Shown: positions 1-64,000 of the stretch, one piece after another
Layout: each line of letters begins with the position of its first letter
How positions within the stretch are numbered: position 1 is the stretch's first letter
NCBI GenBank assembly: GCA_951800645.1
Contig: CATOIK010000001.1
Location: 62,001 to 126,000 of the forward strand
Direction of reading: 5' to 3'
DNA length: 64,000 nucleotides
DNA from: an uncultured Eubacteriales bacterium
GTDB taxonomy: Bacteria > Bacillota > Clostridia > Lachnospirales > Lachnospiraceae
Translations under genes and position numbers: made by a program
Notes under the pieces: model-generated
The model's database searches: none
What the model was told of the DNA's origin: nothing
Seen by the model: only the letters and a program-made list of their open reading frames with translations

Positions 1-1
1 T

Positions 2-244
2 GACGGTTCACGGCTTGAAATCATGAACAAACCGGAAATGCCGGATTTACCGAAGGCGCTTACCCGCACTGGATATGCACATATAGCATTCAGTGTGGGA
101 AGCAAAGAAAAGGTAGAGGCCCTGACAGAGACATTACAAAATGACGGCTATAAGGTTATCAGTGGGCCAAGGACGACAGGGGATGGTTATTATGAAAGCT
201 GTATTATTGCGATTGAGGGAAATCAAATTGAAATTACTATATAA
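2..244 (+). CDS. VOC/glyoxalase-family protein, 3' part only
   Basis: The reading frame is open from the left edge of the window, and the first ATG (position 23) lies inside the conserved strand DGSRLEIM, so the true start is outside. The visible 80 residues match the C-terminal half of a vicinal-oxygen-chelate (glyoxalase/bleomycin-resistance) domain: a histidine strand [15 protein letters not shown], a helix, then the strand [18 protein letters not shown], whose late Glu is in the usual metal-ligand position. The substrate cannot be told. It converges on the HxlR remnant, with six bases between the stop codons. Family call from recognised motifs; function unknown. Confidence 0.75.
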
Positions 245-250
245 AGTTTG

Positions 251-430
251 CTATTGATGATTTGCCTGATACTGTTCTCCCCATACCCACATGGTGTCGA
301 GAATGGGTTTCAGGCTGTAACCTGTTTCTGTTAAAGTGTATTCTACCCTTGGCGGAACTTCGGAATTTCGGTATCTTCTCCGGAGTATGCGTGGCTCAGA
401 CTTTCCGGCAGAGTAGTGTATGAAAACAAT
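251..430 (-). pseudogene. HxlR-type transcriptional regulator, decayed C-terminal remnant
   Basis: On the minus strand the last 35 residues (EVPPRVEYTLTETGYSL, then KPILDTMWVWGEQYQ) are a textbook C-terminus of an HxlR winged-helix regulator. Upstream, where the recognition helix and the CP-x-E N-terminus should be, the open frame reads residues unlike the family, so the 5' part appears deleted or frameshifted. The open frame runs on to about position 520, but only the segment up to about 430 can be tied to HxlR. HxlR proteins often sit beside the enzyme gene they control, here possibly the VOC gene. A functional short protein is unlikely. Confidence 0.6.
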
Positions 431-518
431 AGGACAGTCAAAGAGAGTTGCATGGAAAATCCGATTGTAAAAATCCAGTACGACAGAGCGGATAATCCAA
501 TATTTGAGGTGTTCTATC

Positions 519-560
519 AACCGCCGTTCCCTAAATTACAGGCAGCGGCGGTTCTTCTTT
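519..560 (+). terminator. possible hairpin terminator
   Basis: An 8-bp perfect inverted repeat, AACCGCCG at 519-526 and CGGCGGTT at 546-553, is followed on the plus strand by a T-rich run (CTTCTTTATCTTTT). It could stop leftward-originating transcription from the VOC side before it runs antisense into the PurF-like gene. The 19-nt loop is long, so the call is tentative. Confidence 0.35.
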
Positions 561-565
561 ATCTT

Positions 566-2050
566 TTATTCTTTTCCATCCCAGCAATAAGTACACAATT
601 TTTCTTTCGGCAGACCAATGGCCTCCACCAGATCATCCAGGCGATGATATTTGAGCGAGGTGAAGTTCAGCCGTTTGCGGATTTCCTCCACCATCTCCTG
701 GTAATTCTGGCTGTCTGGGTTGGCGTAATCGGCCAGAAGTTCATCGGAAACATTTTCCCCTTCCCGGTCACGGATAACCCGGCGGGTAATCAAATCCAGC
801 TCGGAATTAGAGCGGGAGAAGTTTAAGTATTTGCAGCCGAACATCAGAGGCGGGCAGGCGGGGCGGATGTGAACCTCTGTGGCTCCGCTTTCATAGAGAA
901 ATTCTGTGGTTTCTCCAAGCTGGGTGCCGCGGACGATGGAATCGTCAATCAGCAGCAGGCTTTTGTCCCGAATCAATGCGTCCACCGGAATCAGCTTCAT
1001 CTTGGCAATCAGGTTACGCTGGTTCTGGCTGGTAGGCATAAAGGACCGGGGCCAGGTAGGCGTGTATTTGATAAAGGGTCTGGCAAAAGGAATGCCGGAC
1101 TTGTTGGCGTATCCGATGGCGTGGGCGATGCCGGAGTCCGGAACACCAGCTACAATATCCGGATGAATGGCGTCGGCGGAAGCTGTATTTCCAGCAGTCT
1201 GTTTGTCTGCCTGGCCTGGACATCCGGCGCAGCCGCCTTTGCAGCCCAAATCCCGGTCAGCCAGAATTTTACCGCAGCGATAGCGCATCTCCTCTACATT
1301 GACGCCCTCATAGCTGGAGGTGGGGTAGCCGTAGTAAACCCACAAAAAGGAACAAATCTTCATTTCCCGGCGGGGAGCGCTTAAGGACTGGACGCCGTTT
1401 GCATTGACTAAAACAATTTCGCCGGGGCCAAGCTCATAGCAGTCCCGGTAGCCTAAATTGATGTAGGCAAAGCTTTCAAAGGAAACGCAGCAGGCGTCGT
1501 CCTTTTTTCCCACAACCACCGGAGTACGGCCGTGACGGTCTCTGGAAGCGTAGATGCCTTCCGGAGTCAGAAGCAGAATGGTCATGGAGCCTTCAATCAT
1601 TTCCTGGGCAAACAAAAGTCCCTCTACCAGACTCTGTTTCTGGTTGATCAACGCAGCCGTCAGCTCCGTGGCGTTGATACGCCCGCCGCTCATCTCCATA
1701 AAGTGGATATGACCATTCTCAAATGCGTGGTTAATCAACTGGGACTCATTGTTTATCTTTCCCACTGTAACGATGGCATAGCTGCCTAAGTGAGACTGAA
1801 TCAAAAGAGGCTGAGGCTCATTGTCGGAAATGGAGCCGATTCCCTGCTTGCCTTTTAATTCCTCTACATCCTTATCAAACTTTGTCCGGAATGGGGTATT
1901 TTCAATGTTGTGAATACTCCGCTGAAAGCCGTCCGGCCCATAAACCGCCATGCCGCCGCGCCGCGTGCCTAAATGAGAGTGATAGTCTGTACCGAAAAAC
2001 AGATCCATAACACAGTCGTTTTTTGAAGTAACTCCAAAAAATCCACCCAT
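566..2050 (-). CDS. PurF-like amidophosphoribosyltransferase lacking the catalytic Cys
   Basis: The 494-residue protein has the PurF layout: an N-terminal Ntn glutamine-amidotransferase fold (about 1-230) and a C-terminal phosphoribosyltransferase domain with the PRPP motif LLIDDSIVRGT at 366-376. PurF glutaminases start Met-Cys, and the exposed Cys is the nucleophile. Here the start is MGGFFGV, so no such Cys exists. Cysteines in places expected for the 4Fe-4S cluster of Bacillus-type PurF remain (C233, C406, and the pair C486/C489). An extra Cys-rich stretch, C270-C274-C277, precedes the PRPP domain. The start follows GGAGGG by a normal spacing. It may use free ammonia, or be a regulatory or repurposed paralogue. 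No other pur gene is adjacent. Confidence 0.85.
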   Translation of the reverse strand: MGGFFGVTSKNDCVMDLFFGTDYHSHLGTRRGGMAVYGPDGFQRSIHNIENTPFRTKFDKDVEELKGKQGIGSISDNEPQPLLIQSHLGSYAIVTVGKINNESQLINHAFENGHIHFMEMSGGRINATELTAALINQKQSLVEGLLFAQEMIEGSMTILLLTPEGIYASRDRHGRTPVVVGKKDDACCVSFESFAYINLGYRDCYELGPGEIVLVNANGVQSLSAPRREMKICSFLWVYYGYPTSSYEGVNVEEMRYRCGKILADRDLGCKGGCAGCPGQADKQTAGNTASADAIHPDIVAGVPDSGIAHAIGYANKSGIPFARPFIKYTPTWPRSFMPTSQNQRNLIAKMKLIPVDALIRDKSLLLIDDSIVRGTQLGETTEFLYESGATEVHIRPACPPLMFGCKYLNFSRSNSELDLITRRVIRDREGENVSDELLADYANPDSQNYQEMVEEIRKRLNFTSLKYHRLDDLVEAIGLPKEKLCTYCWDGKE

Positions 2051-2110
2051 ACTCTGTTGCCCTCCATAGATGTAATTGATTGAACATAAAAAACAAACTC
2101 TTACGCCTGT

Positions 2111-2139
2111 TTTATAATGTTTTGCTTGACTCTGAACAA
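2111..2139 (-). promoter_or_regulatory. promoter of the PurF-like gene
   Basis: On the minus strand there is TTGTTC (2134-2139), a 17-bp spacer and TATAAA (2111-2116), about 60 bp upstream of the start codon. No purine riboswitch-like structure was recognised in the short leader. Confidence 0.55.
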
Positions 2140-2218
2140 TAACATATTCTTTAGTTTATCATATCATTAGGAATAATACAAATAATATCATATATTATAA
2201 TTACTTATAAATCGGGAT

Positions 2219-2247
2219 TTGAAAATAGGGAGAGAATGGTTTATGAT
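2219..2247 (+). promoter_or_regulatory. promoter of the HD-domain hydrolase gene
   Basis: TTGAAA (2219-2224), a 17-bp spacer and TATGAT (2242-2247). It predicts a leader of about 140 nt before the gene at 2392. Confidence 0.6.
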
Positions 2248-2253
2248 AATAAA

Positions 2254-2391
2254 GAAGTTATCGATGCATCGGATTATAGCAGGCGGCGGGATTGACGGTG
2301 TTAAACGAAGCGGTTCATCATGGCGATGTCATGCAGAAGGTTTATGAACCGGGAAAGAAGCTGTAAATAAAAGAAAGGTGGAGTCAGCAGT
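2254..2391 (+). other. leader with possible gene debris
   Basis: The intergenic stretch 2051-2391 holds two promoters and this leader. Short GC-richer fragments translate in different frames to AGGGIDGV and LNEAVHHGDVMQKVYEPG, which look protein-like but are not in one frame. They may be the remains of a gene. No stable hairpin or riboswitch was recognised. The ribosome binding site AAAGGTGGAG ends it. Confidence 0.3.
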
Positions 2392-3000
2392 ATGAATGAT
2401 CGTTTGGAACAACAAATTGCTTTTTGCCGGGAGATTGACAAAGAAAAGCTGATTTTGCGGCAGACCCTGTTAAGCAACGGCGCTCAGCGGGAGGACGACG
2501 CCCAGCACGCCTGGCATATGGCTATTATGACCCTGCTTTTAAGTGAGTATGCCAACGAGAAGATTGATGTATTAAAAACCATTTCCATGCTTCTGATCCA
2601 CGATTTAGTAGAAATTGATGCCGGCGACACCTTTGCTTATGATGAAGAAGCAAAAAAATCGCAGAGAGAGCGGGAATTAAAAGCAGCAGACCGGATTTTC
2701 GGCCTGCTGCCAAAAGACCAGGGAGAGAAATTCCGGGCTCTCTGGGATGAGTTTGAAGCAGGAGAGACGCCGGAAGCGAAATTTGCCCACACCATGGACA
2801 ACATTCAGCCAGCCATGTTAAACGCCGCCACAGGCGGGAAACTGTGGGAAGCCAGGGGCGTGCGCTTAAGCCAGATTTTAAAACGGAACGAAGCCACTGG
2901 CGCAGGCTCTAAAAAGCTTTGGCAGTATTCCCTGGAAAACTTTATTATGAAAAATGCAGAGGCAGGAAAAATCATAGACGACACCGGGAAAGAAGCGTGA
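2392..3000 (+). CDS. HD-domain hydrolase (YfbR/HDDC2-like, probable 5'-nucleotidase)
   Basis: A 202-residue soluble HD-superfamily phosphohydrolase. The metal ligands are visible in order: His in DDAQHAWHMA near residue 40, the HD pair in LLIHDLVEIDAGDTF near residue 70, and the late Asp in HTMDNIQP near residue 143. The motif order and the E-x-D-x-GDTF sequence match the HDDC2/YfbR group, whose studied members remove phosphate from deoxynucleoside monophosphates. That activity is inferred from the family. It has its own promoter at 2219-2247 and stands alone between the divergent PurF-like gene and pepT. Confidence 0.8.
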   Translation: MNDRLEQQIAFCREIDKEKLILRQTLLSNGAQREDDAQHAWHMAIMTLLLSEYANEKIDVLKTISMLLIHDLVEIDAGDTFAYDEEAKKSQRERELKAADRIFGLLPKDQGEKFRALWDEFEAGETPEAKFAHTMDNIQPAMLNAATGGKLWEARGVRLSQILKRNEATGAGSKKLWQYSLENFIMKNAEAGKIIDDTGKEA

Positions 3001-3207
3001 CTTTTAGGGCTGTCGAGAGGGAATTTTCGGCGATTATGATGATTTTGATGATATAGAGCGTGTGATAGGCTTTTAAAAATATCTGCGCCCATTTTTGGTA
3101 TTTTGAAAAATCGCAGGATTATGCCGTGCCAAAGGAAACAAAAAATTCGCTTTCCCGTTAAAAAAATCTGCAGGTTGGGAAACTCACAGCCTTACAGAAA
3201 AATAGCA

Positions 3208-3236
3208 TTGTAACCCCAAAAACCTTGTAGTATAAT
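3208..3236 (+). promoter_or_regulatory. promoter of pepT
   Basis: TTGTAA (3208-3213), a 17-bp spacer and a perfect TATAAT (3231-3236), 42 bp upstream of the pepT ATG. The rest of the 3001-3278 gap shows no gene. Confidence 0.75.
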
Positions 3237-3278
3237 GGGCTCCAGAGAAATAACGAAACAGCAAAGGAGAGATACAAT

Positions 3279-4517
3279 ATGACATCAGTAGCGGAGCGCT
3301 TTCTGCGCTATGTGGACATTGATACCCAGTCTATGGACGACCAGGAACAGGTGCCCAGCACAGAAAAACAGAAAAACCTGGGAAACCTTTTAAAAGAGGA
3401 GCTGGAAGCCTTAGGCGTATCCAGGGTACGCATGAGCAGCCACGGCTATGTTTACGGAGAAATTCCGGCTAATACAGATAAGGCAGGAGTACCGGCCCTG
3501 GGCTTCATCGCCCATATGGACACATCTCCGGCGGCGTCCGGCGCCAATGTAAAGACCCAGATTGTAAAAAATTACGATGGCGGCTCCATCCTGATGAACC
3601 GGGAATTAAACATTTCCATGGGGCCGGAGGATTACGAGGATTTAGCAGACTATATCGGGCAGGATTTGATTACCACAGACGGAACCACTCTGCTGGGCGC
3701 AGACGATAAGGCCGGTGTGGCAGAGATTATGGAGCTGGCTTCCTGGCTGATGGCTCATCCGGAATTTCCCCACGGAAAAATCTGCATCGGCTTTACCCCG
3801 GATGAGGAGGTGGGCCGCGGCTCGGATTTCTTCGATGTAGAAGATTTCGGAGCAGATGTGGCTTACACCGTAGACGGCGGCGCCATCGGAGAACTGGAAT
3901 ATGAAAACTTCAACGCAGCGTCAGCAGCAGTAACCATAAACGGCGTCAGCATCCATACCGGCTCCGCCAGAGGCAAAATGAAAAACGCCCTGCTTTTAGG
4001 CATGGAGCTGCACAATCTGCTGCCTGTATTTGAAAATCCCGCCTGCACCGACGGCTACGAAGGCTTTTATCATCTGGACGATATGAAGGGCGGTGTAGAG
4101 CACTGTGTTATGAAATATATCATCCGAGACCACGACATGGAAAAATTCCAGGCTAAGAAACGGCTTATGGAGCAGGCAGCTTCCTACATGAACGCCAAAT
4201 ACGGCGAGGGTACGGTAGTGCTGGAGATGAAGGATTCCTATTTTAACATGCTGGAGAAAATCAAACCTCACTTTGAGCTGATTGACATTGCCAGACAGGC
4301 CATGGAAGACGCAGGAATCCAGCCGAAGGTAACCCCCATCCGTGGCGGCACTGACGGAGCCAGACTGTCCTACATGGGTCTTCCCTGTCCCAATCTTTGC
4401 ACCGGCGGCCACAACTTCCACGGCAGATTCGAGTACATCAGCATCCAGTCTATGGAAAAGATTGTGGAGATGTTAAAAAATATTGTAAAGCTGACTTTAG
4501 AAAGCAATAGAAAATAA
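3279..4517 (+). CDS. pepT: peptidase T (tripeptide aminopeptidase)
   Basis: A 412-residue M20-family cytosolic aminopeptidase that removes the N-terminal residue of tripeptides and recycles amino acids. The di-zinc site is complete: HMDTSP at 79-84, the bridging Asp in GADDKAG at about 142, the catalytic Glu pair in TPDEEVGRG at 176-177, a later Asp in YTVDGG, and the C-terminal His in [10 protein letters not shown]. Length is typical for PepT. It has its own promoter, and the GGAGAG ribosome binding site fits the ATG. No terminator is obvious before the his promoter 15 bp downstream. Confidence 0.95.
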
Positions 4518-4532
4518 CAGAAGGAAAAACAC

Positions 4533-4561
4533 TTGACAAGTGCCGCCCTTTTCTTTATGAT
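4533..4561 (+). promoter_or_regulatory. promoter of the histidine operon
   Basis: A consensus TTGACA (4533-4538), a 17-bp spacer and TATGAT (4556-4561). The leader is only about 77 nt to the hisC ATG, too short for a classical T-box, and no attenuator hairpin was recognised. Confidence 0.8.
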
Positions 4562-4644
4562 ATAAAAATACTTTATTAAGGTAATGTGGTACTATGATAG
4601 CACAAAAAACCATATTATAGCAGAAACCAACAGGAGAAAAGGAT

Positions 4645-5700
4645 ATGTCCAGATTTTTAAACCTCAGATACAAAAAACTGACGCCCTATACTCCCGGCGA
4701 GCAGCCGCAGGACAGGCGCTACATTAAGCTGAACACCAACGAATCTCCCTATCCGCCTTCAGAGGGGGTTCTGACTGTGCTGAACCGGCAGGCAGGAGAA
4801 GAACTACGGCTTTACTCAGACCCGGAAGCATCGGAGCTGAAAAAGAAGCTGGCGGCCCGCTATGGGGTAGCGCCGGAAAATGTGTTTGTTTCCAACGGCT
4901 CTGACGAAGCTCTGAATTTTGCCTTTATGGCCTTTGTGCCGGAGCGCATTGCCTTTGCAGACATTACCTACGGCTTTTATCAGGTGTTTTCTGAGCTTTA
5001 TGGACTGCAGACCCAGATCATCCCGCTTAGGGAGGATTTTTCCCTGGCAGTAGAGGATTATGAACATATAGGCTGTCCCTGTGTCATTGCCAATCCCAAT
5101 GCGCCTACAGGGCTTTTGCTTCCTGTTTCCCACATTGAGCGGCTTCTTCAGTCTGATCCCAACCGGCTGGTTATTCTGGATGAGGCTTATATTGACTTTG
5201 GCGGAACCACGGCCATTCCCCTGATACAGCGCTATGACAATCTTTTAGTGATACAGACCTGTTCCAAATCCCGTTCCCTGGCAGGAGCCAGACTGGGCTA
5301 TGCGATCGGCTGTAAATCCCTGATTCAGGATTTGGAGACCCTTCGTTTTTCCACCAATCCCTATAATGTAAACCGGCTGACCCTTAAGATGGGCTGCAGG
5401 GCATTGGAGGAGCAGGACTACTATGATGAAAATTGCCTGCGTATTATAGAAACCAGAGAATACACCCGGTCAAAGCTGGAAAATATGGGATTTCGCTGTC
5501 TGGATTCTAAAACCAATTTTCTGTTTGCAGAGCATCCGTCTGTATCCGGAGAGCGTATGTATCAGGAGCTGAAAGACCGTGGAATTCTGGTCCGGCATTT
5601 TGACCGTCCCCGTATCCGCAGCTTTATTCGGATTACCATTGGAAACCGGAAGGAAATGGAAGAATTCCTGAGGCAGGTGGAAGCAATTCTGGCAGATTAA
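4645..5700 (+). CDS. hisC: histidinol-phosphate aminotransferase
   Basis: A 351-residue PLP-dependent class II aminotransferase for imidazole-acetol phosphate to histidinol phosphate. Seen in order: substrate segment KLNTNESPYPPS (29-40), SNGSDEAL (83-90), ANPNAPTG (149-156), LDEAYIDFGG (178-187), and the Schiff-base Lys in QTCSKSRSLAGARLGY (K208). It is the first gene of the his operon, behind the promoter at 4533-4561 with AGGAGAAAAGG as ribosome binding site. Having hisC first, directly before hisB, supports a histidine rather than tyrosine/phenylalanine role. Confidence 0.95.
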   Translation: MSRFLNLRYKKLTPYTPGEQPQDRRYIKLNTNESPYPPSEGVLTVLNRQAGEELRLYSDPEASELKKKLAARYGVAPENVFVSNGSDEALNFAFMAFVPERIAFADITYGFYQVFSELYGLQTQIIPLREDFSLAVEDYEHIGCPCVIANPNAPTGLLLPVSHIERLLQSDPNRLVILDEAYIDFGGTTAIPLIQRYDNLLVIQTCSKSRSLAGARLGYAIGCKSLIQDLETLRFSTNPYNVNRLTLKMGCRALEEQDYYDENCLRIIETREYTRSKLENMGFRCLDSKTNFLFAEHPSVSGERMYQELKDRGILVRHFDRPRIRSFIRITIGNRKEMEEFLRQVEAILAD

Positions 5701-5715
5701 CAGGAGGAGCAGGAT

Positions 5716-6303
5716 ATGAGAAAGGCTGAGATTTGCAGAAAGACCAATGAAACCCACATTGTTTTATCCATTGATCTGGATGGACAGGGAAATGGCGATA
5801 TTCAAAGCGGCGTAGGGTTTTTAGACCATATGCTGGAGCTTTTTGCCCGGCATTCCGGTATCGACCTTACCCTTACCTGTACCGGAGATACCAGAGTAGA
5901 TGACCATCACAGTGTGGAAGACATCGGCATCGCTCTGGGAGAGGCAGTCCGGAAGGCATTGGGAGAGAAAAAGGGGATACAGCGGTATTCCTCTCTGGTA
6001 CTTCCCATGGATGAATCGCTGATTCTCTGCGCCCTGGATATTTCCGGCAGAGGCGGATTTTATCCGGAGCTGTCCTTTCCTTCCCAGAAGATCGGAAGCT
6101 TTGATACGGAGCTGATTGAGGAATTTATGACGGCCTTTGCCGTCCATAGCGGCGTCACCCTGCATATGCGGCAGATGGCGGGACGCAATTCCCATCATAT
6201 TGCGGAGGGCTGCTTTAAGGCCCTGGCAAGAGGGCTGCGGGAAAGCATCAAGCTGGATGAACGATTCCGGGACCGGATTCCCTCCACCAAAGGAGTGTTG
6301 TAA
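5716..6303 (+). CDS. hisB: imidazoleglycerol-phosphate dehydratase
   Basis: A 195-residue monofunctional HisB that dehydrates imidazoleglycerol phosphate using two Mn ions. The metal-binding histidine motifs are all present: GFLDHMLELFARHSG, DDHHSVEDIGIALGEA and GRNSHHIAEGCFKALARGL. There is no N-terminal HAD phosphatase domain as in the enterobacterial fusion, so histidinol-phosphate phosphatase must come from another gene, and none is in this operon. It starts 15 bp after hisC with a GGAGGAG ribosome binding site. Confidence 0.96.
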   Translation: MRKAEICRKTNETHIVLSIDLDGQGNGDIQSGVGFLDHMLELFARHSGIDLTLTCTGDTRVDDHHSVEDIGIALGEAVRKALGEKKGIQRYSSLVLPMDESLILCALDISGRGGFYPELSFPSQKIGSFDTELIEEFMTAFAVHSGVTLHMRQMAGRNSHHIAEGCFKALARGLRESIKLDERFRDRIPSTKGVL

Positions 6304-6331
6304 AAGAACAAAAAAACAGGGGAGTGGGACT

Positions 6332-7423
6332 ATGATTGAAACCATCGAAACAACATTAAACCGAATCTACGAAAGCTTCGGATACCGTAAATTCAAGATG
6401 TCCAAGTTTGAACCCTATGACCTTTATGCGCAGAACCGGGATTTTTTGAAAAGCGGCAAAATTATTACCTTTACGGATTTAAACGGAACCCTTCTGGCCT
6501 TAAAACCGGATATTACCCTTTCTATTATTAAAAACAACAGTGGAGATGAGGAAAAGGTCTATTACAACGAGACGGTTTACAGAGCCCAGGGAAATACCTA
6601 TAAGGAGATTATGCAGGCAGGGGTGGAATGTGTGGGAAAGATTGACACTCTGGCTGTAGCAGAGGTGGTACTTCTGGCTCTTAAATCGTTGGAGGCCGTG
6701 TCGGAAAATTTCCGTCTGAATCTTTCAGACGCCGCCTTTGTAAGCCTGCTGCTTAACACCATGCAGTTGGATCTGGACGCCAGAAAGGAAATCTTATCCT
6801 GTATCGCATCCAAAAACACAGCCGGCATCCGGCTTCTGGCAGAGCAGGGGAAGATTACAAAAGGCAATGCCGACGGCCTTTCCAGGCTTATAGAGCTTCA
6901 TCTTCCCTTAAAAGAGGGAATTGAGCAGATTGCCGTTCTTTCTCCCAATAAGGAGGCAGACCGGGTGCTTGCAGAGCTGCGCCGTTTGTCAGAGGTTCTT
7001 GCAGCAGGAGGAATGGAGCGTCAGGTATATCTGGATTTTTCCCTGGTAAACAGTATGGATTATTACGATGATATTATCTTTCAGGGATTTATCGAGAAGA
7101 TTCCGTTTTCTGTCCTTTCCGGAGGACGCTACGACCGGCTGCCGGAAAAAATGGGCAAAAATCTGGGCGCAGTAGGGTTTGCAGTCTATTTAGACCGGAT
7201 TGACGCCTATCTGACAAAGGACAAAAAATATGACGGCGACTGTCTTCTCATCTACGGAGAAAATGACAGCTTTCAGGAAGTAATGGAATTGGCGGATCAG
7301 ATGCGGCGGATGGAAAAATCCGTGCGATGTATCCGAAAGGATCAGTTAGCCGGGATGAAGCGGGTTCCCCGTTTCCGGGAGACTTATGAATTTGCCGGGC
7401 AGGGAGGGAATGCATATGATTAA
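6332..7423 (+). CDS. hisZ: ATP phosphoribosyltransferase regulatory subunit
   Basis: A 363-residue paralogue of histidyl-tRNA synthetase catalytic domains that lacks aminoacylation and acts as the obligate regulatory partner of short HisG. The HisRS-like blocks are visible (ALKPDITLSI, QAGVECVG, DFSLVNSMDYYDDIIFQGF, LSGGRYDRL). The ATG at 6332 was chosen over an upstream in-frame ATG inside hisB because it follows GGGGAG and begins at the conserved region. Its last 8 nt overlap hisG, which fits coupled synthesis of the two subunits. Confidence 0.92.
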   Translation: MIETIETTLNRIYESFGYRKFKMSKFEPYDLYAQNRDFLKSGKIITFTDLNGTLLALKPDITLSIIKNNSGDEEKVYYNETVYRAQGNTYKEIMQAGVECVGKIDTLAVAEVVLLALKSLEAVSENFRLNLSDAAFVSLLLNTMQLDLDARKEILSCIASKNTAGIRLLAEQGKITKGNADGLSRLIELHLPLKEGIEQIAVLSPNKEADRVLAELRRLSEVLAAGGMERQVYLDFSLVNSMDYYDDIIFQGFIEKIPFSVLSGGRYDRLPEKMGKNLGAVGFAVYLDRIDAYLTKDKKYDGDCLLIYGENDSFQEVMELADQMRRMEKSVRCIRKDQLAGMKRVPRFRETYEFAGQGGNAYD

Positions 7424-8033
7424 CATCGCATTGCCGAAGGGAAGGCTTGGAGAAAAGATATATGGGCTTTTGGCGGCAGCAGGATATGAATGTCCTTCCA
7501 TTCTGGAGAAAAACCGGAAGCTGACCTTTGAAAATGAGGAAAAAGGCATCCGATATTTCTGGGTGAAGCCCAGTGATGTCAGCATCTATGTAGAACGGGG
7601 CGCAGCGGATGTAGGAATTGCAGGAAAGGACATTCTGTTAGAGTATCAGCCGGATGTGTATGAGCTTTTAGACCTGAAGCTGGGCTGCTGCAGGATGTGC
7701 GTAGCCGGACCGGAGGATTTTTATGATACCCAGGAGCGGACGCTGCGGGTGGCTACCAAATTCCCGCGGATTGCAGGCAGCTATTATGAGGAATTAGGAA
7801 GAGATATTGATATTATCCGGCTTAACGGCTCTATTGAGATCGCTCCGATCTTAGGGCTCTCGGATGTTATTGTGGACATTGTGGAAACAGGGAACACCCT
7901 GCGGGAGAATCATCTGGCGCCGCTGGCAGAAATTGTGAATATCAGCGCCAGGCTGATCTGCAATAAAGTCAGTTATCAGTTTCGCTATGAGGAGCTTATG
8001 AAACTTAGAAATCATCTGGAGGAACAGCTATGA
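7416..8033 (+). CDS. hisG: ATP phosphoribosyltransferase, short form
   Basis: A 205-residue catalytic subunit for the first committed step, ATP plus PRPP to phosphoribosyl-ATP. It begins MINIALPKGRLGEKI and ends before the C-terminal ACT-like regulatory domain of long HisG, so it belongs to the short class that needs HisZ. The PRPP-binding loop region IVDIVETGNTLREN is present. ATG 7416 was preferred to ATG 7410 because the GGGAGGG ribosome binding site would leave only one base before the latter. It overlaps hisD by 4 nt. Confidence 0.95.
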   Translation: MINIALPKGRLGEKIYGLLAAAGYECPSILEKNRKLTFENEEKGIRYFWVKPSDVSIYVERGAADVGIAGKDILLEYQPDVYELLDLKLGCCRMCVAGPEDFYDTQERTLRVATKFPRIAGSYYEELGRDIDIIRLNGSIEIAPILGLSDVIVDIVETGNTLRENHLAPLAEIVNISARLICNKVSYQFRYEELMKLRNHLEEQL

Positions 8034-9313
8034 TTCAGATTTATGAGATGGGAACCATCAGTGATGAAGAAATTTTTAAACGGACAGAGCCGGAATCCCT
8101 GGTGGCGGAGCCGGTGGCAGAGATTATCCATCAGGTTCGTCTCTGTGGAGACCAGGCTTTGCGGGAATACAGCAAACGCTTTGACCATGTAGAATTAGAG
8201 GCGCTGCAGGTCAGCGAAGCGGAGCTGAACGCCGCTTTAACAGAAGCAGAGCCGGAATTTCTGGATATTTTACGAGAAGCGGCTGCAAATATCGAGGCCT
8301 ATCACAAAAACCAGCTTCGCCAGAGTTTTCTGGTGAATGAGCGGGATGGGGTAATCCTTGGACAGAAAATTCTTCCTTTGGAAAAGGTGGGAATTTATGT
8401 ACCGGGAGGAACCGCCGCATATCCGTCTTCTGTATTGATGAATGCAGTTCCGGCCAGGATTGCGGGGGTGGAGGAAATCATTATGGTAACCCCTCCCGGA
8501 GCCGGAGGAAAGGTAAATTCTCATATTCTGGCGGCTGCAGCCGTTGCAGGCGTTACCAAAATCTTTAAGGTAGGCGGCGCTCAGGCCGTTGCCGCACTGG
8601 CCTATGGAACGGAAAGTATCCCGCGGGTAGATAAAATTGTAGGGCCTGGAAACGCCTATGTGGCAGAGGCTAAAAAACAGGTTTTCGGCCAGGTGAATAT
8701 TGATATGGTGGCCGGGCCTTCGGAAATTCTGGTATTGGCAGACAAAGATTCCAATCCTGCATTTGTGGCGGCGGATCTTCTTTCCCAAGCAGAGCATGAC
8801 CGGATGGCGTCTGCAGTGCTGGTAACGGATTCCAGAGAGCTGGCTGTTTTGGTCCAGGCTGAGATTGAAAAACAGATTGCTCTTTTAAGCCGCAAAGAAA
8901 TTGCCAGGGATTCCATTGATCATAACGGAAAAATCATTCTGGTACATAACCTGAAAGAAGGAATCGAGGCAGCCAACCGGATTGCGCCGGAGCACCTGGA
9001 GATCTGCACCGAGAATCCCTTTGACTATCTCAGTGAGATTAAAAACGCAGGCTCCGTATTCTTAGGCCGATACAATCCGGAGTCAGTAGGGGATTATTTT
9101 GCAGGCCCCAACCACACCCTTCCCACATCGGGAACCGCGCGGTTTTACAGCCCTCTGTCTGTAGATGATTTTGTAAAGAAGATGCAGTTCAGCTACTATA
9201 CCAGGGAGGCGCTTTTAAAGGATTACAAAAAGGTCAGCTACTTTGCCCAGAGGGAAGGGCTGACAGCCCACGCCAGAGCGGCGGAAATTCGTTTTGATTC
9301 GGAGGATGTATGA
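8030..9313 (+). CDS. hisD: histidinol dehydrogenase
   Basis: A 427-residue Zn and NAD dependent enzyme that catalyses the last two steps, histidinol to histidinal to histidine. Conserved segments: KVGIYVPGGTAAYPSSVLM, KVGGAQAVAALAYGTESIP, VGPGNAYVAEAKK, IDMVAGPSEILVLAD, the Zn-site QAEHD, the catalytic APEHLE, and FAGPNHTLPTSGTARF near the C-terminus. Length is normal. ATGA overlaps join it to hisG upstream and hisH downstream. Confidence 0.97.
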   Translation: MIQIYEMGTISDEEIFKRTEPESLVAEPVAEIIHQVRLCGDQALREYSKRFDHVELEALQVSEAELNAALTEAEPEFLDILREAAANIEAYHKNQLRQSFLVNERDGVILGQKILPLEKVGIYVPGGTAAYPSSVLMNAVPARIAGVEEIIMVTPPGAGGKVNSHILAAAAVAGVTKIFKVGGAQAVAALAYGTESIPRVDKIVGPGNAYVAEAKKQVFGQVNIDMVAGPSEILVLADKDSNPAFVAADLLSQAEHDRMASAVLVTDSRELAVLVQAEIEKQIALLSRKEIARDSIDHNGKIILVHNLKEGIEAANRIAPEHLEICTENPFDYLSEIKNAGSVFLGRYNPESVGDYFAGPNHTLPTSGTARFYSPLSVDDFVKKMQFSYYTREALLKDYKKVSYFAQREGLTAHARAAEIRFDSEDV

Positions 9314-9927
9314 TTGCAATCATTGATTATGGAGTGGGAAATCTGTTTTCTCTGCAGTCCTCTTTAAAGCTTATTGAAGCAGAGGCAGTAGTAACCAGAG
9401 ATGAAAAACAGATACGGGAAGCTGACAGGATCATCCTTCCCGGTGTAGGCGCCTTTGGAGACGCAGTAAAGAAATTAAAGGATACCGGAATGTTCGGGCT
9501 TTTGAGAGAAGAAGCTGACAGGGGAAAACCGATGCTTGGCATCTGTCTTGGAATGCAGCTTTTGTTTGACCGTTCTCTGGAATACGGAGTGCACGAAGGC
9601 CTTGGGCTTATAAAAGGAGAGGTTCGTCCCATTGCCCCTGTCATTCCGGCAGGACTGGATGTTCCCCATATGGGATGGAACAGCCTCCGCTTTCCAGATA
9701 AGCTTCCCCGCAGTCCTATTTTCAAAAGCCTTTCAGAAGGAGATTTCGTGTACTTTGTCCATTCCTATGCAGGCTTTGACTGTGAAGCAGCCTGTACAGC
9801 CACATCTGATTACGGAATTCCCCTTACAGCGGCAGTGCAGCGGGAAAATGTTTACGGAACCCAGTTCCATCCGGAAAAAAGCGGGGATACCGGTCTTCGC
9901 ATCCTGAAGGAATTTGCGTCGCTGTAA
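9310..9927 (+). CDS. hisH: imidazole glycerol phosphate synthase, glutaminase subunit
   Basis: A 205-residue class I glutamine amidotransferase that supplies ammonia to HisF. The triad is clear: nucleophile C79 in GICLGMQLLF, with H187 and E189 in QFHPEKS. The oxyanion strand is PGVGAFGDA. It overlaps hisD by 4 nt and is separated from its partner hisF by hisA, the common order. Confidence 0.96.
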   Translation: MIAIIDYGVGNLFSLQSSLKLIEAEAVVTRDEKQIREADRIILPGVGAFGDAVKKLKDTGMFGLLREEADRGKPMLGICLGMQLLFDRSLEYGVHEGLGLIKGEVRPIAPVIPAGLDVPHMGWNSLRFPDKLPRSPIFKSLSEGDFVYFVHSYAGFDCEAACTATSDYGIPLTAAVQRENVYGTQFHPEKSGDTGLRILKEFASL

Positions 9928-9980
9928 GGTAAGAAACAGGTCAGCCGGCAGAAGGTTCTGCCGCAGAAAGGAAACAGACT

Positions 9981-10706
9981 ATGATTTTGCTGCCAGCCAT
10001 TGATTTGTATGAAAAACAGGTGGTTCGTCTGGAAAAGGGAGACTACCAAAAAATGACCGTATACAGCAGCCAGCCGCTTAAAACGGCAAAAGAAATGGAA
10101 GCGCTGGGCGCCAGGTGGCTCCATATGGTAGACCTGGAAGGCGCAGAAAACGGGGAAACTCCCAATTTTCAGGTTGTATCTGAAATCTGCAGCCAAACCG
10201 GGCTTTCCGTAGAGATTGGCGGCGGAATCCGCAGTATGGAAGCCATAGAAGCCTATGTAAAAGCCGGTGTCAGCCGGGTAATCCTGGGGACAAAGGCAGT
10301 GACAGACCGGGATTTCCTGAAAGAAGCACTTGAACGGTTTGGGGAGAGCATTGCTGTTGGAGTAGATTTAAAGGATGGAAAGATTGCCATACGGGGATGG
10401 AAGGAGGTTGCGGATATTCCTGCGGAGGATTTTTTTGAATCCCTTTGCCGCATGAAGGTAAGCACCCTGATATGCACGGATATTTCCAGGGACGGTATGC
10501 TTGGCGGAACCAATCTTGAGCTGTATGAAAAGCTTATAAAGCAGTATCCAATCCGAATCATTGCTTCCGGCGGAGTGTCTTCCCTTAAGGACATTGCCCT
10601 TTTGAGAAATATGGGGCTTTATGGAGCAATTCTGGGAAAGGCCATGTATGCAGGAGCAGTAGACCTTGTTGAAGCATTGAAGGTCAGCCGGGAGGGACAG
10701 CCATGA
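9981..10706 (+). CDS. hisA: ProFAR isomerase
   Basis: A 241-residue TIM barrel that opens the ribose ring of ProFAR to give PRFAR. The catalytic Asp near the N-terminus lies in LPAIDLYEKQVVRL, and the second lies in CTDISRDGMLGG. Phosphate-binding Gly loops are EIGGGIRS and IIASGGVSS. No bifunctional PriA/TrpF signature was looked for in detail. It starts 53 bp after hisH and overlaps hisF by 4 nt. Confidence 0.95.
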   Translation: MILLPAIDLYEKQVVRLEKGDYQKMTVYSSQPLKTAKEMEALGARWLHMVDLEGAENGETPNFQVVSEICSQTGLSVEIGGGIRSMEAIEAYVKAGVSRVILGTKAVTDRDFLKEALERFGESIAVGVDLKDGKIAIRGWKEVADIPAEDFFESLCRMKVSTLICTDISRDGMLGGTNLELYEKLIKQYPIRIIASGGVSSLKDIALLRNMGLYGAILGKAMYAGAVDLVEALKVSREGQP

Positions 10707-11458
10707 TTACAAAACGGATTATCCCCTGTTTGGATGTCAGGGATGGGAGAGTGGTAAAGGGAACCAATTTTCTGAATCTGCAGGATGTGTCGGATCCGGT
10801 AAAACTGGCGGCAAATTACAGTGCAGCCGGAGCTGATGAACTGGTTTTTTACGATATTACAGCCTCTGCCGAGGGAAGAAAGCTGTTTACCGGGATCCTT
10901 AAAAAAGTGGCGGAAACCGTATTTATCCCTTTGACGGTAGGAGGCGGAATCAACACAGTGGAGGATTTTGACCGGGTGCTGAAATGCGGAGCAGACAAGG
11001 TGTCTGTAAACTCCGGAGCCATCCGCCGCCCGGAGCTTATCCGGGAAGCGGCGGAAGTTTACGGCAGTCAGTGCGTGGTGCTTTCTGTAGATGTGAAGCG
11101 GGTTGGGGAAAGCTTTCATGTGTTTTCCCACGGAGGCCGTGTAGATACAGGGCTGGAGGCCCTTTCCTGGATCTGCAAAGGCGTAGAGCTGGGAGCCGGA
11201 GAGGTGGTGCTGAACTCCATTGATACAGACGGAGTAAAACAGGGGTTTGACCTGGAAATGCTGAAGGCAGTAAATGCTTTGGTTTCTGTTCCGGTTATCG
11301 CCTCCGGCGGCGCAGGCTGTATCGAGGATTTTGTAAGTCTGTTTCAGGAAATCCCAGAGCTTTCTGCCGGACTGGCCGCCAGTATTTTTCATTTTGGCCA
11401 GGTGCAGATTCCGGAGCTTAAGATGCGGCTGCGTGAAAATGGGATTTTAGTCCGGTAA
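10703..11458 (+). CDS. hisF: imidazole glycerol phosphate synthase, cyclase subunit
   Basis: A 251-residue TIM-barrel cyclase that joins ammonia from HisH to PRFAR, giving imidazole glycerol phosphate and AICAR. The catalytic Asp11 lies in [13 protein letters not shown]. The second acid is in LSVDVKR, and the gate and phosphate loops are VGGGINT and ASGGAGC. Length is typical. A 4-nt overlap couples it to hisA. Confidence 0.97.
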
Positions 11459-11480
11459 CAGCTTGTTGGAGGTAAGACAG

Positions 11481-11849
11481 ATGAATCAGGAAAAAGAAAA
11501 CGAAGGATTTCTCCTTGACCCGGACACCATCCGGTTTGATGAAAAGGGACTGGTGCCTGTAATCGTACAGGATTATGAAAGCAGGCGGGTGTTAACGCTG
11601 GCTTATATGAACCGGGAATCCCTGCAGATTTCCCTGGAGCGAAGGCTATGCTGTTTCTGGTCCCGCTCCCGGAAAACCCTGTGGCTTAAGGGCGAAACCA
11701 GCGGAAATTACCAGCATATTGTAACCATGGAGTCAGACTGTGACAGGGACGCCATTCTGGTGCAGGTAAAAAAAGAGGGACCGGCCTGTCACCTGGGAAC
11801 CGATTCCTGCTTTGACCGGCACGGTTCTGAACATGGCGAAGCATTATAA
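11481..11849 (+). CDS. hisI: phosphoribosyl-AMP cyclohydrolase
   Basis: A 122-residue Zn-dependent enzyme that opens the purine ring of phosphoribosyl-AMP. The signature [20 protein letters not shown], the Mg site ESDCDRD, and the Zn cysteines in [10 protein letters not shown] are all visible. It is not fused to HisE, unlike in many bacteria. The ATG at 11481 follows GGAGGTAAG; a TTG 18 bp upstream overlaps that ribosome binding site and is unlikely. Confidence 0.95.
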
Positions 11850-11877
11850 AATTCAGAAAGAAAGAGAGGACAGGGGA

Positions 11878-12207
11878 ATGGAACAGAATAAAGAAGGGTT
11901 TTGCTTCCAGGGCTTATATGACCTTTTACTGGAGAGAAAAGAGACGCGGCCGGAAGGCTCTTATACCAGTTATCTGTTTGATAAGGGGCTGGATAAGATC
12001 CTGAAAAAGGTAGGAGAGGAATGTACGGAGGTCATTATTGCAGCCAAGGCCCAGGATAGGAAAGAAACCGTCTATGAGATTGCAGATTTGGCCTATCATG
12101 TACTGGTCCTTATGGCAGAGGCCGGCATCGCTCCGGAGGAAATCCGGGAAGAATTAGCCGGCCGTCATGTAATTGACCATAAAGTAAAACAGGAGAAGAT
12201 GGTTTAA
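11878..12207 (+). CDS. hisE: phosphoribosyl-ATP pyrophosphatase
   Basis: A 109-residue MazG-like all-alpha enzyme that removes pyrophosphate from phosphoribosyl-ATP. The motif [16 protein letters not shown] with the following [14 protein letters not shown] carries the Mg-binding acids. The ATG at 11878 follows GAGGACAGGGG and starts the conserved region; in-frame ATGs upstream lie inside the end of hisI. It closes the operon. Its stop codon overlaps the stop of the convergent symporter gene by 4 bp, and no hairpin terminator is visible between them. Confidence 0.93.
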
Positions 12208-13604
12208 AACAGGGAGAACACCCCGGTAGACTGTAAAAACAGCACTGCCATAACAAGGGGCATCACATATTTAATCATAAAATTGTACATTTTCTTCCGG
12301 GAGAAGGTATGGCCGCTGGCTTCCATTTCCTCGCCAATCCACTTAGGCCCCACAACCCAACCTACAAAAATGCAGGTCATCAGGGAGATGAACGGCATCA
12401 GGAAGCTATTGCTTACATAGTCCATCAAATCCAGAAGCTGAGCGGCAGTGCCGTTTGGCAGCGTCATCTCAAAGTAGAAGACATTGTAGCCCAGGCAGAT
12501 GATAACGGAAGCTGCCGCAGACAAAGCTCCGATTACCAGGCTGGTCTTTTTCCGGTCAGAGTGGAAAATGTCCATGCAGTTTGCCGTCAGGGTTTCCATA
12601 ATGGACACGGAAGATGTCAGCGCCGCAAATACCACCATCAGGAAGAATACCATACCTAAAATCTGTCCCATGGGGCCCATGGCTTCAAATACCTTGGGAA
12701 GGGATACAAACATTAAGCTGGGGCCGGAGGCCATGCCCTCTGTGCCGAAGAAAACATAAACGGCAGGAATAATCATAAGGCCGGCTAAAAATGCCACCGT
12801 GGTGTCAAACAGTTCAATCTGGCTTAAGGATCTGTTCAGGTTTACATCCTTTTTTACATAGGATCCGTAGGTGATCATAATACCCATGGATACGCTTAAA
12901 GAGAAGAAAAGCTGACTCATGGCGTCCAGTAAAATCTGGAGGAACCGGGAGAAGGTAAGACCGGTAAAATCTGGAACCAGATATACCCGCAGGCCCTGCA
13001 GACCGGTTCGCAACTGGCCGTCGGCTCCCTCAAACCGAAGGGTAAGAGCGTAAAGGCCAATGCCGATAATCAACAGCAAAAGCCCCGGCATCACAATCCG
13101 GGAGAACCGTTCAATGCCTTTTTCCACGCCCCGGTATACAATAAAGGCGGTAAAAGACAAAAATACCAGCATAAAGAAAACAGGCGCAGCCTTAGAACTG
13201 ATAAAGCCGGTAAAATAGCCGTCCTGTGCAGCCTGATGGCCGGCACCTGTCACATAGGTTACCATGTATTTTAAAATCCATCCCCCGATAACGGAGTAGT
13301 AGGTCATGATGATAGCCGGAACCAGGAAGGTAATGTGGCCCAGAAAGCTCCAGTTTTTACGGATGCTTCCAAAGGCGTGAAGGGCGTTGGTTTTAGTGCG
13401 CCGTCCGATGGCCACATCTGTTACCAGCAGGGTAAAACCGAAGGTGAGAATCAGGGCCAGATAGACAATCAGAAACAGGCCGCCGCCGTCCTTTGCAGCC
13501 AGATAAGGGAAACGCCAGATATTTCCCACTCCAACAGCGCTGCCGGCTGCTGCCAGCACAAATCCAAGAGAACCAGTAAAACTGCTTTTTTTCTTTGTTT
13601 CCAT
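12204..13604 (-). CDS. neurotransmitter:sodium symporter family transporter
   Basis: A 466-residue polytopic membrane protein of the NSS/SNF family, Na+-coupled importers of amino acids in bacteria. The TM1 signature [17 protein letters not shown] with the unwound Gly region is exact for the family, and TM6-TM8 regions ([15 protein letters not shown], then [14 protein letters not shown]) carry expected Ser/Thr/Asn sodium ligands. The protein ends after the helix [16 protein letters not shown], which fits the eleven-helix bacterial type (such as Tyt1) rather than twelve. The substrate is unknown. It converges on the his operon. Confidence 0.9.
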
Positions 13605-13647
13605 ATTATCAATTCCTTTTCTTTATTCATATCCATTTCCCGGTATT

Positions 13648-13676
13648 ATTATAGAAAGTTGAGACGAAAATGCAAA
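13648..13676 (-). promoter_or_regulatory. promoter of the NSS symporter gene
   Basis: On the minus strand: TTTGCA (13671-13676), a 17-bp spacer and a perfect TATAAT (13648-13653), 44 bp upstream of the ATG. Confidence 0.65.
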
Positions 13677-13750
13677 TTGCAGAAATTTCTCTAAACGAAA
13701 CTTTTTCAAGAAAAAGTTGAATTAAAGTAGAAATTCTGTCAGAAATAAGG

Positions 13751-13756
13751 TATAAT
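13751..13756 (+). promoter_or_regulatory. candidate -10 of the XRE regulator gene
   Basis: A perfect TATAAT 69 bp upstream of the start. No good -35 lies 16-18 bp before it, so the promoter may need an activator, or the call may be wrong. Confidence 0.4.
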
Positions 13757-13825
13757 GTTTCCGCTGTATTGAAAAAAACAAAAAAATGTATATTTATATG
13801 AAACTTAACTGAGAGGAGTTTTTCT

Positions 13826-14554
13826 TTGGAACAGATTAGCAAGCAGGTGGGAGCCAGGATTCGGAATTACCGGAAAATGCGGAAGCTGACTCTGCAGCAG
13901 TTGGCAGACCAAATTCATAAAAGCCGGGCCAGCGTGAGCAAATATGAGACTGGGGAAGTCTCTCTGGATATTGAAACCCTGGCAGAAATTGCCCAGGTGT
14001 TGGAAATCAATCCAGGGCGGCTTATGGATATTCCCCCAAAAACAGAAACGCCCCTTTTCCATCCCCATCCTGGTATGGGCGGTATGAGCCCCTTTTTCCA
14101 GGCCCGGCGGCTTTATTTTTACTTTTATGACGGCCGCTATCAGCGTCTGAAGGACGGCGTCATTGACATCCGGGAAGCAGAAAACAAACCGGGCAGCTAT
14201 GAGGCGGCTCTTTCCATCAGCACGGTCAGCCCTTCTGGCCGCAGCAGCCAGGTTTACTACACCGGAAAGGTGGTTTACAGCGACATGCTGATTCGTTTCT
14301 CCTTTGTGAACCAGTACAACACCCTGGAGGAGGATCTTCTTTATATCTTCAATCCCTTAGAGCTGCGGGATTCTACAGACGGTCTGCTGTGCGGCATTTC
14401 CAGTGCAGATTTAAGGCCCTGCGCCTTTAAATGCCTGGTCACCTTAACCCCTCAGGAGCACACGGAATCCTTTAAAAAGCGGCTTCTCATCACAAAAGAG
14501 GAGCTGAACCAGTGGCAGAAGCTGAATATGCTGATGGTGGATAACCGGGAATGA
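13826..14554 (+). CDS. XRE-family transcriptional regulator
   Basis: A 242-residue protein with an N-terminal Cro/C1-type helix-turn-helix (about residues 8-65: IRNYRKMRKLTLQQLADQ, SRASVSKYETGEVSL, IAQVLEINPGRL). A C-terminal region of about 160 residues rich in Tyr, Phe and strands (RRLYFYFYDGRYQRL, SQVYYTGKVVYSD) could sense a ligand; I do not recognise it. It starts with TTG, 9 bp after GAGGAG. It sits between the symporter, which it may control, and the radical SAM gene, whose promoter carries a palindrome. No target is proven. Confidence 0.8.
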   Translation: MEQISKQVGARIRNYRKMRKLTLQQLADQIHKSRASVSKYETGEVSLDIETLAEIAQVLEINPGRLMDIPPKTETPLFHPHPGMGGMSPFFQARRLYFYFYDGRYQRLKDGVIDIREAENKPGSYEAALSISTVSPSGRSSQVYYTGKVVYSDMLIRFSFVNQYNTLEEDLLYIFNPLELRDSTDGLLCGISSADLRPCAFKCLVTLTPQEHTESFKKRLLITKEELNQWQKLNMLMVDNRE

Positions 14555-14584
14555 AGATTTGGTATTCAATATTTGTAAAGAGTG

Positions 14585-14613
14585 TTGCTTAATATTCGCG
14601 AATATCATATAAT
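14585..14613 (+). promoter_or_regulatory. promoter with palindromic operator before the radical SAM gene
   Basis: TTGCTT (14585-14590), a 17-bp spacer and TATAAT (14608-14613). The spacer contains the perfect 14-bp palindrome ATATTCGCGAATAT (14592-14605), placed where a bound protein would block RNA polymerase. The regulator is unknown. Confidence 0.65.
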
Positions 14614-14658
14614 GATACAGATTAGGACGAGTTGTCAAAATAAAGAGGATTACAATAC

Positions 14659-16527
14659 ATGAAAAAACTTGCGTTACGAGATGAAATACTGCTGAGTGTT
14701 CAGCAGCCGGCCCGCTATCTTGGAAACGAGATGAATGCGGTTATGAAAGACCCCCAAAAGGTGGACATTCGTTTTGCCATGTGCTTTCCGGATGTCTACG
14801 AGATTGGCATGTCCCACTTAGGTATGCAGATCCTCTATGCCATGTTTAATCAGAGAGAAGATGTGTACTGTGAACGGGTCTTTTCTCCCTGGACGGATTT
14901 AGACCAGATCATGCGGCAGGAGCACATTCCCTTATTTGCCTTAGAGTCCCAGGATCCTATAAAAGACTTTGACTTTCTGGGCATTACCATCCAGTATGAG
15001 ATGTGCTACACCAACATTCTTCAGGTGCTGGATTTAAGCGGTATCCCCTTTCATGCAGAAGACCGGACAGAGGAAGACCCTATTGTTATCGGCGGCGGAC
15101 CCTGTGCCTATAATCCGGAGCCGCTGGCACCGTTTTTCGACCTGTTTTACATCGGAGAGGGAGAAACTCAGTACGGCCCGCTGTTTAACCTTTATAAGGA
15201 AAACAGGAAAAAGGGCGGCAGCCGTGTGGATTTCCTGAAAGAAGCGGCGAAGCTGCCCGGCATCTATGTGCCTATGTTTTACGATACCGCCTATCATGAA
15301 GACGGAACCATCGCCTCCTTTAAGCCCAACCTTCCCGGAATTCCGGAGACCATCAAAAAGGAACTGGTGCTGGAAATGGATAAGGCGCCCTACATCGAAA
15401 AGCCGGTAGTTCCGTTTCTGAAAGTTACCCAGGACCGTGTGGTGCTGGAAATCCAGAGAGGCTGCATCCGCGGCTGCCGGTTCTGCCAGGCAGGCAATGT
15501 GTACCGCCCCTTGCGGGAGCACAGCCTGGAATACTTAAAGCACTATGCGTCTGAAATGTTAAAAAACAGCGGACATGAGGAAATCTCCTTAAGCTCCTTA
15601 AGCTCCAGCGACTATACCTATTTAAAAGAGCTGGTAACCTTCCTGATTGAGGAAGCAGAGGGCAAAGGCATCAATATTTCCCTGCCGTCTCTGCGGATCG
15701 ACGCATTCTCCTTAGATGTAATGAGCAAGGTGCAGGATGTAAAGAAAAGCAGCCTGACCTTTGCACCGGAGGCAGGAAGCCAGCGGCTTCGTGATGTGAT
15801 CAATAAGGGCCTGACTGAGGAGGTTATCTTAAAAGGCGCTGCAGAAGCATTCCACGGCGGCTGGAACCGGGTAAAGCTGTACTTTATGCTGGGTCTGCCT
15901 ACAGAGACCAGAGAGGATATGGAAGGCATCGCCCTGTTGTCAGAAAAGGTGGCGGAGCTTTATTACGATGAGGTTCCCAAGGAGCAGAGAAACGGCAAGG
16001 TTCAGGTAGTAGCCAGCTCCTCCTTCTTTGTACCCAAGCCCTTTACTCCCTTCCAGTGGGCGACCATGTGCACCAAGGAAGAATTTTTAGAGCGGGCGTA
16101 CATCGTAAAAGATAAGTTTAAGGAAATGCTGAACCGCAAAAGTTTAAAATACAACTACCATGAGGCAGATCTGACAGTTTTAGAGGGTGTTTTAGCCAGA
16201 GGCGACCGCCGGGTAGCTCCGGTTCTGGAGGAAGTTTACAAAAAAGGCGCCATGTTTGACTCCTGGGGCGAGTATTTTAACAACGACCTGTGGATGGTAG
16301 CCTTTGAGACCTGCGGCGTAGATATGGATTTCTACACCGTGCGGGAGCGGAGCCTGGATGAAGTATTCCCCTGGGATTTCATCGATGCAGGGGTATCCAA
16401 GGAATTCTTAAAGCGGGAATGGTTAAATGCCATCAATGAAAAGGTTACGCCCAACTGCCGGCAGAAATGTTCCGGCTGCGGCGCAAGAGTATTTGGAGGA
16501 GGTGTCTGCTTTGAAGATAAGAATTAA
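14659..16527 (+). CDS. TIGR03960-type radical SAM protein
   Basis: A 622-residue protein with an N-terminal B12-binding-like Rossmann region (about 35-175, with FPDVYEIGMSHLGMQ and GGGPCAYNPEPL) and a radical SAM barrel with C269, C273 and C276 in GCIRGCRFC. The C-terminus has a Cys cluster (CRQKCSGCG). It matches the family TIGR03960, which occurs fused to or next to the DUF2344/TIGR03936 protein encoded directly downstream. The substrate is unknown; the next gene, RNase G-like, suggests an RNA or ribosome link by context only. An overlap of 17 nt couples it to the next gene. Confidence 0.88.
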   Translation: MKKLALRDEILLSVQQPARYLGNEMNAVMKDPQKVDIRFAMCFPDVYEIGMSHLGMQILYAMFNQREDVYCERVFSPWTDLDQIMRQEHIPLFALESQDPIKDFDFLGITIQYEMCYTNILQVLDLSGIPFHAEDRTEEDPIVIGGGPCAYNPEPLAPFFDLFYIGEGETQYGPLFNLYKENRKKGGSRVDFLKEAAKLPGIYVPMFYDTAYHEDGTIASFKPNLPGIPETIKKELVLEMDKAPYIEKPVVPFLKVTQDRVVLEIQRGCIRGCRFCQAGNVYRPLREHSLEYLKHYASEMLKNSGHEEISLSSLSSSDYTYLKELVTFLIEEAEGKGINISLPSLRIDAFSLDVMSKVQDVKKSSLTFAPEAGSQRLRDVINKGLTEEVILKGAAEAFHGGWNRVKLYFMLGLPTETREDMEGIALLSEKVAELYYDEVPKEQRNGKVQVVASSSFFVPKPFTPFQWATMCTKEEFLERAYIVKDKFKEMLNRKSLKYNYHEADLTVLEGVLARGDRRVAPVLEEVYKKGAMFDSWGEYFNNDLWMVAFETCGVDMDFYTVRERSLDEVFPWDFIDAGVSKEFLKREWLNAINEKVTPNCRQKCSGCGARVFGGGVCFEDKN

Positions 16528-17230
16528 GTTTGCCAAAGAGGGCACCATGAAATTTATCGGCCATCTGGATATTATGCGGTACTTCCAGAAGGTGATGCGG
16601 AAGGCAGATGTACATATCCGTTACAGCGAAGGCTTTTCCCCTCATCAGATCATGTCCTTTGCGTCCCCTCTTTCTGTAGGCGCAGAAAGCCGGGGCGAAT
16701 ATGTGGACATTGAGGTGCTGGACACAGATTCCTCTGCAGAGATGTTAAAGCGGATTAACGAAGCCATGGTAGACGGCATGGAAGCCCTGTCTTACAAGCT
16801 GCTGCCGGATTCTGCCGCCAACGCCATGTCCATTGTGGCTGCGGCAGATTATGTGGTACGGTTTCGGGAAGGCCATGAGCCCAAGGACTGGCATGTATTT
16901 GCCGCCGGCTTGGAGGAATTTTTAAACCAGAAGGAAATCCTGGTGACGAAGAAAACCAAAAAGGGAGAGCGGGAGATGAATATCCGTCCCATGATTTACG
17001 CTCTTTCCCCGGTTGACAGTAAAGAACAGGCTATTTTTATGAAAATCGCAACAGGAAGCGCAGCCAACTTAAAGCCGGACGCGGTAATGCAGGCTTACAA
17101 AAAGAGCCTGGGAGAGGAATTGGAGCCCTTTGCCCTTCTTATAACCCGGATGGAGGTTTACGCCAATACCGGCTCAGAAGATGCGCCGGAATTTACTGCG
17201 CTGGAAGCGTTTGGAGATGACATTGAATAA
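16511..17230 (+). CDS. TIGR03936 radical SAM-linked protein (DUF2344)
   Basis: A 239-residue partner of the upstream radical SAM enzyme. It begins KIRIKFAKEGTMKFIGHLDIMRYFQKVMRKA and contains RYSEGFSPHQIMSFASPLSVGAES, the signature of this family. The TTG start at 16511 was chosen because a strong GGAGGAGG ribosome binding site lies about 8 bp upstream and the family begins exactly there; an ATG further upstream would add 28 unrelated residues inside the previous gene. In other Firmicutes the same pair precedes RNase G, as here. Biochemical role unknown. Confidence 0.87.
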   Translation: MKIRIKFAKEGTMKFIGHLDIMRYFQKVMRKADVHIRYSEGFSPHQIMSFASPLSVGAESRGEYVDIEVLDTDSSAEMLKRINEAMVDGMEALSYKLLPDSAANAMSIVAAADYVVRFREGHEPKDWHVFAAGLEEFLNQKEILVTKKTKKGEREMNIRPMIYALSPVDSKEQAIFMKIATGSAANLKPDAVMQAYKKSLGEELEPFALLITRMEVYANTGSEDAPEFTALEAFGDDIE

Positions 17231-18425
17231 ATTATTGATTACCCGGTGGGAGGGACGGCTTTTGACAGCCCTGTTTTCTGAAAAGCAGGCTATTGAGCTG
17301 GGACTGGAGGAAGAAAACGCCTCCCTTGGAAATATCTACATCGGCAAGGTGAACCGGGTAGTAAAGAACTTAAATTCTGCCTTTGTAGACTATGGGCCGG
17401 GCCGTACCGGCTACTACAGCCTGACGGACAATCCGGTGATTCTCTATGCAGACGGCCGCCGGGCCAATACGGTAAAGACCGGAGACGAAATCATTGTCCA
17501 GGTTGCAAAAGAGGCGGTCCGGACAAAGGACCCGGTTCTGACCTCCAACTTAAATTTTACTGGCCGTTACGGAGTTTTGACAGCCGGTAAAACCATGATT
17601 GGATTTTCTTCCAAGATTGGGGATAAGGTCTGGAAAGATGAAATGAAGCCAAAATTGGAAGCGCTTACGGGCGAAGATGCCGGACTGATTGTCCGCACCA
17701 ACGGCTACGGCAGAGAGGAAGAACTGCTGCGGGAGGTATCGTCTCTGATGGATGCGTACCGGCAGATTTTAAATACAGCCCGCTACCGTACCTGCTACAC
17801 CCTGTTATCTGCATCTGAGCCGGAATATGTAAAAACCATCCGGAACTGCCCCGCAGGAACCCTGGAGGAAATCATTACCGATGAACCGGATGTATATGAA
17901 AAGCTAAGCGGTTATTTAAAGCAGTGCGAGCCGGAACAGCGCTGTCCGATCCGCTTTTATGAGGATCCTCAACTGCCCATGGCAAAGCTGTATTCCTTAG
18001 AGGCGGCCATGGAACAGGCCAGCCAGAAACGGGTCTGGTTAAAATCCGGCGGTTATCTTATCATTGAATACACGGAAGCGATGACGGTAATCGATGTCAA
18101 CACCGGCAAATACGCCGGGAAAAAGAATCAGGACGATACCATCCGCATGACCAACATCGAGGCGGCAAAGGAAATCAGCCGCCAGCTTCGCCTTCGGAAT
18201 TTGTCCGGCATTATCATGGTAGATTTTATCGATATGAAGCGGCAGGAAGACAAGGAGCTGTTAATGGAATCTCTGCGGGAATTTGTCCGTCTCGACCCGG
18301 TAAAAACCAATGTGGTGGATATGACGCCGCTGAACTTAGTCGAAATCACCAGAAAAAAAGAAAAGAAACCGCTGTGGGAGCAGCTTGCACAGACAGCGGA
18401 AAAAACCAACATAAAAAGGGGATAG
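17223..18425 (+). CDS. ribonuclease G/E family protein
   Basis: A protein of about 400 residues with an N-terminal S1-like RNA-binding region (GNIYIGKVNRVVKNLNSAFVDYG) and an RNase E/G catalytic region. The two Mg-binding aspartates are visible in MTVIDVNTGKYAGKKN and IIMVDFIDMKR. It is shorter than E. coli RNase G and lacks a long C-terminal scaffold. The start is uncertain: TTG 17223 lies 6 bp after GGAG, while ATG 17217 touches that GGAG. It overlaps the preceding gene. Predicted cytosolic endoribonuclease for rRNA or mRNA processing. Confidence 0.88.
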   Translation: MNKLLITRWEGRLLTALFSEKQAIELGLEEENASLGNIYIGKVNRVVKNLNSAFVDYGPGRTGYYSLTDNPVILYADGRRANTVKTGDEIIVQVAKEAVRTKDPVLTSNLNFTGRYGVLTAGKTMIGFSSKIGDKVWKDEMKPKLEALTGEDAGLIVRTNGYGREEELLREVSSLMDAYRQILNTARYRTCYTLLSASEPEYVKTIRNCPAGTLEEIITDEPDVYEKLSGYLKQCEPEQRCPIRFYEDPQLPMAKLYSLEAAMEQASQKRVWLKSGGYLIIEYTEAMTVIDVNTGKYAGKKNQDDTIRMTNIEAAKEISRQLRLRNLSGIIMVDFIDMKRQEDKELLMESLREFVRLDPVKTNVVDMTPLNLVEITRKKEKKPLWEQLAQTAEKTNIKRG

Positions 18426-18429
18426 GAGA

Positions 18430-19785
18430 ATGAAAATCATTATCGTTGGCTGCGGCAAGGTAGGCGTTACCCTGGCAGAGCAGTTGAACAATGAAGGCCA
18501 TGACATTACGGTCATTGATAAGGACGCCGGGAAGCTGCGCAGCTTAACCGACAGTCTGGACATAATGGGCGTAGAGGGAAACGGCGCTGTATATCAGGTA
18601 CAGATGGAGGCCGGCATCATTGACACGGATCTTCTGATTGCCACCACCAACTCAGACGAACTGAATATGCTTTGCTGCCTGATTGCGAAAAAGGCAGGAA
18701 ACTGCCACACCATTGCCCGAATCCGGAACCCGGAATATTCCCAGGAAATCCGGTTTATCCGGGAGGAATTAAACCTTTCCATGGCCATCAACCCGGAGCA
18801 GGCAGCAGCTATGGAAATTGCACGGCTGCTGAAATTTCCGTCTGCTATTAAGATTGACACCTTTGCCAAAGGCCGGGTGGAGCTGATGAAATTCCGGATT
18901 CCGGAGAATTCTGTGCTTCACAACATGCAGGTTCATGAGGTGCCTGGAAAATTAAAATGCAATGTGCTGATCTGCGCTATAGAGCGGGGAAACGATGTGA
19001 TAATTCCCGACGGCAGCTTCCGCATGGAAAGCGGCGACAAGCTTTCCTTTATCGCATCCTCTAAGGACGCCACCGAATTTTTCAATCATATCGGCATTGG
19101 AAATACTACCATTAAATCTGCCATGTTTGTAGGTGGCGGAAAGATCACCTACTATCTGGCAAAGATGTTGGAGCAGACCAAAATCAAGATAAAAATTATT
19201 GAGCAGGATTTCCACCGCTGCAACGAGTTAAGCCAGCTGCTTCCCAACGCCATGATCATTCACGGAGACGGCTCCGACCAGCAGCTTCTTATGGAAGAAG
19301 GCATCGGCCAGACGGAGGCATTTTGCTCTTTAACCGGTTTTGATGAAGAAAACATTATGCTGTCTCTGTATGCAGCCTCTGTTTCTGACGCCAAGCTGGT
19401 TACTAAAATCAACCGGATCGCCTTTGAGAGCATAATCCAGCAGATGAACCTGGGAAGCATCATATATCCGAAGATGATTACGGCAGAGAGCATTGTCCGC
19501 TATGTCCGGGCTATGCAGAATTCCATGGGCAGTAATGTGGAAACGCTCTATCGGATTGTGGCCGGAAAAGCAGAAGCTCTGGAATTTCGGGTAGAGAAGG
19601 ATTCTCCGATAGTGGGAAAATCTCTGGAGAATCTGTCCTTTAAGACCAATCTGCTGATTGCCTGCATCAACCGGGGCGGAAAAATTATTACGCCTCGCGG
19701 AAAAGATACCATTGAACCGGGAGATACGGTTATTGTGGTAACCACCCATTCTGGCCTCAAGGATCTGAAGGGTATTTTAAAGTAG
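18430..19785 (+). CDS. trkA: Trk potassium uptake regulatory subunit
   Basis: A 451-residue cytosolic gating protein with two tandem RCK modules. The first Rossmann fold starts GCGKVGVTLAEQL and ends with the acidic strand VIDKD (about 1-140), followed by an RCK_C domain. The second starts FVGGGKITYYLAKML at about 235 and is again followed by an RCK_C domain (AEALEFRVEKDSPIVGKSL). This is the classical TrkA that binds NAD(H) and ATP and opens TrkH. It lies 4 bp after the RNase gene and 13 bp before trkH. Confidence 0.93.
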   Translation: MKIIIVGCGKVGVTLAEQLNNEGHDITVIDKDAGKLRSLTDSLDIMGVEGNGAVYQVQMEAGIIDTDLLIATTNSDELNMLCCLIAKKAGNCHTIARIRNPEYSQEIRFIREELNLSMAINPEQAAAMEIARLLKFPSAIKIDTFAKGRVELMKFRIPENSVLHNMQVHEVPGKLKCNVLICAIERGNDVIIPDGSFRMESGDKLSFIASSKDATEFFNHIGIGNTTIKSAMFVGGGKITYYLAKMLEQTKIKIKIIEQDFHRCNELSQLLPNAMIIHGDGSDQQLLMEEGIGQTEAFCSLTGFDEENIMLSLYAASVSDAKLVTKINRIAFESIIQQMNLGSIIYPKMITAESIVRYVRAMQNSMGSNVETLYRIVAGKAEALEFRVEKDSPIVGKSLENLSFKTNLLIACINRGGKIITPRGKDTIEPGDTVIVVTTHSGLKDLKGILK

Positions 19786-19798
19786 AGGATAAGTACAG

Positions 19799-21238
19799 AT
19801 GAATATCAATATTATCGTTTATTTTCTCGGCTGGGTGCTGAAAATTGAGGGAATCCTGATGGCGCTTCCCTGCGCAGTGGCAGTTATCTATCAGGAGAGA
19901 AGCGGCTTTTATTTTCTGGGCATCGGACTGTTCTGCGTCCTGGCCGGATGGCTGTTATCCCGGAAAAGGCCGGACAACGCCATCTTTTATGCAAAAGAAG
20001 GATTTGTATCTGTAGCCATGAGCTGGATCATATTAAGTATTTTCGGAGCCCTGCCCTTTTACTTAAGCGGGGAAATCCTTCTGTTTGAGGACGCTTTGTT
20101 TGAAGTCATTTCCGGATTTACCACGACCGGCGCCAGTATTCTTTCAGATGTAGAGGCGCTCAGCAAATGTATGCTGATGTGGAGAAGCTTTACTCACTGG
20201 ATTGGCGGTATGGGTGTGCTGGTGTTTATCTTGGCAGTTCTTCCCCTGGCAGGCGGCTATAACATGCACATCATGCGGGCGGAAAGCCCTGGTCCTTCTG
20301 TAGGAAAGCTGGTTCCCAAGGTAAAGCTGACTGCAAAGATTCTGTATGTGATTTACTTTTCCATGACTGTCCTGCAGATTGTGATCTTGCTTTTCAGCGG
20401 TATGGATTGGTTTTCCGCCATGGCCATGAGCTTTGGTACAGCAGGAACCGGCGGCTTCGGCATTTTAAATTCCAGCTGCGGCTCCTACACTGCATTCCAG
20501 CAAGGTGTATTTACCGTATTTATGATTCTGTTCGGCATTAACTTTAATGTATATTACCTGCTCCTGATAAGAAAGCCCAAGGACGCTTTCCGGTGCGAGG
20601 AGATGCGGAACTACCTGGGGATCATTTTCGTCAGCGTCCTGCTGATTGCCTGGAATATCAGAAACCTTTATCCCACCTTTTTCCAGGCGCTCCGACACAG
20701 TGCGTTCCAGATAGCGTCCATCATTACCACTACCGGTTACTCCACTGCAGACTTTGATCTGTGGCCGTCTTTCTCCAAGACGATTCTGGTGGCAATCATG
20801 TTTGTAGGCGCCTGCGCAGGCAGTACCGGCGGCGGTATTAAAGTGTCCCGTGTGGCTATCGCAGTAAAAACAGTAAAAAAGGAGATGGCGTCCCTGCTCC
20901 ATCCCCGCAGCGTCAAGATTATCAAATATGAGGGAAAGCCTATTGAACATACGGTACTACGCTCCATCAACACTTACCTGATTGCATATGTCCTGATTTT
21001 TGCTGTTTCCCTATTGCTTATCAGCCTGGATAATTTTGATCCTACTACCAACTTTACGGCAGTGGCGGCAACCTTAAACAATATTGGACCGGGTCTGGCA
21101 GAGGTAGGACCTACCCGCAACTTTGGACTGTTTTCTCCTTTTACCAAGTACGTGCTGATGTTTGACATGCTGGCCGGACGCCTGGAGCTGTTCCCCATGC
21201 TCCTCCTGTTTGCGCCCCGCACCTGGATGAAGGAGTAG
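19799..21238 (+). CDS. trkH: Trk potassium transporter membrane subunit
   Basis: A 479-residue polytopic membrane protein with four M1-P-M2 repeats. The four selectivity-filter loops can be read in order: SGFTTTGASIL, GTAGTGGFG, SIITTTGYST and LNNIGPGL. The basic cytoplasmic stretch HPRSVKIIKYEGKPIE follows the third repeat. With trkA it forms a K+ uptake channel driven by membrane potential. It is slightly shorter than E. coli TrkH. Confidence 0.94.
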   Translation: MNINIIVYFLGWVLKIEGILMALPCAVAVIYQERSGFYFLGIGLFCVLAGWLLSRKRPDNAIFYAKEGFVSVAMSWIILSIFGALPFYLSGEILLFEDALFEVISGFTTTGASILSDVEALSKCMLMWRSFTHWIGGMGVLVFILAVLPLAGGYNMHIMRAESPGPSVGKLVPKVKLTAKILYVIYFSMTVLQIVILLFSGMDWFSAMAMSFGTAGTGGFGILNSSCGSYTAFQQGVFTVFMILFGINFNVYYLLLIRKPKDAFRCEEMRNYLGIIFVSVLLIAWNIRNLYPTFFQALRHSAFQIASIITTTGYSTADFDLWPSFSKTILVAIMFVGACAGSTGGGIKVSRVAIAVKTVKKEMASLLHPRSVKIIKYEGKPIEHTVLRSINTYLIAYVLIFAVSLLLISLDNFDPTTNFTAVAATLNNIGPGLAEVGPTRNFGLFSPFTKYVLMFDMLAGRLELFPMLLLFAPRTWMKE

Positions 21239-21270
21239 CAGTAACATTACATTTTCTTATGACAGAACTA

Positions 21271-21358
21271 AGAGTCCGGTTCACCGGACTCTCGCGCCGG
21301 AGCGCGTCTGCGTCAGCAGACATTTTCCTTAAGCGCGAAGTGCGCATCCCGCGGAGCG
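21271..21358. repeat. multi-hairpin palindromic cassette
   Basis: Four inverted repeats in a row: AGAGTCCGG/CCGGACTCT (21271-21279 and 21284-21292), CGCG-N6-CGCG with CCGGAG in the loop, TCTGC-GTCA-GCAGA, and GCGC-N5-GCGC, ending in CGCGGAGCGTTTTTG. The GC-rich palindromes contrast with the AT-rich flanks. It looks like an extragenic palindromic repeat unit of a family present elsewhere in such genomes. The first hairpin may end the trk transcript, though no T-run follows it directly. Confidence 0.7.
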
Positions 21359-21397
21359 TTTTTGTTTCATAGGGCGAACTTTTTTATGAAACAAAAA
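21359..21397. repeat. 13-bp perfect inverted repeat before the rplU promoter
   Basis: TTTTTGTTTCATA (21359-21371) and TATGAAACAAAAA (21385-21397) with a 13-nt loop, 14 bp before the -35 box of rplU. It could act as a terminator-like barrier for trk read-through, or bind a regulator. Confidence 0.6.
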
Positions 21398-21411
21398 AGT
21401 GTCAAAAACTG

Positions 21412-21440
21412 TTGACATTTTTATATCACCATGATATTAT
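21412..21440 (+). promoter_or_regulatory. promoter of rplU-prp-rpmA
   Basis: A consensus TTGACA (21412-21417), a 17-bp spacer and TATTAT (21435-21440). Confidence 0.8.
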
Positions 21441-21446
21441 TACCGA

Positions 21447-21527
21447 GTATGCCGCACAATGAGGTAGAAAAGGGCCGGTTCAGGCCGGACACCGAAGTTG
21501 GCGAGTAATGATAATAGGAGGTGCCAT
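21447..21527 (+). ncRNA. candidate ribosomal protein L21 leader
   Basis: The transcribed leader of about 80 nt holds the segment CCGCACAATGAGGTAG, a GC hairpin CCGG-TTCAGG-CCGG (within 21474-21489) and the strand ACACCGAAGTTGGCGAG before the AGGAGGTG ribosome binding site. Position and composition fit the autoregulatory L21 leader known in Firmicutes. The call rests on context and partial recognition, not on a covariance search. Confidence 0.55.
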
Positions 21528-21836
21528 ATGTACGCGATTATTGCAACAGGTGGTAAGCAGTACAAAGTAGCAGAAGGCGATGTCATTAAGGTAGAAAAGC
21601 TTGGTGTAGATGCTGGCGAGACCGTTACATTTGACCAGGTGCTTGCAGTGAACAACGGTGAATTATCCATCGGATGCCCGACTGTAGCCGGTGCAACCGT
21701 TACCGGAACCGTAGTGAAGGAAGCAAAAGCGAAAAAAGTGATTGTTTACAAGTATAAGAGAAAAACTGGCTATCATAAGAAAAACGGCCACAGACAGCTC
21801 TATACTCAGATCAAGATCGACAAGATCAACGCTTAA
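21528..21836 (+). CDS. rplU: 50S ribosomal protein L21
   Basis: A 102-residue protein beginning [18 protein letters not shown] and ending with the basic [23 protein letters not shown], standard L21. It binds 23S rRNA in the large subunit. The ATG at 21528 follows AGGAGGTGCC. It is the first gene of the usual rplU-prp-rpmA operon, with prp 5 bp downstream. Confidence 0.98.
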
Positions 21837-21841
21837 TCATT

Positions 21842-22180
21842 ATGATTATTGTAACCGTTTTTGTTGAATCAGACCATCACTATCAGGGCATTGAGCTTTC
21901 TGGTCACGCCGGTCTGGCGGATGATTACCAGGAAGGGCAGGAGCTTGTGTGCTCCGCTGTTTCTGCACTGACCCTCAATATGGCTAATTCTGTGGAGCAT
22001 TTCACGGAGGACAAGTTTGAGGCGGAGGAAGACGCGGAAAGCGGTTTATTCCGTTTCCGTTTTACCGGTGATGTGAGTTCTGATGCGACACTTCTTATGA
22101 ATTCCCTGGTGTTCGGTTTACAGGACATCGAGGAGGCATATGGAGAACCATATATCAAAATTCGATTTAAGGAGGTGTAG
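21842..22180 (+). CDS. prp: ribosomal-processing cysteine protease Prp
   Basis: A 112-residue protease that removes the N-terminal extension of ribosomal protein L27 in Firmicutes. The dyad is visible: H22 in [10 protein letters not shown] and C37 in [19 protein letters not shown]. Its substrate is encoded 2 bp downstream and carries the expected cleavage motif. Length and placement between rplU and rpmA are diagnostic. Confidence 0.93.
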
Positions 22181-22182
22181 AC

Positions 22183-22473
22183 ATGTTCAAAATGAACCTT
22201 CAGTTATTCGCTCATAAAAAGGGTGTAGGTTCTACCAAGAACGGCAGAGACTCTGAGGCTAAGAGACTTGGCGCTAAGAGAGCAGACGGTCAGTTCGTTC
22301 TGGCTGGCAACATTCTTTACAGACAGCGCGGTACCAAGATTCATCCGGGTCTGAATGTAGGCCGCGGCGGTGATGATACCCTGTTTGCTACTGTAGACGG
22401 CGTTGTAAGATTTGAGAGAAAGGGCAGAGACAAAAAGCAGGTTTCTGTTTATCCGAGAACGATCAACGAATAA
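22183..22473 (+). CDS. rpmA: 50S ribosomal protein L27, with cleavable leader
   Basis: A 96-residue protein whose mature part [16 protein letters not shown] reaches towards the peptidyl-transferase centre. The first nine residues, MFKMNLQLF, form the extension cut by Prp after the Phe; staphylococcal L27 has the same arrangement. The rest, [25 protein letters not shown], is standard. The GGAGGT ribosome binding site overlaps the end of prp. A clear terminator follows. Confidence 0.97.
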
Positions 22474-22485
22474 AAATGACTGGAG

Positions 22486-22521
22486 GGCTTCATACTGAAT
22501 CGGTATGAAGCCTTTCTTTTG
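22486..22521 (+). terminator. rho-independent terminator after rpmA
   Basis: A perfect 10-bp stem GGCTTCATAC / GTATGAAGCC (22486-22495 and 22503-22512), a 7-nt loop, then TTTCTTTT. Confidence 0.85.
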
Positions 22522-22614
22522 CGCAGGAGAAACGATGGTCCTGCGGCAACTGTCACAAAAGGAATGCCTGAGTGAATTATAAAATGTTACGACAGAAAGG
22601 ATATAGGTGTAAGG

Positions 22615-23898
22615 ATGTTTGCAGACAGTGCAAAAATATTTATTAAATCCGGAAAAGGCGGAGACGGCCATGTAAGCTTCCGGAAAGAGCTGTTCGTGCC
22701 GGCAGGCGGCCCGGACGGCGGAGACGGCGGTAAGGGTGGAGACATCATTTTTGAGGTGGATCCAGGCTTAAATACCCTGACCGATTTCAGACATGTCCGC
22801 AAATATGCGGCTAAAGATGGAGAACAAGGCGGAAAGAAGCGGTGTCACGGCGCCAATGCGGAAAACCTGGTAATCAAGGTTCCGGAAGGAACGGTTATTA
22901 AGGATTTTGAGACTGGCAAGGTCATCGCCGACATGTCCGGTGAACATAAACGAGAAGTAATCCTGCGGGGCGGAAAAGGAGGCCTGGGCAATATGAACTT
23001 TGCCACCCCTACCATGCAGGCTCCCAAATACGCCCAGCCAGGCCAGCCAGGCCATGAGCTGTGGGTAATGCTGGAATTAAAGGTAATTGCAGATGTAGGT
23101 CTGGTTGGCTTCCCCAATGTAGGTAAATCCACCCTGCTTTCCCGTGTGTCCAATGCACGGCCAAAGATTGCCAACTATCATTTTACTACCTTAAATCCCC
23201 ATTTAGGCGTAGTGGATTTAGACGGCGGCGCCGGTTTTGTCATGGCAGACATTCCGGGACTGATTGAAGGGGCGTCCCAGGGTATTGGCCTTGGACATGC
23301 CTTCCTGCGCCACATTGAGCGGTGCCGGGTTCTGGTACATGTGGTGGACGCAGCCGGAACAGAAGGCAGAGATCCCATTGCTGATATTCGGGCTATCAAT
23401 AAGGAGCTGGAGGCATATAATCCGGCTTTGTTAGAGCGGCCTATGGTGATTGCAGCCAATAAAATTGATGCAGTCTATGCAGAGGACGAAGATCCGGTAG
23501 ATCTGCTGAGAAAAGAATTTGAACCGGAGGGTATCCGGGTATTCCCCATTTCTGCTGTCAGCGGACAGGGTGTAAAGGAACTGTTGTACGCAGTATATCA
23601 GCTTCTGCAGACTGTCAGCTTAGACCCGGTTATCTTCGAGAAAGAATTTGAAATCGAGTATGCGGGAGACCGGAACCTACCCTACACAGTGGAACAGACA
23701 GAAGAAGGGGTATTTGTGGTAGAAGGCCCCCGCATTGAAAAGATGCTGGGCTACACCAACTTAGAGTCAGAAAAAGGATTCCAGTTCTTCCAGAAATTCT
23801 TAAAAGACAGCGGAATCTTAGACGATCTGGAAGCTGCCGGCATCCAGGAAGGCGATACAGTACAGATGTACGGCCTGGCTTTTGATTACTACAAATAA
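22615..23898 (+). CDS. obgE: Obg-family GTPase
   Basis: A 427-residue ribosome-assembly and stringent-response GTPase. The Gly-rich Obg domain (about 1-158) shows GKGGDGHVSFRKE and GGPDGGDGGKGGD. The G domain has G1 GFPNVGKST, G3 DIPGLIEGAS, G4 NKID and G5 ISAVSGQG. A C-terminal OCT domain (about 345-427, AGDRNLPYTVEQTEEGVFVVEG) is typical of Firmicute Obg. The G2 region carries NYHFTTL. It begins the obgE-yhbY-nadD-yqeK-rsfS block. Confidence 0.97.
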   Translation: MFADSAKIFIKSGKGGDGHVSFRKELFVPAGGPDGGDGGKGGDIIFEVDPGLNTLTDFRHVRKYAAKDGEQGGKKRCHGANAENLVIKVPEGTVIKDFETGKVIADMSGEHKREVILRGGKGGLGNMNFATPTMQAPKYAQPGQPGHELWVMLELKVIADVGLVGFPNVGKSTLLSRVSNARPKIANYHFTTLNPHLGVVDLDGGAGFVMADIPGLIEGASQGIGLGHAFLRHIERCRVLVHVVDAAGTEGRDPIADIRAINKELEAYNPALLERPMVIAANKIDAVYAEDEDPVDLLRKEFEPEGIRVFPISAVSGQGVKELLYAVYQLLQTVSLDPVIFEKEFEIEYAGDRNLPYTVEQTEEGVFVVEGPRIEKMLGYTNLESEKGFQFFQKFLKDSGILDDLEAAGIQEGDTVQMYGLAFDYYK

Positions 23899-23929
23899 TA
23901 ATATCAATAAAAAAGAGGAGAATAAGAAA

Positions 23930-24226
23930 ATGACAAGCAAGCAGAGATCCTATTTAAAAGGATTGGCTATGACTATGGACCCGATTTTCCAGATCGGCAA
24001 ATCCAGCGTCACTCCGGAGCTGACTGCCGCTGTTGCAGAGGCGCTGGAAGCGCGGGAACTGATTAAGATCAATGTGCTGAAAAACTGCCTGGACGACGGC
24101 CGTTCTATTGCAGAGGTTTTAGCAGAACGGACCCGCTCCGAGGTAGTTCAGGTGATCGGAAAGAAGATTGTGTTATACAAACCGGCAAAGGACGAAAGCA
24201 AACGGAAAATTGTGCTTCCAAAATAA
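23930..24226 (+). CDS. yhbY: YhbY-family RNA-binding protein
   Basis: A 98-residue CRM-domain protein. It begins MTSKQRSYLKGLAMTMDPIFQIGKS and has the GxxG-type loop and late strand VVQVIGKKIVLYKP. YhbY associates with pre-50S ribosomes in E. coli. The ATG at 23930 is preferred because GAGGAG lies 9 bp upstream and the family starts there. It lies between obgE and nadD, a common order. Confidence 0.93.
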   Translation: MTSKQRSYLKGLAMTMDPIFQIGKSSVTPELTAAVAEALEARELIKINVLKNCLDDGRSIAEVLAERTRSEVVQVIGKKIVLYKPAKDESKRKIVLPK

Positions 24227-24255
24227 ACGGTTAATGATTGAAGGAGAGTAGGGAT

Positions 24256-24885
24256 ATGGCAAAAATCGGTATCATGGGCGGCACATTTGACCCGATTCAC
24301 AACGGACATCTGCTGTTGGGACGCCAGGCCTACCAGGAGTATGAACTGGACGAAATCTGGTTCATGCCCTCCGGAAATCCGCCCCACAAAAAAGATCACC
24401 CGATAACGGACGCTGCAGTCCGCTGTGATATGATCCAACTGGCTATTAAAGGAGAACCGGCTTTCCGGCTGTCGGAATTTGAGGTTCGCCGGCCAGGGAA
24501 TACCTACACCGCCGAAACCCTGCAGCTTCTGGCAGAGGAATATCCACAGCACACTTTTTTCTTTATTGTGGGCGCAGATTCCATCTACGAAATTGAGCAG
24601 TGGAACCGGCCGGAGCTGGTAATGGCCCGGACAGTCCTTCTGGTGGCAGAGCGGGAATATGAGCAGGCCAGGTGCAGCCTGACAGAACAAATTCAGTATC
24701 TGAAGCATCGCTATCAGGCAGATATACGGCTCTTACATTGTCAGGAAGTGGACATCTCCTCCAACGAGCTGCGCAGAATGGAGTCCCGGAGGAAAAAAAT
24801 CTATAAATATGTGCCGGAGGCAGTGGCGCGCTATATTGAGGCCCGCGGCCTGTATCAGGAGGAGCAGGATGAACAGGAATCCTAA
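24256..24885 (+). CDS. nadD: nicotinate-nucleotide adenylyltransferase
   Basis: A 209-residue enzyme that joins nicotinate mononucleotide to ATP in NAD synthesis. The nucleotidyltransferase signature GGTFDPIHNGHLLL is at the N-terminus, and the second motif DISSNELR (the I-S-S-T/N-x-I-R equivalent) is near the C-terminus. FMPSGNPPHKK is also typical. The ATG at 24256 follows AAGGAGAG. It overlaps yqeK by 17 nt. Confidence 0.95.
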   Translation: MAKIGIMGGTFDPIHNGHLLLGRQAYQEYELDEIWFMPSGNPPHKKDHPITDAAVRCDMIQLAIKGEPAFRLSEFEVRRPGNTYTAETLQLLAEEYPQHTFFFIVGADSIYEIEQWNRPELVMARTVLLVAEREYEQARCSLTEQIQYLKHRYQADIRLLHCQEVDISSNELRRMESRRKKIYKYVPEAVARYIEARGLYQEEQDEQES

Positions 24886-25534
24886 GTTTGAACAAATTGC
24901 TGAGATTCGCAAAAAGCTGAAAAAAGAGCTGGAGCCCATGCGCTATGAGCATACCTTAAGCGTGTCCTTTACCTGCATGAATCTGGCCATGAACTATGGA
25001 TATGATTTACAGAAAGCGGAGCTGGCCGGACTGCTTCACGACTGCGCCAAGCATTTCACAGACAAAGAACTGATTGCCCGGTGTGAGAAGCACGGCATTC
25101 CGCTGACAATCGGACAGCTTAAGGCTCCGGCTGTAATCCATGCAATTTACGGCGCCTGGCTGGCCGAGCATAAATATGGCGTGGAAGATCCGGAAATTCT
25201 GGAAGCAATCCGGTGCCACACTACCGGAAAACCAGCCATGGGTACCTTGGATAAGATTCTTTACATTGCAGATTTTATTGAGCCAAGAAGATATAAAGCG
25301 CCTGATCTTCCGTCAGTGCGTGCTCTGGCATTTCAGGATCTAGACCAGACTGTCTATGCGATCATGGACGGCACTTTACATTATTTAAAGCAAGAGGGCG
25401 GCAGCGTAGACCCTATGACTGAGGAAGCATATCAGTATTATAAGGAACTTGTACCCTTATCAGAGAAAGGAGAGGCAGACAATGGAACAGGCAAAAGAGA
25501 TGGTAAAACTGGCGATAAACGCCCTGGAAGATAA
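24869..25534 (+). CDS. yqeK: YqeK-type HD-domain Ap4A hydrolase
   Basis: A 221-residue HD-superfamily protein. Metal ligands are His in MRYEHTLSVS, the HD pair in AGLLHDCAKHF, His in AIYGAWLAEH, and Asp in DKILYIADFIEPRR. YqeK enzymes split diadenosine tetraphosphate symmetrically. The ATG at 24869 follows CAGGAGGAG and lies inside the end of nadD. The last 53 nt overlap rsfS, and the tail after about residue 195 is Gly/Lys-rich and probably disordered. Confidence 0.93.
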   Translation: MNRNPKFEQIAEIRKKLKKELEPMRYEHTLSVSFTCMNLAMNYGYDLQKAELAGLLHDCAKHFTDKELIARCEKHGIPLTIGQLKAPAVIHAIYGAWLAEHKYGVEDPEILEAIRCHTTGKPAMGTLDKILYIADFIEPRRYKAPDLPSVRALAFQDLDQTVYAIMDGTLHYLKQEGGSVDPMTEEAYQYYKELVPLSEKGEADNGTGKRDGKTGDKRPGR

Positions 25535-25838
25535 AAAAGGAGAGGACTTAAGAGTCATTGACATCCGTCAGGTATCTGTAATGGCAGATTACTTCCTGAT
25601 TGCCAGCGGCTCCAACCCTAACCAGGTTCAGGCTATGGCTGACAGCGTAGAAGATGCTCTGGGAAAAGCCGGCTATCCCTGTAAACAGGTAGAAGGTTAT
25701 CAGAGTGCTAATTGGATTCTGATGGATTACGGCGACATCATCGTACATGTATTCTGCAGAGAAGACCGGCTGTTTTACGACCTGGAGCGAATCTGGAGAG
25801 ACGGCAAAATTATGGAAGCTGCAGAGTTTGAAGCTTAA
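25482..25838 (+). CDS. rsfS: ribosome silencing factor
   Basis: A 118-residue RsfS/Iojap protein that binds L14 and blocks 30S-50S joining in starvation. Motifs: DLRVIDIRQVSVMADYFLIASGSN, QVQAMADSVEDAL, and ANWILMDYGDIIVHVF. The ATG at 25482 follows AAAGGAGAGG. It ends the operon and is followed by a strong terminator. Confidence 0.95.
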   Translation: MEQAKEMVKLAINALEDKKGEDLRVIDIRQVSVMADYFLIASGSNPNQVQAMADSVEDALGKAGYPCKQVEGYQSANWILMDYGDIIVHVFCREDRLFYDLERIWRDGKIMEAAEFEA

Positions 25839-25851
25839 TAAAGAGATTATC

Positions 25852-25890
25852 AGGCGGGAAGCTGTTTTTAACAGCTCCGCCTTTTCTTTT
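25852..25890 (+). terminator. rho-independent terminator after rsfS
   Basis: A 12-bp stem with a 2-nt bulge: AGGCGG and AGCTGT (25852-25865) pair with ACAGCT and CCGCCT (25871-25882), followed by TTTCTTTT. Confidence 0.9.
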
Positions 25891-25968
25891 GAAGCCTTTT
25901 ATTTACATAATATTTTTATGTAAAGCAAAGCAGGGGTTGGTGTGAATTTTTAAGCAAATATTAAAAGT

Positions 25969-26004
25969 TTGACTCTGTTCTTACATTTTTATCTATGCTA
26001 CAAT
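25969..26004 (+). promoter_or_regulatory. candidate promoter of the NlpC/P60-LCP pair
   Basis: TTGACT at 25969-25974 and an extended -10, TGCTACAAT, at 25996-26004. The spacing between them is too long for both to serve one promoter, so the extended -10 may act alone. Confidence 0.4.
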
Positions 26005-26045
26005 AAAGTCTGGATTTACAGAAATAAGGTTAAGGTACTTATACA

Positions 26046-28112
26046 ATGAAGTTTAATAAACAAGCATTGGGTCAAAAGATAAATCAGCTGAAAGATTTAT
26101 TGATCCAGAATAAAATAACAGTTATCAGAGCAGGCGGCCTCCTGGCAGTAGGAGCCGGTTTGATTGTTTCCGTCCATCTTCTTTATCATCCGGAACCTGC
26201 CCTGCAGCCATCGGCAGAATCTGTTGCAGAAACAGCGGAAACGGAAGCAGAAACCACAGATGCACAGACCCTTGAATCTGTGGAGACTACGGCTGAAGAC
26301 GCCGTCTGGACGCCGTCTTTAAAGGAATTAAACCTGGCCCATTTCTATCCGGAGGATGCAGATCCTGCCGATAAAACCCAAAGCCTGGGCGGACAAGCCT
26401 TTAAGGAGCTGATGACCCAGGATGAAAAATGGACGAGTGACATCTACGATTATGCAGATCTGACCCCTGCACAACTGGCAAAAAAGCTGGGAAAAGATCC
26501 TTCCGCCGTTATGGGTGATTACAATCCCAAAGATGACCGCCATAATCCTCAAGACCCTTCCACATGGTCTGTCAACACCTTTAAGGACATCCGCATGAAT
26601 GCCCAGGATGGAGATGGAAAGGCCATTACTCCATATTCCAATGTACTGGAAATCATGTCTATGGCCAATACCTATACCTATTATCAGGATGCGGCAAACT
26701 ACGACATTTTTATTTCTTATGCAAAAGAACTCTGGGAACATTCTCATTCCTATCAGGTAGGAATGAGCGATGTTTACTACTGCGACGGCTGTCTCAGCGA
26801 GGAGGCGGAGCGGCTGGAAATGGAAGCGTTGGAGGAAGAAGCAAAAGCAGAGGAGATGGGACTTTCCCAGGAAAATCCTCCATCCTTAGAGGATTCCGTT
26901 CCTGCCAATACCGTAATCCTTGCAGGAGCCCACAGAGCTGCAAAGGAGTCAGAAGCAGCAGAGGAGGCTGCCAAAGCGGCGGCGGCAGCGGCGGAGACTG
27001 TACCGGAAAGCAGCTCCGCAGTCATTGTAGCCCCGGTAAAGCAAACTGCAGAAGCAGTTGAAACAGCAGAATCCCAGACGGAGAGTACCGAAGCTTCCCG
27101 TGTCCTGACCATTGGAGAAACCACTGCCCCAGAGCCAGAAACAGAAGAACAGGAAACTTCTGCGTCTCAGACTGCAGAAGAAACCGCAGCGCCGGAGATT
27201 ACGGCCTCTGCTGAGTCAACCACTGCGGAATCAACGGGATCTTCTGAATCTACGGAATCAGCAGAATCCCCAATGGCAGCGGAAACGGCAGAGACAGAGT
27301 CTTTGGCAGCAGATCAGCCGGATGCCGCTTCTGCCGATACTCCGGTAACAGAAGACACTGCAACGGTTTCCAATGCAGAAAAAGCCGCTTGTCCCGGACA
27401 TGTAGACCTGATTATCCACATGAAGATTACCGGCCTGGATGAACAGACAAACAACCTGTTTGCTGCGGATAAAACCGGCAATGACGAGGCGAACATCAAA
27501 GCCGGCGGATGGCCCGGCTGGAATAAAACCACAAAGAGAGCTGCCAGCCGGTTAAGCACTCAGGACTGGTTTGAAAAATACGGATTAACTGTTTCAAACC
27601 TGACTCCCGGAAATCCCCTGTCTCCGGCAGAGATAAACGCTTATATGGCCCTTCTTCCCCTGGATATTTCCCAGACCAGAAGAAACCTGGTGCGTTTTGC
27701 CCTGGAGTCTGTAGGACGGATACCTTACTACTGGGGCGGAAAACCTTCTGCTCCGGACTATGCTTCAAATCGGTTCGGGATTCTGACCTCTCCGGACTAT
27801 AAGGGCCGTGTCTTAAAGGGGCTGGACTGCTCCGGCTGGATTAGCTGGGTGTACTGGTCTGTAACCGGAGAGCGGCTGCCATACGAGAGCACCTCAGGCC
27901 TGGCTGTGCTGGGAAAGAAAATCAGCCGAAATGAGCTGCAGCCTGGAGATATTATTGTCCGCACCGGGACAGAGGCTCATGTTATTATGTTCCTTGGCTG
28001 GACGCCGGATGGCCGGATTCAGTGCATCCACGAAAGCAGCAGCCCGGTCAACAATGTTACAGTAGCAGTCCGTGATGCAAACTGGCCTTATTACCGCAGT
28101 CTAACAGATTAA
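26046..28112 (+). CDS. membrane-anchored NlpC/P60 cysteine peptidase
   Basis: A 688-residue exported protein. A single hydrophobic segment near residues 27-47 (AGGLLAVGAGLIVSVHLLY) anchors it. A folded region of about 95-255 carries DVYYCDGCL. A very acidic Ala/Glu/Ser/Thr-rich linker of about 180 residues follows (about 260-445), then CPGHVDLIIHMKITGL, and a C-terminal C40 domain with catalytic C595 (LDCSGW), H645 (AHVIMFLG) and H662 (CIHESSS). It should cut peptidoglycan stem peptides. The CxxC and CPGH motifs could bind a metal; that is a guess. The LCP gene is 38 bp downstream, suggesting shared work at the wall. Confidence 0.85.
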   Translation: MKFNKQALGQKINQLKDLLIQNKITVIRAGGLLAVGAGLIVSVHLLYHPEPALQPSAESVAETAETEAETTDAQTLESVETTAEDAVWTPSLKELNLAHFYPEDADPADKTQSLGGQAFKELMTQDEKWTSDIYDYADLTPAQLAKKLGKDPSAVMGDYNPKDDRHNPQDPSTWSVNTFKDIRMNAQDGDGKAITPYSNVLEIMSMANTYTYYQDAANYDIFISYAKELWEHSHSYQVGMSDVYYCDGCLSEEAERLEMEALEEEAKAEEMGLSQENPPSLEDSVPANTVILAGAHRAAKESEAAEEAAKAAAAAAETVPESSSAVIVAPVKQTAEAVETAESQTESTEASRVLTIGETTAPEPETEEQETSASQTAEETAAPEITASAESTTAESTGSSESTESAESPMAAETAETESLAADQPDAASADTPVTEDTATVSNAEKAACPGHVDLIIHMKITGLDEQTNNLFAADKTGNDEANIKAGGWPGWNKTTKRAASRLSTQDWFEKYGLTVSNLTPGNPLSPAEINAYMALLPLDISQTRRNLVRFALESVGRIPYYWGGKPSAPDYASNRFGILTSPDYKGRVLKGLDCSGWISWVYWSVTGERLPYESTSGLAVLGKKISRNELQPGDIIVRTGTEAHVIMFLGWTPDGRIQCIHESSSPVNNVTVAVRDANWPYYRSLTD

Positions 28113-28150
28113 CAGAGATAAATTCAACGATAAAGAAAGGATGAAATACT

Positions 28151-29761
28151 ATGGGGTACAAAGATGATCCGTATGAGGATGAACTGAGCCGTATGCGTGC
28201 CCGCCAGCAAAGAAGAAGGCGCTATCCTTCAACTGAGCCGGAGGAAGATGCAGATTTTGAGGAATTCGACCTGGAAGATGAGTGGAATCCGGATGAAACG
28301 CTCTCTTTTGAGGATTTTGACCTGGATGAGAAAAAATTGAAATCTTCCGGAAAAAGACCGAAGAAGCACCGCAAAAAGGGCGGTATGCTGTTGAAGTTGG
28401 TTTGCCTGGTCCTTTTGCTTACTGCAGGTTCCTTTTTATTCCGTTATGTCCGCAGCGGCGGCTACTGGACTGTTGCCGTATTCGGTGTAGACTCCAGAGA
28501 CGGAAATGTAGGGAGGGGAGCCTTATCCGATGTGGAAATGCTTTGCAGCATCAACAAAAAAACAGGAGAAATTCGTCTGGTTTCTGTGTTCCGGGACTCC
28601 TATCTGTGCATCGACCAGGACGACCGCTATGACAAGATCAATGAGGCTTACTTCCTGGGCGGCCATAAACAGGGCGTAAGCGCCTTAGAAGACAATTTTG
28701 ACCTTCAGATAGATGATTATGCCACCTTTAACTGGAAAGCCGTTGTAGACGCCATAAACATCCTTGGCGGGGTGGATATTGAAATCACAGATAAAGAATT
28801 TGCCTATATCAACTCCTTTATCACAGAAACCGTAGAATCCACCGGCATTGGCTCTCATCATTTAGAAAGCAGTGGTATGAACCATTTAGACGGTGTTCAG
28901 GCGGTAGCCTATGCAAGACTTCGTCTGATGGATACAGACTTTAACCGGACGGAACGGCAGAGAAAGGTACTGGGACTGGCTATGGAAAAAGCCAAAAGTG
29001 CAGATACCCAGACTCTGATTTCCCTGGTGCGCGCCGTATATCCTCAGGTATCCACCAGCATCGGTATTGACGACCTGCTTAGCATGGCTAAAAATGCGAA
29101 AAAATATTACATCGGCCAGACCTCCGGTTTCCCTTTTTCTCATCAGGAAATCCGGATCTCCAAGAAATCCTGTGTAGTTCCCACTACCTTGGAAAGCAAT
29201 GTTATTCAGCTTCACAAATTCCTCTATGATACAGAGCAGTATACTCCGTCCAGAAGAGTGCAGGAGATTAGCAGCCATATCATTGATGTAAGCGGCCTGG
29301 GTGAGCCTGGAAAAGACACAGAATCCGGTAAAAATGTAGGCGCCGAAGGAAATTCCGGCGGCGGGTCTTCAAATTCCGGAGGTTCACCTGTAGAAAAGCC
29401 GGAAACTGAGGCACCGACAGAGACAGAATCTGCTGCGGAAAGTGAACCTGCCTCTGAAAGCACTCCGGAAAGCTCAGCAGAAGAAACGATTGCACCCTTA
29501 GAGTCTGAGGAAACAGACGAATCTGCCGAATCAGAAACAGATGAATCTACAACAGATTCCGAAAGTACACAGGAATCCCCGGAAAGCTCCCTGGAGGCGC
29601 CGGGAATCCAGGCACCAGAAATGCCCGAATCCACCAAAGGACCAGGTGCATTGGAAAACACACAGGATTCACCAAAACCAACCCTTCCAGAAGAAACCAA
29701 CGGAGTTTTAGAAGCGCCCGGACAAAATCAGACCTCCGAAGAAATAATCCAGGGTCCCTGA
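28151..29761 (+). CDS. LytR-CpsA-Psr (LCP) family protein
   Basis: A 536-residue type II membrane protein. A long charged cytoplasmic N-terminus of about 75 residues (acidic, then basic KKHRKKGG) precedes one membrane helix (LLKLVCLVLLLTAGSFLF). The LCP domain follows, with the phosphate- and polyprenyl-binding residues in VFGVDSRDGNVGRGALSDVEML, SVFRDSYL and YARLRLMDTDFNRTERQR. After about residue 385 comes a low-complexity Ser/Glu/Pro/Thr tail. LCP proteins transfer wall teichoic acids or polysaccharides from lipid carriers to peptidoglycan. The long acidic tail mirrors the linker of the upstream NlpC/P60 protein. Confidence 0.9.
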   Translation: MGYKDDPYEDELSRMRARQQRRRRYPSTEPEEDADFEEFDLEDEWNPDETLSFEDFDLDEKKLKSSGKRPKKHRKKGGMLLKLVCLVLLLTAGSFLFRYVRSGGYWTVAVFGVDSRDGNVGRGALSDVEMLCSINKKTGEIRLVSVFRDSYLCIDQDDRYDKINEAYFLGGHKQGVSALEDNFDLQIDDYATFNWKAVVDAINILGGVDIEITDKEFAYINSFITETVESTGIGSHHLESSGMNHLDGVQAVAYARLRLMDTDFNRTERQRKVLGLAMEKAKSADTQTLISLVRAVYPQVSTSIGIDDLLSMAKNAKKYYIGQTSGFPFSHQEIRISKKSCVVPTTLESNVIQLHKFLYDTEQYTPSRRVQEISSHIIDVSGLGEPGKDTESGKNVGAEGNSGGGSSNSGGSPVEKPETEAPTETESAAESEPASESTPESSAEETIAPLESEETDESAESETDESTTDSESTQESPESSLEAPGIQAPEMPESTKGPGALENTQDSPKPTLPEETNGVLEAPGQNQTSEEIIQGP

Positions 29762-29840
29762 GCTTTCTAAACAGCAGCGTTGAAACAGATAACTGGCACA
29801 GACCTCTAATTATTCGCGAAAGAATAGTTTAACGAATAGT

Positions 29841-29868
29841 TTGGCAGAGAATTACCGCTAACTATACT
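29841..29868 (+). promoter_or_regulatory. promoter of the ttcA-like gene
   Basis: TTGGCA (29841-29846), a 16-bp spacer and TATACT (29863-29868). Just upstream lies TATTCGCGAAAGAATA (29811-29826), sharing TATTCGCGAA with the palindrome in the radical SAM promoter at 14592-14605. Confidence 0.65.
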
Positions 29869-29893
29869 ATATTAACGCAAAGGACTTAAACAT

Positions 29894-30625
29894 ATGAAAC
29901 TACAGCGGCTCCTCAGCCTTCTCCGCCAGGCGATTGACCAATATCAGATGATTGATGATGGGGATCATATTGCCATTGGAATTTCCGGCGGTAAAGACAG
30001 CCTGACTCTTTTATGGGGACTTCATCATCTTCAGCGTTTTTATCCAAAGAAATTTGCCCTTTCAGCCATTACTGTTGATTTGGGACTTGGAAACCTGGAT
30101 TTAGAGCCGGTAAAACAGCTTTGTGATGAATTTCAGGTGCCCTATGAAATTGTTTCCACTGATATTGGCAAGATTTTGTTTGATGTCCGGAAAGAATCCA
30201 ATCCCTGTTCCCTCTGCGCCAAAATGCGGAAAGGCGCATTAAACCAGAAGGCTTTGGAGCTGGGCTGCAACAAGATTGCCTACGCTCACCACAGGGATGA
30301 TTTAATTGAGACCGTCATGATGTCTTTAATTTATGAAGGAAGGTTCCATGCCTTCTCTCCTTTTACTGTTTTAGACCGTACCGGCCTGACGGTAATCCGG
30401 CCCATGATGCTGGCTGCAGAGGCTGATGTCAAAGGCTTCAGCAACAAATATCATTTACCGGTGTGCAAGAATCCCTGCCCCATGGATGGACATACCCGGC
30501 GGGAATATGTTAAAAACCTGATTCGTACTTTAGATCAGGAAAATCCAGGTCTTCGGGACCGGCTATTTCATGCAGTAATAACCGGAAACCTGGAGGGCTG
30601 GCCATCCCCCACTGAAGAATCATAG
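29894..30625 (+). CDS. TtcA-like tRNA thiolation enzyme
   Basis: A 243-residue PP-loop ATPase. The ATP-binding motif SGGKDSL is at about residues 33-39. Two cysteines in NPCSLCAKMRKGAL and Cys residues in PVCKNPCPMDG fit the CxxC and third-Cys pattern of the TtcA family, which holds a 4Fe-4S cluster and makes 2-thiocytidine at tRNA position 32. Other TtcA/TtuA-clade tRNA thiolases remain possible, so no symbol is given. It is 20 bp upstream of the recombinase gene. Confidence 0.85.
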   Translation: MKLQRLLSLLRQAIDQYQMIDDGDHIAIGISGGKDSLTLLWGLHHLQRFYPKKFALSAITVDLGLGNLDLEPVKQLCDEFQVPYEIVSTDIGKILFDVRKESNPCSLCAKMRKGALNQKALELGCNKIAYAHHRDDLIETVMMSLIYEGRFHAFSPFTVLDRTGLTVIRPMMLAAEADVKGFSNKYHLPVCKNPCPMDGHTRREYVKNLIRTLDQENPGLRDRLFHAVITGNLEGWPSPTEES

Positions 30626-30645
30626 AAGGAAGGTTTTGCCGAATC

Positions 30646-31701
30646 ATGAAAAATTTGCCTTATCACGAACAAAAAGACATAGAAAATGTGAAAAAGCTTC
30701 GGAAATTGATGGAAGAACTTCCGCCCTTCTGCAAGGAATTTTTCCGCGGAATTGAGCCTCGGACTTCTTCCCGGACCCGCATTGCATATGCATACGATTT
30801 AACCGTGTTTTTTGACTTTTTAAAAAAAGAAAATCCATATTTTGCCAAACTGGACCGAAGCAGCATCCGGCTGGAACATATGGACCAGCTTACAGTAACG
30901 GATTTAGAAGAATACATGGAATATTTAAAATACCATTTTAATGAGGCAAATCAGGAAGTTACCAATAAAGAACGAGGAATTATGCGTAAAATTTCCTCTT
31001 TAAAAAGCTTTTATAACTACTTTTTCCGCAATGAAAAATTAACTTCCAATCCGGCTGCCTTAGTGCAGCTTCCCAAGCTCCATGAAAAGGAAATTATCCG
31101 GCTGGATATTGACGAAGTGGCTGCCCTTCTGGACGCTGTGGAACAGGGCGACGACCTTACAGACCGGCAAAAAGCATTCCACAATCGAACCAAGAACCGG
31201 GATTTGGCCCTTCTTACACTGCTTTTAGGAACCGGAATCCGGGTGTCTGAATGCGTAGGACTGGATATAGACGATGTGGATTTTAAAAACGGCGGAATCC
31301 ATATCCACCGCAAAGGTGGCAAGGAAGTTACGGTTTACTTTGGCACCGAGGTGGAGGACGCTCTCCAGGATTACCTGGATGAGCGGTTTGGCATAGACCC
31401 TATGCCCGGCAGCGAACAGGCACTCTTTCTCTCCCTGCAGAGAAAACGCATTACTGTACGCAGCGTGGAAAATCTGGTAAAGAAATACGCCAAACTGGTA
31501 ACTCCGTTAAAAAAGATAACGCCTCATAAACTGCGCAGCACCTATGGAACCAACCTTTATCGGGAAACCGGCGATATTTATCTGGTAGCGGATGTACTGG
31601 GCCACTCAGATGTAAACACTACAAAAAAACATTATGCTGCCTTAGAGGATGAACGGCGGCGCAGCGCCCGCAACGCAGTCCGGCTGCGGGAAAAAGAGTA
31701 A
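30646..31701 (+). CDS. XerC/XerD-like tyrosine recombinase
   Basis: A 351-residue site-specific recombinase. The N-terminal SAM-like core-binding domain spans about 30-145. The catalytic set is complete: R199 (GTGIRVSE), K223/K226 (HRKGGKE), H294 and R297 (TPHKLRSTYG), H320 (VLGHSDVNTT) and nucleophile Y330 (KKHYA). The N-terminus is longer than in E. coli XerC. The absence of any prophage or element genes, the nearby housekeeping genes and the location beside lexA suggest a chromosomal resolvase or a conserved Lachnospiraceae recombinase rather than a phage integrase. Confidence 0.88.
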   Translation: MKNLPYHEQKDIENVKKLRKLMEELPPFCKEFFRGIEPRTSSRTRIAYAYDLTVFFDFLKKENPYFAKLDRSSIRLEHMDQLTVTDLEEYMEYLKYHFNEANQEVTNKERGIMRKISSLKSFYNYFFRNEKLTSNPAALVQLPKLHEKEIIRLDIDEVAALLDAVEQGDDLTDRQKAFHNRTKNRDLALLTLLLGTGIRVSECVGLDIDDVDFKNGGIHIHRKGGKEVTVYFGTEVEDALQDYLDERFGIDPMPGSEQALFLSLQRKRITVRSVENLVKKYAKLVTPLKKITPHKLRSTYGTNLYRETGDIYLVADVLGHSDVNTTKKHYAALEDERRRSARNAVRLREKE

Positions 31702-31723
31702 CCAAAAAACATAACATACACCC

Positions 31724-31757
31724 TATATTTTGCAACACTTTTACTCTGCAAAATATA
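31724..31757. terminator. AT-rich inverted repeat between convergent genes
   Basis: A perfect 11-bp repeat, TATATTTTGCA (31724-31734) and TGCAAAATATA (31747-31757), lies between the recombinase gene and the convergent LysM gene and covers the LysM stop codon. It may be a weak bidirectional terminator, though no T-run follows on either strand. Confidence 0.4.
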
Positions 31758-32061
31758 CTACAGTCAAAAATTCACCAGAGTGAATTTCCTCACTTTTTAA
31801 GCCGTTCATGCGCTTTAATTCTTCTACATATTCTGCCCGTGAGTAGCCGCTGCCTTCCAGGTAGCGGTCTGCTATTTTCCACAGACTGTCTCCCTTTTTT
31901 AACTGAATGCTGGTATAATACCGGTTTACCGGTTTTACAAATTCTTCTTCTGCATGGGCGCTTAACAGCGTGCGTCCGAAAAAACCGGAGAGAAATGCCA
32001 GTACCATTAAAAGTACGACTGTAAAGTTTCTGATTCTTCGTCTGGCGCTTCTTCTGTTCAT
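31741..32061 (-). CDS. YneA-like LysM protein, SOS-controlled division inhibitor
   Basis: A 106-residue protein: basic N-terminus MNRRSARRRIRN, one membrane helix (FTVVLLMVLAFLSGFFG), then a LysM domain (YTSIQLKKGDSLWKIADRYL, ending FLTVVYFAE). It is divergent from lexA across LexA boxes, exactly like Bacillus yneA, whose product delays division during DNA damage. The ATG at 32061 is chosen because the basic-hydrophobic start fits; an in-frame ATG at 32142 would overlap a LexA box and lacks a clear ribosome binding site. The function is inferred from architecture and regulation. Confidence 0.85.
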   Translation of the reverse strand: MNRRSARRRIRNFTVVLLMVLAFLSGFFGRTLLSAHAEEEFVKPVNRYYTSIQLKKGDSLWKIADRYLEGSGYSRAEYVEELKRMNGLKSEEIHSGEFLTVVYFAE

Positions 32062-32139
32062 CTTCTGTACCCCCTGCTTTCCACTGCTTCTTCCTGCAGT
32101 TTCAAATGTATGGTTATCTTTATCAAGTGCTTTCCGATG

Positions 32140-32153
32140 CAAACATCTGTTCT
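32140..32153. promoter_or_regulatory. LexA (SOS) box A, weaker
   Basis: CAAACATCTGTTCT matches CGAAC-N4-GTTYG with two changes in the arms. It lies just downstream of the LysM-gene transcription start. Confidence 0.55.
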
Positions 32154-32165
32154 GTTTATGTTCCC

Positions 32166-32194
32166 ATCATAGCATCCGAACATTTGTTTGTCAA
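32166..32194 (-). promoter_or_regulatory. promoter of the LysM/YneA-like gene
   Basis: On the minus strand: consensus TTGACA (32189-32194), a 17-bp spacer and TATGAT (32166-32171). LexA box B fills most of the spacer and touches the -35. Confidence 0.8.
32177..32190. promoter_or_regulatory. LexA (SOS) box B
   Basis: CGAACATTTGTTTG has perfect outer arms of the Gram-positive SOS consensus and overlaps the LysM-gene promoter. Confidence 0.88.
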
Positions 32195-32213
32195 CATCTT
32201 TTTTGCAAAAAAT

Positions 32214-32227
32214 CGAACAAAAGTTTG
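32214..32227. promoter_or_regulatory. LexA (SOS) box C
   Basis: CGAACAAAAGTTTG has perfect outer arms and overlaps the -35 of lexA. Confidence 0.85.
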
Positions 32228-32253
32228 CTTTTTCATCGAACATATGTTACTAT
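32225..32253 (+). promoter_or_regulatory. promoter of lexA
   Basis: TTGCTT (32225-32230), a 17-bp spacer and TACTAT (32248-32253). TATAGT at 32251 is an alternative -10. Boxes C and D cover the -35 and spacer, consistent with autorepression. Confidence 0.6.
32237..32250. promoter_or_regulatory. LexA (SOS) box D
   Basis: CGAACATATGTTAC has a perfect left arm and core palindrome GAACATATGTTaC. It lies in the lexA promoter spacer. Confidence 0.82.
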
Positions 32254-32313
32254 AGTATCAGATAAGAATTTGCTGATAGTTTCAGAACAGAGAAAGAAAA
32301 TGGAGGAACCTAT

Positions 32314-32931
32314 ATGGCCCAGGGAAAGATTACTGCAAAACAGCAGGAAATATTAGAATACATAAAAGAGTGCATTTTGAAGAAAGGGTATCCGCCTGCA
32401 GTGCGGGAAATCTGTGAGGCTGTTCATTTAAAGTCCACTTCCTCGGTTCACTCTCATTTGGAAACCCTAGAGACAAACGGCTATATCCGCCGGGACCCTA
32501 CCAAACCCAGAGCCATAGAAATCCTGGATGATGAATTTGCCCTTACCCGCAGAGAAATGGTGCAGGTTCCCATGATCGGCACCGTAGCTGCCGGGCAGCC
32601 TATTCTGGCGCAGGAAAACATTGAAGACTACTTCCCCATTCCCGCCAATCTTCTGCCTAATGCAAACATCTATATGCTCCGTGTAAAAGGAGAAAGCATG
32701 GTAAATATCGGAATTTTTGACGGGGACCAGGTCATTGTAAAGCAGACAAACACTGCCCGGAACGGAGAAATTGTAGTGGCCCTGGTAGAAGATTCTGCCA
32801 CTGTAAAACGCTTTTATAAGGAGGACGGCCACTATCGCCTGCAGCCGGAAAATGACGCTATGGAGCCTATTATTGTGCCTGAGGTGGAAATTTTAGGAAA
32901 GGTGATCGGTCTGTTTCGCATAATGTCTTAA
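32314..32931 (+). CDS. lexA: LexA repressor
   Basis: A 205-residue SOS repressor. The winged helix spans about 1-70 (KGYPPAVREICEAVHLKSTSSVHSHLETLE). The autocleavage site A93-G94 lies in GTVAAGQPI, with S128 (GESM) and K165 (TVKRFYK) as catalytic dyad. Divergent from the LysM gene across four LexA boxes, two in its own promoter. GGAGG precedes the ATG at 32314. Confidence 0.97.
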   Translation: MAQGKITAKQQEILEYIKECILKKGYPPAVREICEAVHLKSTSSVHSHLETLETNGYIRRDPTKPRAIEILDDEFALTRREMVQVPMIGTVAAGQPILAQENIEDYFPIPANLLPNANIYMLRVKGESMVNIGIFDGDQVIVKQTNTARNGEIVVALVEDSATVKRFYKEDGHYRLQPENDAMEPIIVPEVEILGKVIGLFRIMS

Positions 32932-32936
32932 AAAAC

Positions 32937-32993
32937 AAGAAAGAAAAGACCTTCCGAAGCTGCTTGGCTTTTCCGGAAAGTCTTTTCTTTCTT
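32937..32993. terminator. bidirectional terminator between lexA and the kinase-like gene
   Basis: A perfect 14-bp stem, AAGAAAGAAAAGAC (32937-32950) with GTCTTTTCTTTCTT (32980-32993), is extended inside by TTCCG/CGGAA. Its arms supply T-runs in both directions, fitting the convergent gene ends. Confidence 0.85.
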
Positions 32994-33000
32994 ATTCTTA

Positions 33001-33639
33001 TTATTTCTTATTTACCCATGCCTGTTTGGCCTTTGCCAGCTCCAGAATCATGTCTGCCGTTCCATCCAGTCCTAAAGCACTGCTGTTAATGCAGAAGTCG
33101 TAGCTTCTTGCGTCGCCCCACTTCTTACTGGAATAGTAATTGTAGTAGCTGGCACGCTTTTTATCGGTCTTTAACATCATATCCTTAGCCTTTGCCTCGC
33201 TTAAGTCATACACCTGAGACAGCCGTTTAACCCGGCTTTCATCATCAGAAATAATGAACACAGATACCGTATTGGGATAATCTGCCAAAGCATAATCTGC
33301 ACACCGTCCTACAATTACACAGGATTCTTCATCTGCCAGCTTTTTAATGGTGTCAAACTGAGCCAGGAAGATTTTATGGTTAATGGGCATATCCATATAT
33401 GCAGATGTGGTATAGCCGAGAGAATAGGTATCCATCACAAGAGAATACAGGAAACTGCTGGTAGGTTTCTCGTCATGGGTCTCAAACAGTTCTTCACAGA
33501 GACCGCTCTCCTTTGCTGCCCGGGCCAGAAGTTCTTTGTCGTAACACTTCACGCCCATTTTCTCTGCCAGCTTCTGTCCAATCACCTTTCCGCCGCTTCC
33601 GCACTGTCTTCCGATTGTAATAACAAGATTTCCTTTCAT
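33001..33639 (-). CDS. cytidylate kinase-like P-loop protein
   Basis: A 212-residue protein of the cytidylate-kinase-like family (Cytidylate_kin2 type), not the essential Cmk itself. The P-loop is degenerate but present in TIGRQCGSGGKVIGQKLAEKMG, followed by YDKELL, CVIVGRCADYAL and a Lid-like basic segment KRASYYNYYSSKKWGDARSYD. Substrate unknown; phosphoryl transfer is inferred from the fold. ATG 33639 lies 9 bp after GGAG; a GTG two codons upstream is too close to it. It is a single-gene unit with its own extended -10. Confidence 0.82.
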   Translation of the reverse strand: MKGNLVITIGRQCGSGGKVIGQKLAEKMGVKCYDKELLARAAKESGLCEELFETHDEKPTSSFLYSLVMDTYSLGYTTSAYMDMPINHKIFLAQFDTIKKLADEESCVIVGRCADYALADYPNTVSVFIISDDESRVKRLSQVYDLSEAKAKDMMLKTDKKRASYYNYYSSKKWGDARSYDFCINSSALGLDGTADMILELAKAKQAWVNKK

Positions 33640-33719
33640 AAACACCCGCTCCTTTCAGCAATCCATGATGCCATTTAACAATCAGGACGGTAATTGACTA
33701 ATCCTAATCTGTTGTATTT

Positions 33720-33728
33720 AGTATAGCA
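33720..33728 (-). promoter_or_regulatory. extended -10 promoter of the kinase-like gene
   Basis: On the minus strand TGCTATACT (TGn plus TATACT), about 80 bp upstream of the start. The -35 region is poor, as usual for extended -10 promoters. Confidence 0.55.
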
Positions 33729-33770
33729 CAAACTATCTGAAAAGTACATAAATATTATCAAAAAATCTTT

Positions 33771-34694
33771 CTACTTACCAGCCATTTGGGACAATTTCTC
33801 TAAAAGTTCCTGGAAATACCCTGGCAATGGAGCAGAAAACTCCATATACTCTCCGGTAGAAGGATGGATAATTCCCAGCACACCCGCATGGAGAGTCTGC
33901 CCCTGCAGTCCGGAAAACAAGGGTTTTGCCGGTCCGTACACCTGATCTCCTAACAGGGGATGTCCGATGCTGGCCATATGAACCCGAATCTGATGGGTTC
34001 GTCCAGTTTCCAACTGACATTCCACATAGGTGCAGCGAGAAAACCGTTCCAGCACCCGGTAATGGGTCACAGCCGGTTTTCCGTTCTTCTCGTTGATGCT
34101 CATCTTCTTCCTGTCTGTAGGATGCCGGCCAATCGGCGCGTCTATGGTTCCGGAGTCATCCTTTAAAACACCATGGACAATGGCATAATATTTCCGGGTG
34201 ACAGAGTGAATTTTAAGCTGTTCTGCAATGGCGTTGTGGGCCTTATCGTTTTTGCAGACGATTATAACTCCGGTGGTGTCCATATCAATTCGGTGGACAA
34301 TTCCCGGCCGCATCACTCCGTTAATGCCGGATAAATCTCCTCTGCAGTGAGCCATCAGGCCATTTACCAGAGTTCCGGAAAAATGGCCGGCTGCGGGATG
34401 CACCACCATCCCCTTTGGTTTATTGATAAGAATAATATCCTCATCCTCATAGAGAATATCCAGCTCCATCTCCTCTGCCAGAATTTCCGGCTCTACGGCT
34501 TCCGGCACCTCCAGACATATCCTGTCTCCGTCAGATACCTTAAAATTGCTTTTTACCGGCTTTCCATTTACCAAAACGCCGCCGTCCTTTAAAATCTTCT
34601 GCAGATAAGAGCGGGAAAGTTCTTCAAACTGGCCGCTTAAATATTTATCAATCCGCAGACTGTGTTCCAGCTCCGCCACAAATTCCTGAATCAA
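33771..34694 (-). CDS. RluD-family 23S rRNA pseudouridine synthase
   Basis: A 307-residue RluA/RluD-family enzyme. An S4 RNA-binding domain (about 13-75, RIDKYLSGQFEELSRSYLQK) precedes the catalytic domain with INKPKGMVVHPAAGH and the catalytic Asp in VHRIDMDTTGVII. The ending TGRTHQIRVHMASIGHPLLGD is standard. The S4 domain and the position after lspA are typical of Firmicute YlyB/RluD. It overlaps lspA by 4 nt. Exact rRNA sites are not predictable here. Confidence 0.92.
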   Translation of the reverse strand: MIQEFVAELEHSLRIDKYLSGQFEELSRSYLQKILKDGGVLVNGKPVKSNFKVSDGDRICLEVPEAVEPEILAEEMELDILYEDEDIILINKPKGMVVHPAAGHFSGTLVNGLMAHCRGDLSGINGVMRPGIVHRIDMDTTGVIIVCKNDKAHNAIAEQLKIHSVTRKYYAIVHGVLKDDSGTIDAPIGRHPTDRKKMSINEKNGKPAVTHYRVLERFSRCTYVECQLETGRTHQIRVHMASIGHPLLGDQVYGPAKPLFSGLQGQTLHAGVLGIIHPSTGEYMEFSAPLPGYFQELLEKLSQMAGK

Positions 34695-35230
34695 TCTTTA
34701 TCCTCCTTTTTCAGGCGGAAAATTTCTAATTCATCATCTTTATAATAAAAGCAGATGAGAAGGAACAGCACGGCTGTAGCCACTGTCACATAAATATCCG
34801 CCACATTGAAAATGGGAAAGTTAATCAGTTTAAAATACAGAAAATCCACCACAAACCCCTGGCTCAGCCGGTCCAGCATATTTCCCCAGGCTCCTGCAGT
34901 AATTAAGATCACGCAGATTTTTAAGGCGTGATAACGGCTGGATTTCCAGCCTGGCATTTTCCACATCATGTAAATGGCTGCAGCCATTACCACCAGGCCA
35001 ACCAAAAAGAAAAAGCCCTGCCGTCCCTGCAGCATACCGAAGGCAGCCCCCCGGTTTTCCGAGTAAAGCAGTTCAAAGACGCCGTCCCAGAGCACAAAAG
35101 GCTCTTTGCCTTTTAAATGAGACGCTGCCAGATGCTTGGTATACTGGTCTGCAAGCACCAGTACCTGAGAGATAACTCCCCACGCCAGCAGATTTTTCAG
35201 TCTTTCCCTTTTGCTGTAATTACTGTCCAT
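34691..35230 (-). CDS. lspA: lipoprotein signal peptidase II
   Basis: A 179-residue polytopic aspartic protease that removes prolipoprotein signal peptides. Four hydrophobic segments are visible, with motif NRGAAFGML, the first catalytic Asp in GNMLDRLSQGFVVDF and the second in FNVADIYV. The lipobox protein at 39769-40740 is a likely client. It overlaps aroB by 11 nt and the pseudouridine synthase by 4 nt. Confidence 0.95.
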   Translation of the reverse strand: MDSNYSKRERLKNLLAWGVISQVLVLADQYTKHLAASHLKGKEPFVLWDGVFELLYSENRGAAFGMLQGRQGFFFLVGLVVMAAAIYMMWKMPGWKSSRYHALKICVILITAGAWGNMLDRLSQGFVVDFLYFKLINFPIFNVADIYVTVATAVLFLLICFYYKDDELEIFRLKKEDKD

Positions 35231-36329
35231 CCTGTCCTCCTAAAAGCCATGCAAGGCTCTCTGTCATTTCCTGCTCCGTCACAGTCCGGTCTATATAAGC
35301 CTCTCCTACTGTCCGCAGCAAAATAAATTTAATTACACCGGAATCCATCTTTTTATCACTTTTGGTAGCTGCCAGAATCTCCGGAATGGAAAGATTCATT
35401 CCTTTTATGGAAACAGGCAGTTTAAAGGCCCCAAAAGCCTCTTTGATGCGCTCTGCTTCTTCCATGGGAATAAACCCGCGCATTGCTGATAAATAAGCTG
35501 CAGCGGCGCATCCAAGGGCTACACATTGACCGTGAAGCAGTTGAAAGTCCATCAGCTTTTCAATGGCATGGCCTAAAGTATGTCCGAAGTTTAACAGCGC
35601 CCGCTCTCCCTGCTCCGTAGGGTCTGCTTCAACTACATTCCGCTTGATACGGTTGCTGACTTGAATCATCTCTGCACAAACGGTAAGATTCCGTTTCCGG
35701 ATGGCGTCTGCATGTTCCAGAAGCCACTGGTAATAACCGGCGTCTTTGATCAGCCCATGTTTGATAATTTCCCCCATGCCGCAGGCAAACTGCTCATCCG
35801 AAAGGGTCAGCAGGCTGGAAACGGAGATATAAACCAGGCTGGGCATATGAAATGCGCCAACCATATTTTTGTAAGCGTCAAAATCCACTCCGGTTTTTCC
35901 GCCAATGCTGGAGTCTACCTGAGAAAGGAGTGTGGTAGGAATCTGGATAAACCGGATTCCCCGCAGATAGGTAGCTGCCGTAAAGCCGCACAAATCTCCG
36001 ACTACGCCGCCTCCTAAAGCCACCAGCATATCGCCCCGGTCATAATGATTCTGAATCAAAAACTCATAAAGCTGCCGTACAGTATCCAGATTTTTGTGTT
36101 CTTCCCCTGCAGGAAATACAAATAAATCCACATGGCTGCAGACCGGCTTAAGCTGAGCCATTACTTCTTCCCCATACAAAGGAGCTACATGGCTGTCGGA
36201 AACGATACACAGTTTTCGATTCTCTACAGAAAGGGCTGCCACCTCACGGCCCAGACGGTCATAAGAGCCCTCCATCACAATGTCATAAATTGCTTTTCCG
36301 TCCCGATGGACGGTCATACGATTATTCAT
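35220..36329 (-). CDS. aroB: 3-dehydroquinate synthase
   Basis: A 369-residue NAD- and Zn-dependent enzyme of the shikimate pathway. NAD-binding ALGGGVVGDLCGFTAATYLRG, metal and substrate residues in QVDSSIGGKTGVDF, GMGEIIKHGLI, and the Zn ligand histidines in NFGHTLGHAIE are all present. ATG 36329 follows GAGAGGAG and begins the conserved part; an in-frame ATG 78 bp upstream would put the preceding terminator inside the coding region. It stands alone among division genes. Confidence 0.95.
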   Translation of the reverse strand: MNNRMTVHRDGKAIYDIVMEGSYDRLGREVAALSVENRKLCIVSDSHVAPLYGEEVMAQLKPVCSHVDLFVFPAGEEHKNLDTVRQLYEFLIQNHYDRGDMLVALGGGVVGDLCGFTAATYLRGIRFIQIPTTLLSQVDSSIGGKTGVDFDAYKNMVGAFHMPSLVYISVSSLLTLSDEQFACGMGEIIKHGLIKDAGYYQWLLEHADAIRKRNLTVCAEMIQVSNRIKRNVVEADPTEQGERALLNFGHTLGHAIEKLMDFQLLHGQCVALGCAAAAYLSAMRGFIPMEEAERIKEAFGAFKLPVSIKGMNLSIPEILAATKSDKKMDSGVIKFILLRTVGEAYIDRTVTEQEMTESLAWLLGGQDGQ

Positions 36330-36345
36330 GCTGTCATCTCCTCTC

Positions 36346-36396
36346 AAAAAGACAGGCAGACAATCTTCCTCCGAACAGTCGGAAAATCGTCTGCCT
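36346..36396 (-). terminator. rho-independent terminator after sepF, just before aroB
   Basis: On the minus strand an 8-bp stem AGGCAGAC/GTCTGCCT (outer arms 36389-36396 and 36354-36361) with an inner TCCGA/TCGGA helix is followed by GTCTTTTT. The T-run ends one base before the aroB ribosome binding site region, so aroB-lspA-rluD expression needs read-through or a promoter not seen. Confidence 0.75.
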
Positions 36397-36425
36397 ATCC
36401 TGTCCACCTTATGTAATGGAATGTA

Positions 36426-36926
36426 TTACAGCCGGATATTAAGCCCGGACACATCCAGAGTGCCGCTGTTTAAAAGATCCTGAAAATCACCGGAAAGCTC
36501 TACAGACTCTGGAGTTGCAATGAAAATGTAGTTGGAAATTTTCTGCAGATTTCCGTTCATGGAATATGTGGCTCCTGAGGTAAAATCAATGATCCGCTGA
36601 GCCACTTCTGTATGAATGCCCTCCATATTCAGCACCACTGCCTTGCCTGCTAACAAATAATCACAGATTTCTCTGGCGTCCTCAATAGAGGTAGGTTTGA
36701 TCATGGAGACTTCCATGGCCTTCCGCATGGGAACTACTTTGGAAGATCGTCCAAACAGACGAGGTTTATCTTCCGCACCGTCATCATAGCTGTCTGCATC
36801 ATCCCTTGATGGAATCAGATTCCGCTTGGGCTGTTTTTCCATAGCAAAATCATCATCAAAGAACTCCTCGTCTTCATCATCCGGGTTCAACTGCATAGTA
36901 GCCATCAGCTTGCTTAATAAACTCAT
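36426..36926 (-). CDS. sepF: cell division protein SepF
   Basis: A 166-residue protein that anchors FtsZ filaments and shapes the septum. An N-terminal amphipathic start (MSLLSKLMATMQL), an acidic linker (DDEDEEFFDDDF), and the C-terminal SepF core (MIKPTSIEDAREICDYLLAGKAVVLNMEG, then RIIDFTSGATYSMNGNLQKISNYIFIATP). The order yggS-sepF matches the ylmE-ylmF pair of Bacillus. It has a terminator immediately downstream. Confidence 0.95.
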   Translation of the reverse strand: MSLLSKLMATMQLNPDDEDEEFFDDDFAMEKQPKRNLIPSRDDADSYDDGAEDKPRLFGRSSKVVPMRKAMEVSMIKPTSIEDAREICDYLLAGKAVVLNMEGIHTEVAQRIIDFTSGATYSMNGNLQKISNYIFIATPESVELSGDFQDLLNSGTLDVSGLNIRL

Positions 36927-36954
36927 ATCTTATTCTCTCTCCAATCTCAAATCC

Positions 36955-37644
36955 TTATCTGGCGCCGAAAATTCCAGTGCCAACTCTAATCATGTCAGCT
37001 CCCTCCTGTACAGCAACCGGATAATCTCCGGTCATGCCCATGGAAAGCACACTCATACTAACATTATCAATGTTTTTCTTTTTGATGTCAACCGATAATT
37101 GATACAATTTTTGAAAAACTGAGCGATTTTCTTCGGGATTCTCCACAAACGGCGCTATTGTCATAAGCCCCTGAATCCGAAGATTGGAAAACCGGGCAAT
37201 TTCCATAACGGCAGCCTCTGTATCTTCCGGGAAAAATCCAAATTTACTCTCCTCTTTTGCCACATTGACTTCCAGAAGAATATCCACCGTCCGCCCAAGC
37301 TTTTCTGCCTCTTTCTGGATTTCCTCCGCCAGCCGGACAGAGTCTACGGAATGAATCATAACCACATAGGGAAGCACCTGCTTCACCTTGTTGCGCTGCA
37401 GATGTCCAATCATGTGAAAGCTGGCATCCGGCGGCATGGCCGGCGCCTTCTCCACAATCTCCTGCACCTTATTTTCCCCGAAATCCCGAACGCCGGCTTC
37501 ATAAGCTTCTAAAAGAAATTTCAGCGGCTTGGTTTTGCTGACTGCAATCAGCGTCACTGTTTCCGGATTCCGTCCAGCGGTTTCACAGGCCGCCTGAATA
37601 TTTCTGCGGACATTCGCAAGATTTTCTTTAATCTGTCTGCACAT
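36955..37644 (-). CDS. YggS-family PLP homeostasis protein
   Basis: A 229-residue PLP-binding TIM-barrel protein (YggS/PLPBP/YlmE) that keeps vitamin B6 vitamers and amino-acid pools in balance and has no known catalytic activity. The PLP Lys is in TLIAVSKTKPLK, followed by FGENKVQEIVEKA, HMIGHLQRNK, VNVAKEESKFGF and the phosphate-binding SMGMTGDYPVAVQEGADMIRVG. It lies 28 bp upstream of sepF and 12 bp after the HlyD-like gene. Confidence 0.94.
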   Translation of the reverse strand: MCRQIKENLANVRRNIQAACETAGRNPETVTLIAVSKTKPLKFLLEAYEAGVRDFGENKVQEIVEKAPAMPPDASFHMIGHLQRNKVKQVLPYVVMIHSVDSVRLAEEIQKEAEKLGRTVDILLEVNVAKEESKFGFFPEDTEAAVMEIARFSNLRIQGLMTIAPFVENPEENRSVFQKLYQLSVDIKKKNIDNVSMSVLSMGMTGDYPVAVQEGADMIRVGTGIFGAR

Positions 37645-37656
37645 CGTTTCACCTTC

Positions 37657-39048
37657 TTATTTATAGATCAGTTCGCCCTCGTACACTGTGTCTGCATTTA
37701 GTACAATGTGGTCGTACACAGACAGGCCATAATCTGTTCCTTTCCGGATGGTATAATACTCCTCATTAGAGTTTAAAATCTCAATCTGCTTGAATACGGC
37801 GTAGCCTTTGTTGATATTGTAAACACCTTCTAAGGATGCGCTGGATCCAATCTGGTACCGTTCCTGGGAATCTGGTTTGATAATGTAGTCTCCTGCTTTA
37901 AACGGCCCGTTCTCCCCCATATCAACATAATAAAAATCTTCTGTAGAATAGTAGATGGTAGCCGGAACAAACTCAGAAAGAGTCCCCTGTTCCGTATACA
38001 CTTCCTTCATAAATCCGGTACTGCTGCTGTCTCCGCCCTGAATCATGTACTCTACCGGAACCAGATAAAAGTCCTTGGTGGTTACTGCAGTTACCGGAAT
38101 TTTTAATCCGTCGGTTCTGGTCGTATCTACCTCAAAGGTAACATACCTGTCAGACACAAACTGTACCATATACTGATTAAAATCCAGCTTTCCGTAGCTT
38201 AAGCCGTCTGCTCCGGTAATCACAGAAAAAGCTCCGTCTGCTTCTAAATCGTTAGAAGAAAACCGCACGCGAAGACTGGTCTGCCCGCTGTATTCTGACA
38301 GCCGTTTCTCATCCAAAGGAAATACGATACTCCAGTCATCGGAAGTCACCAGCTTATAGACAGACTCTCCCCTTTCAATTAAGTTTCCAGCCTTGGTAAT
38401 GGCCTTGGTGTAGCCGGTCCGGTTAAAACTTTCTGCTGTAATCTGCTGCGCCGTCATTCCTTCAAATCCGTCTACAGCGTAGGAAACCACGCCGGAAACC
38501 GGGGATTTCACCTGTTGGAAGGTGATACCGGTCTGCTGCATCAAAATATCCAGATTGCCCAGAGAGTTGAAATTCACATACTCCAGCACAGCCGCCTCCA
38601 GACTGTACTGCAGGTTATACACCTGGCTGAAATCCTGACTGGTGTAACTGCCGGAAAATGCAGATAGCTGCCGCTTAATTTCCGCCAGATTGGCGTCTGT
38701 CAAGGTTACATTTGCTTCCGGGTTATCCGCCATAAAGGTAGCCATGCTGCCCGTCTCATCAATGGAATAAATCCGGGTGCCTACAGAGGCCCGCTTGCCT
38801 TCCCGGATATAGTAGTTGATATAGCCGGACCGGTCTGTATACTCCACCTGTTCCTGACGGAGAATGATGCCGGTGTGCTGATGGTCGTTGACAATATTGC
38901 CCTCCACTACCTGGTAAAACTGCACCTTATCTTTTTTTATGTAACTGTATACGCTGAACAACATGTAGACAAATATGATGGCAAAGATAATGATGCCAAC
39001 ATTCAAATTTATCGGATAGCGCACAACCTTTTTCTTCTTTTTTGCCAA
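37657..39048 (-). CDS. HlyD-like membrane-anchored protein of the sepF locus
   Basis: A 463-residue protein with a basic start (MAKKKKKVVR), one membrane helix (about 15-35, VGIIIFAIIFVYMLFSVYSYI) and a long extracytoplasmic part. Segments GIILRQEQVEY and QQVKSPVSGVVSYAVDG resemble the two lipoyl-like half motifs of HlyD/membrane-fusion adaptors, separated by a helical region of about 90 residues. No transporter gene is nearby, and the downstream neighbours are yggS and sepF, so a role in envelope or septum assembly is possible but unproven. It starts with TTG, 8 bp after GGAGG. Confidence 0.75.
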   Translation of the reverse strand: MAKKKKKVVRYPINLNVGIIIFAIIFVYMLFSVYSYIKKDKVQFYQVVEGNIVNDHQHTGIILRQEQVEYTDRSGYINYYIREGKRASVGTRIYSIDETGSMATFMADNPEANVTLTDANLAEIKRQLSAFSGSYTSQDFSQVYNLQYSLEAAVLEYVNFNSLGNLDILMQQTGITFQQVKSPVSGVVSYAVDGFEGMTAQQITAESFNRTGYTKAITKAGNLIERGESVYKLVTSDDWSIVFPLDEKRLSEYSGQTSLRVRFSSNDLEADGAFSVITGADGLSYGKLDFNQYMVQFVSDRYVTFEVDTTRTDGLKIPVTAVTTKDFYLVPVEYMIQGGDSSSTGFMKEVYTEQGTLSEFVPATIYYSTEDFYYVDMGENGPFKAGDYIIKPDSQERYQIGSSASLEGVYNINKGYAVFKQIEILNSNEEYYTIRKGTDYGLSVYDHIVLNADTVYEGELIYK

Positions 39049-39086
39049 ACTGATTCCTCCCGGAACGGTCTTTGCCGCCCTTATCC

Positions 39087-39115
39087 ATTATAAAAGGTAA
39101 GGGCCAAAAGTGCAA
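39087..39115 (-). promoter_or_regulatory. promoter of the HlyD-like-yggS-sepF operon
   Basis: On the minus strand: TTGCAC (39110-39115), a 17-bp spacer and TATAAT (39087-39092). Confidence 0.7.
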
Positions 39116-39169
39116 GTGTTCCATCGAACAAAAGACGATAGGAACATTACAGAGTAATTATCTATTACA

Positions 39170-39206
39170 TAAAAATGACAGCCAATGGTGTTGGTGCCAT
39201 TGGCTG
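39170..39206 (-). terminator. terminator after the small P-loop gene
   Basis: A perfect 10-bp stem CAGCCAATGG/CCATTGGCTG (39179-39188 and 39197-39206), an 8-nt loop, then TCATTTTTATG on the minus strand. Confidence 0.8.
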
Positions 39207-39259
39207 CCATGAAAATACGGAAGGTGTATCTTCCCGCCGTCCTAAATTATTTCTATGTA

Positions 39260-39679
39260 TTACAGGGAAATAATAACATCCTTCTGAACGCTCTCCGGCA
39301 TCTCTGCCGCATCCATAGAAACGCTTAATACGAAGTTTACATCATATTTCGCACTGAGATTTTCCAATGTTGTGACGGTGTCGGTAATATCCTCACCTTC
39401 TAAACCGGCCAGCTTTAAAAAGCTGTCGAAAAACATAGTTTCAATGTCATGGTCCTGAGAGATAATTCCGCTTACAAAACCGATAAAGCCTTCGCTGGAA
39501 TTCACCGGGAACTCGTTGACATTGATCAAACGGATTTTGTTGTTGAGTTCATACATGTGTTTGGAGCTCTTGTCTAAATAGACAACGGAACCAATCGCTT
39601 TCTTAATACTATCATTGGCCATATCCAAGAGATGTTTGGTTTTCCCTTTTCCTTTTCTGCCTGCGATAATCTGCACCAT
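39260..39679 (-). CDS. small P-loop protein of unknown function
   Basis: A 139-residue soluble protein. The N-terminus is a Walker A-like loop, MVQIIAGRKGKGKTKHLLDMAND. A strand VVYLDKS and the later hydrophobic-acidic IETMFFDSFLKL could form a Walker B-like site. It is sometimes labelled PilT-like in databases, but the pilus ATPase motifs are absent. It has its own promoter and terminator between dac and the HlyD-like/sepF operon. Nucleotide binding is probable; the role is unknown. Confidence 0.75.
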   Translation of the reverse strand: MVQIIAGRKGKGKTKHLLDMANDSIKKAIGSVVYLDKSSKHMYELNNKIRLINVNEFPVNSSEGFIGFVSGIISQDHDIETMFFDSFLKLAGLEGEDITDTVTTLENLSAKYDVNFVLSVSMDAAEMPESVQKDVIISL

Positions 39680-39736
39680 ATGAATCTCCTCCTTGCGTTA
39701 TTTAATTTGTATAAAAAGTCTTTTAAGATTAAGTTG

Positions 39737-39765
39737 ATTATAGTACAAATTTCTAAAATGTGCAA
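39737..39765 (-). promoter_or_regulatory. promoter of the small P-loop gene
   Basis: On the minus strand: TTGCAC (39760-39765), a 17-bp spacer and TATAAT (39737-39742). The same hexamers occur in the HlyD-like operon promoter. Confidence 0.7.
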
Positions 39766-39768
39766 TAA

Positions 39769-40740
39769 CTAATTCACAATTTCCCCAATTATATTTGTCA
39801 TATTTTCGTAAAGGGCAGTTCGGTTCTCTGCCTTTAACACAACAGCTACATAATCCTGATTCTGTTTATCCTGGCAGTTTAACACCAGACAGGAACCTGC
39901 GGCGCTTGTAGTGCCGGTTTTTCCTCCTACTGCGGTAATGCCGTCCGGTTCAGAAACCTGCCCAGTCAGATACTGGTTGCTGTTTTTCCATTCCCGGGTT
40001 TTAGGCTGTCCTTCGCCGTCTGTGTAAGAAGCCGTGTAGCTGACTGTTCCCGCAATACTGCGGAATTCCTCGTACTTCATGGCCTCGTTATACATTAAGT
40101 AAAGGTCATAGGCCGTAGTGTAGTGGTTTTCATCTGTCAGGCCGTGAGGATTGGTAAAATGGGTATCTGTGGCCCCAATCTCCCAAGCCAGGTCATTCAT
40201 CTGGTCTGCAAAGGCTTCAATACTGCCGGCCATATGAACTGCAATAGCAGCAGCCGCATCGTTTCCAGAAGCAAGCATCAGTCCATAAAGCAACTGCTCC
40301 ATGGTAAGGGTGTCACCTGGGTTAATGTGAGCCAGGGACGAGCCTGGTTCTACAAGTACCTCGTCTCCTACTGTAACCAGTTCACTTAAATCTGCCTCCT
40401 TGATTGCTAAAAGAGCAGTCATGATCTTCGTGGTGCTGGCAGGATTTCTCCGCTCAAACAGATTTTTCTGCACCAGGACCCGGCCATCATTTACAGAAAA
40501 TACTCCGGCAGACATAGCGTCTACCGATGCGTCCGGCTGGGGTTCATCCCCCATTACCACACAGAGGGAGCCTGCCAAGGAGCCTGCCTGTCCGGAATCT
40601 GCTGAAGCCTGGGAAATCAAAGTATCCATGTTCTCCTGACTGTACTCATAGGGAGCCGGAGCGCCGCCGCTGCAGCCGGTCAGGAAAAGTCCGGCACAAA
40701 AAACGGCTGTCAGATTTATTTTCCAATTTTTCAAAACCAT
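39769..40740 (-). CDS. D-alanyl-D-alanine carboxypeptidase lipoprotein (S11 family)
   Basis: A 323-residue penicillin-binding carboxypeptidase that trims the terminal D-Ala of peptidoglycan stems. A lipobox FLTGC places it as a lipoprotein (lipidated Cys about 23). The serine-acyltransferase motifs are SxxK in NPASTTKIMTAL, SxN in LASGNDAAAA, and KTG in VGGKTGTTSAAG. The usual C-terminal beta domain and membrane helix of DacA/DacF are missing, in keeping with lipid anchoring. It is last in the radC-mre-min-rodA operon. Confidence 0.92.
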   Translation of the reverse strand: MVLKNWKINLTAVFCAGLFLTGCSGGAPAPYEYSQENMDTLISQASADSGQAGSLAGSLCVVMGDEPQPDASVDAMSAGVFSVNDGRVLVQKNLFERRNPASTTKIMTALLAIKEADLSELVTVGDEVLVEPGSSLAHINPGDTLTMEQLLYGLMLASGNDAAAAIAVHMAGSIEAFADQMNDLAWEIGATDTHFTNPHGLTDENHYTTAYDLYLMYNEAMKYEEFRSIAGTVSYTASYTDGEGQPKTREWKNSNQYLTGQVSEPDGITAVGGKTGTTSAAGSCLVLNCQDKQNQDYVAVVLKAENRTALYENMTNIIGEIVN

Positions 40741-40746
40741 ACGCTC

Positions 40747-41142
40747 CTATCGGTAAATCTCACGCCACTCTAAATCGCCCCGGCCAAGAGCCTTGATCAA
40801 AAGCTCCGCAGTTGCCACATTGGTAGCCAGAGGAATGTTGTAGGTATCACAGAGCCGTACTACATCGTTGACATTGGGCTCATGGGACTTGGGAGTCAGC
40901 GGGTCCCGCAGGAAGATCACCATGTCCATTTCATTGTGCTCAATCTGGGACGCCAACTGCTGCTGTCCCCCCAGATGTCCTGCCAGATACTTGTGAATAT
41001 TTAAATTGGTTACTTCCTCTACCAGCCGTCCGGTGGTTCCAGTAGCGTAAAGTTCGTGTTTAGATAAGATTCCCCGATATGCAATGCAGAAGTTCTGCAT
41101 CAGCTTTTTCTTAGAATCATGTGCAATCAATCCGATATTCAT
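40747..41142 (-). CDS. mgsA: methylglyoxal synthase
   Basis: A 131-residue enzyme converting dihydroxyacetone phosphate to methylglyoxal and phosphate. N-terminal IGLIAHDSKKKLM, then ATGTTGRLV, the phosphate loop SGPLGG equivalent AGHLGGQQQLAS, the catalytic Asp region MVIFLRDPLTPKSHEPNVNDV, and CDTYNIPLATNVATAE. Its location between rodA and dac recurs in Clostridia. Confidence 0.95.
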   Translation of the reverse strand: MNIGLIAHDSKKKLMQNFCIAYRGILSKHELYATGTTGRLVEEVTNLNIHKYLAGHLGGQQQLASQIEHNEMDMVIFLRDPLTPKSHEPNVNDVVRLCDTYNIPLATNVATAELLIKALGRGDLEWREIYR

Positions 41143-41157
41143 ATGTGTAACCCTCCT

Positions 41158-42279
41158 TTAATAGCTGCTGCTTTTGGGCTGCAGCCCTACATTCATCACT
41201 AGTCCAATTCCAAAATAGATACTCATCAAGGAGCTTACGCCGTAGCTGATAAACGGCAGCGGCAAGCCTGTGTTTGGGAAAATCCCGGTTGCCACCGCAA
41301 TGTTTGCAAAGCTCTGGAATGCCAGCATGGTGGCAAGCCCTGCGCATAAAAGCTTTCCGGAAAGATCCCGGGCCCGGGCCGCCATCAAAAGGCACTCATA
41401 AACCACCAGAGCAATCAACAGGATTACCAGACTGCATCCGATAAACCCCAGCTCCTCCCCGATTACGGCAAAAATAAAATCCGTCTGCTCCTCAGAGAGA
41501 AAGTTTCCATTTTTTACAGAGGCCAGGGTATTGTTGTTCAGTCCCTTGCCTTTCAGCATGCCGGAACCAATAGCCATAATGGAATTTTCCTGCTGCAGAT
41601 TGGCCTCTGCATAGGCGGATTTATCTACAAACGCCAGGATTCTCCTGACCTGGTAGTCGTGTAAAAACGGCACCATGTCAAACTTAAGCAGATAAATAAA
41701 CAGGGCACCGCAGGGAACCAGCACAGCCAGTGCACCGAGAATCCAGCGGTAGCTTAAACCTGCCACAAACAGCATAGCGGTAAAGGTAACCATGGTTACA
41801 ATTCCGGTAGACAAATCCGGCTGCTCGTAAATCAGAAAAAATGTCGCCAGATAAAGACCGGCGCCTACAGCCAGAATCTTAAACTGATTGATTTTCTCCT
41901 GATTTCTGCTGAAGAACCAGGAGAAAAAAACAATCAGACCAATTTTAACAAACTCGGAGGGCTGAACCTGTCCGATGCCGGGAAGCACCAGCCAGCGGGT
42001 AGCGCCACCATGGGAAGCACCTACTAACAGCACGGCCAGCAGGCCAGCTACACAAAGGCCATAGATGACCGGAGCCATGCCTACAATCCTGCGGTAGTCA
42101 ATCAAAGAAAGCGCGATTACTATAACAACACCGACGCCCACTCCCATAATCTGCTTTCCCACATAGGACACATCCTGGTTTGTGGCGCTGCGGATTACCA
42201 GAACGCCGATGATGTTCAACACCAATACATAAAGAAAAAGGCGATAATTGTAATTCCTGAAGTTGTAATTTAGAAGCAT
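41158..42279 (-). CDS. rodA: SEDS-family peptidoglycan glycosyltransferase RodA
   Basis: A 373-residue protein with about ten membrane helices. SEDS features include LPGIGQVQPSEFVKIGLIVFFSWF, IYEQPDLSTGIVTMVTF (with the catalytic Asp of the family), VIGEELGFIGCS and GLPLPFISYGVSSL. Its linkage to mreCD and PBP2 points to elongation (RodA) rather than division (FtsW). Its start overlaps minE by 10 nt. Confidence 0.92.
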   Translation of the reverse strand: MLLNYNFRNYNYRLFLYVLVLNIIGVLVIRSATNQDVSYVGKQIMGVGVGVVIVIALSLIDYRRIVGMAPVIYGLCVAGLLAVLLVGASHGGATRWLVLPGIGQVQPSEFVKIGLIVFFSWFFSRNQEKINQFKILAVGAGLYLATFFLIYEQPDLSTGIVTMVTFTAMLFVAGLSYRWILGALAVLVPCGALFIYLLKFDMVPFLHDYQVRRILAFVDKSAYAEANLQQENSIMAIGSGMLKGKGLNNNTLASVKNGNFLSEEQTDFIFAVIGEELGFIGCSLVILLIALVVYECLLMAARARDLSGKLLCAGLATMLAFQSFANIAVATGIFPNTGLPLPFISYGVSSLMSIYFGIGLVMNVGLQPKSSSY

Positions 42280-42554
42280 TCTTCTTTCCTCTTTGTAAAT
42301 GTCCGGATCGGGAAGGTGGCAGATAACACTGGAACCGGTTCCCTGGCGCCTGCAGTTTCCATCCGCACCAGCCGTATATCCAGATTCAGGGAATCTACCT
42401 CCGCATACCGGGATAATACCCCCAGCATGTCCTCCCGGATCAGATTTAAGAGTCCCGGATTTACCCGGGCCTTATCGGAGACCAGAAGGAGCTTTAAACG
42501 CCCTCTGGCGATGTCGCCGGAGTTACTTTTGTGAAAACAGAATCTCTGTCTCAT
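42270..42554 (-). CDS. minE: cell division topological specificity factor MinE
   Basis: A 94-residue protein with the MinE pattern SGDIARGRLKLLLVSDKARVNPGLLNLIREDMLGVLSRY, the region that contacts MinD, and a C-terminal dimerisation domain (LDIRLVRMET). It stimulates MinD ATPase and drives Min oscillation. It is 10 bp after minD. A MinE rather than a DivIVA/MinJ system is typical for Clostridia. Confidence 0.93.
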   Translation of the reverse strand: MRQRFCFHKSNSGDIARGRLKLLLVSDKARVNPGLLNLIREDMLGVLSRYAEVDSLNLDIRLVRMETAGAREPVPVLSATFPIRTFTKRKEECF

Positions 42555-42564
42555 GGCCGCCCTC

Positions 42565-43356
42565 CTATGCTCTCTTTAAGAAAGAGGAAATCCGGATTAA
42601 AATCCCCTTTCTGGGATCCAGATCCATAAGCGGTACGGCCTCTCCTGCTACTCTCCTGCAGATATTCATGTAGGCCTGTCCGGCCATAGTTTCTGTGTCT
42701 ACCAAAGGTTCTCCCTGGTTGGCGGACACCACAATGTCCTCATCATCCGGAACGGCGCCGATGATATTTATTGCCAGAATCTCAGACACATCTTCTACAG
42801 ACATCATATCTCCCCGGCGCACCATATCCATCCGGATCCGGTTTACCACCAGGTCAATCTCCTGCATACCGGCAGCCTCCAAAAGGCCGATGATACGGTC
42901 TGCATCCCGGATGGCCGATACCTCCGGCGTGGTTACTACCAAAGCCCTGTCTGCACCGGCAATGGCATTCTGGAACCCCTGCTCAATTCCTGCAGGACAG
43001 TCCAGTAGAATATAGTCAAACTCATCTCTTAAATCATCCGTCAGCTTTTTCATCTGTTCCGGGTTCACTGCAGACTTGTCCCTGGTCTGAGCTGATGGAA
43101 GTAAGTAAAGGTTTGGGCATCTTTTGTCTCTTATCAGGGCCTGCTTGATTCTGCAGTTGCCTTCCACCACATCCACCAGATTGTAAATAATCCGGTTTTC
43201 CAGTCCCATTACCACATCCAGGTTGCGCAGACCGATATCTGTATCGATAAGCACCACGCTGTAGCCTAAGTATGCCAGGCCTGTGCCAATGTTAGCTGCC
43301 GTAGTGGTCTTGCCGACCCCGCCTTTTCCAGAAGTAATCACCATGACTTCACTCAT
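42565..43356 (-). CDS. minD: septum site-determining ATPase MinD
   Basis: A 263-residue deviant Walker-A ATPase: SGKGGVGKTTTAANIG with K11 and K16, switch I DTDIGLRNLD, and switch II LLDCPAGIEQGFQNA. The C-terminal amphipathic membrane-targeting helix GILIRISSFLKRA is intact. With MinC and MinE it keeps the Z ring at mid-cell. Confidence 0.97.
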   Translation of the reverse strand: MSEVMVITSGKGGVGKTTTAANIGTGLAYLGYSVVLIDTDIGLRNLDVVMGLENRIIYNLVDVVEGNCRIKQALIRDKRCPNLYLLPSAQTRDKSAVNPEQMKKLTDDLRDEFDYILLDCPAGIEQGFQNAIAGADRALVVTTPEVSAIRDADRIIGLLEAAGMQEIDLVVNRIRMDMVRRGDMMSVEDVSEILAINIIGAVPDDEDIVVSANQGEPLVDTETMAGQAYMNICRRVAGEAVPLMDLDPRKGILIRISSFLKRA

Positions 43357-43420
43357 AGAACGCCTCCTGAAAAAATTACTACCGTTATAGTTTACATGAA
43401 AATGAAAAATATTTCCAGTG

Positions 43421-44086
43421 TTAATTGAAATTTAACATACCTAAAAATGATTTTTTTAAAGGTTTCGTGCATATACTACAATTTTCTACACTGGCAAGTA
43501 TCGGTCCCTTCCCGATTTTCTTCCCTTTCTCTCCAGAGTGGAGGGAAAGATCTGCAATTTTAATCTGCAGCGGCGCCATTTCCATGGCAGCCACCACCGC
43601 ATCCCGGTTTCCGGAAACACCGGCATGGACGGTTCCTTTAAGCTCTCCCAGAACGATGATATTCCCCTTGGCAGTCACTCTGGCCCCGTGGCGCACATCG
43701 CCGATAATGACAATGCTGGCCTCCGATTCCAGGGATTCCCCCCGGCTTAGATCTCCCCGGTAGAACTGGCCGGTTCTGGCCGACAGCTCCATCAACTTCT
43801 GGTTCAGTGCTTTCTCGCATCGTTCAATGCGGTTGGCGTCCGTGTCAATGAGACACAGTATCTCAATTCCGGAATTGTCGGTAATGGCTCCCACAATCCG
43901 GAATTCTTCCTCGGCAGTAAGTTCTCTCCCCTCCAGCATCAGCGCCATCTGGACATTGCCCCAGAACCTGGCGCTTTCCTTAAACTTCTGGGCAATTTCC
44001 TCCAGAAGCTCCGGAAAAGGACAGTCCGGGTCCAGAATGACCGTCATGCCGGATTTGCTGCTTTTAATTACCACTCTGCTGTTCAA
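43421..44086 (-). CDS. minC: septum site-determining protein MinC
   Basis: A 221-residue FtsZ inhibitor. The N-terminal domain (SRVVIKSSKSGMTVILDPD, FPELLEEIAQKF) and the C-terminal right-handed beta-helix with VIIGDVRHGARVTAKGNIIVLGELKGTVHAG are both clear. The start is TTG at 44086, placed 7-8 bp after AAAGGAG; ATG codons further upstream lie within the PBP2 gene. minCDE are in order within the larger operon. Confidence 0.92.
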   Translation of the reverse strand: MNSRVVIKSSKSGMTVILDPDCPFPELLEEIAQKFKESARFWGNVQMALMLEGRELTAEEEFRIVGAITDNSGIEILCLIDTDANRIERCEKALNQKLMELSARTGQFYRGDLSRGESLESEASIVIIGDVRHGARVTAKGNIIVLGELKGTVHAGVSGNRDAVVAAMEMAPLQIKIADLSLHSGEKGKKIGKGPILASVENCSICTKPLKKSFLGMLNFN

Positions 44087-44120
44087 CTTACTACTCCTTT
44101 CGGTTCTTTTTGGTAAAATC

Positions 44121-47003
44121 TTAATCTCCGATTGTGACATTGGAAACATCCAGAGCTCCGGTGTTCTGGATATAGTCAAGGTCCGTATATCCGTAGTAAA
44201 AGCGGTAAACATTCTTTGCGACCATGGCCGCATTGGATGAAGAATATCCGTAAGGGATATTTACCGTTACACATATCTCCGGGTTTTCGTAGGGACCGTA
44301 TGAGATAAAGAACGCATGGTTGCCTCGGATTCTGGTCTCCTGGGCCGTACCGGTTTTTCCGGCAATCTCCACTTCCAGATCCTTAAAGATCTGGCGGGCA
44401 GAACCTTCCGCTACCACGGCGCGCATTCCCTGCTGCACCGCGTCCCAGGTAGAATCCTGTATCTCAACATGTCCGGAAATCTCCGGTGTGTAATCCTGAA
44501 TCAGATTGCCCTGGGCATCCGTCATCTTGTCCAGAAGGCTTAACTCAAATACGGTGCCCCGGTTCGCTAACGCTGCCACATAGCGGGACAACTGCACATT
44601 GGCGTAGGAGTTGGTTCCCTGTCCCATGGCGGACCGCTCCGGGTCCTCTGTGGTCAGCTCCGGCGTAATCTCGGAAATCTCAATGCCGGAAGGCCGGTCT
44701 AAGCCAAACATGGAAGCATATTCCCGAATCTTCTGAACGCCCATGTCTGTTGAATATACCAGAGTATCCTTGTCTGTAGACAGTCGGTGGGCAACCTCTG
44801 TAAAGAAGTAGTTGCAGGAATTCTTGATTCCCCCTAATACATCCAGAGGGCCGTGTTTGCCAGGATAAATCCAGCATCTGATGCCGGGAGATACTTGGTC
44901 ATACATACCGGTGCACTCAATGGTATCCGTCAGACTGATGACCCCTTCTTCCAGTCCGGCAATAGCCGTAATGGGTTTAAATGTGGATCCGGGCGCCTTT
45001 TTCGCCTGGGTGGCGTTGTTGTAAAGAGGCAGGGACAAATCGTTGTTTAACTGGGCAAAATAAGCCGCATCTACCGTACCCGACAGCTTGTTGTTGTCGT
45101 AGCTGGGGTAGGATACCAGGGCCCGCACCTCTCCTGTATTGACATCTGTAATTACCACACCTGCCGTACAGGGGTCCAGAGCCAACTGAGCCGGAGTCAG
45201 CTCAATGTTGGAGATTTTTTCCACCATAAAGCGGAAGGCATAATTCTCTCCGTTGGCGCTTAACATCTGTATCTCTGCTTCATCGTAGGGAAGTACTCCC
45301 TGGGCGTACAGCGCCAGACAAAGCTGACGGCCGGTAATCACCTGATCGTTGATAAGATAACGATAAATTCTCTTGGTAAAGCTGGTATCGTCCTCCAACT
45401 GTTCCAGCACATAGTCAATTAACACCTTATAAATATCGTCTGCGTTAGAATATTTACTCTTTACCTCCAGGCGAGTGGTGTCAATCCAGTTATCTGCAAT
45501 GCCGGCATAAAGGTAATCCCGCAGGCTGATTTCATCTGCCTTCCAGGCCAGGTATGGCTCACTGTTGGTGTCAATTTCCCTGGTCTTGATAATGCCCACG
45601 GTAGGGTCTGCCAGGTAATTGTAGATGTAAACCATGTAGGCCATCATATCCTGGGGCAGGTCTTTCATCAGGGTGGCGTGCTCGCTCATCAGCTCCTGAC
45701 GAAGCCGTTCCATAATCTGGGCCTTGGAGGCGGTATAAATACTGTAAATCTCCCGCTCTATATCCGTGGCATCTTCTCCCTCCATATGGCTCAGGGAAAG
45801 GACATTGTTGTTGATCAGCTGAAAATAGCTGTCCTTTACCGGAATCTTGATTTTGGAAGCGTCCACCGCATCCATAGCGTCTACATCCTCATTGACTAAG
45901 GCGGAGGCCAGAATACCGGCTAGCTGCTTCTCAATCAGGTGGTAAATGCCTACCTGCAAATCCCGGTCAATCGTCAGGTAAATATCATTTCCTGTAGTAG
46001 GCTGGGTTTCGGAAACCACTGCCATAATACTTCCCAGGTTGTTGACAATCAGCTCCGTGTAACCCTTCTTTCCCTGCAGCTCCAGCTCCATGGAAGCCTC
46101 GATGCCGGTCCGGCCTACGATGTCGTTGCTGTCATACTCTGGATTGGATTTCTGAAGCTCCTCTAACTGATCCTCCTGCACCTTTCCGGTATAGCCGATG
46201 ATGGGAGCAAAATAAACGCTGTCGTTGTACTTGCGGATGGTAGTCTGCTCAATGCCTACGCCCCGCAGCTCGTCGCTGTGCTCCAAAATGTCCGCTACGG
46301 TTTCATCGTCTACCTGACCGGTAATGGTGTTGGCGGCGTACTTCATGTAAGCCACCAGAGACATGGTGTAGCGGATATTGACAATCTGAAGGGCTTCCTT
46401 GTCTGTCAAAATGATAGGATTGCCCGCTTTGTCCACCAGTTCTCCCAGGTCATACCGGTCATACCGCAGTTCAAAAGCTTCTCTGGCAGTAATGGCAGAA
46501 GGATACTTTCCCTTTTCATCATCCAGCTCGTTCACAGACCGAAGGCCGTAAAAGTCCCGCAAAAAACGGAGCCTGGCTGCCTCAGAGCTGCATGTATAAA
46601 CCATATCTCCGTTTTCATCCAGGGCAATCTCTAACTTTCCCTGGGCCTCATAGCCGTGGTCGTTTAAAATATGAATCAGCTTAAGCAGCATGGTGTTCAT
46701 GGACTGGCTGTCCGGATAATCTCCCGTATCCCGGATGTTTACCATGTAAGCCAGCTCATTGTAAGCCAGCAGATTTCCGTTCCGGTCATAGATATTGCCT
46801 CTGGTTCCCGGCGCAGTTACGGTCTCCGCCGTTTTCTGCACATACTCATTCTGAAAGGTCTCGCCGTTTACAATCTGCAGATCAAACAGCTTGCCAATCA
46901 GAATGGCAAACATGCCGGTAAACACCACAGCCAGGGCAAATACCCTGGAACTCAGCAGCTTTTTTATAAATTCCTGTAGGATTTCCAGTAAGTCTCTTAG
47001 CAC
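44121..47003 (-). CDS. mrdA: penicillin-binding protein 2 (class B transpeptidase) with a large insertion
   Basis: A 960-residue elongation transpeptidase, far longer than the 600-700 usual for PBP2. One N-terminal membrane helix (about 20-40), then the PBP dimerisation domain (RGNIYDRNGNLLA at 68-80, GRTGIEASME near 297-306, LTIDRDLQ at 343-350). Active-site motifs are S673-x-x-K676 (PGSTFK), S729-C-N731 and K883-T-G. Between residues about 365 and 605, where the family normally passes quickly into AGVVITDVNTGEVRALVS, sits an acidic helical insertion of roughly 225 residues. It works with RodA in cylinder wall synthesis; mreD is 5 bp upstream. Confidence 0.93.
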   Translation of the reverse strand: MLRDLLEILQEFIKKLLSSRVFALAVVFTGMFAILIGKLFDLQIVNGETFQNEYVQKTAETVTAPGTRGNIYDRNGNLLAYNELAYMVNIRDTGDYPDSQSMNTMLLKLIHILNDHGYEAQGKLEIALDENGDMVYTCSSEAARLRFLRDFYGLRSVNELDDEKGKYPSAITAREAFELRYDRYDLGELVDKAGNPIILTDKEALQIVNIRYTMSLVAYMKYAANTITGQVDDETVADILEHSDELRGVGIEQTTIRKYNDSVYFAPIIGYTGKVQEDQLEELQKSNPEYDSNDIVGRTGIEASMELELQGKKGYTELIVNNLGSIMAVVSETQPTTGNDIYLTIDRDLQVGIYHLIEKQLAGILASALVNEDVDAMDAVDASKIKIPVKDSYFQLINNNVLSLSHMEGEDATDIEREIYSIYTASKAQIMERLRQELMSEHATLMKDLPQDMMAYMVYIYNYLADPTVGIIKTREIDTNSEPYLAWKADEISLRDYLYAGIADNWIDTTRLEVKSKYSNADDIYKVLIDYVLEQLEDDTSFTKRIYRYLINDQVITGRQLCLALYAQGVLPYDEAEIQMLSANGENYAFRFMVEKISNIELTPAQLALDPCTAGVVITDVNTGEVRALVSYPSYDNNKLSGTVDAAYFAQLNNDLSLPLYNNATQAKKAPGSTFKPITAIAGLEEGVISLTDTIECTGMYDQVSPGIRCWIYPGKHGPLDVLGGIKNSCNYFFTEVAHRLSTDKDTLVYSTDMGVQKIREYASMFGLDRPSGIEISEITPELTTEDPERSAMGQGTNSYANVQLSRYVAALANRGTVFELSLLDKMTDAQGNLIQDYTPEISGHVEIQDSTWDAVQQGMRAVVAEGSARQIFKDLEVEIAGKTGTAQETRIRGNHAFFISYGPYENPEICVTVNIPYGYSSSNAAMVAKNVYRFYYGYTDLDYIQNTGALDVSNVTIGD

Positions 47004-47008
47004 GAATG

Positions 47009-47515
47009 TCAGCCTCTCCTGTTTTCAATCTCTTCCAGCCGCCGGTTGGCCGATAAAAAGAACCGGTAGATGATCAGGGTGGTTACCACTGTAAAAATGG
47101 TTTCCGGAATGATAATCTCCCGCGCATAATAGAAAATATCCAGCCGGTTGCGGATCAGGAAACGGAATACATAGACATAACCGTTGTAGATCAGCTCGTT
47201 CACCAGGCTTAAAACCAGCGGCAGGTTGATATAGTCCTCATAGTAATATTTAGTGCAGATTCCATTGAAATAACCAATATTGATAAACAACAGGGTATAA
47301 AAGCCAAAGGGCCCGCTGTAAAACAAATCCAGCAGAACCCCTGCAAACAGGCCGTAATACATACCTGCTTCTTTTCCGTAAATAAAGCCGAAGGAAAAGG
47401 TTAAAATCAGCATCAGATTCGGCGCCGCCGACAGAAACGGAATCAGCGGAATAACGCAGTTCTGAATGGTAAAGGCCAGAATCAGCAGCAGTAAATTGAT
47501 GATAATCCGCTTCAT
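47009..47515 (-). CDS. mreD: rod shape-determining protein MreD
   Basis: A 168-residue membrane protein with about five helices (IINLLLLILAFTIQNCV, LMLILTFSFGFIYGKEAGMYYGLFAGVLLDLF, FYTLLFINIGYFNGI). The sequence is weakly conserved in general; the position between mreC and PBP2, the GxxxGLxxDL-like motif and the length support the call. It is 2 bp after mreC. Confidence 0.88.
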   Translation of the reverse strand: MKRIIINLLLLILAFTIQNCVIPLIPFLSAAPNLMLILTFSFGFIYGKEAGMYYGLFAGVLLDLFYSGPFGFYTLLFINIGYFNGICTKYYYEDYINLPLVLSLVNELIYNGYVYVFRFLIRNRLDIFYYAREIIIPETIFTVVTTLIIYRFFLSANRRLEEIENRRG

Positions 47516-47517
47516 GG

Positions 47518-48435
47518 CTATTCCCCTTCCGTATCTGCAGTGGTTTCTGGTTCTCCGGCGTTTTCCGATTCTGCAGGTTCCTCCGCTTCTGCTGTCTCCG
47601 AAGTTACCTCATCTTCTTTCAGTTCTGTAATAACCAACACCTCCTGAAGGCTGTCAAACTGGGCCACCGGCACCAGATAACCGGATTTGGTAAGTCTGGT
47701 GGAATCTGTGGTAATGTCTGTGGCGTAGCCGATTAAGATACCCGGCAGAAACTTGGCGCTGATGTTGGAGGTGACAATCCGGTCTCCGTCCTTAATATCT
47801 CCGTTTTCTGCAATGTTGGTAATCCGCAGCCGTCCTTCGTCAAACAGGGTCAGATCTCCCCCAACAATGCAGATGTCTCCGGACTGCTGGGCCATGGCGC
47901 TGACCCGGCTTACATCATCGATGATGGACCGGACTGTGGCATAGTGGGCGCCTACATCCGTCACAATGCCAACCAGCCCCCCTCCTGCAATGACATTGGC
48001 GTCTACCCGCACCCCGTCTGCAGAGCCTTTGTTGATCCGAAATACCTGGAACCAGTCTCCTGAGTCTTTTGCAATGACCCTGGCGCCAATCTTTTCATAC
48101 TGCAGGTAATCCTGGTCCATCTGATATAAATCCCGCAGCCGCTCAAGCTCAAACTGCTCTGCCTGCAGACGGCTGTTTTCTTCAATTAAGCTGTCAATCT
48201 GTGCCTGAAGGACCTGTTTTTCCTCCATGGCATTCTTTAAGGAGCTGTAATTGCTGACGCTGTTGTAAAGAGAGGTTCCCGCCTTGTTAATACCGGACTG
48301 AATGGGATTTAAGAAAAAACCCATACCGGTCCGCAAAGGGCTTAAAAACCCATCTACAAAGGAGGTTACCCCAATCAGCAGGATGCAGAATACCGACAAC
48401 CCGATTAAAATATATTTGCTGCGCTTTGATTCCAT
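47518..48435 (-). CDS. mreC: rod shape-determining protein MreC
   Basis: A 305-residue protein: one membrane helix (YILIGLSVFCILLIGVTSFV), a coiled coil (about 62-105, SLKNAMEEKQVLQAQIDSL), and two beta domains with IAKDSGDWFQVFRINKGSADGV and VIAGGGLVGIVTDVG typical of MreC. The last 30 residues are acidic and low-complexity. It scaffolds PBP2 activation at the elongasome. Its start shares one base with the radC stop. mreB is not adjacent. Confidence 0.93.
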   Translation of the reverse strand: MESKRSKYILIGLSVFCILLIGVTSFVDGFLSPLRTGMGFFLNPIQSGINKAGTSLYNSVSNYSSLKNAMEEKQVLQAQIDSLIEENSRLQAEQFELERLRDLYQMDQDYLQYEKIGARVIAKDSGDWFQVFRINKGSADGVRVDANVIAGGGLVGIVTDVGAHYATVRSIIDDVSRVSAMAQQSGDICIVGGDLTLFDEGRLRITNIAENGDIKDGDRIVTSNISAKFLPGILIGYATDITTDSTRLTKSGYLVPVAQFDSLQEVLVITELKEDEVTSETAEAEEPAESENAGEPETTADTEGE

Positions 48436-49130
48436 TAAATATATCCCCGTTCTTTCATACTGACATACTGATCGTCTCCGATGATCACATGATCCTGAAG
48501 CCTGATGCCAATCAGCTCTCCCGCCCGCTTCACCCGCTCCGTCAGGGCAATGTCCGCCTTGCTGGGGCTGGGGTCCCCGCTGGGATGATTGTGTACCAGA
48601 ATGATATTCACCGCCTGATACCGCAGAGCCTCAATAAAAATCTCTCTGGCAGAAGCTAACGACGCATTGACTGTCCCCTTGCTCATCAGCACATTTCCAA
48701 CCAGCACCTGCCTGGTGTTTAACATCATCAGATAAAACTGCTCCTGCGAGCAGTGCCGCAGGTCTTCCCGGTAATAATCCGCCACCTGCTCCGGCGATTG
48801 AAAGGAACCATGGCGGGAAGCGGCTTTTTTCTTCCAGATACGCCGAGACAGCTCGCCAATGCACAAAAGCTGCACCCCTTTTACCCGCCCAATGCCCCGG
48901 ATAGAAGTAAGCTGAGGCATGGTTAAATGAAGCAGACCTAAAATGCCTTCTCCCGGCCCGGAAAGGGACAGAATCCGCTCTGCCAGCTCCAGAGAATTTT
49001 CTCCTTTTGAGCCGGTCCGAAGCAGGATGGCCAGCAGTTCTGCGTCTGTCAGTTCCTTTGGTCCCCGCTCCAGAAACCGCTCATAAGGGCGCAGTTCGCT
49101 GGGCAGGTCTTTCATAATGGTATGGTTCAT
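48435..49130 (-). CDS. radC: RadC-family JAB/MPN protein
   Basis: A 231-residue protein. An N-terminal helix-hairpin-helix-like part (AELLAILLRTGSKGENSLELAERIL, SIRGIGRVKGVQLLCIGEL) precedes the metal-binding JAMM motif VHNHPSGDPSPSKADIALT. The historical DNA-repair role of RadC is not supported; the true function is unknown. It is first in the operon that continues into mreC, as in many Firmicutes, behind the repeated promoter-leader element at 49181-49248. Confidence 0.93.
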   Translation of the reverse strand: MNHTIMKDLPSELRPYERFLERGPKELTDAELLAILLRTGSKGENSLELAERILSLSGPGEGILGLLHLTMPQLTSIRGIGRVKGVQLLCIGELSRRIWKKKAASRHGSFQSPEQVADYYREDLRHCSQEQFYLMMLNTRQVLVGNVLMSKGTVNASLASAREIFIEALRYQAVNIILVHNHPSGDPSPSKADIALTERVKRAGELIGIRLQDHVIIGDDQYVSMKERGYI

Positions 49131-49180
49131 CTCTCCTCCTTACGCAACTCTCCAAGCACGAATCCGGAAAAGAGACCAGA

Positions 49181-49248
49181 ATGCCTGTTCGTACAGGCAC
49201 GACAGACATTTTCTTCGTTATTTTACCACAAAGTGGCTTTTGTGTATA
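49181..49248 (-). promoter_or_regulatory. promoter and structured leader of the radC-mre-min operon
   Basis: On the minus strand: TATACA (49243-49248), a 17-bp spacer and TAAAAT (49220-49225). The transcript then begins with a stem-loop: TGTCTG and TCGTGC pair with GTACGA and CAGGCA (within 49181-49205). The block from TTTGTGG to GCAT matches about 45 of 52 bases of the element upstream of proA, so it is a repeated unit. Confidence 0.65.
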
Positions 49249-49281
49249 CCAGGTTTCGGTAATCTTAAGGAATGAAGCTTA

Positions 49282-50568
49282 TCATTCCGGCAGCGCTGCC
49301 AGCCCTGCGTCCACCAATTTCTGTAAGGAATACATGATGCCCAGCTTGGCGTGATACCAGGTCAGACCGCCCTGGAAATACACGGCATAGGGAGGCTTGA
49401 TGGGGCCGTCTGCAGACAGCTCAATGGAGGAACCCTGTACAAACGCTCCTGCTGCCATAATGACCGGCGCGTCGTAGCCCGGCATGTCCCACGGCTCCGG
49501 AGCCACAAAACTGTCTACCGGCGCAGCCGCCTGAATGCCCTGACAGAAGGCGATCACGCCTTCCGGAGTGCCGAAGGTTACTGCCTGGATAATGTCGTGG
49601 CGGGATTCGGTACTGTCCGGTACTACGGCAAAGCCCAGCTTCTCATAGATATTCGCTGCAAAAATGGCTCCCTTTAACGCTCCTGCCACTACTGTAGGAG
49701 CCAGGAAAAAGCCCTGATAGAATGACTGATTGGTTCCCAGGCTGGCGCCTACTTCCTTTCCCAGACCAGGAGCGCTTAAACGGTAAGACGCCCGGTCAAT
49801 GCAGTCCTTCCGTCCTACAATATAACCGCCAATGGGAGCCAGGCCGCCTCCTGGGTTTTTAATCAGAGAGCCTACCGCCATATCTGCTCCGACATCGGTC
49901 GGCTCTATCCGCTCTACAAACTCGCCGTAGCAGTTGTCTACCATACAGATAACATCCGGCTTAATACTTTTTACAAAAGCAATCAGCTCCCCGATCCGCT
50001 CCACAGACAGAGTGGGACGGGTCTGGTAACCTTTGGAACGCTGAATGGTAACCAGTTTGGTTTTTTCATTGATGGCCTTCCGGATATTTTCGTAATCAAA
50101 CGAACCATCTTCCAACAGATCCACCTGACGGTAGGTTACACCGTACTCCTTTAAGGAGCCTGCGGAATCCCGGATGCCGATTACTTCTTCCAAGGTGTCA
50201 TAGGGCTTTCCAACCGGGGAAAGCAGTTCGTCTCCGGGACGAAGGTTGCCGGACAGGGCTACATGAAGCGCATGGGTGCCGCAGGTCAACTGGGGACGCA
50301 CCAGAGCGCTCTCTGCGTGGAAGGCCTTGGCATAAACTTCTTCTAAGGTGTCCCGGCCTAAATCATTGTAGCCGTAGCCAGTGGTAGCGGCAAAGTGGAT
50401 GTCGCTGACTCTTGATTCCTGCATCGCCTGCAGCACCTTCATCTGGTTATACTCTGCCGTGGCGTCTACTTCTGCAAACCGTTCCTTTAACTGGGCTTCC
50501 ATCTGGCTGCAATAGCTCTGCACCTTCTGGCTGATACCTAAATTCTGATACATCTGTGTTAAATCCAT
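49282..50568 (-). CDS. methionine gamma-lyase family protein (aluminium resistance family)
   Basis: A 428-residue PLP-dependent fold type I enzyme of the Alum_res / YnbB family. The PLP Lys lies in VGSLIKNPGGGLAPIGGYI, preceded by MVDNCYGEF with the cofactor Asp. RPQLTCGTHALHVALSG is the phosphate-cup region. Substrate is not established; family members are annotated as methionine gamma-lyase or aluminium resistance proteins. As in Bacillus, where ynbB is near miaA, it follows miaA (17 bp). Confidence 0.88.
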   Translation of the reverse strand: MDLTQMYQNLGISQKVQSYCSQMEAQLKERFAEVDATAEYNQMKVLQAMQESRVSDIHFAATTGYGYNDLGRDTLEEVYAKAFHAESALVRPQLTCGTHALHVALSGNLRPGDELLSPVGKPYDTLEEVIGIRDSAGSLKEYGVTYRQVDLLEDGSFDYENIRKAINEKTKLVTIQRSKGYQTRPTLSVERIGELIAFVKSIKPDVICMVDNCYGEFVERIEPTDVGADMAVGSLIKNPGGGLAPIGGYIVGRKDCIDRASYRLSAPGLGKEVGASLGTNQSFYQGFFLAPTVVAGALKGAIFAANIYEKLGFAVVPDSTESRHDIIQAVTFGTPEGVIAFCQGIQAAAPVDSFVAPEPWDMPGYDAPVIMAAGAFVQGSSIELSADGPIKPPYAVYFQGGLTWYHAKLGIMYSLQKLVDAGLAALPE

Positions 50569-50584
50569 GGGAAAGTTACTCCTT

Positions 50585-51541
50585 TTATCTTATCTCTGTA
50601 TTTGTCTTCTTCGTAATTTCCTGAAGCATGTGTTCTAAAACCTGATTTCGGTCATTCTGGAACTTTTCCAGCTCCAGCCAGTGCACATCCCGCTCCCGCT
50701 TAAACCAGGTCAACTGCCGCTTGGCAAAATGGCGGGTGTCCCGCTTCAGCACATAGAGTGCTTCCTCCAGGGTACAGGCCCCGTCCAAATAATCCAGGAT
50801 TTCTTTATATCCAAGGCCCTGCATTGCCACCATACTCCTGTGGCATCCCTGGGCCTTTAACTGCTTTACTTCCTCCACCAGCCCCTGCTCCACCATCTGG
50901 TCCACCCGCCTGTCAATCCGCTCATAAAGGCGGCTGCGCTCACAGGTCAGCACATAGTAAAACAGGTCGTAGGGAGAACTCTTTTCCCGCTCCATCCGGT
51001 TATGCTCGGAAATAGGCTGTCCGGTCATCCGGTAGTATTCAATGGCCCGGATGACCCGTTTTACATTGTTTTCATGAATCAGCTCTGCTGATTCCGGATC
51101 AATTTCAGCCAAAATGGTATGGACATAGGCGCTGCCCTTCTCCTCTGCCAGATGTTCCAGTTCTCTGCGGATTTCCGTACTGCCCTGGTTTTCTGTAAAA
51201 TCAATATCATAGACTAAGGCCTGGATGTAAAATCCGGTCCCCCCTGTAACAATAGGCACCCGGCCTCTGGCGTAGATTCCCTCCATAGCTTCCTTTGCCA
51301 TGGACTGGAACCGGGTCACATTAAATTCCTCCCAGGGGTCTAAGACATCGATCAAATGATGAGGAACGCCGTCCATCTCCTGCGGAGTGATTTTGGCTGA
51401 GCCAATGTCCATCCCTCGGTAGACCTGCATGGAATCTGCACTGATGATTTCTCCATTCAAGGCCTTTGCCAGGTCGATGGAAAGGGCTGTTTTTCCCACT
51501 GCCGTAGGACCGGTCAAAATAACCAGCGGCCGTTTCTCCAT
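50585..51541 (-). CDS. miaA: tRNA dimethylallyltransferase
   Basis: A 318-residue enzyme adding dimethylallyl to A37 of tRNAs reading UNN codons. P-loop LTGPTAVGKTALSIDLA, SADSMQVYRGMDIGSAK, GVPHHLIDV, VTGGTGFYIQAL and RQLTWFKRE are all present. MiaB, encoded at the other end of the same operon, methylthiolates its product. It lies 34 bp after mutL. Confidence 0.96.
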   Translation of the reverse strand: MEKRPLVILTGPTAVGKTALSIDLAKALNGEIISADSMQVYRGMDIGSAKITPQEMDGVPHHLIDVLDPWEEFNVTRFQSMAKEAMEGIYARGRVPIVTGGTGFYIQALVYDIDFTENQGSTEIRRELEHLAEEKGSAYVHTILAEIDPESAELIHENNVKRVIRAIEYYRMTGQPISEHNRMEREKSSPYDLFYYVLTCERSRLYERIDRRVDQMVEQGLVEEVKQLKAQGCHRSMVAMQGLGYKEILDYLDGACTLEEALYVLKRDTRHFAKRQLTWFKRERDVHWLELEKFQNDRNQVLEHMLQEITKKTNTEIR

Positions 51542-51575
51542 AGCCTCCTCATCTCCTTTCTGTTTTTATCAGGAT

Positions 51576-53576
51576 TTATACAATTCGTTTGAATTTCTTT
51601 TCCAGCTCATACTGGGTCATGGAAATGATGGTAGGCCGTCCATGGGGACAGGCATAGGGATTTTCCAAATCCAGAAGCTGGTCAATCAGCCGGTCTGCCT
51701 CTGCATAGGTCATGTGATGGTTTCCCTTGACTGCCGCCTTGCAGGACATAGACGCCACCTTCTCATAAATCATGTCGGCATTCCCCCGCAGGGTATCCTC
51801 TGCCAGACCGTCCAGCATCTCCATCAAAAGCTCCTTCTTTGCAATGGAAAACAGGTTGTCCGGCACGCCCCGGACTGCATACTCCTTTCCTCCGAAAGGC
51901 TCAATCTCAAATCCGATGTCTGTAAAGCAGGACAGGTTTTCCTTTAACATAACCTCTTCCCTGCTGCTTAGGGTCAGGATGATAGGCGGATCCACCATCT
52001 GGCAGGTATACTGCCTGGTTTTTAAGGTGGCCATGGTCTTTTCGTAAAGGACTTTTTCATGGGCGGCGTGCTGGTCAATGATATAAAGGTTCTGGTTAAA
52101 CTCCACCAGCCAGTAGGTGTCAAACAACTGGCCGATCAGCTTGTGGCGGCTGCGGGATTTCTGTTCCAGCAGTTTTTCCTCAAAGAAATCCAACTGGGCG
52201 GAGCCCTGTTTTTCCGGGACAGGCGTTTCCTGCTTTTGCTCCGGTTCTTTTGTTGCTTTCTCTGCAGGCTCCGGCTGTTCCGGCTCCTTTACCGGTTCTC
52301 CCAGCAATAACGCCGTCAAAGCCTCGTCTGTCCGAACTGTGGTTTTAGCCCCTTTTCCCATCCGCAGGGCCGGCGGCTCTGATGGCATGGGCCGCTTGAT
52401 TTCATAAGGCACAGGCTCGTCCTTTAAAAACTGGAGAACTGTTTTATCAGCGTGTTCCGGAGCCTTCTCCATCCTGTGCTGTGGAGAAGGCTCCGGAATG
52501 GGAATCCGCCGTTCCTGGATAACCTGTTTTAGCTTCCGTTCTTCCTCCCGGCGCTTTTTTTCATCCAAAACCACCTCCGGAATCAGCTCCTTTTGGCTTA
52601 AGGCATGGGAAACGGCGTCCCGCACAGCCACAAAAATCTGTTCTCCATTCTGGAACCGCAGTTCCATCTTGGTGGGGTGGACATTGACATCCAAAAGCTC
52701 CGGCTCAATCTGGAAATACAGCATGGTAAAGGGATATTTGTGCTGCATCATAAACGGCTTATAGGCCTCCTCAATGGCCTTCATAATAATGCCGCTTTTA
52801 ATATACCGTCCGTTGATAAAGTAATTCTCAAAATTCCGGTTGCTCCTGGCAATCACTGGCTTGCCAATAAAACCGGTAATGCGGATTGCCTCGCTTTTTG
52901 TCTCTACCGGCAAAAGATTGGCGGCAATCTCCCGCCCGAATACGGTATAAATAATATCTTTTATGTTGTGATTTCCCGAAGTATGCAGCTTATTTTGATT
53001 ATTTTGTATAAATCGGATGGAAATCTCCGGATGGGACAGGGCAATCTTCTCCACCAGATCGGCTACATGAGAGCCTTCCGTAGCAGCAGTCTTTAAAAAT
53101 TTCCGCCGCACCGGCGTGTTGTAAAACAGGTTTCTGGCAATAAAGGTGGTGCCTTCCGGCGTTCCGATTTCCTCACAGCCCTTTTCTGCACCGCCCTCAA
53201 TCTGATAGCGGGTTCCGGTCAGGCTGTCGGAGGTTTTGGTGATCACCTCCACCTGGGCTACTGCTGCAATACTGGAAAGGGCCTCGCCGCGGAAACCTAA
53301 AGAGGATACCGTAAATAAGTCCTCTACCGACTGAATCTTGCTGGTGGAATGGCGCAGAAAGGCCAGAGGCAGTTCTTCCCTGGGAATCCCGCAGCCATTG
53401 TCAGTTACCCGGATAAAGGAAATGCCTCCGTCCCTTATCTCCACCGTCACTGCCGTAGCCTGGGCGTCGATGGCGTTCTCCAGAAGTTCCTTTACCACAG
53501 AGGCAGGGCGCTCAATGACCTCGCCTGCTGCAATCTTATTGATAGTATTTTGATCCAGCACATGGATATTTGCCAT
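51576..53576 (-). CDS. mutL: DNA mismatch repair protein MutL
   Basis: A 666-residue GHKL ATPase: INKIAAGEVIERPASVVKELLENAIDA, DNGCGIPREEL, and HSTSKI with SLGFRGEALSSI. A Pro/Glu-rich linker (about 350-470) joins a C-terminal dimerisation and endonuclease domain with DQHAAHEKVLYE and CPHGRP, the metal site found in species without MutH. It therefore should nick DNA itself. It lies 48 bp after mutS. Confidence 0.96.
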   Translation of the reverse strand: MANIHVLDQNTINKIAAGEVIERPASVVKELLENAIDAQATAVTVEIRDGGISFIRVTDNGCGIPREELPLAFLRHSTSKIQSVEDLFTVSSLGFRGEALSSIAAVAQVEVITKTSDSLTGTRYQIEGGAEKGCEEIGTPEGTTFIARNLFYNTPVRRKFLKTAATEGSHVADLVEKIALSHPEISIRFIQNNQNKLHTSGNHNIKDIIYTVFGREIAANLLPVETKSEAIRITGFIGKPVIARSNRNFENYFINGRYIKSGIIMKAIEEAYKPFMMQHKYPFTMLYFQIEPELLDVNVHPTKMELRFQNGEQIFVAVRDAVSHALSQKELIPEVVLDEKKRREEERKLKQVIQERRIPIPEPSPQHRMEKAPEHADKTVLQFLKDEPVPYEIKRPMPSEPPALRMGKGAKTTVRTDEALTALLLGEPVKEPEQPEPAEKATKEPEQKQETPVPEKQGSAQLDFFEEKLLEQKSRSRHKLIGQLFDTYWLVEFNQNLYIIDQHAAHEKVLYEKTMATLKTRQYTCQMVDPPIILTLSSREEVMLKENLSCFTDIGFEIEPFGGKEYAVRGVPDNLFSIAKKELLMEMLDGLAEDTLRGNADMIYEKVASMSCKAAVKGNHHMTYAEADRLIDQLLDLENPYACPHGRPTIISMTQYELEKKFKRIV

Positions 53577-53624
53577 ATCCTTCTCCTTTTCCTTTTAAAA
53601 GGTTACATAATTGTATTATGTAAA

Positions 53625-56291
53625 TCATTCTTCTGCTCCGCTCCACCGGTTCTTAAGCTTGGTCTGAAGTCGGTACAATGTATTTAAGGCATCTATGGGC
53701 GTCATATTGCCCAGTTCCAGCCCTTTTAACTCCTCGATGATGTCGTCCTCCCGCACAGTATCAAACAGGGTTAGCTGGCTTAACTCCACCTCGTCCGGCT
53801 TCGGCACCGGCTTATGGACAGGAGCCGAAGCATTTCCTTCCGCAATTTCTCTGGTGCGGGTGGTAAGATCTGTATCTACCAGCTGCTCGACCAGCTCCTT
53901 GGCCCTGGCAATAACAGAATCCGGCACGCCTGCCAGCTTTGCCACCTGGATGCCGTAGCTTTTGTCTGCTCCGCCCTTCACAATCTTTCTCAGGAACACA
54001 ATATCGTCTCCCTGCTCCTTTACAGCGATGCAGTAATTGTTGACGCCGCTCATAATGCCTTCCAGCTCTGTCAGCTCATGATAATGGGTGGCAAACAGGG
54101 TTTTGGCGCCTAACAGCCGGGTATTGCTGATGTGCTCCACTACAGCCCAGGCGATGCTTAAGCCGTCGAAGGTGCTGGTCCCCCGTCCAATCTCATCCAA
54201 AATCAGCAGACTGTTGCGGGTAGCATTCCGCAGAATATTGGCTACCTCCGTCATCTCCACCATAAAGGTACTCTGACCGCTGGCCAGGTCGTCGGAAGCC
54301 CCTACCCGCGTGAAAATCCGGTCGCAGATACCGATGTTGGCCTGAGCTGCCGGCACAAAGCTGCCAATCTGAGCCATCAGCACAATCAGGGCTGTCTGCC
54401 GCATGTAGGTAGATTTTCCTGCCATGTTAGGGCCGGTAATAATGGAAATCCGGTTCTTTCCGTTGTCTAAGTAAGTGTCGTTGGAGACAAATAGATCGTC
54501 CCGCATCATCTGCTCCACCACCGGATGGCGGCCTCCTTTAATGTGGATGGTTCCCTTTTCATTGATGGCAGGCTTCACATAGTTGCTGCGGGTAGCTACC
54601 GTAGAAAGGGATGCGTACACATCCACCTCTGCAACTGCCCTGGCCGTCTGCTGAATCCGAACCACCTGGGCGCCCACGGTATCCCGTACCTGGCAGAACA
54701 GCTCGTACTCCAAAGAGAACAGCTTGTCTTCCGCCCCCAATATAACATCTTCCAGATTCTTCAGTTCATCGGTGGTATAGCGCTCTGCATTTGTCAGAGT
54801 CTGTTTCCGGATAAAATAATCCGGCACCAAATCCTTGAACGAGTTCGTGACTTCAAAATAGTAGCCGAATACCTTGTTGTATTTGACCCTCAGATTCTTA
54901 ATGCCGGTCTTGTCCCGCTCTCTGGCTTCCAGCTCTGCCAGCCAGGTCTTTCCTTCTGTCTTGGCGTGGCGCAGCTTGTCTGCCTCCTGGTGGAATCCAT
55001 CCCGGATGATGCCGCCTTCCCGCACGGTAATCGGCGGCTCGTCTACAATGGCCCGGCTGATCAAATCATCCAAATCCTCCAGGCCGTCCAGCTCCCCTTC
55101 CAGTCTTTTTAAATTTTCGCTGGTAAACTCCCTTAGCAGCCCTTTGATGTGAGGCACCATGGCGATAGAGCTGCGGAAAGCCAAAAGATCTCTGGGATTT
55201 GCAGATTTATAGCTGATTCGTCCAATCAGCCGCTCTAAATCGTACACCGGATTTAAATACTCCCGCAGTTCCTCTCTGCTGATGTAATTCAAATTCAGTT
55301 CTTCAATCGCCTGCTGCCGGTTTAAAATCTCGTCTTTGTGAATCAAAGGCTGCTCAATCCAGGTCCTAAGAAGTCTGGCGCCCATGGCAGTTTTGGTCTT
55401 GTCCAGAACCCAAAGAAGACTGCCCCGCTTCTGCTTTTCCCGCATGGTTTCCAAAAGCTCCAGATTCCGTCTTGTAGAGGAATCCAGAACCATGTAGTTT
55501 CCAGTAGAATAAGGCACAATGGCAGTCAGATGATCCATGGTTGTCTTCTGGGTCTCATAAAGATACTGCAGCACAGCGCCGGCTGCAATGACGCCTCCAT
55601 CGTAATCTGCCAGCCCCAGTCCATCCAGACCGCTTACCTTAAAATGTTCCCGCATCACCTTTCTGCAGCTTTCCTCCTGGAAAAAGTGGGAATCCACCGC
55701 AGATACGGTAAAATGAAGCCGCTCCTTCAGCTCATCCAGACTGATGCCGGACATAGCGAAAGCATCGTTGCAGATGATTTCCGCAGGGGAGAATTTATTG
55801 ATCTCATCGTAAAGGGAACGGTCTTTCGTTACCTCGGTTACCAGGAAATCTCCGGTAGTAATATCGGCGGCTGCCACTCCCATTTTGTCTCCCAGATAAA
55901 CAATGGCCATCAGGTAGTTGTTCCGGGTCTCATCCAGCGCCTGGGTACTGGTAATGGTACCGGGAGTTACCACCCGGATCACCTCCCGCCTTACCAGTCC
56001 CTTGGTCTGCTTGGGATCTTCCATCTGCTCGGCTATGGCTACCTTGTAGCCCTTCTGCACCAGACGGTTTAAATAGTTGTCTACCGCATGGTAAGGTACG
56101 CCGCACATGGGCGCCCGCTCCTCCATGCCGCATTCCTTTCCTGTCAGGGTGATTTCCAGTTCCCTGGAAGCAGTCAGGGCGTCCTCAAAGAACATCTCAT
56201 AGAAATCTCCCAGCCGGTAAAATAAAATACAGTCCTTATATTGTTTCTTGGTCTCCACATATTGGGCCATCATTGGTGATAATCCAGCCAC
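53625..56291 (-). CDS. mutS: DNA mismatch repair protein MutS
   Basis: An 888-residue mismatch sensor. The N-terminal mismatch-reading F30-x-E32 lies in RLGDFYEMFFED. The Walker A GPNMAGKST is at 620-628, the signature SDDLASGQSTFMVEM follows, and the Walker B is LLILDEIGRGTSTFDG. A C-terminal tail (DEVELSQLTLFDTV) includes a candidate beta-clamp-binding motif QLTLF. Length is typical of MutS1. Confidence 0.97.
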   Translation of the reverse strand: MAGLSPMMAQYVETKKQYKDCILFYRLGDFYEMFFEDALTASRELEITLTGKECGMEERAPMCGVPYHAVDNYLNRLVQKGYKVAIAEQMEDPKQTKGLVRREVIRVVTPGTITSTQALDETRNNYLMAIVYLGDKMGVAAADITTGDFLVTEVTKDRSLYDEINKFSPAEIICNDAFAMSGISLDELKERLHFTVSAVDSHFFQEESCRKVMREHFKVSGLDGLGLADYDGGVIAAGAVLQYLYETQKTTMDHLTAIVPYSTGNYMVLDSSTRRNLELLETMREKQKRGSLLWVLDKTKTAMGARLLRTWIEQPLIHKDEILNRQQAIEELNLNYISREELREYLNPVYDLERLIGRISYKSANPRDLLAFRSSIAMVPHIKGLLREFTSENLKRLEGELDGLEDLDDLISRAIVDEPPITVREGGIIRDGFHQEADKLRHAKTEGKTWLAELEARERDKTGIKNLRVKYNKVFGYYFEVTNSFKDLVPDYFIRKQTLTNAERYTTDELKNLEDVILGAEDKLFSLEYELFCQVRDTVGAQVVRIQQTARAVAEVDVYASLSTVATRSNYVKPAINEKGTIHIKGGRHPVVEQMMRDDLFVSNDTYLDNGKNRISIITGPNMAGKSTYMRQTALIVLMAQIGSFVPAAQANIGICDRIFTRVGASDDLASGQSTFMVEMTEVANILRNATRNSLLILDEIGRGTSTFDGLSIAWAVVEHISNTRLLGAKTLFATHYHELTELEGIMSGVNNYCIAVKEQGDDIVFLRKIVKGGADKSYGIQVAKLAGVPDSVIARAKELVEQLVDTDLTTRTREIAEGNASAPVHKPVPKPDEVELSQLTLFDTVREDDIIEELKGLELGNMTPIDALNTLYRLQTKLKNRWSGAEE

Positions 56292-56318
56292 GCTTGTACT
56301 CCTTATCTTTCCTGTGCC

Positions 56319-57839
56319 TTAAACAGGACGTCCCATATAATAAAAGCCTTTCGACTCTTCCAAATACACATTTACGATTTTCCCTATGAGAGACGCGTCT
56401 CCCGGAAAATGAACAGTGGTATTGTTTTCCATACGGCCTGTCACATAACCGTCTTTATGGTCGTCCAGGCTCTCTACCAATACCTTCTGAACCGTTTGTA
56501 CATCCCGCCCGCAGACCTCTGCTGAAATAGCCTGCACTTCCTTTAACAGCTTATCAAACCGAACCTTTACCACATCCTCCGGCACCTGGTCTTCCATGGC
56601 TGCAGCCGGAGTTCCGGTCCGCTTAGAGTAAATAAAGGTAAAGGCGCTGTCATAGCGGACTTTACGCACCATATCCATGGTTTCCTCAAAGTCTTCCTCT
56701 GTCTCTCCTGGGAAACCTACAATAATATCCGTAGTCAGGGAAATATCCGGAACTGCCGCCCGAATCCGCTCCACAAGAGCCAGATAATCCTCCTTGGTAT
56801 ACCGGCGGTTCATCTCCTTTAAAATCCGGCTGCTGCCGGACTGAAGCGGCAGATGCAGATGGCTGCACACCTTTTTACAATCTCTCATGGCAGCAATCAG
56901 CTCCTCAGACAGGTCCTTGGGATGAGAGGTCATAAACCGGATACGCTCTAATCCTTCAATCTCATTGATTTGACGAAGCAACTGAGCAAAGGTAATGGGC
57001 GTCTCTAAATTCTTTCCGTAGGAATTAACATTCTGGCCCAGAAGCATTACTTCCACTACGCCGTCTGCCACCAGCCTCTTGATTTCGTCAATAATATCCT
57101 CTGGCTTCCGGCTCCGCTCCCTTCCCCGCACATAGGGCACGATACAGTAGCTGCAGAAATTGTTGCAGCCGAACATAATATTGACGCCGGATTTAAAGGG
57201 ATACTTCCGGTCTACCGGCAGATCCTCCACAATCTGTTCCGTTCCCTCCCAGATGTCGATTACGATTCCCTTTCCGGCTGTCAGCTTCCGCTCCAGAAGC
57301 TCTGCCAGCTTAAAAATATTGTGGGTTCCGAAAATCAAATCCACAAAAGAATAGCTTTTCTTAATCTTCTCAATTACAGTAGGCTCCTGCATCATACAGC
57401 CGCATAAAGCGATAATCATGTCAGGCCGTTTTCTTTTTAAGGTGTGGAGATAGCCTAACCGGCCGTAAACCTTCTGGTTTGCATTGTCCCGGACTGTACA
57501 GGTATTGTAAAGGACAAAATCCGCATTTTCCGAATCTACTTCTAACAGGCCAATCTGATCTAAAATTCCCGCCAGTTTCTCCGAATCTCTGGCATTCATC
57601 TGGCACCCAAATGTGGCAATGTGGAAGGTGCCGCACCGGCCTTCCTCCATAAGCCGGGCAAATACTGCTTCCCCGTAGCGCTCCTTTGCCTCTCCGGAAG
57701 CAGCCAGATCCTCAAACTTCTGTTTCCAAATGGTCCTTACCTGCTCAATAAAATAACGCTGGCGGTCTCCTTCCTCTGCCGGAGCCATTTTGCTGATTTC
57801 ATCAAAGTGAAACATCCTGTTGTTTTTATAATTGTTCAT
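56319..57839 (-). CDS. miaB: tRNA methylthiotransferase MiaB
   Basis: A 506-residue radical SAM enzyme making ms2i6A37 in tRNA. An N-terminal UPF0004 domain with three cysteines (FGCQMNARDSE, YNTCTVRDNA, ALCGCMMQEP), the radical SAM motif CNNFCSYCIVPYVRGRERSR, and a C-terminal TRAM domain (about 435-500). An N-terminal stretch of about 70 residues before the first domain is normal for clostridial MiaB. It is the first gene of miaB-mutS-mutL-miaA. Confidence 0.95.
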   Translation of the reverse strand: MNNYKNNRMFHFDEISKMAPAEEGDRQRYFIEQVRTIWKQKFEDLAASGEAKERYGEAVFARLMEEGRCGTFHIATFGCQMNARDSEKLAGILDQIGLLEVDSENADFVLYNTCTVRDNANQKVYGRLGYLHTLKRKRPDMIIALCGCMMQEPTVIEKIKKSYSFVDLIFGTHNIFKLAELLERKLTAGKGIVIDIWEGTEQIVEDLPVDRKYPFKSGVNIMFGCNNFCSYCIVPYVRGRERSRKPEDIIDEIKRLVADGVVEVMLLGQNVNSYGKNLETPITFAQLLRQINEIEGLERIRFMTSHPKDLSEELIAAMRDCKKVCSHLHLPLQSGSSRILKEMNRRYTKEDYLALVERIRAAVPDISLTTDIIVGFPGETEEDFEETMDMVRKVRYDSAFTFIYSKRTGTPAAAMEDQVPEDVVKVRFDKLLKEVQAISAEVCGRDVQTVQKVLVESLDDHKDGYVTGRMENNTTVHFPGDASLIGKIVNVYLEESKGFYYMGRPV

Positions 57840-57906
57840 GTATCATCCTCTGGTATTTTGACAAACGATTGTTTCTTTAATTAAATATCGGAAAAAATCC
57901 CAATAT

Positions 57907-57935
57907 ATTATAGCACAAAAGGGGGTTTATGCAAA
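57907..57935 (-). promoter_or_regulatory. promoter of the miaB-mutS-mutL-miaA operon
   Basis: On the minus strand: TTTGCA (57930-57935), a 17-bp spacer and TATAAT (57907-57912), preceded by TGC as an extended -10. Confidence 0.78.
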
Positions 57936-57997
57936 CAAAAAAGAAAAGGGTCGGATGCAAAACTCCATCATGCGCTTCATTTTGCATCTGACTCTTT
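57936..57997 (-). terminator. terminator after the Rpn-family gene
   Basis: On the minus strand a long stem built on GATGCAAAA/TTTTGCATC (57980-57988 with 57954-57962), extended by the imperfect GTC/GAC and AAAG/CTTT pairs, then a T-run TTCTTTTTTG. The T-run reaches the -35 of the miaB promoter. Confidence 0.85.
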
Positions 57998-58003
57998 CTA
58001 ATT

Positions 58004-58978
58004 TTAAAAACAGGACTGGTTTTCCAGTAATGCCCAGTATTCTAAACGATCACTCTCCGGAACCTGCAAAGCATCCATTGCCTGCTCCGGCGTCAGACCC
58101 AGCGTTTTCATAAGGCTGCCCAGATTCTGAAGCAGTTTTTCACGAGCCCCCTCTATCCGTCCTTCTAACCGTTCTTCCATCTTCATTTCTTCAATAGCCT
58201 GGCACACATCAATTTCCTCCTCATCCTGCTTTATTTCAATCCCTGCTTTGACGCAGGAATTTAATAGCTCTACTGCTTTCCGATCCATTATCTGATAATG
58301 GTAGTTTCCTTTTGTGATCTCTTGAAGCCGCTTTCGGTCTTTACTATACTTAATAAATTCCATCACTTCACGGATAGAAGTATGAAACCGGGATAATTTT
58401 TCATCATCCAAATCAGAGGGAGCAATCAGATGCACACGGTAATCTGGAATCAAATCCAAAATCTGTTTATCCTGCACTTTTATCATCTCATGAAGAGACA
58501 CCGGTCCATCCCAGGTTTCATCTGAAAGTAGAAGTACCAGAGTAATCACAGGAAGCAGCTTATCCTCTTTATAAAATCCTGACAAAAATTCTCCAGAGCT
58601 TTTTCCTTTCCAGTCCCTGGCATTTCGATGATAAACAGCCACCTGCTCCACCTGCTTTGCGTACTGCATGGCATCATACAGCATATTTTGTACCGGAATG
58701 GCATAATGTACCCGCTGCTGGGCTTCTATTCCAAGCAGTATATAAGCGGTTTCATCATCCTTCATCGTAACTGCCGTCTTTAAAAGATCTCGATACCTTT
58801 GAATCTCACTTCCAAAAGAATCCGTGCCATAGGGTACACTGATTTCCGTTATATCACACGCCTGCAGCCGTTCTGGGCAAATCACCTGCTGACCGCCATA
58901 AATATAATAGTTAAATACATCTGCGAATACATCCGCCTGCCCTAAATAAGCTTTGGACTTAATGTCCACTTCTCCCAA
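58004..58978 (-). CDS. Rpn-family / PD-(D/E)XK nuclease family putative transposase
   Basis: A 324-residue protein of the recombination-promoting-nuclease type. The start KAYLGQADVFADVFNYYIYGG, the nuclease-like strand AYILLGIEAQQRVHYAIPVQNMLYDAMQYAKQV with the acidic ExQ motif, and LPVITLVLLLSDETWDGPVSLHEM match this family. The C-terminus is a charged helix (EEMKMEERLEGRIEGAREK) followed by a short helical end. Such genes multiply in Clostridia and can promote RecA-independent recombination. No terminal repeats were found. A sequence remnant of a relative lies at 61860-61904. Confidence 0.85.
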   Translation of the reverse strand: MGEVDIKSKAYLGQADVFADVFNYYIYGGQQVICPERLQACDITEISVPYGTDSFGSEIQRYRDLLKTAVTMKDDETAYILLGIEAQQRVHYAIPVQNMLYDAMQYAKQVEQVAVYHRNARDWKGKSSGEFLSGFYKEDKLLPVITLVLLLSDETWDGPVSLHEMIKVQDKQILDLIPDYRVHLIAPSDLDDEKLSRFHTSIREVMEFIKYSKDRKRLQEITKGNYHYQIMDRKAVELLNSCVKAGIEIKQDEEEIDVCQAIEEMKMEERLEGRIEGAREKLLQNLGSLMKTLGLTPEQAMDALQVPESDRLEYWALLENQSCF

Positions 58979-59133
58979 AGAAATCCCTCCTGTCTTATCA
59001 ATATGGCAGGAGTTTCCTCATGTCCTGAGTCTCCTGCTTTTCTTCGTTATGGAAATTCAAGCATAGACTCAATAAAAATGGATTTCAGAATAGAATGAAT
59101 CGGTTTTACCCGAAAGAATTTATGCTTTCTTAC

Positions 59134-59162
59134 ATCATACCATGCTTCACCTGGTTGGGCAA
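59134..59162 (-). promoter_or_regulatory. candidate promoter of the Rpn-family gene
   Basis: On the minus strand: TTGCCC (59157-59162), a 17-bp spacer and TATGAT (59134-59139), leaving a leader of about 150 nt that contains a CTCCTG/CAGGAG repeat (about 58988-59013). Confidence 0.5.
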
Positions 59163-59187
59163 GAACTATCCTGCCGAAACCGATAAT

Positions 59188-59562
59188 TTAATCCTCTGCA
59201 CATCCAGAGAGTTTGTCAACAGCAAGGGAAGCGGTAGGCTGGAAGTAAATATCCTTTCCTTTATTGCTCTCATACATAAAATCCTTTAACGGCTTACTGG
59301 TATATTTTGAAAAATCGCCGTATATAGCAAACCTTACGCCATAGTTGATGAATTTCTGCAATATTTCTCCTGCCAGACAAGTACTCAGGACAAAAAATTC
59401 ATTTACAATAGCTTCTTTGTTTACAGCAATATTTGTACAGCCCGTTTCATACTTTACAGTCATGATCAAGTCTAATGCCGACTGGACATCTGTGATCAGC
59501 AGTTCATCACTGCTCACAACTGCAACCTCTATATTATTTTTCTTTATAACTTCTGTTTTCAT
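59188..59562 (-). CDS. DUF4180 domain protein
   Basis: A 124-residue small protein matching DUF4180: VAVVSSDELLITDVQSALDLIMTVKYETGC, NIAVNKEAIVNEFFVLSTCLAGEILQKFINYGVRFAIYGDFS. The alpha/beta pattern resembles STAS-like proteins. No signal peptide or membrane segment. Function unknown. It is 34 bp upstream of the Rpn side and downstream of the phosphatase gene, all in one direction. Confidence 0.75.
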   Translation of the reverse strand: MKTEVIKKNNIEVAVVSSDELLITDVQSALDLIMTVKYETGCTNIAVNKEAIVNEFFVLSTCLAGEILQKFINYGVRFAIYGDFSKYTSKPLKDFMYESNKGKDIYFQPTASLAVDKLSGCAED

Positions 59563-59596
59563 TTTTTACCTCCATCAATTTTGAATTATTTTTACT

Positions 59597-60253
59597 TCAG
59601 CTAATGCCTCGCTTCCCCGTCCTGAAATCCACGATTTCTGACGGATCATAATAAATTTTATCAGCCTCTGACAGTACCGCTTTACTATCGGTTACATCTA
59701 CAATGTTGACCGCGCAGTTAGGCGGTACTTTTCCGTGCCAGAAGTCATTTTTGTCTTCATATACATTGTTTAAAATGGCCCGGCAGGCGCAGCCGTGGGT
59801 AGCAATCAGGATGGTTTTATCCTGATATTCGGCTGCGGAAATCAATTCTTCCCAGAACGCTCTGGTTCTGGCGCAAAGCTGCCGAATATCCTCTCCGTCA
59901 ACCGGTGGAATAAAGTGAAATGGATCATTATAAAAATCCCAGAATCCTTCGGAAGGAATTTCAAAATGTGTTTTCCGGCATCCCAGGCCTTCCCAGGCGC
60001 CAAAGCTGATTTCTGCAATCCGCTGCTCCTCTAAAACCGGGATTTTCCGATTTCCAAGCACCAGCTCTGCAGTCTGTTTAGCCCGCTTTAAGGGACTGGT
60101 AATGGCCAGATCAAAACACACATCTTTCAATCCTTCTCCGGTCACCTGAGCCAGACGGATTCCGTTCTCATTTAAGGGAATATCCGTCTGCCCCTGCAGG
60201 CGTCCCGCCTGGTTCCAGTCTGTCTCTCCATGCCGGATAATATATAACCGCAT
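59597..60253 (-). CDS. histidine phosphatase family protein
   Basis: A 218-residue phosphoglycerate-mutase-like phosphatase. The catalytic motif RHGETDWN puts the nucleophilic His at residue 8, and the second His lies in ILIATHGCACRAIL. TSPLKRAKQTAEL and ISFGAWEGLGC are typical of this branch. Possible substrates include sugar phosphates or alpha-ribazole phosphate; context does not decide. It lies 31 bp after proA. Confidence 0.88.
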   Translation of the reverse strand: MRLYIIRHGETDWNQAGRLQGQTDIPLNENGIRLAQVTGEGLKDVCFDLAITSPLKRAKQTAELVLGNRKIPVLEEQRIAEISFGAWEGLGCRKTHFEIPSEGFWDFYNDPFHFIPPVDGEDIRQLCARTRAFWEELISAAEYQDKTILIATHGCACRAILNNVYEDKNDFWHGKVPPNCAVNIVDVTDSKAVLSEADKIYYDPSEIVDFRTGKRGIS

Positions 60254-60284
60254 CGTTTTTCACTCCTTCTCTTTCAATCGGCTC

Positions 60285-61544
60285 TTAATTCCGCACCTGT
60301 CCATTTCCGTAAATAATATATTTGGTGGTAGTCAGCGCCTCCAATCCCATAGGGCCTCTGGCATGAAGTTTCTGAGTGCTGATGCCGATTTCCGCTCCAA
60401 ATCCAAACTCATTGCCGTCTGTAAACCGGGTAGAGGCATTGACATATACGGCTGCCGCATCCACCTGATCCAAAAACTGCTGGGCATGGCTGTAATTGTT
60501 GGTAATAATAGATTCGGAGTGACCCGTATTATAGGTGTTGATATGACCAATGGCATCTTCCAGAGAATCCACCAGTTTTACAGACAGAATATAATCCAGA
60601 TATTCCGTACCCCAGTCTGCTTCATCTGCCTGTTTAAACTCCGGCACAATCCGGCATGCGTCCTCATCTCCCCGGATCTCCACCTGCTTTCCTTCCGGCT
60701 GTTCATTCCAAAGCCGTTTTTGCAGACGAGGCAGAAAAACTGCCGCCTCGTTCCGGTGAACCACCAGAGATTCACAGGCATTGCAGACGCCGATCCGCTG
60801 GGTCTTGGCATTTTCCACAATATCCAGCGCCATGGCAAGATCTGCTCCTTCATCTACATAGATGTGACAGTTTCCTGTTCCTGTTTCAATGACCGGCACC
60901 GTACTGTTTTCCACTACAGTCCGAATCAGGCCTGCGCCGCCTCTGGGAATCAGCACATCCACATATTGGTTAAGGCGCATAAACTGTCTGGTTACCTGCC
61001 GGTCTCCTGTCTCAATCAGCTGCACTGCATCCTCAGTGATACCAGCCTTTAAAAGTCCCTTTTTCAGTTGCTGCACAATGGCCCGGTTAGACAAAAGGGC
61101 GTCGCTTCCCCCTTTTAAAATCACTGCGTTTCCTGTTTTAAAGCAAAGGCCGAAGGCATCTGCCGTTACATTCGGACGGGCCTCATAAATGATGCCCACG
61201 ACCCCCAGGGGAACCCGCTTTTTTCCAATCATCATTCCGTTGGGACGAGGCTTCATCTGAGTAACCTCCCCTACCGGATCCTCCAAAGCAGCCACTTCTA
61301 AAATGCCGTCTGCCATGGCCTTTACCCGGTCAGCCGTCAGCATCAGACGATCCACCAGTCCCGGATTCATCCCTCTTTCCCTGGCCTGGGCCACATCTGC
61401 CTGATTGGCCTTTAAAATTTCTTCCTGGCCGTCCAAAAGAGCCTGAGCCGCCTGTCTTAACCCTTCATTCTTTGCAGTAGTTCCCAGTGTATTTAAATAA
61501 GCTGCCGCAGTTTTCGCTCTGCGGCCCATCTCTGTCAGTTCCAT
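60285..61544 (-). CDS. proA: glutamate-5-semialdehyde dehydrogenase
   Basis: A 419-residue NADPH-dependent enzyme reducing gamma-glutamyl phosphate on the way to proline. Motifs: [65 protein letters not shown], and the catalytic Cys in [17 protein letters not shown] 61544 follows GAAGGAG; an in-frame ATG 30 bp upstream lacks one. proB, which supplies its substrate, is not adjacent. It lies behind the repeated promoter-leader element. Confidence 0.95.
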
Positions 61545-61661
61545 TTTTTCTCCTTCCAGACTGAAATATTTCATTCATTATATCGTGATTTCATCACTCA
61601 ATAATTTCGCCGTTCGTCAAGAGTGAGCAAGCTCCCTCTGACTCTCTTACGCTCATTATAT

Positions 61662-61823
61662 CATCTCGACTGCCGTCTCGATGGTTTTCTCGTCAAATGT
61701 CTGTTCGTGCAAGCACGACAGACACTTTCCTCGTTATTATACCATCTCGACTATCGTCTCGATGGTTTTCTCGTCAAATGTCTGTTCGTGCGAGCACGAC
61801 AGACACTTTCCTCGTTATTATAC
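61662..61823 (-). repeat. two tandem 81-bp promoter-hairpin repeats upstream of proA
   Basis: Units 61662-61742 and 61743-61823 differ at only a few bases. Each holds, on the minus strand, TATAAT (61736-61741 and 61817-61822), AACGAGGAAAG, and a hairpin made of TGTCTG, TCGTGC, GCACGA and CAGACA, then a loose dyad ATCGAGAC-N4-GTCGAGAT. A related single copy precedes radC at 49181-49229. The remaining part of the 61545-61978 gap holds a further AT/GC palindromic segment near 61620-61660, an Rpn remnant and a terminator. Confidence 0.85.
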
Positions 61824-61845
61824 CACAAAAGATATTTCATGCAAA
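61817..61845 (-). promoter_or_regulatory. promoter of the proA transcript
   Basis: On the minus strand: TTTGCA (61840-61845), a 17-bp spacer and TATAAT (61817-61822). The inner TATAAT copies (61736-61741, 61655-61660) lack a good -35. Confidence 0.65.
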
Positions 61846-61859
61846 CGCAAAACAGGAGC

Positions 61860-61904
61860 CGGTTTTTCTGCCTGTTCTACCTGCTTGGCGTACTGCAGCG
61901 CATC
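61860..61904 (-). pseudogene. fragment of an Rpn-family gene
   Basis: The minus strand reads DALQYAKQVEQAEKP, nearly identical to DAMQYAKQVEQ of the intact Rpn-family protein encoded at 58004-58978. No open frame extends it. It is the scar of a second copy. Confidence 0.7.
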
Positions 61905-61928
61905 TACTATTTATAAAACATGACGCAA

Positions 61929-61964
61929 AAAAGAAGAAATACCCACCCAGGTATTTCTTCTTTT
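61929..61964 (-). terminator. terminator of the sugar-catabolic operon
   Basis: A perfect 15-bp stem based on AAGAAGAAATACC (61931-61943) and GGTATTTCTTCTT (61950-61962), a 6-nt loop, and a following T-run TTTTTTGCG on the minus strand. Confidence 0.9.
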
Positions 61965-61978
61965 CGGGAGAAAATAAA

Positions 61979-62836
61979 TTATGAAATCCGTGCAAGCACA
62001 GATTTTAGCGAAGTAAGTGCCAGAGAAAATGCATCGGCGCCGCTTAAACTGGTCATTCCCTTTAAGCTCTGGCCGTCCCGCTCTAATCCTTTTAACCCCT
62101 CAAATTCCGTCAGGTGCGGTTCTAAGGACAAAAATCCCCTATATCCTTGCACCTGCAGTCGCCGCAGAATTTCTTCTATCTGTCCGTCTCCGGTTCCTGC
62201 CGGAACGATAACGCCGGTATCGGCTTTGGCATCTTTGATATGGACATAGCCAATGTACTCTTTTAACAGCTCATACGCTGGAAGCGTATCTTCCCCACAC
62301 TGGATAAAGTTTGCAAAATCAAACGCCATCCGAAGCGGTTTTCCTGCAAATGAGTCCATGAGAAGCTTGCACCGGGCTGCTGTATCGCCGTAGATCCCCT
62401 TTTCATTTTCGTGAAGCAGGGTAATTCCGGCTAAGCCTTCATATGAAACAATGGCATCCATCCGTTTTAACACCTCATCCGTCCACACATTCGGATCCTG
62501 ATGCTTCGGCATAAAAAAACTGAACATCCGGATATAAGGCGTTTCCAGAATGTGCGCCAGCTCCACCACATGCTTCATATGCTCGAAATGAATCGCAAAA
62601 GGCTGGTCAATATCATATTTTCCGATAGGTGATGCCAGAGATGATACCTTCATCCCCATATCATCCAGCCGTTTTTTGATAAGCCTTGCCTCAGATACAG
62701 AATAGGTATCCATACCTTTGCCATCCACGCCCCGCACTTCCGTATGGGTAAATCCAAGAGACTTCATCGTGCTTAACTGTATGCTAAAATCCGCAGAAAT
62801 TTCATCTGCAAAGCCAGTCAGACAAATCTGTTTCAT
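61979..62836 (-). CDS. sugar phosphate isomerase/epimerase (TIM barrel)
   Basis: A 285-residue AP-endonuclease-2-like TIM-barrel protein. Metal ligands expected for the fold are visible: Glu in ITLLHENEKGIYG, Asp in MAFDFANF, His in GYVHIKDA, and Glu in GFLSLEPHL. Substrate unknown; relatives include IolE/IolH and xylose-isomerase-like enzymes. ATG 62836 follows AGGAGG; the upstream extension would overlap the neighbouring gene. It lies 11 bp after the second epimerase gene and ends the operon. Confidence 0.87.
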   Translation of the reverse strand: MKQICLTGFADEISADFSIQLSTMKSLGFTHTEVRGVDGKGMDTYSVSEARLIKKRLDDMGMKVSSLASPIGKYDIDQPFAIHFEHMKHVVELAHILETPYIRMFSFFMPKHQDPNVWTDEVLKRMDAIVSYEGLAGITLLHENEKGIYGDTAARCKLLMDSFAGKPLRMAFDFANFIQCGEDTLPAYELLKEYIGYVHIKDAKADTGVIVPAGTGDGQIEEILRRLQVQGYRGFLSLEPHLTEFEGLKGLERDGQSLKGMTSLSGADAFSLALTSLKSVLARIS

Positions 62837-62847
62837 AAAAATTCCTC

Positions 62848-63711
62848 CTAGAAATAGGACGCAAAGCCTAAGTCTTTGATATTTTTCACACTGGTCTTTA
62901 AACAGTCGAACGGGTCTTTTCCGTAGCACTGGTCCTGTTCAATCGGAAGATAAATTGCTCCGCCCTGAACCGCAGCCTCGATAATTGCCCTCATATCCAG
63001 ATTGCCCTCGCCGATTTCTGCAAACTGAATGCACTGCTCCTTATGGAAAATCTCCGGCGTCGGTTCCCCATCCGGAAAGTAAATCCGGTAGTCCTTTAAA
63101 TGCACCAAATCTTCCCGTCCAGAAAGCTTCTGAATCCATTTCACCGGATCCTGGCCGGCTCTCTGAATCCAGTGTACATCCAGCTCAAAACCCACATAGT
63201 CCGGATTAGTATTCTCAACCAAAAGCTCAAAACCAGTCTTTCCATGGAACTTTTCAAACTCAAAATGATGGTTGTGATAATAAAGCTTGATGCCCTCGTC
63301 TTTTAAAATTTTACCATAACGGTTCAAATCCTCTGCTGCCTGATAATACCCGTCCTCATTATGAACACAGGTGCGGGGAATTAAAGAGTCCCGAACATAG
63401 GTTACACCCAGCTTTTTATTGGCAGAAATAATTTTGTCTAAATCTCGCTCAATGTCAAAGCCTTTTGCATTTCCGCCAAATAACGGCTTATAATTTAAAC
63501 TTGTGGACATCACCGTCACACCATGCTTGGCAGACGCTTCCAGCACTTCTTCGATAAATTCGTCCGTCATATCCACTTGAGAAAGCTCAAAATAGGAAAT
63601 CCCTGCATCTTTCACCCGTTCAAAGGTATAATCCGGTCCTTTATCCCACATGATAGTTTTTACCATGGACATATTCAGAGCGATTTTCGGTGTTGTTTTC
63701 ACATTACTCAT
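62848..63711 (-). CDS. sugar phosphate isomerase/epimerase (TIM barrel)
   Basis: A 287-residue TIM-barrel protein of the same superfamily as its neighbour but distinct in sequence. Ligand positions are IKLYYHNHHFEFEKF, the Asp in VGFELDVHWIQRAG, His in LVHLKDYRI and Glu in YLPIEQDQCYG. The HNHHFEF and LDVHW motifs are typical of the IolE-like and sugar-epimerase branch. The start ATGAGTAATG overlaps the stop of the oxidoreductase gene by 8 nt. Likely acts in inositol or rare-sugar catabolism. Confidence 0.87.
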   Translation of the reverse strand: MSNVKTTPKIALNMSMVKTIMWDKGPDYTFERVKDAGISYFELSQVDMTDEFIEEVLEASAKHGVTVMSTSLNYKPLFGGNAKGFDIERDLDKIISANKKLGVTYVRDSLIPRTCVHNEDGYYQAAEDLNRYGKILKDEGIKLYYHNHHFEFEKFHGKTGFELLVENTNPDYVGFELDVHWIQRAGQDPVKWIQKLSGREDLVHLKDYRIYFPDGEPTPEIFHKEQCIQFAEIGEGNLDMRAIIEAAVQGGAIYLPIEQDQCYGKDPFDCLKTSVKNIKDLGFASYF

Positions 63712-64000
63712 GCTGTACTGCCTCCTTCCAGAGTAAGGTTCTTCCCTCTTGTGAAGAACGACGAATGGCTTCAATCAGAAGAATGACCTGCCCTTCTTCG
63801 GAAATAGTCACCCAGCTTCCTTCTTTCCCATCCAGTCGGTTATAGAAATCCCGAATCAACTCCACATGGCTGGAGCCATAATAGGTTTTGCTGCCCGGAA
63901 GCCGTCTGTCCTTGATAAGCAGGGTCTTTTCATTTTCCTCTTCTTTATCCGCATACCAGAGACTATAATCTTTAATCGTAAAGATTCCTTTCTCGCAGAC
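63704..64000 (-). CDS. Gfo/Idh/MocA-family oxidoreductase, C-terminal part
   Basis: The frame is open from the right edge to a TAA at 63704-63706 and gives 98 residues. The text CEKGIFTIKDYSLWYADK, YYGSSHVELIRDFYNRLDG and GQVILLIEAIRRSSQEGR is the end of a Gfo/Idh/MocA oxidoreductase (NAD-dependent sugar or inositol dehydrogenase type). It is translationally coupled with the first epimerase gene. Confidence 0.8.
   Translation of the reverse strand, partial: VCEKGIFTIKDYSLWYADKEEENEKTLLIKDRRLPGSKTYYGSSHVELIRDFYNRLDGKEGSWVTISEEGQVILLIEAIRRSSQEGRTLLWKEAVQHE

Follow-up and report, generated by a model that had tools for sequence, protein, structure and literature searches.

The repeat upstream of proA and radC in the window, i.e., the whole stretch of 64,000 nucleotides analyzed here, is very likely a mobile element which duplicates its target. 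It is probably a non-autonomous DNA element of about 70–73 bp without terminal inverted repeats, which enters TG[G/A]TA[T/C]AAT sequences in a fixed orientation and produces a target duplication of 9–10 bp.

Organization of the Element Upstream of proA and radC

The gene names proA and radC were taken over from a sequence-only reading of this DNA, which had described two tandem promoter-plus-hairpin units upstream of the former and one unit upstream of the latter. This arrangement was recovered. On the minus strand, the 17-base pattern TATAATAACGAGGAAAG occurs exactly at 61822-61806 and 61741-61725 upstream of proA, and in a version with three changes at 49225-49209 upstream of radC, so that three matches in the window compare with 0.08 expected. 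Matches to TGTCTGTCGTGC, a shorter pattern, are less telling (six at two mismatches or fewer, 2.3 expected). The radC copy (49180..49232, minus strand) is truncated, consisting of TAAAAT and hairpin 1 without hairpin 2. Its described likeness to the other copies amounts to 87% over 53 bases, and its stem changes GTACG and CAGGCA do form the G-U pairs that had been pointed out.

A full unit consists, on the minus strand, of TGGTATAAT, AACGAGGAAAG, hairpin 1, CATTTGACGAG, a linker, CCATC GA GAC nnnn GTC GA GA and again TGGTATAAT. Besides the copies elsewhere in the genome, two features are absent from the sequence-only reading: hairpin 2, which lies downstream of hairpin 1 in every full unit, and a different module (type 2, about 61654-61577), with which the proA array ends. 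The following features are all located on the minus strand. The left target copy TGGTATAAT (61817..61825) is, judging from the duplications at other sites, the extended -10 box of the native promoter. It is followed by the 72-nt body of unit 1 (AACGAGG...GTCGAGA; 61745..61816) with hairpin 1 at about 61814-61770 and hairpin 2 at about 61766-61741, the 3′ arm of which extends into the next target copy. Units 1 and 2 repeat with a period of 81 bp and have the junction TGGTATAAT (61736..61744) in common. The body of unit 2 (61664..61735) is joined through TGATATAAT (61655..61663) to the type-2 module (GAGCGTAAGAGAGTCAGAGGGAGCTTGCTC...AAATCACGATATAAT; 61577..61654), another repeat with a common junction and six matches in the genome.

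Insertion Sites and Target Duplication

Three sites with an empty ortholog were identified: L016, the end of a TetR gene, and the second copy in L013. At the first site the ortholog in G018 is empty and reads ATTATGGTTTAAAAAGAAAGG (empty site ATTATGGTTTAA), and the filled site in G000, the window's own genome (contig-level, 83% complete), reads ATTATGGTATAAT, element, ATGGTTTAACAGAAAGG (sequence after the element ATGGTTTAAC). None of 12 orthologs from the same genus carries the element, and G012 has another repeat at the exact spot. At the end of the TetR gene, both strands of 30 orthologous loci were read, and one locus, from a Parablautia genome, is filled; 20 of the 29 unfilled loci (a reading of the plus strand only had covered 18) have ATTATGGGGCA[A/G]T. 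The three known filled loci of this type (L076, L096, L110) have ATGGG[G/A]CAAT on the left, and on the right ATGGGGCAGT in two cases and ATGAGGCAGC in one. The second copy in L013 lies at a site which is empty in G018. It was the only one of 10 joined sites which aligned across the junction with any of four relatives, the other nine, including proA and radC, being either not alignable at the junction or without a match. A search with joined flanks among the loci in hand gave no empty site. Furthermore, TGGCGCAAT is present on either side of the element in L105 (CsoR site).

The left and right 9-mers match at 6.95 of 9 bases on average, compared with 6.54 after permutation within genomes (0 of 5000 permutations as high). 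This comparison covered 62 of 86 single insertions, from genomes with at least three each, and kept several out-of-register rows (e.g., L070, L250, L254-L256). The two target copies often differ at 1–3 positions. The duplicated target has a length of 9–10 bp and the consensus TG[G/A]TA[T/C]AAT of an extended -10 box. Since the empty sites and the matching flanks show this duplication, TATAAT is mostly target DNA and not part of the element. The suggestion of a mobile promoter element is thus borne out for mobility, by the many near-identical copies, the three empty orthologs and the target duplication, and it has largely to be given up for TATAAT as a part of the unit.

At L016 the left flank shows TATAAT in place of the TTTAAA of the ortholog. 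For this site it is therefore possible that the core is shorter and TATAAT belongs to the element. A general core-only model, in which ATGG is common and TATAAT is brought along by the element, fits L016 and was rejected due to the native-like CAAT or CGCAAT on the left at L096, L110 and L105.

Promoter-Like Targets

The left flanks follow T[A/G]TG[G/A]TA[T/C]AAT. A TTGACA-like hexamer (at least 4 of 6 bases) at a spacing of 16–18 was found in 44 of 101 left flanks, compared with a mean of 13 and a maximum of 22 in 200 shuffles and with 6–19 at eleven other spacings; as the flanks had been picked by the pattern TGnTAnnAT, only the part upstream of TG counts as a test. In many cases the site thus resembles an ordinary promoter of the extended -10 type. 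Copies at gene ends (L016, L096, L105), two of which (L096, L105) have no good -10 box, indicate that the target sequence can be enough even without promoter activity.

Through the duplication of the -10 box, the native -35 region and the left -10 box would be left intact and the gene would keep its promoter. The insertion would lengthen the mRNA leader, which would then open with hairpin 1, and the right -10 box may serve as a second promoter. This way, the element could invade a promoter and leave it functional, and gut bacteria would gain a route to new leaders and tandem promoters.

Distribution of Copies and Their Relation to Genes

Searches of the genome and of related Lachnospiraceae, proposed in the sequence-only reading, both gave further copies. 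In G000, 20 matches were obtained with a 184-bp query and 24 with the 89-bp unit, and several of these copies are 97–100% identical in differing surroundings. The same DNA search matched four of 40 relatives, three of the 23 other species of the same genus and one of 16 from other families of the order; in one of the four, the matches span hairpin 1 only and lie within another repeat (G001). With a strict pattern, 60 copies were counted in named genomes, distributed over 52 stretches, mostly of uncultured Lachnospiraceae and also of Parablautia, Petralouisia, Acetatifactor, Fimimorpha and a few others, and no match was obtained in viral contigs.

A covariance model based on 57 copies matched 68 of 299 genomes of the family (about one genome per genus, 298 genera sampled) at a cut-off of E 0.001; its E-values are rough, and the weakest of the 68 may be chance matches. 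In a class-wide sample, three of 291 genomes matched at E 0.0001, one of them being G000.

The next open reading frame (ORF) is co-directional for 129 of the 155 copies which have a downstream ORF (G000, the 52 loci and 101 model matches), and the upstream ORF is divergent in just 40 of 158, both by a crude ORF call under which 31 of 173 copies fall within ORFs of at least 120 amino acids, many of these probably spurious. The two proportions should be alike if orientation played no role, and by this crude count the expected position of the copies upstream of genes is borne out. In G000 alone, the next ORF is co-directional for 17 of 19 such copies. The count used 101 of 115 model matches; the 14 left out are L206 and L208 (repeats of L105 and L076), all three copies of L266, and further copies in L227, L269, L272, L286, L289, L291 and L297.

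Single loci show further arrangements. In L014 (3962-4045) a copy that has lost one base and carries a C-to-T change is in frame with the downstream gene and may now encode an N-terminal extension. In L231 (1501-1800) a copy lies upstream of a COG2827 RNA (RF02938) and a gene presumably encoding a GIY-YIG protein as judged by eye; this link is a single case. A nearly identical copy is located behind the same gene, seemingly encoding a protein with a tRNA-binding domain (by eye), in four genera (L232, L292, L294, L295), which suggests transfer of the whole region. In two genera (L211, L218) the same gene has a copy at its end, where the protein sequence DSKNIMAKQ runs into the element. Finally, in some relatives (G270, G176, G195 and others) the fold adjoins terminator-like T tracts and not -10 boxes; the same two-hairpin fold near such tracts was seen in other genera in L219, L223, L224, L227, L259-L265, L267-L270 and L286-L290.

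Conserved Fold and Covariation

The element forms two hairpins. Hairpin 1 has a GCTTGC loop and tandem G.A pairs at its foot, and hairpin 2 a tandem G.A internal loop; the tandem G.A motif CGAG/CGAG is invariant or nearly so at both places. The covariation predicted for the stems is strong. In 57 distinct copies, 94.1% of the pair cells hold standard pairs, and changes on both sides occur in 154 cells compared with 50.8 in shuffles. Two weak measures on the same copies gave 10 pairs with both-side changes (7.7 shuffled, 25 of 500 as high) and 31 further pair types (27.9 shuffled, 34 of 500 as high). Among 104 distinct wider copies, the alignment of which was fitted to the model and is hence biased towards it, 23 of 24 pairs show both-side changes (19.4 shuffled), in 569 cells compared with 171, and the signal is lost when the pairing partner is slid.

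Possible Selection on RNA or on Single-Stranded DNA

The fold could belong to a structured cis-regulatory RNA leader, which would begin at the -10 box and control or stabilize the mRNA, mobility being secondary. The co-directional genes, the strong covariation, the tandem G.A pairs and GCTTGC loops, and a fold z-score of -6.2 as RNA (-4.1 as DNA) are in line with this. G-U pairs also exceed A-C combinations over all pairs, with 71:25 in the close copies and 143:88 in the wider ones. However, much of the excess comes from one nearly constant G-U pair, and after removal of three foot pairs including this one the ratio is 62:35 in the wider copies and 18:17 in the 57 closest copies. The view that the G-U changes are a mark of selection on RNA finds backing in the sum of all pairs, and hardly any in the close copies without these three pairs.

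The foot of hairpin 1 also argues against an RNA leader. Its pairs covary in 48 GAGC-type rows (columns 9-60: C-G 28, A-U 19, G-C 1), and the covarying bases are found no more than about 7 nt downstream of the -10 box. With the usual spacing of 6–7 nt between -10 box and start, this is upstream of the expected start or at it. An RNA from the element's own promoter would miss most of this foot strand, so that either a read-through RNA or single-stranded DNA is what folds. In addition, no common theme was noticed among the downstream genes when their translations were judged by eye, and for some copies at gene ends (L096, L105) a good -10 box is lacking. On these grounds, a cis-regulatory leader as the primary role seems rather unlikely.

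Foot covariation and G-U counts are weak evidence against selection on RNA and do not prove its absence. The chances that the fold is selected mainly as DNA rather than as RNA appear about even, and action as single-stranded DNA during transposition is the favored reading. The GCTTGC loop, a stable RNA tetraloop, and the G-U excess leave room for a role as RNA.

Possible Modes of Mobilization

Neither a mobilizing enzyme nor an autonomous copy was found. The few orphan right ends in the scanned loci have a degenerate copy or a contig end as neighbor, and none lies behind a gene. The enzyme would probably recognize the element as a folded single strand. In hairpin 2, CCA is complementary to the TGG of the right target copy, and this pairing may be a part of recognition. 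Tentatively, and with less than even confidence, the element can be regarded as a new class without terminal inverted repeats, widespread in the family, in which the enzyme would read the folded strand with its two tandem-G.A hairpins and short internal target complement, insert the element at the extended -10 box and keep the promoter, so that the mRNA would begin with the element.

The target duplication of 9–10 bp, the small size and the lack of an own ORF would also suit a miniature inverted-repeat transposable element (MITE) of a conventional DDE transposase, the inverted repeats of which have decayed beyond recognition. This seems unlikely, as no terminal inverted repeat was detected in five subfamily sequences (p 0.35–0.97) despite a well-conserved interior, and as the orientation is fixed relative to the target and the two-hairpin constraint is strong.

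Imperfect hairpins near both ends, a strand fixed relative to the target, and Y1_Tnp in eight of 12 other element-bearing genomes would fit a single-strand element of the IS200/IS605 or REP/RAYT type, moved by a Y1 HUH transposase. However, a target duplication as seen here is not expected from Y1 HUH chemistry. Moreover, Y1_Tnp was not found in G000 (83% complete) and is present in only four of 12 genomes having at least five copies. Among the 299 genomes it is not associated with the element, being about as frequent in carriers (40 of 68) as in the remaining genomes (134 of 231; odds ratio 1.03). Taken together, this makes the model most improbable. An IS200/IS605-type insertion with an element ending in TATAAT was ruled out by the empty site of L016, where the sequence on the right is native, and also by the duplications at L096/L110 and L105. 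An IS110 DEDD transposase gave five clear and two weak matches in the 12 genomes with at least five copies, and none in the other five; it was set aside due to this patchy occurrence and since target duplication is not expected of IS110.

Relation to Known Elements

REP/BIME elements and IS200/IS605 derivatives have imperfect hairpins and a strand-specific insertion beside a short motif, as has the element described here. They insert without target duplication, whereas the present element duplicates 9–10 bp and lacks an association with Y1_Tnp. Bacterial MITEs like Correia, RUP and ERIC are characterized in passages of two accounts (PMC10969869; PMC2229807) as small, ORF-less, mostly intergenic and target-duplicating, and may carry or make promoters. 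The present element is likewise small, without ORF, mostly intergenic and target-duplicating, but differs in the lack of terminal inverted repeats, the extended -10 target, the fixed orientation and the two tandem-G.A hairpins.

The Clostridiales-1 RNA (RF01699), listed in a passage of Weinberg 2010 for Clostridiales and human gut, resembles the element in a GCUUGC-loop hairpin and in its occurrence in gut Clostridiales. It differs in being a 166-nt model, the match of which here spans two different modules and reached 25.5 bits in a 301-base search, below the gathering score of 48. In 26 loci carrying copies or relatives, no Clostridiales-1 RNA was found at the gathering threshold; the only Rfam matches to reach it were a COG2827 RNA and two tRNAs, all located next to the elements, and the element itself reached no threshold. 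A description of this element was not found in the literature searched, which took in few subscription papers. With its fold in 68 of 298 sampled genera, no Rfam threshold reached and no enzyme assigned, the element offers a direct way into a seemingly undescribed mobility system.

Related Modules and Mixed Arrays

Spread by template switching or recombination at the short TGGTATAAT homology would need no dedicated enzyme. It would agree with the same junction being used by the element (type 1) and by modules of types 2 and 3, which build mixed arrays, and with left and right junctions that can vary inside the 9-mer. The precise ends of most copies and the spread over 68 of 298 genera speak against it and render it distinctly improbable; movement by a dedicated enzyme remains the preferred reading.

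The type-2 module, represented by positions 61577-61654 of the window and by L058-L062, contains a GCTTGC hairpin of its own as well as a hairpin with GTGATGAAATCAC, and is joined to type 1 at a common TATAAT in L022, L023 and L027. The type-3 module was found at L083:7246, L091:3570, L109:4014 and in L127 (minus strand). Its own ATTATACC can pair with the target GGTATAAT, and it occurs both mixed with type 1 and in tandem, with a period of 85 bp in L083.
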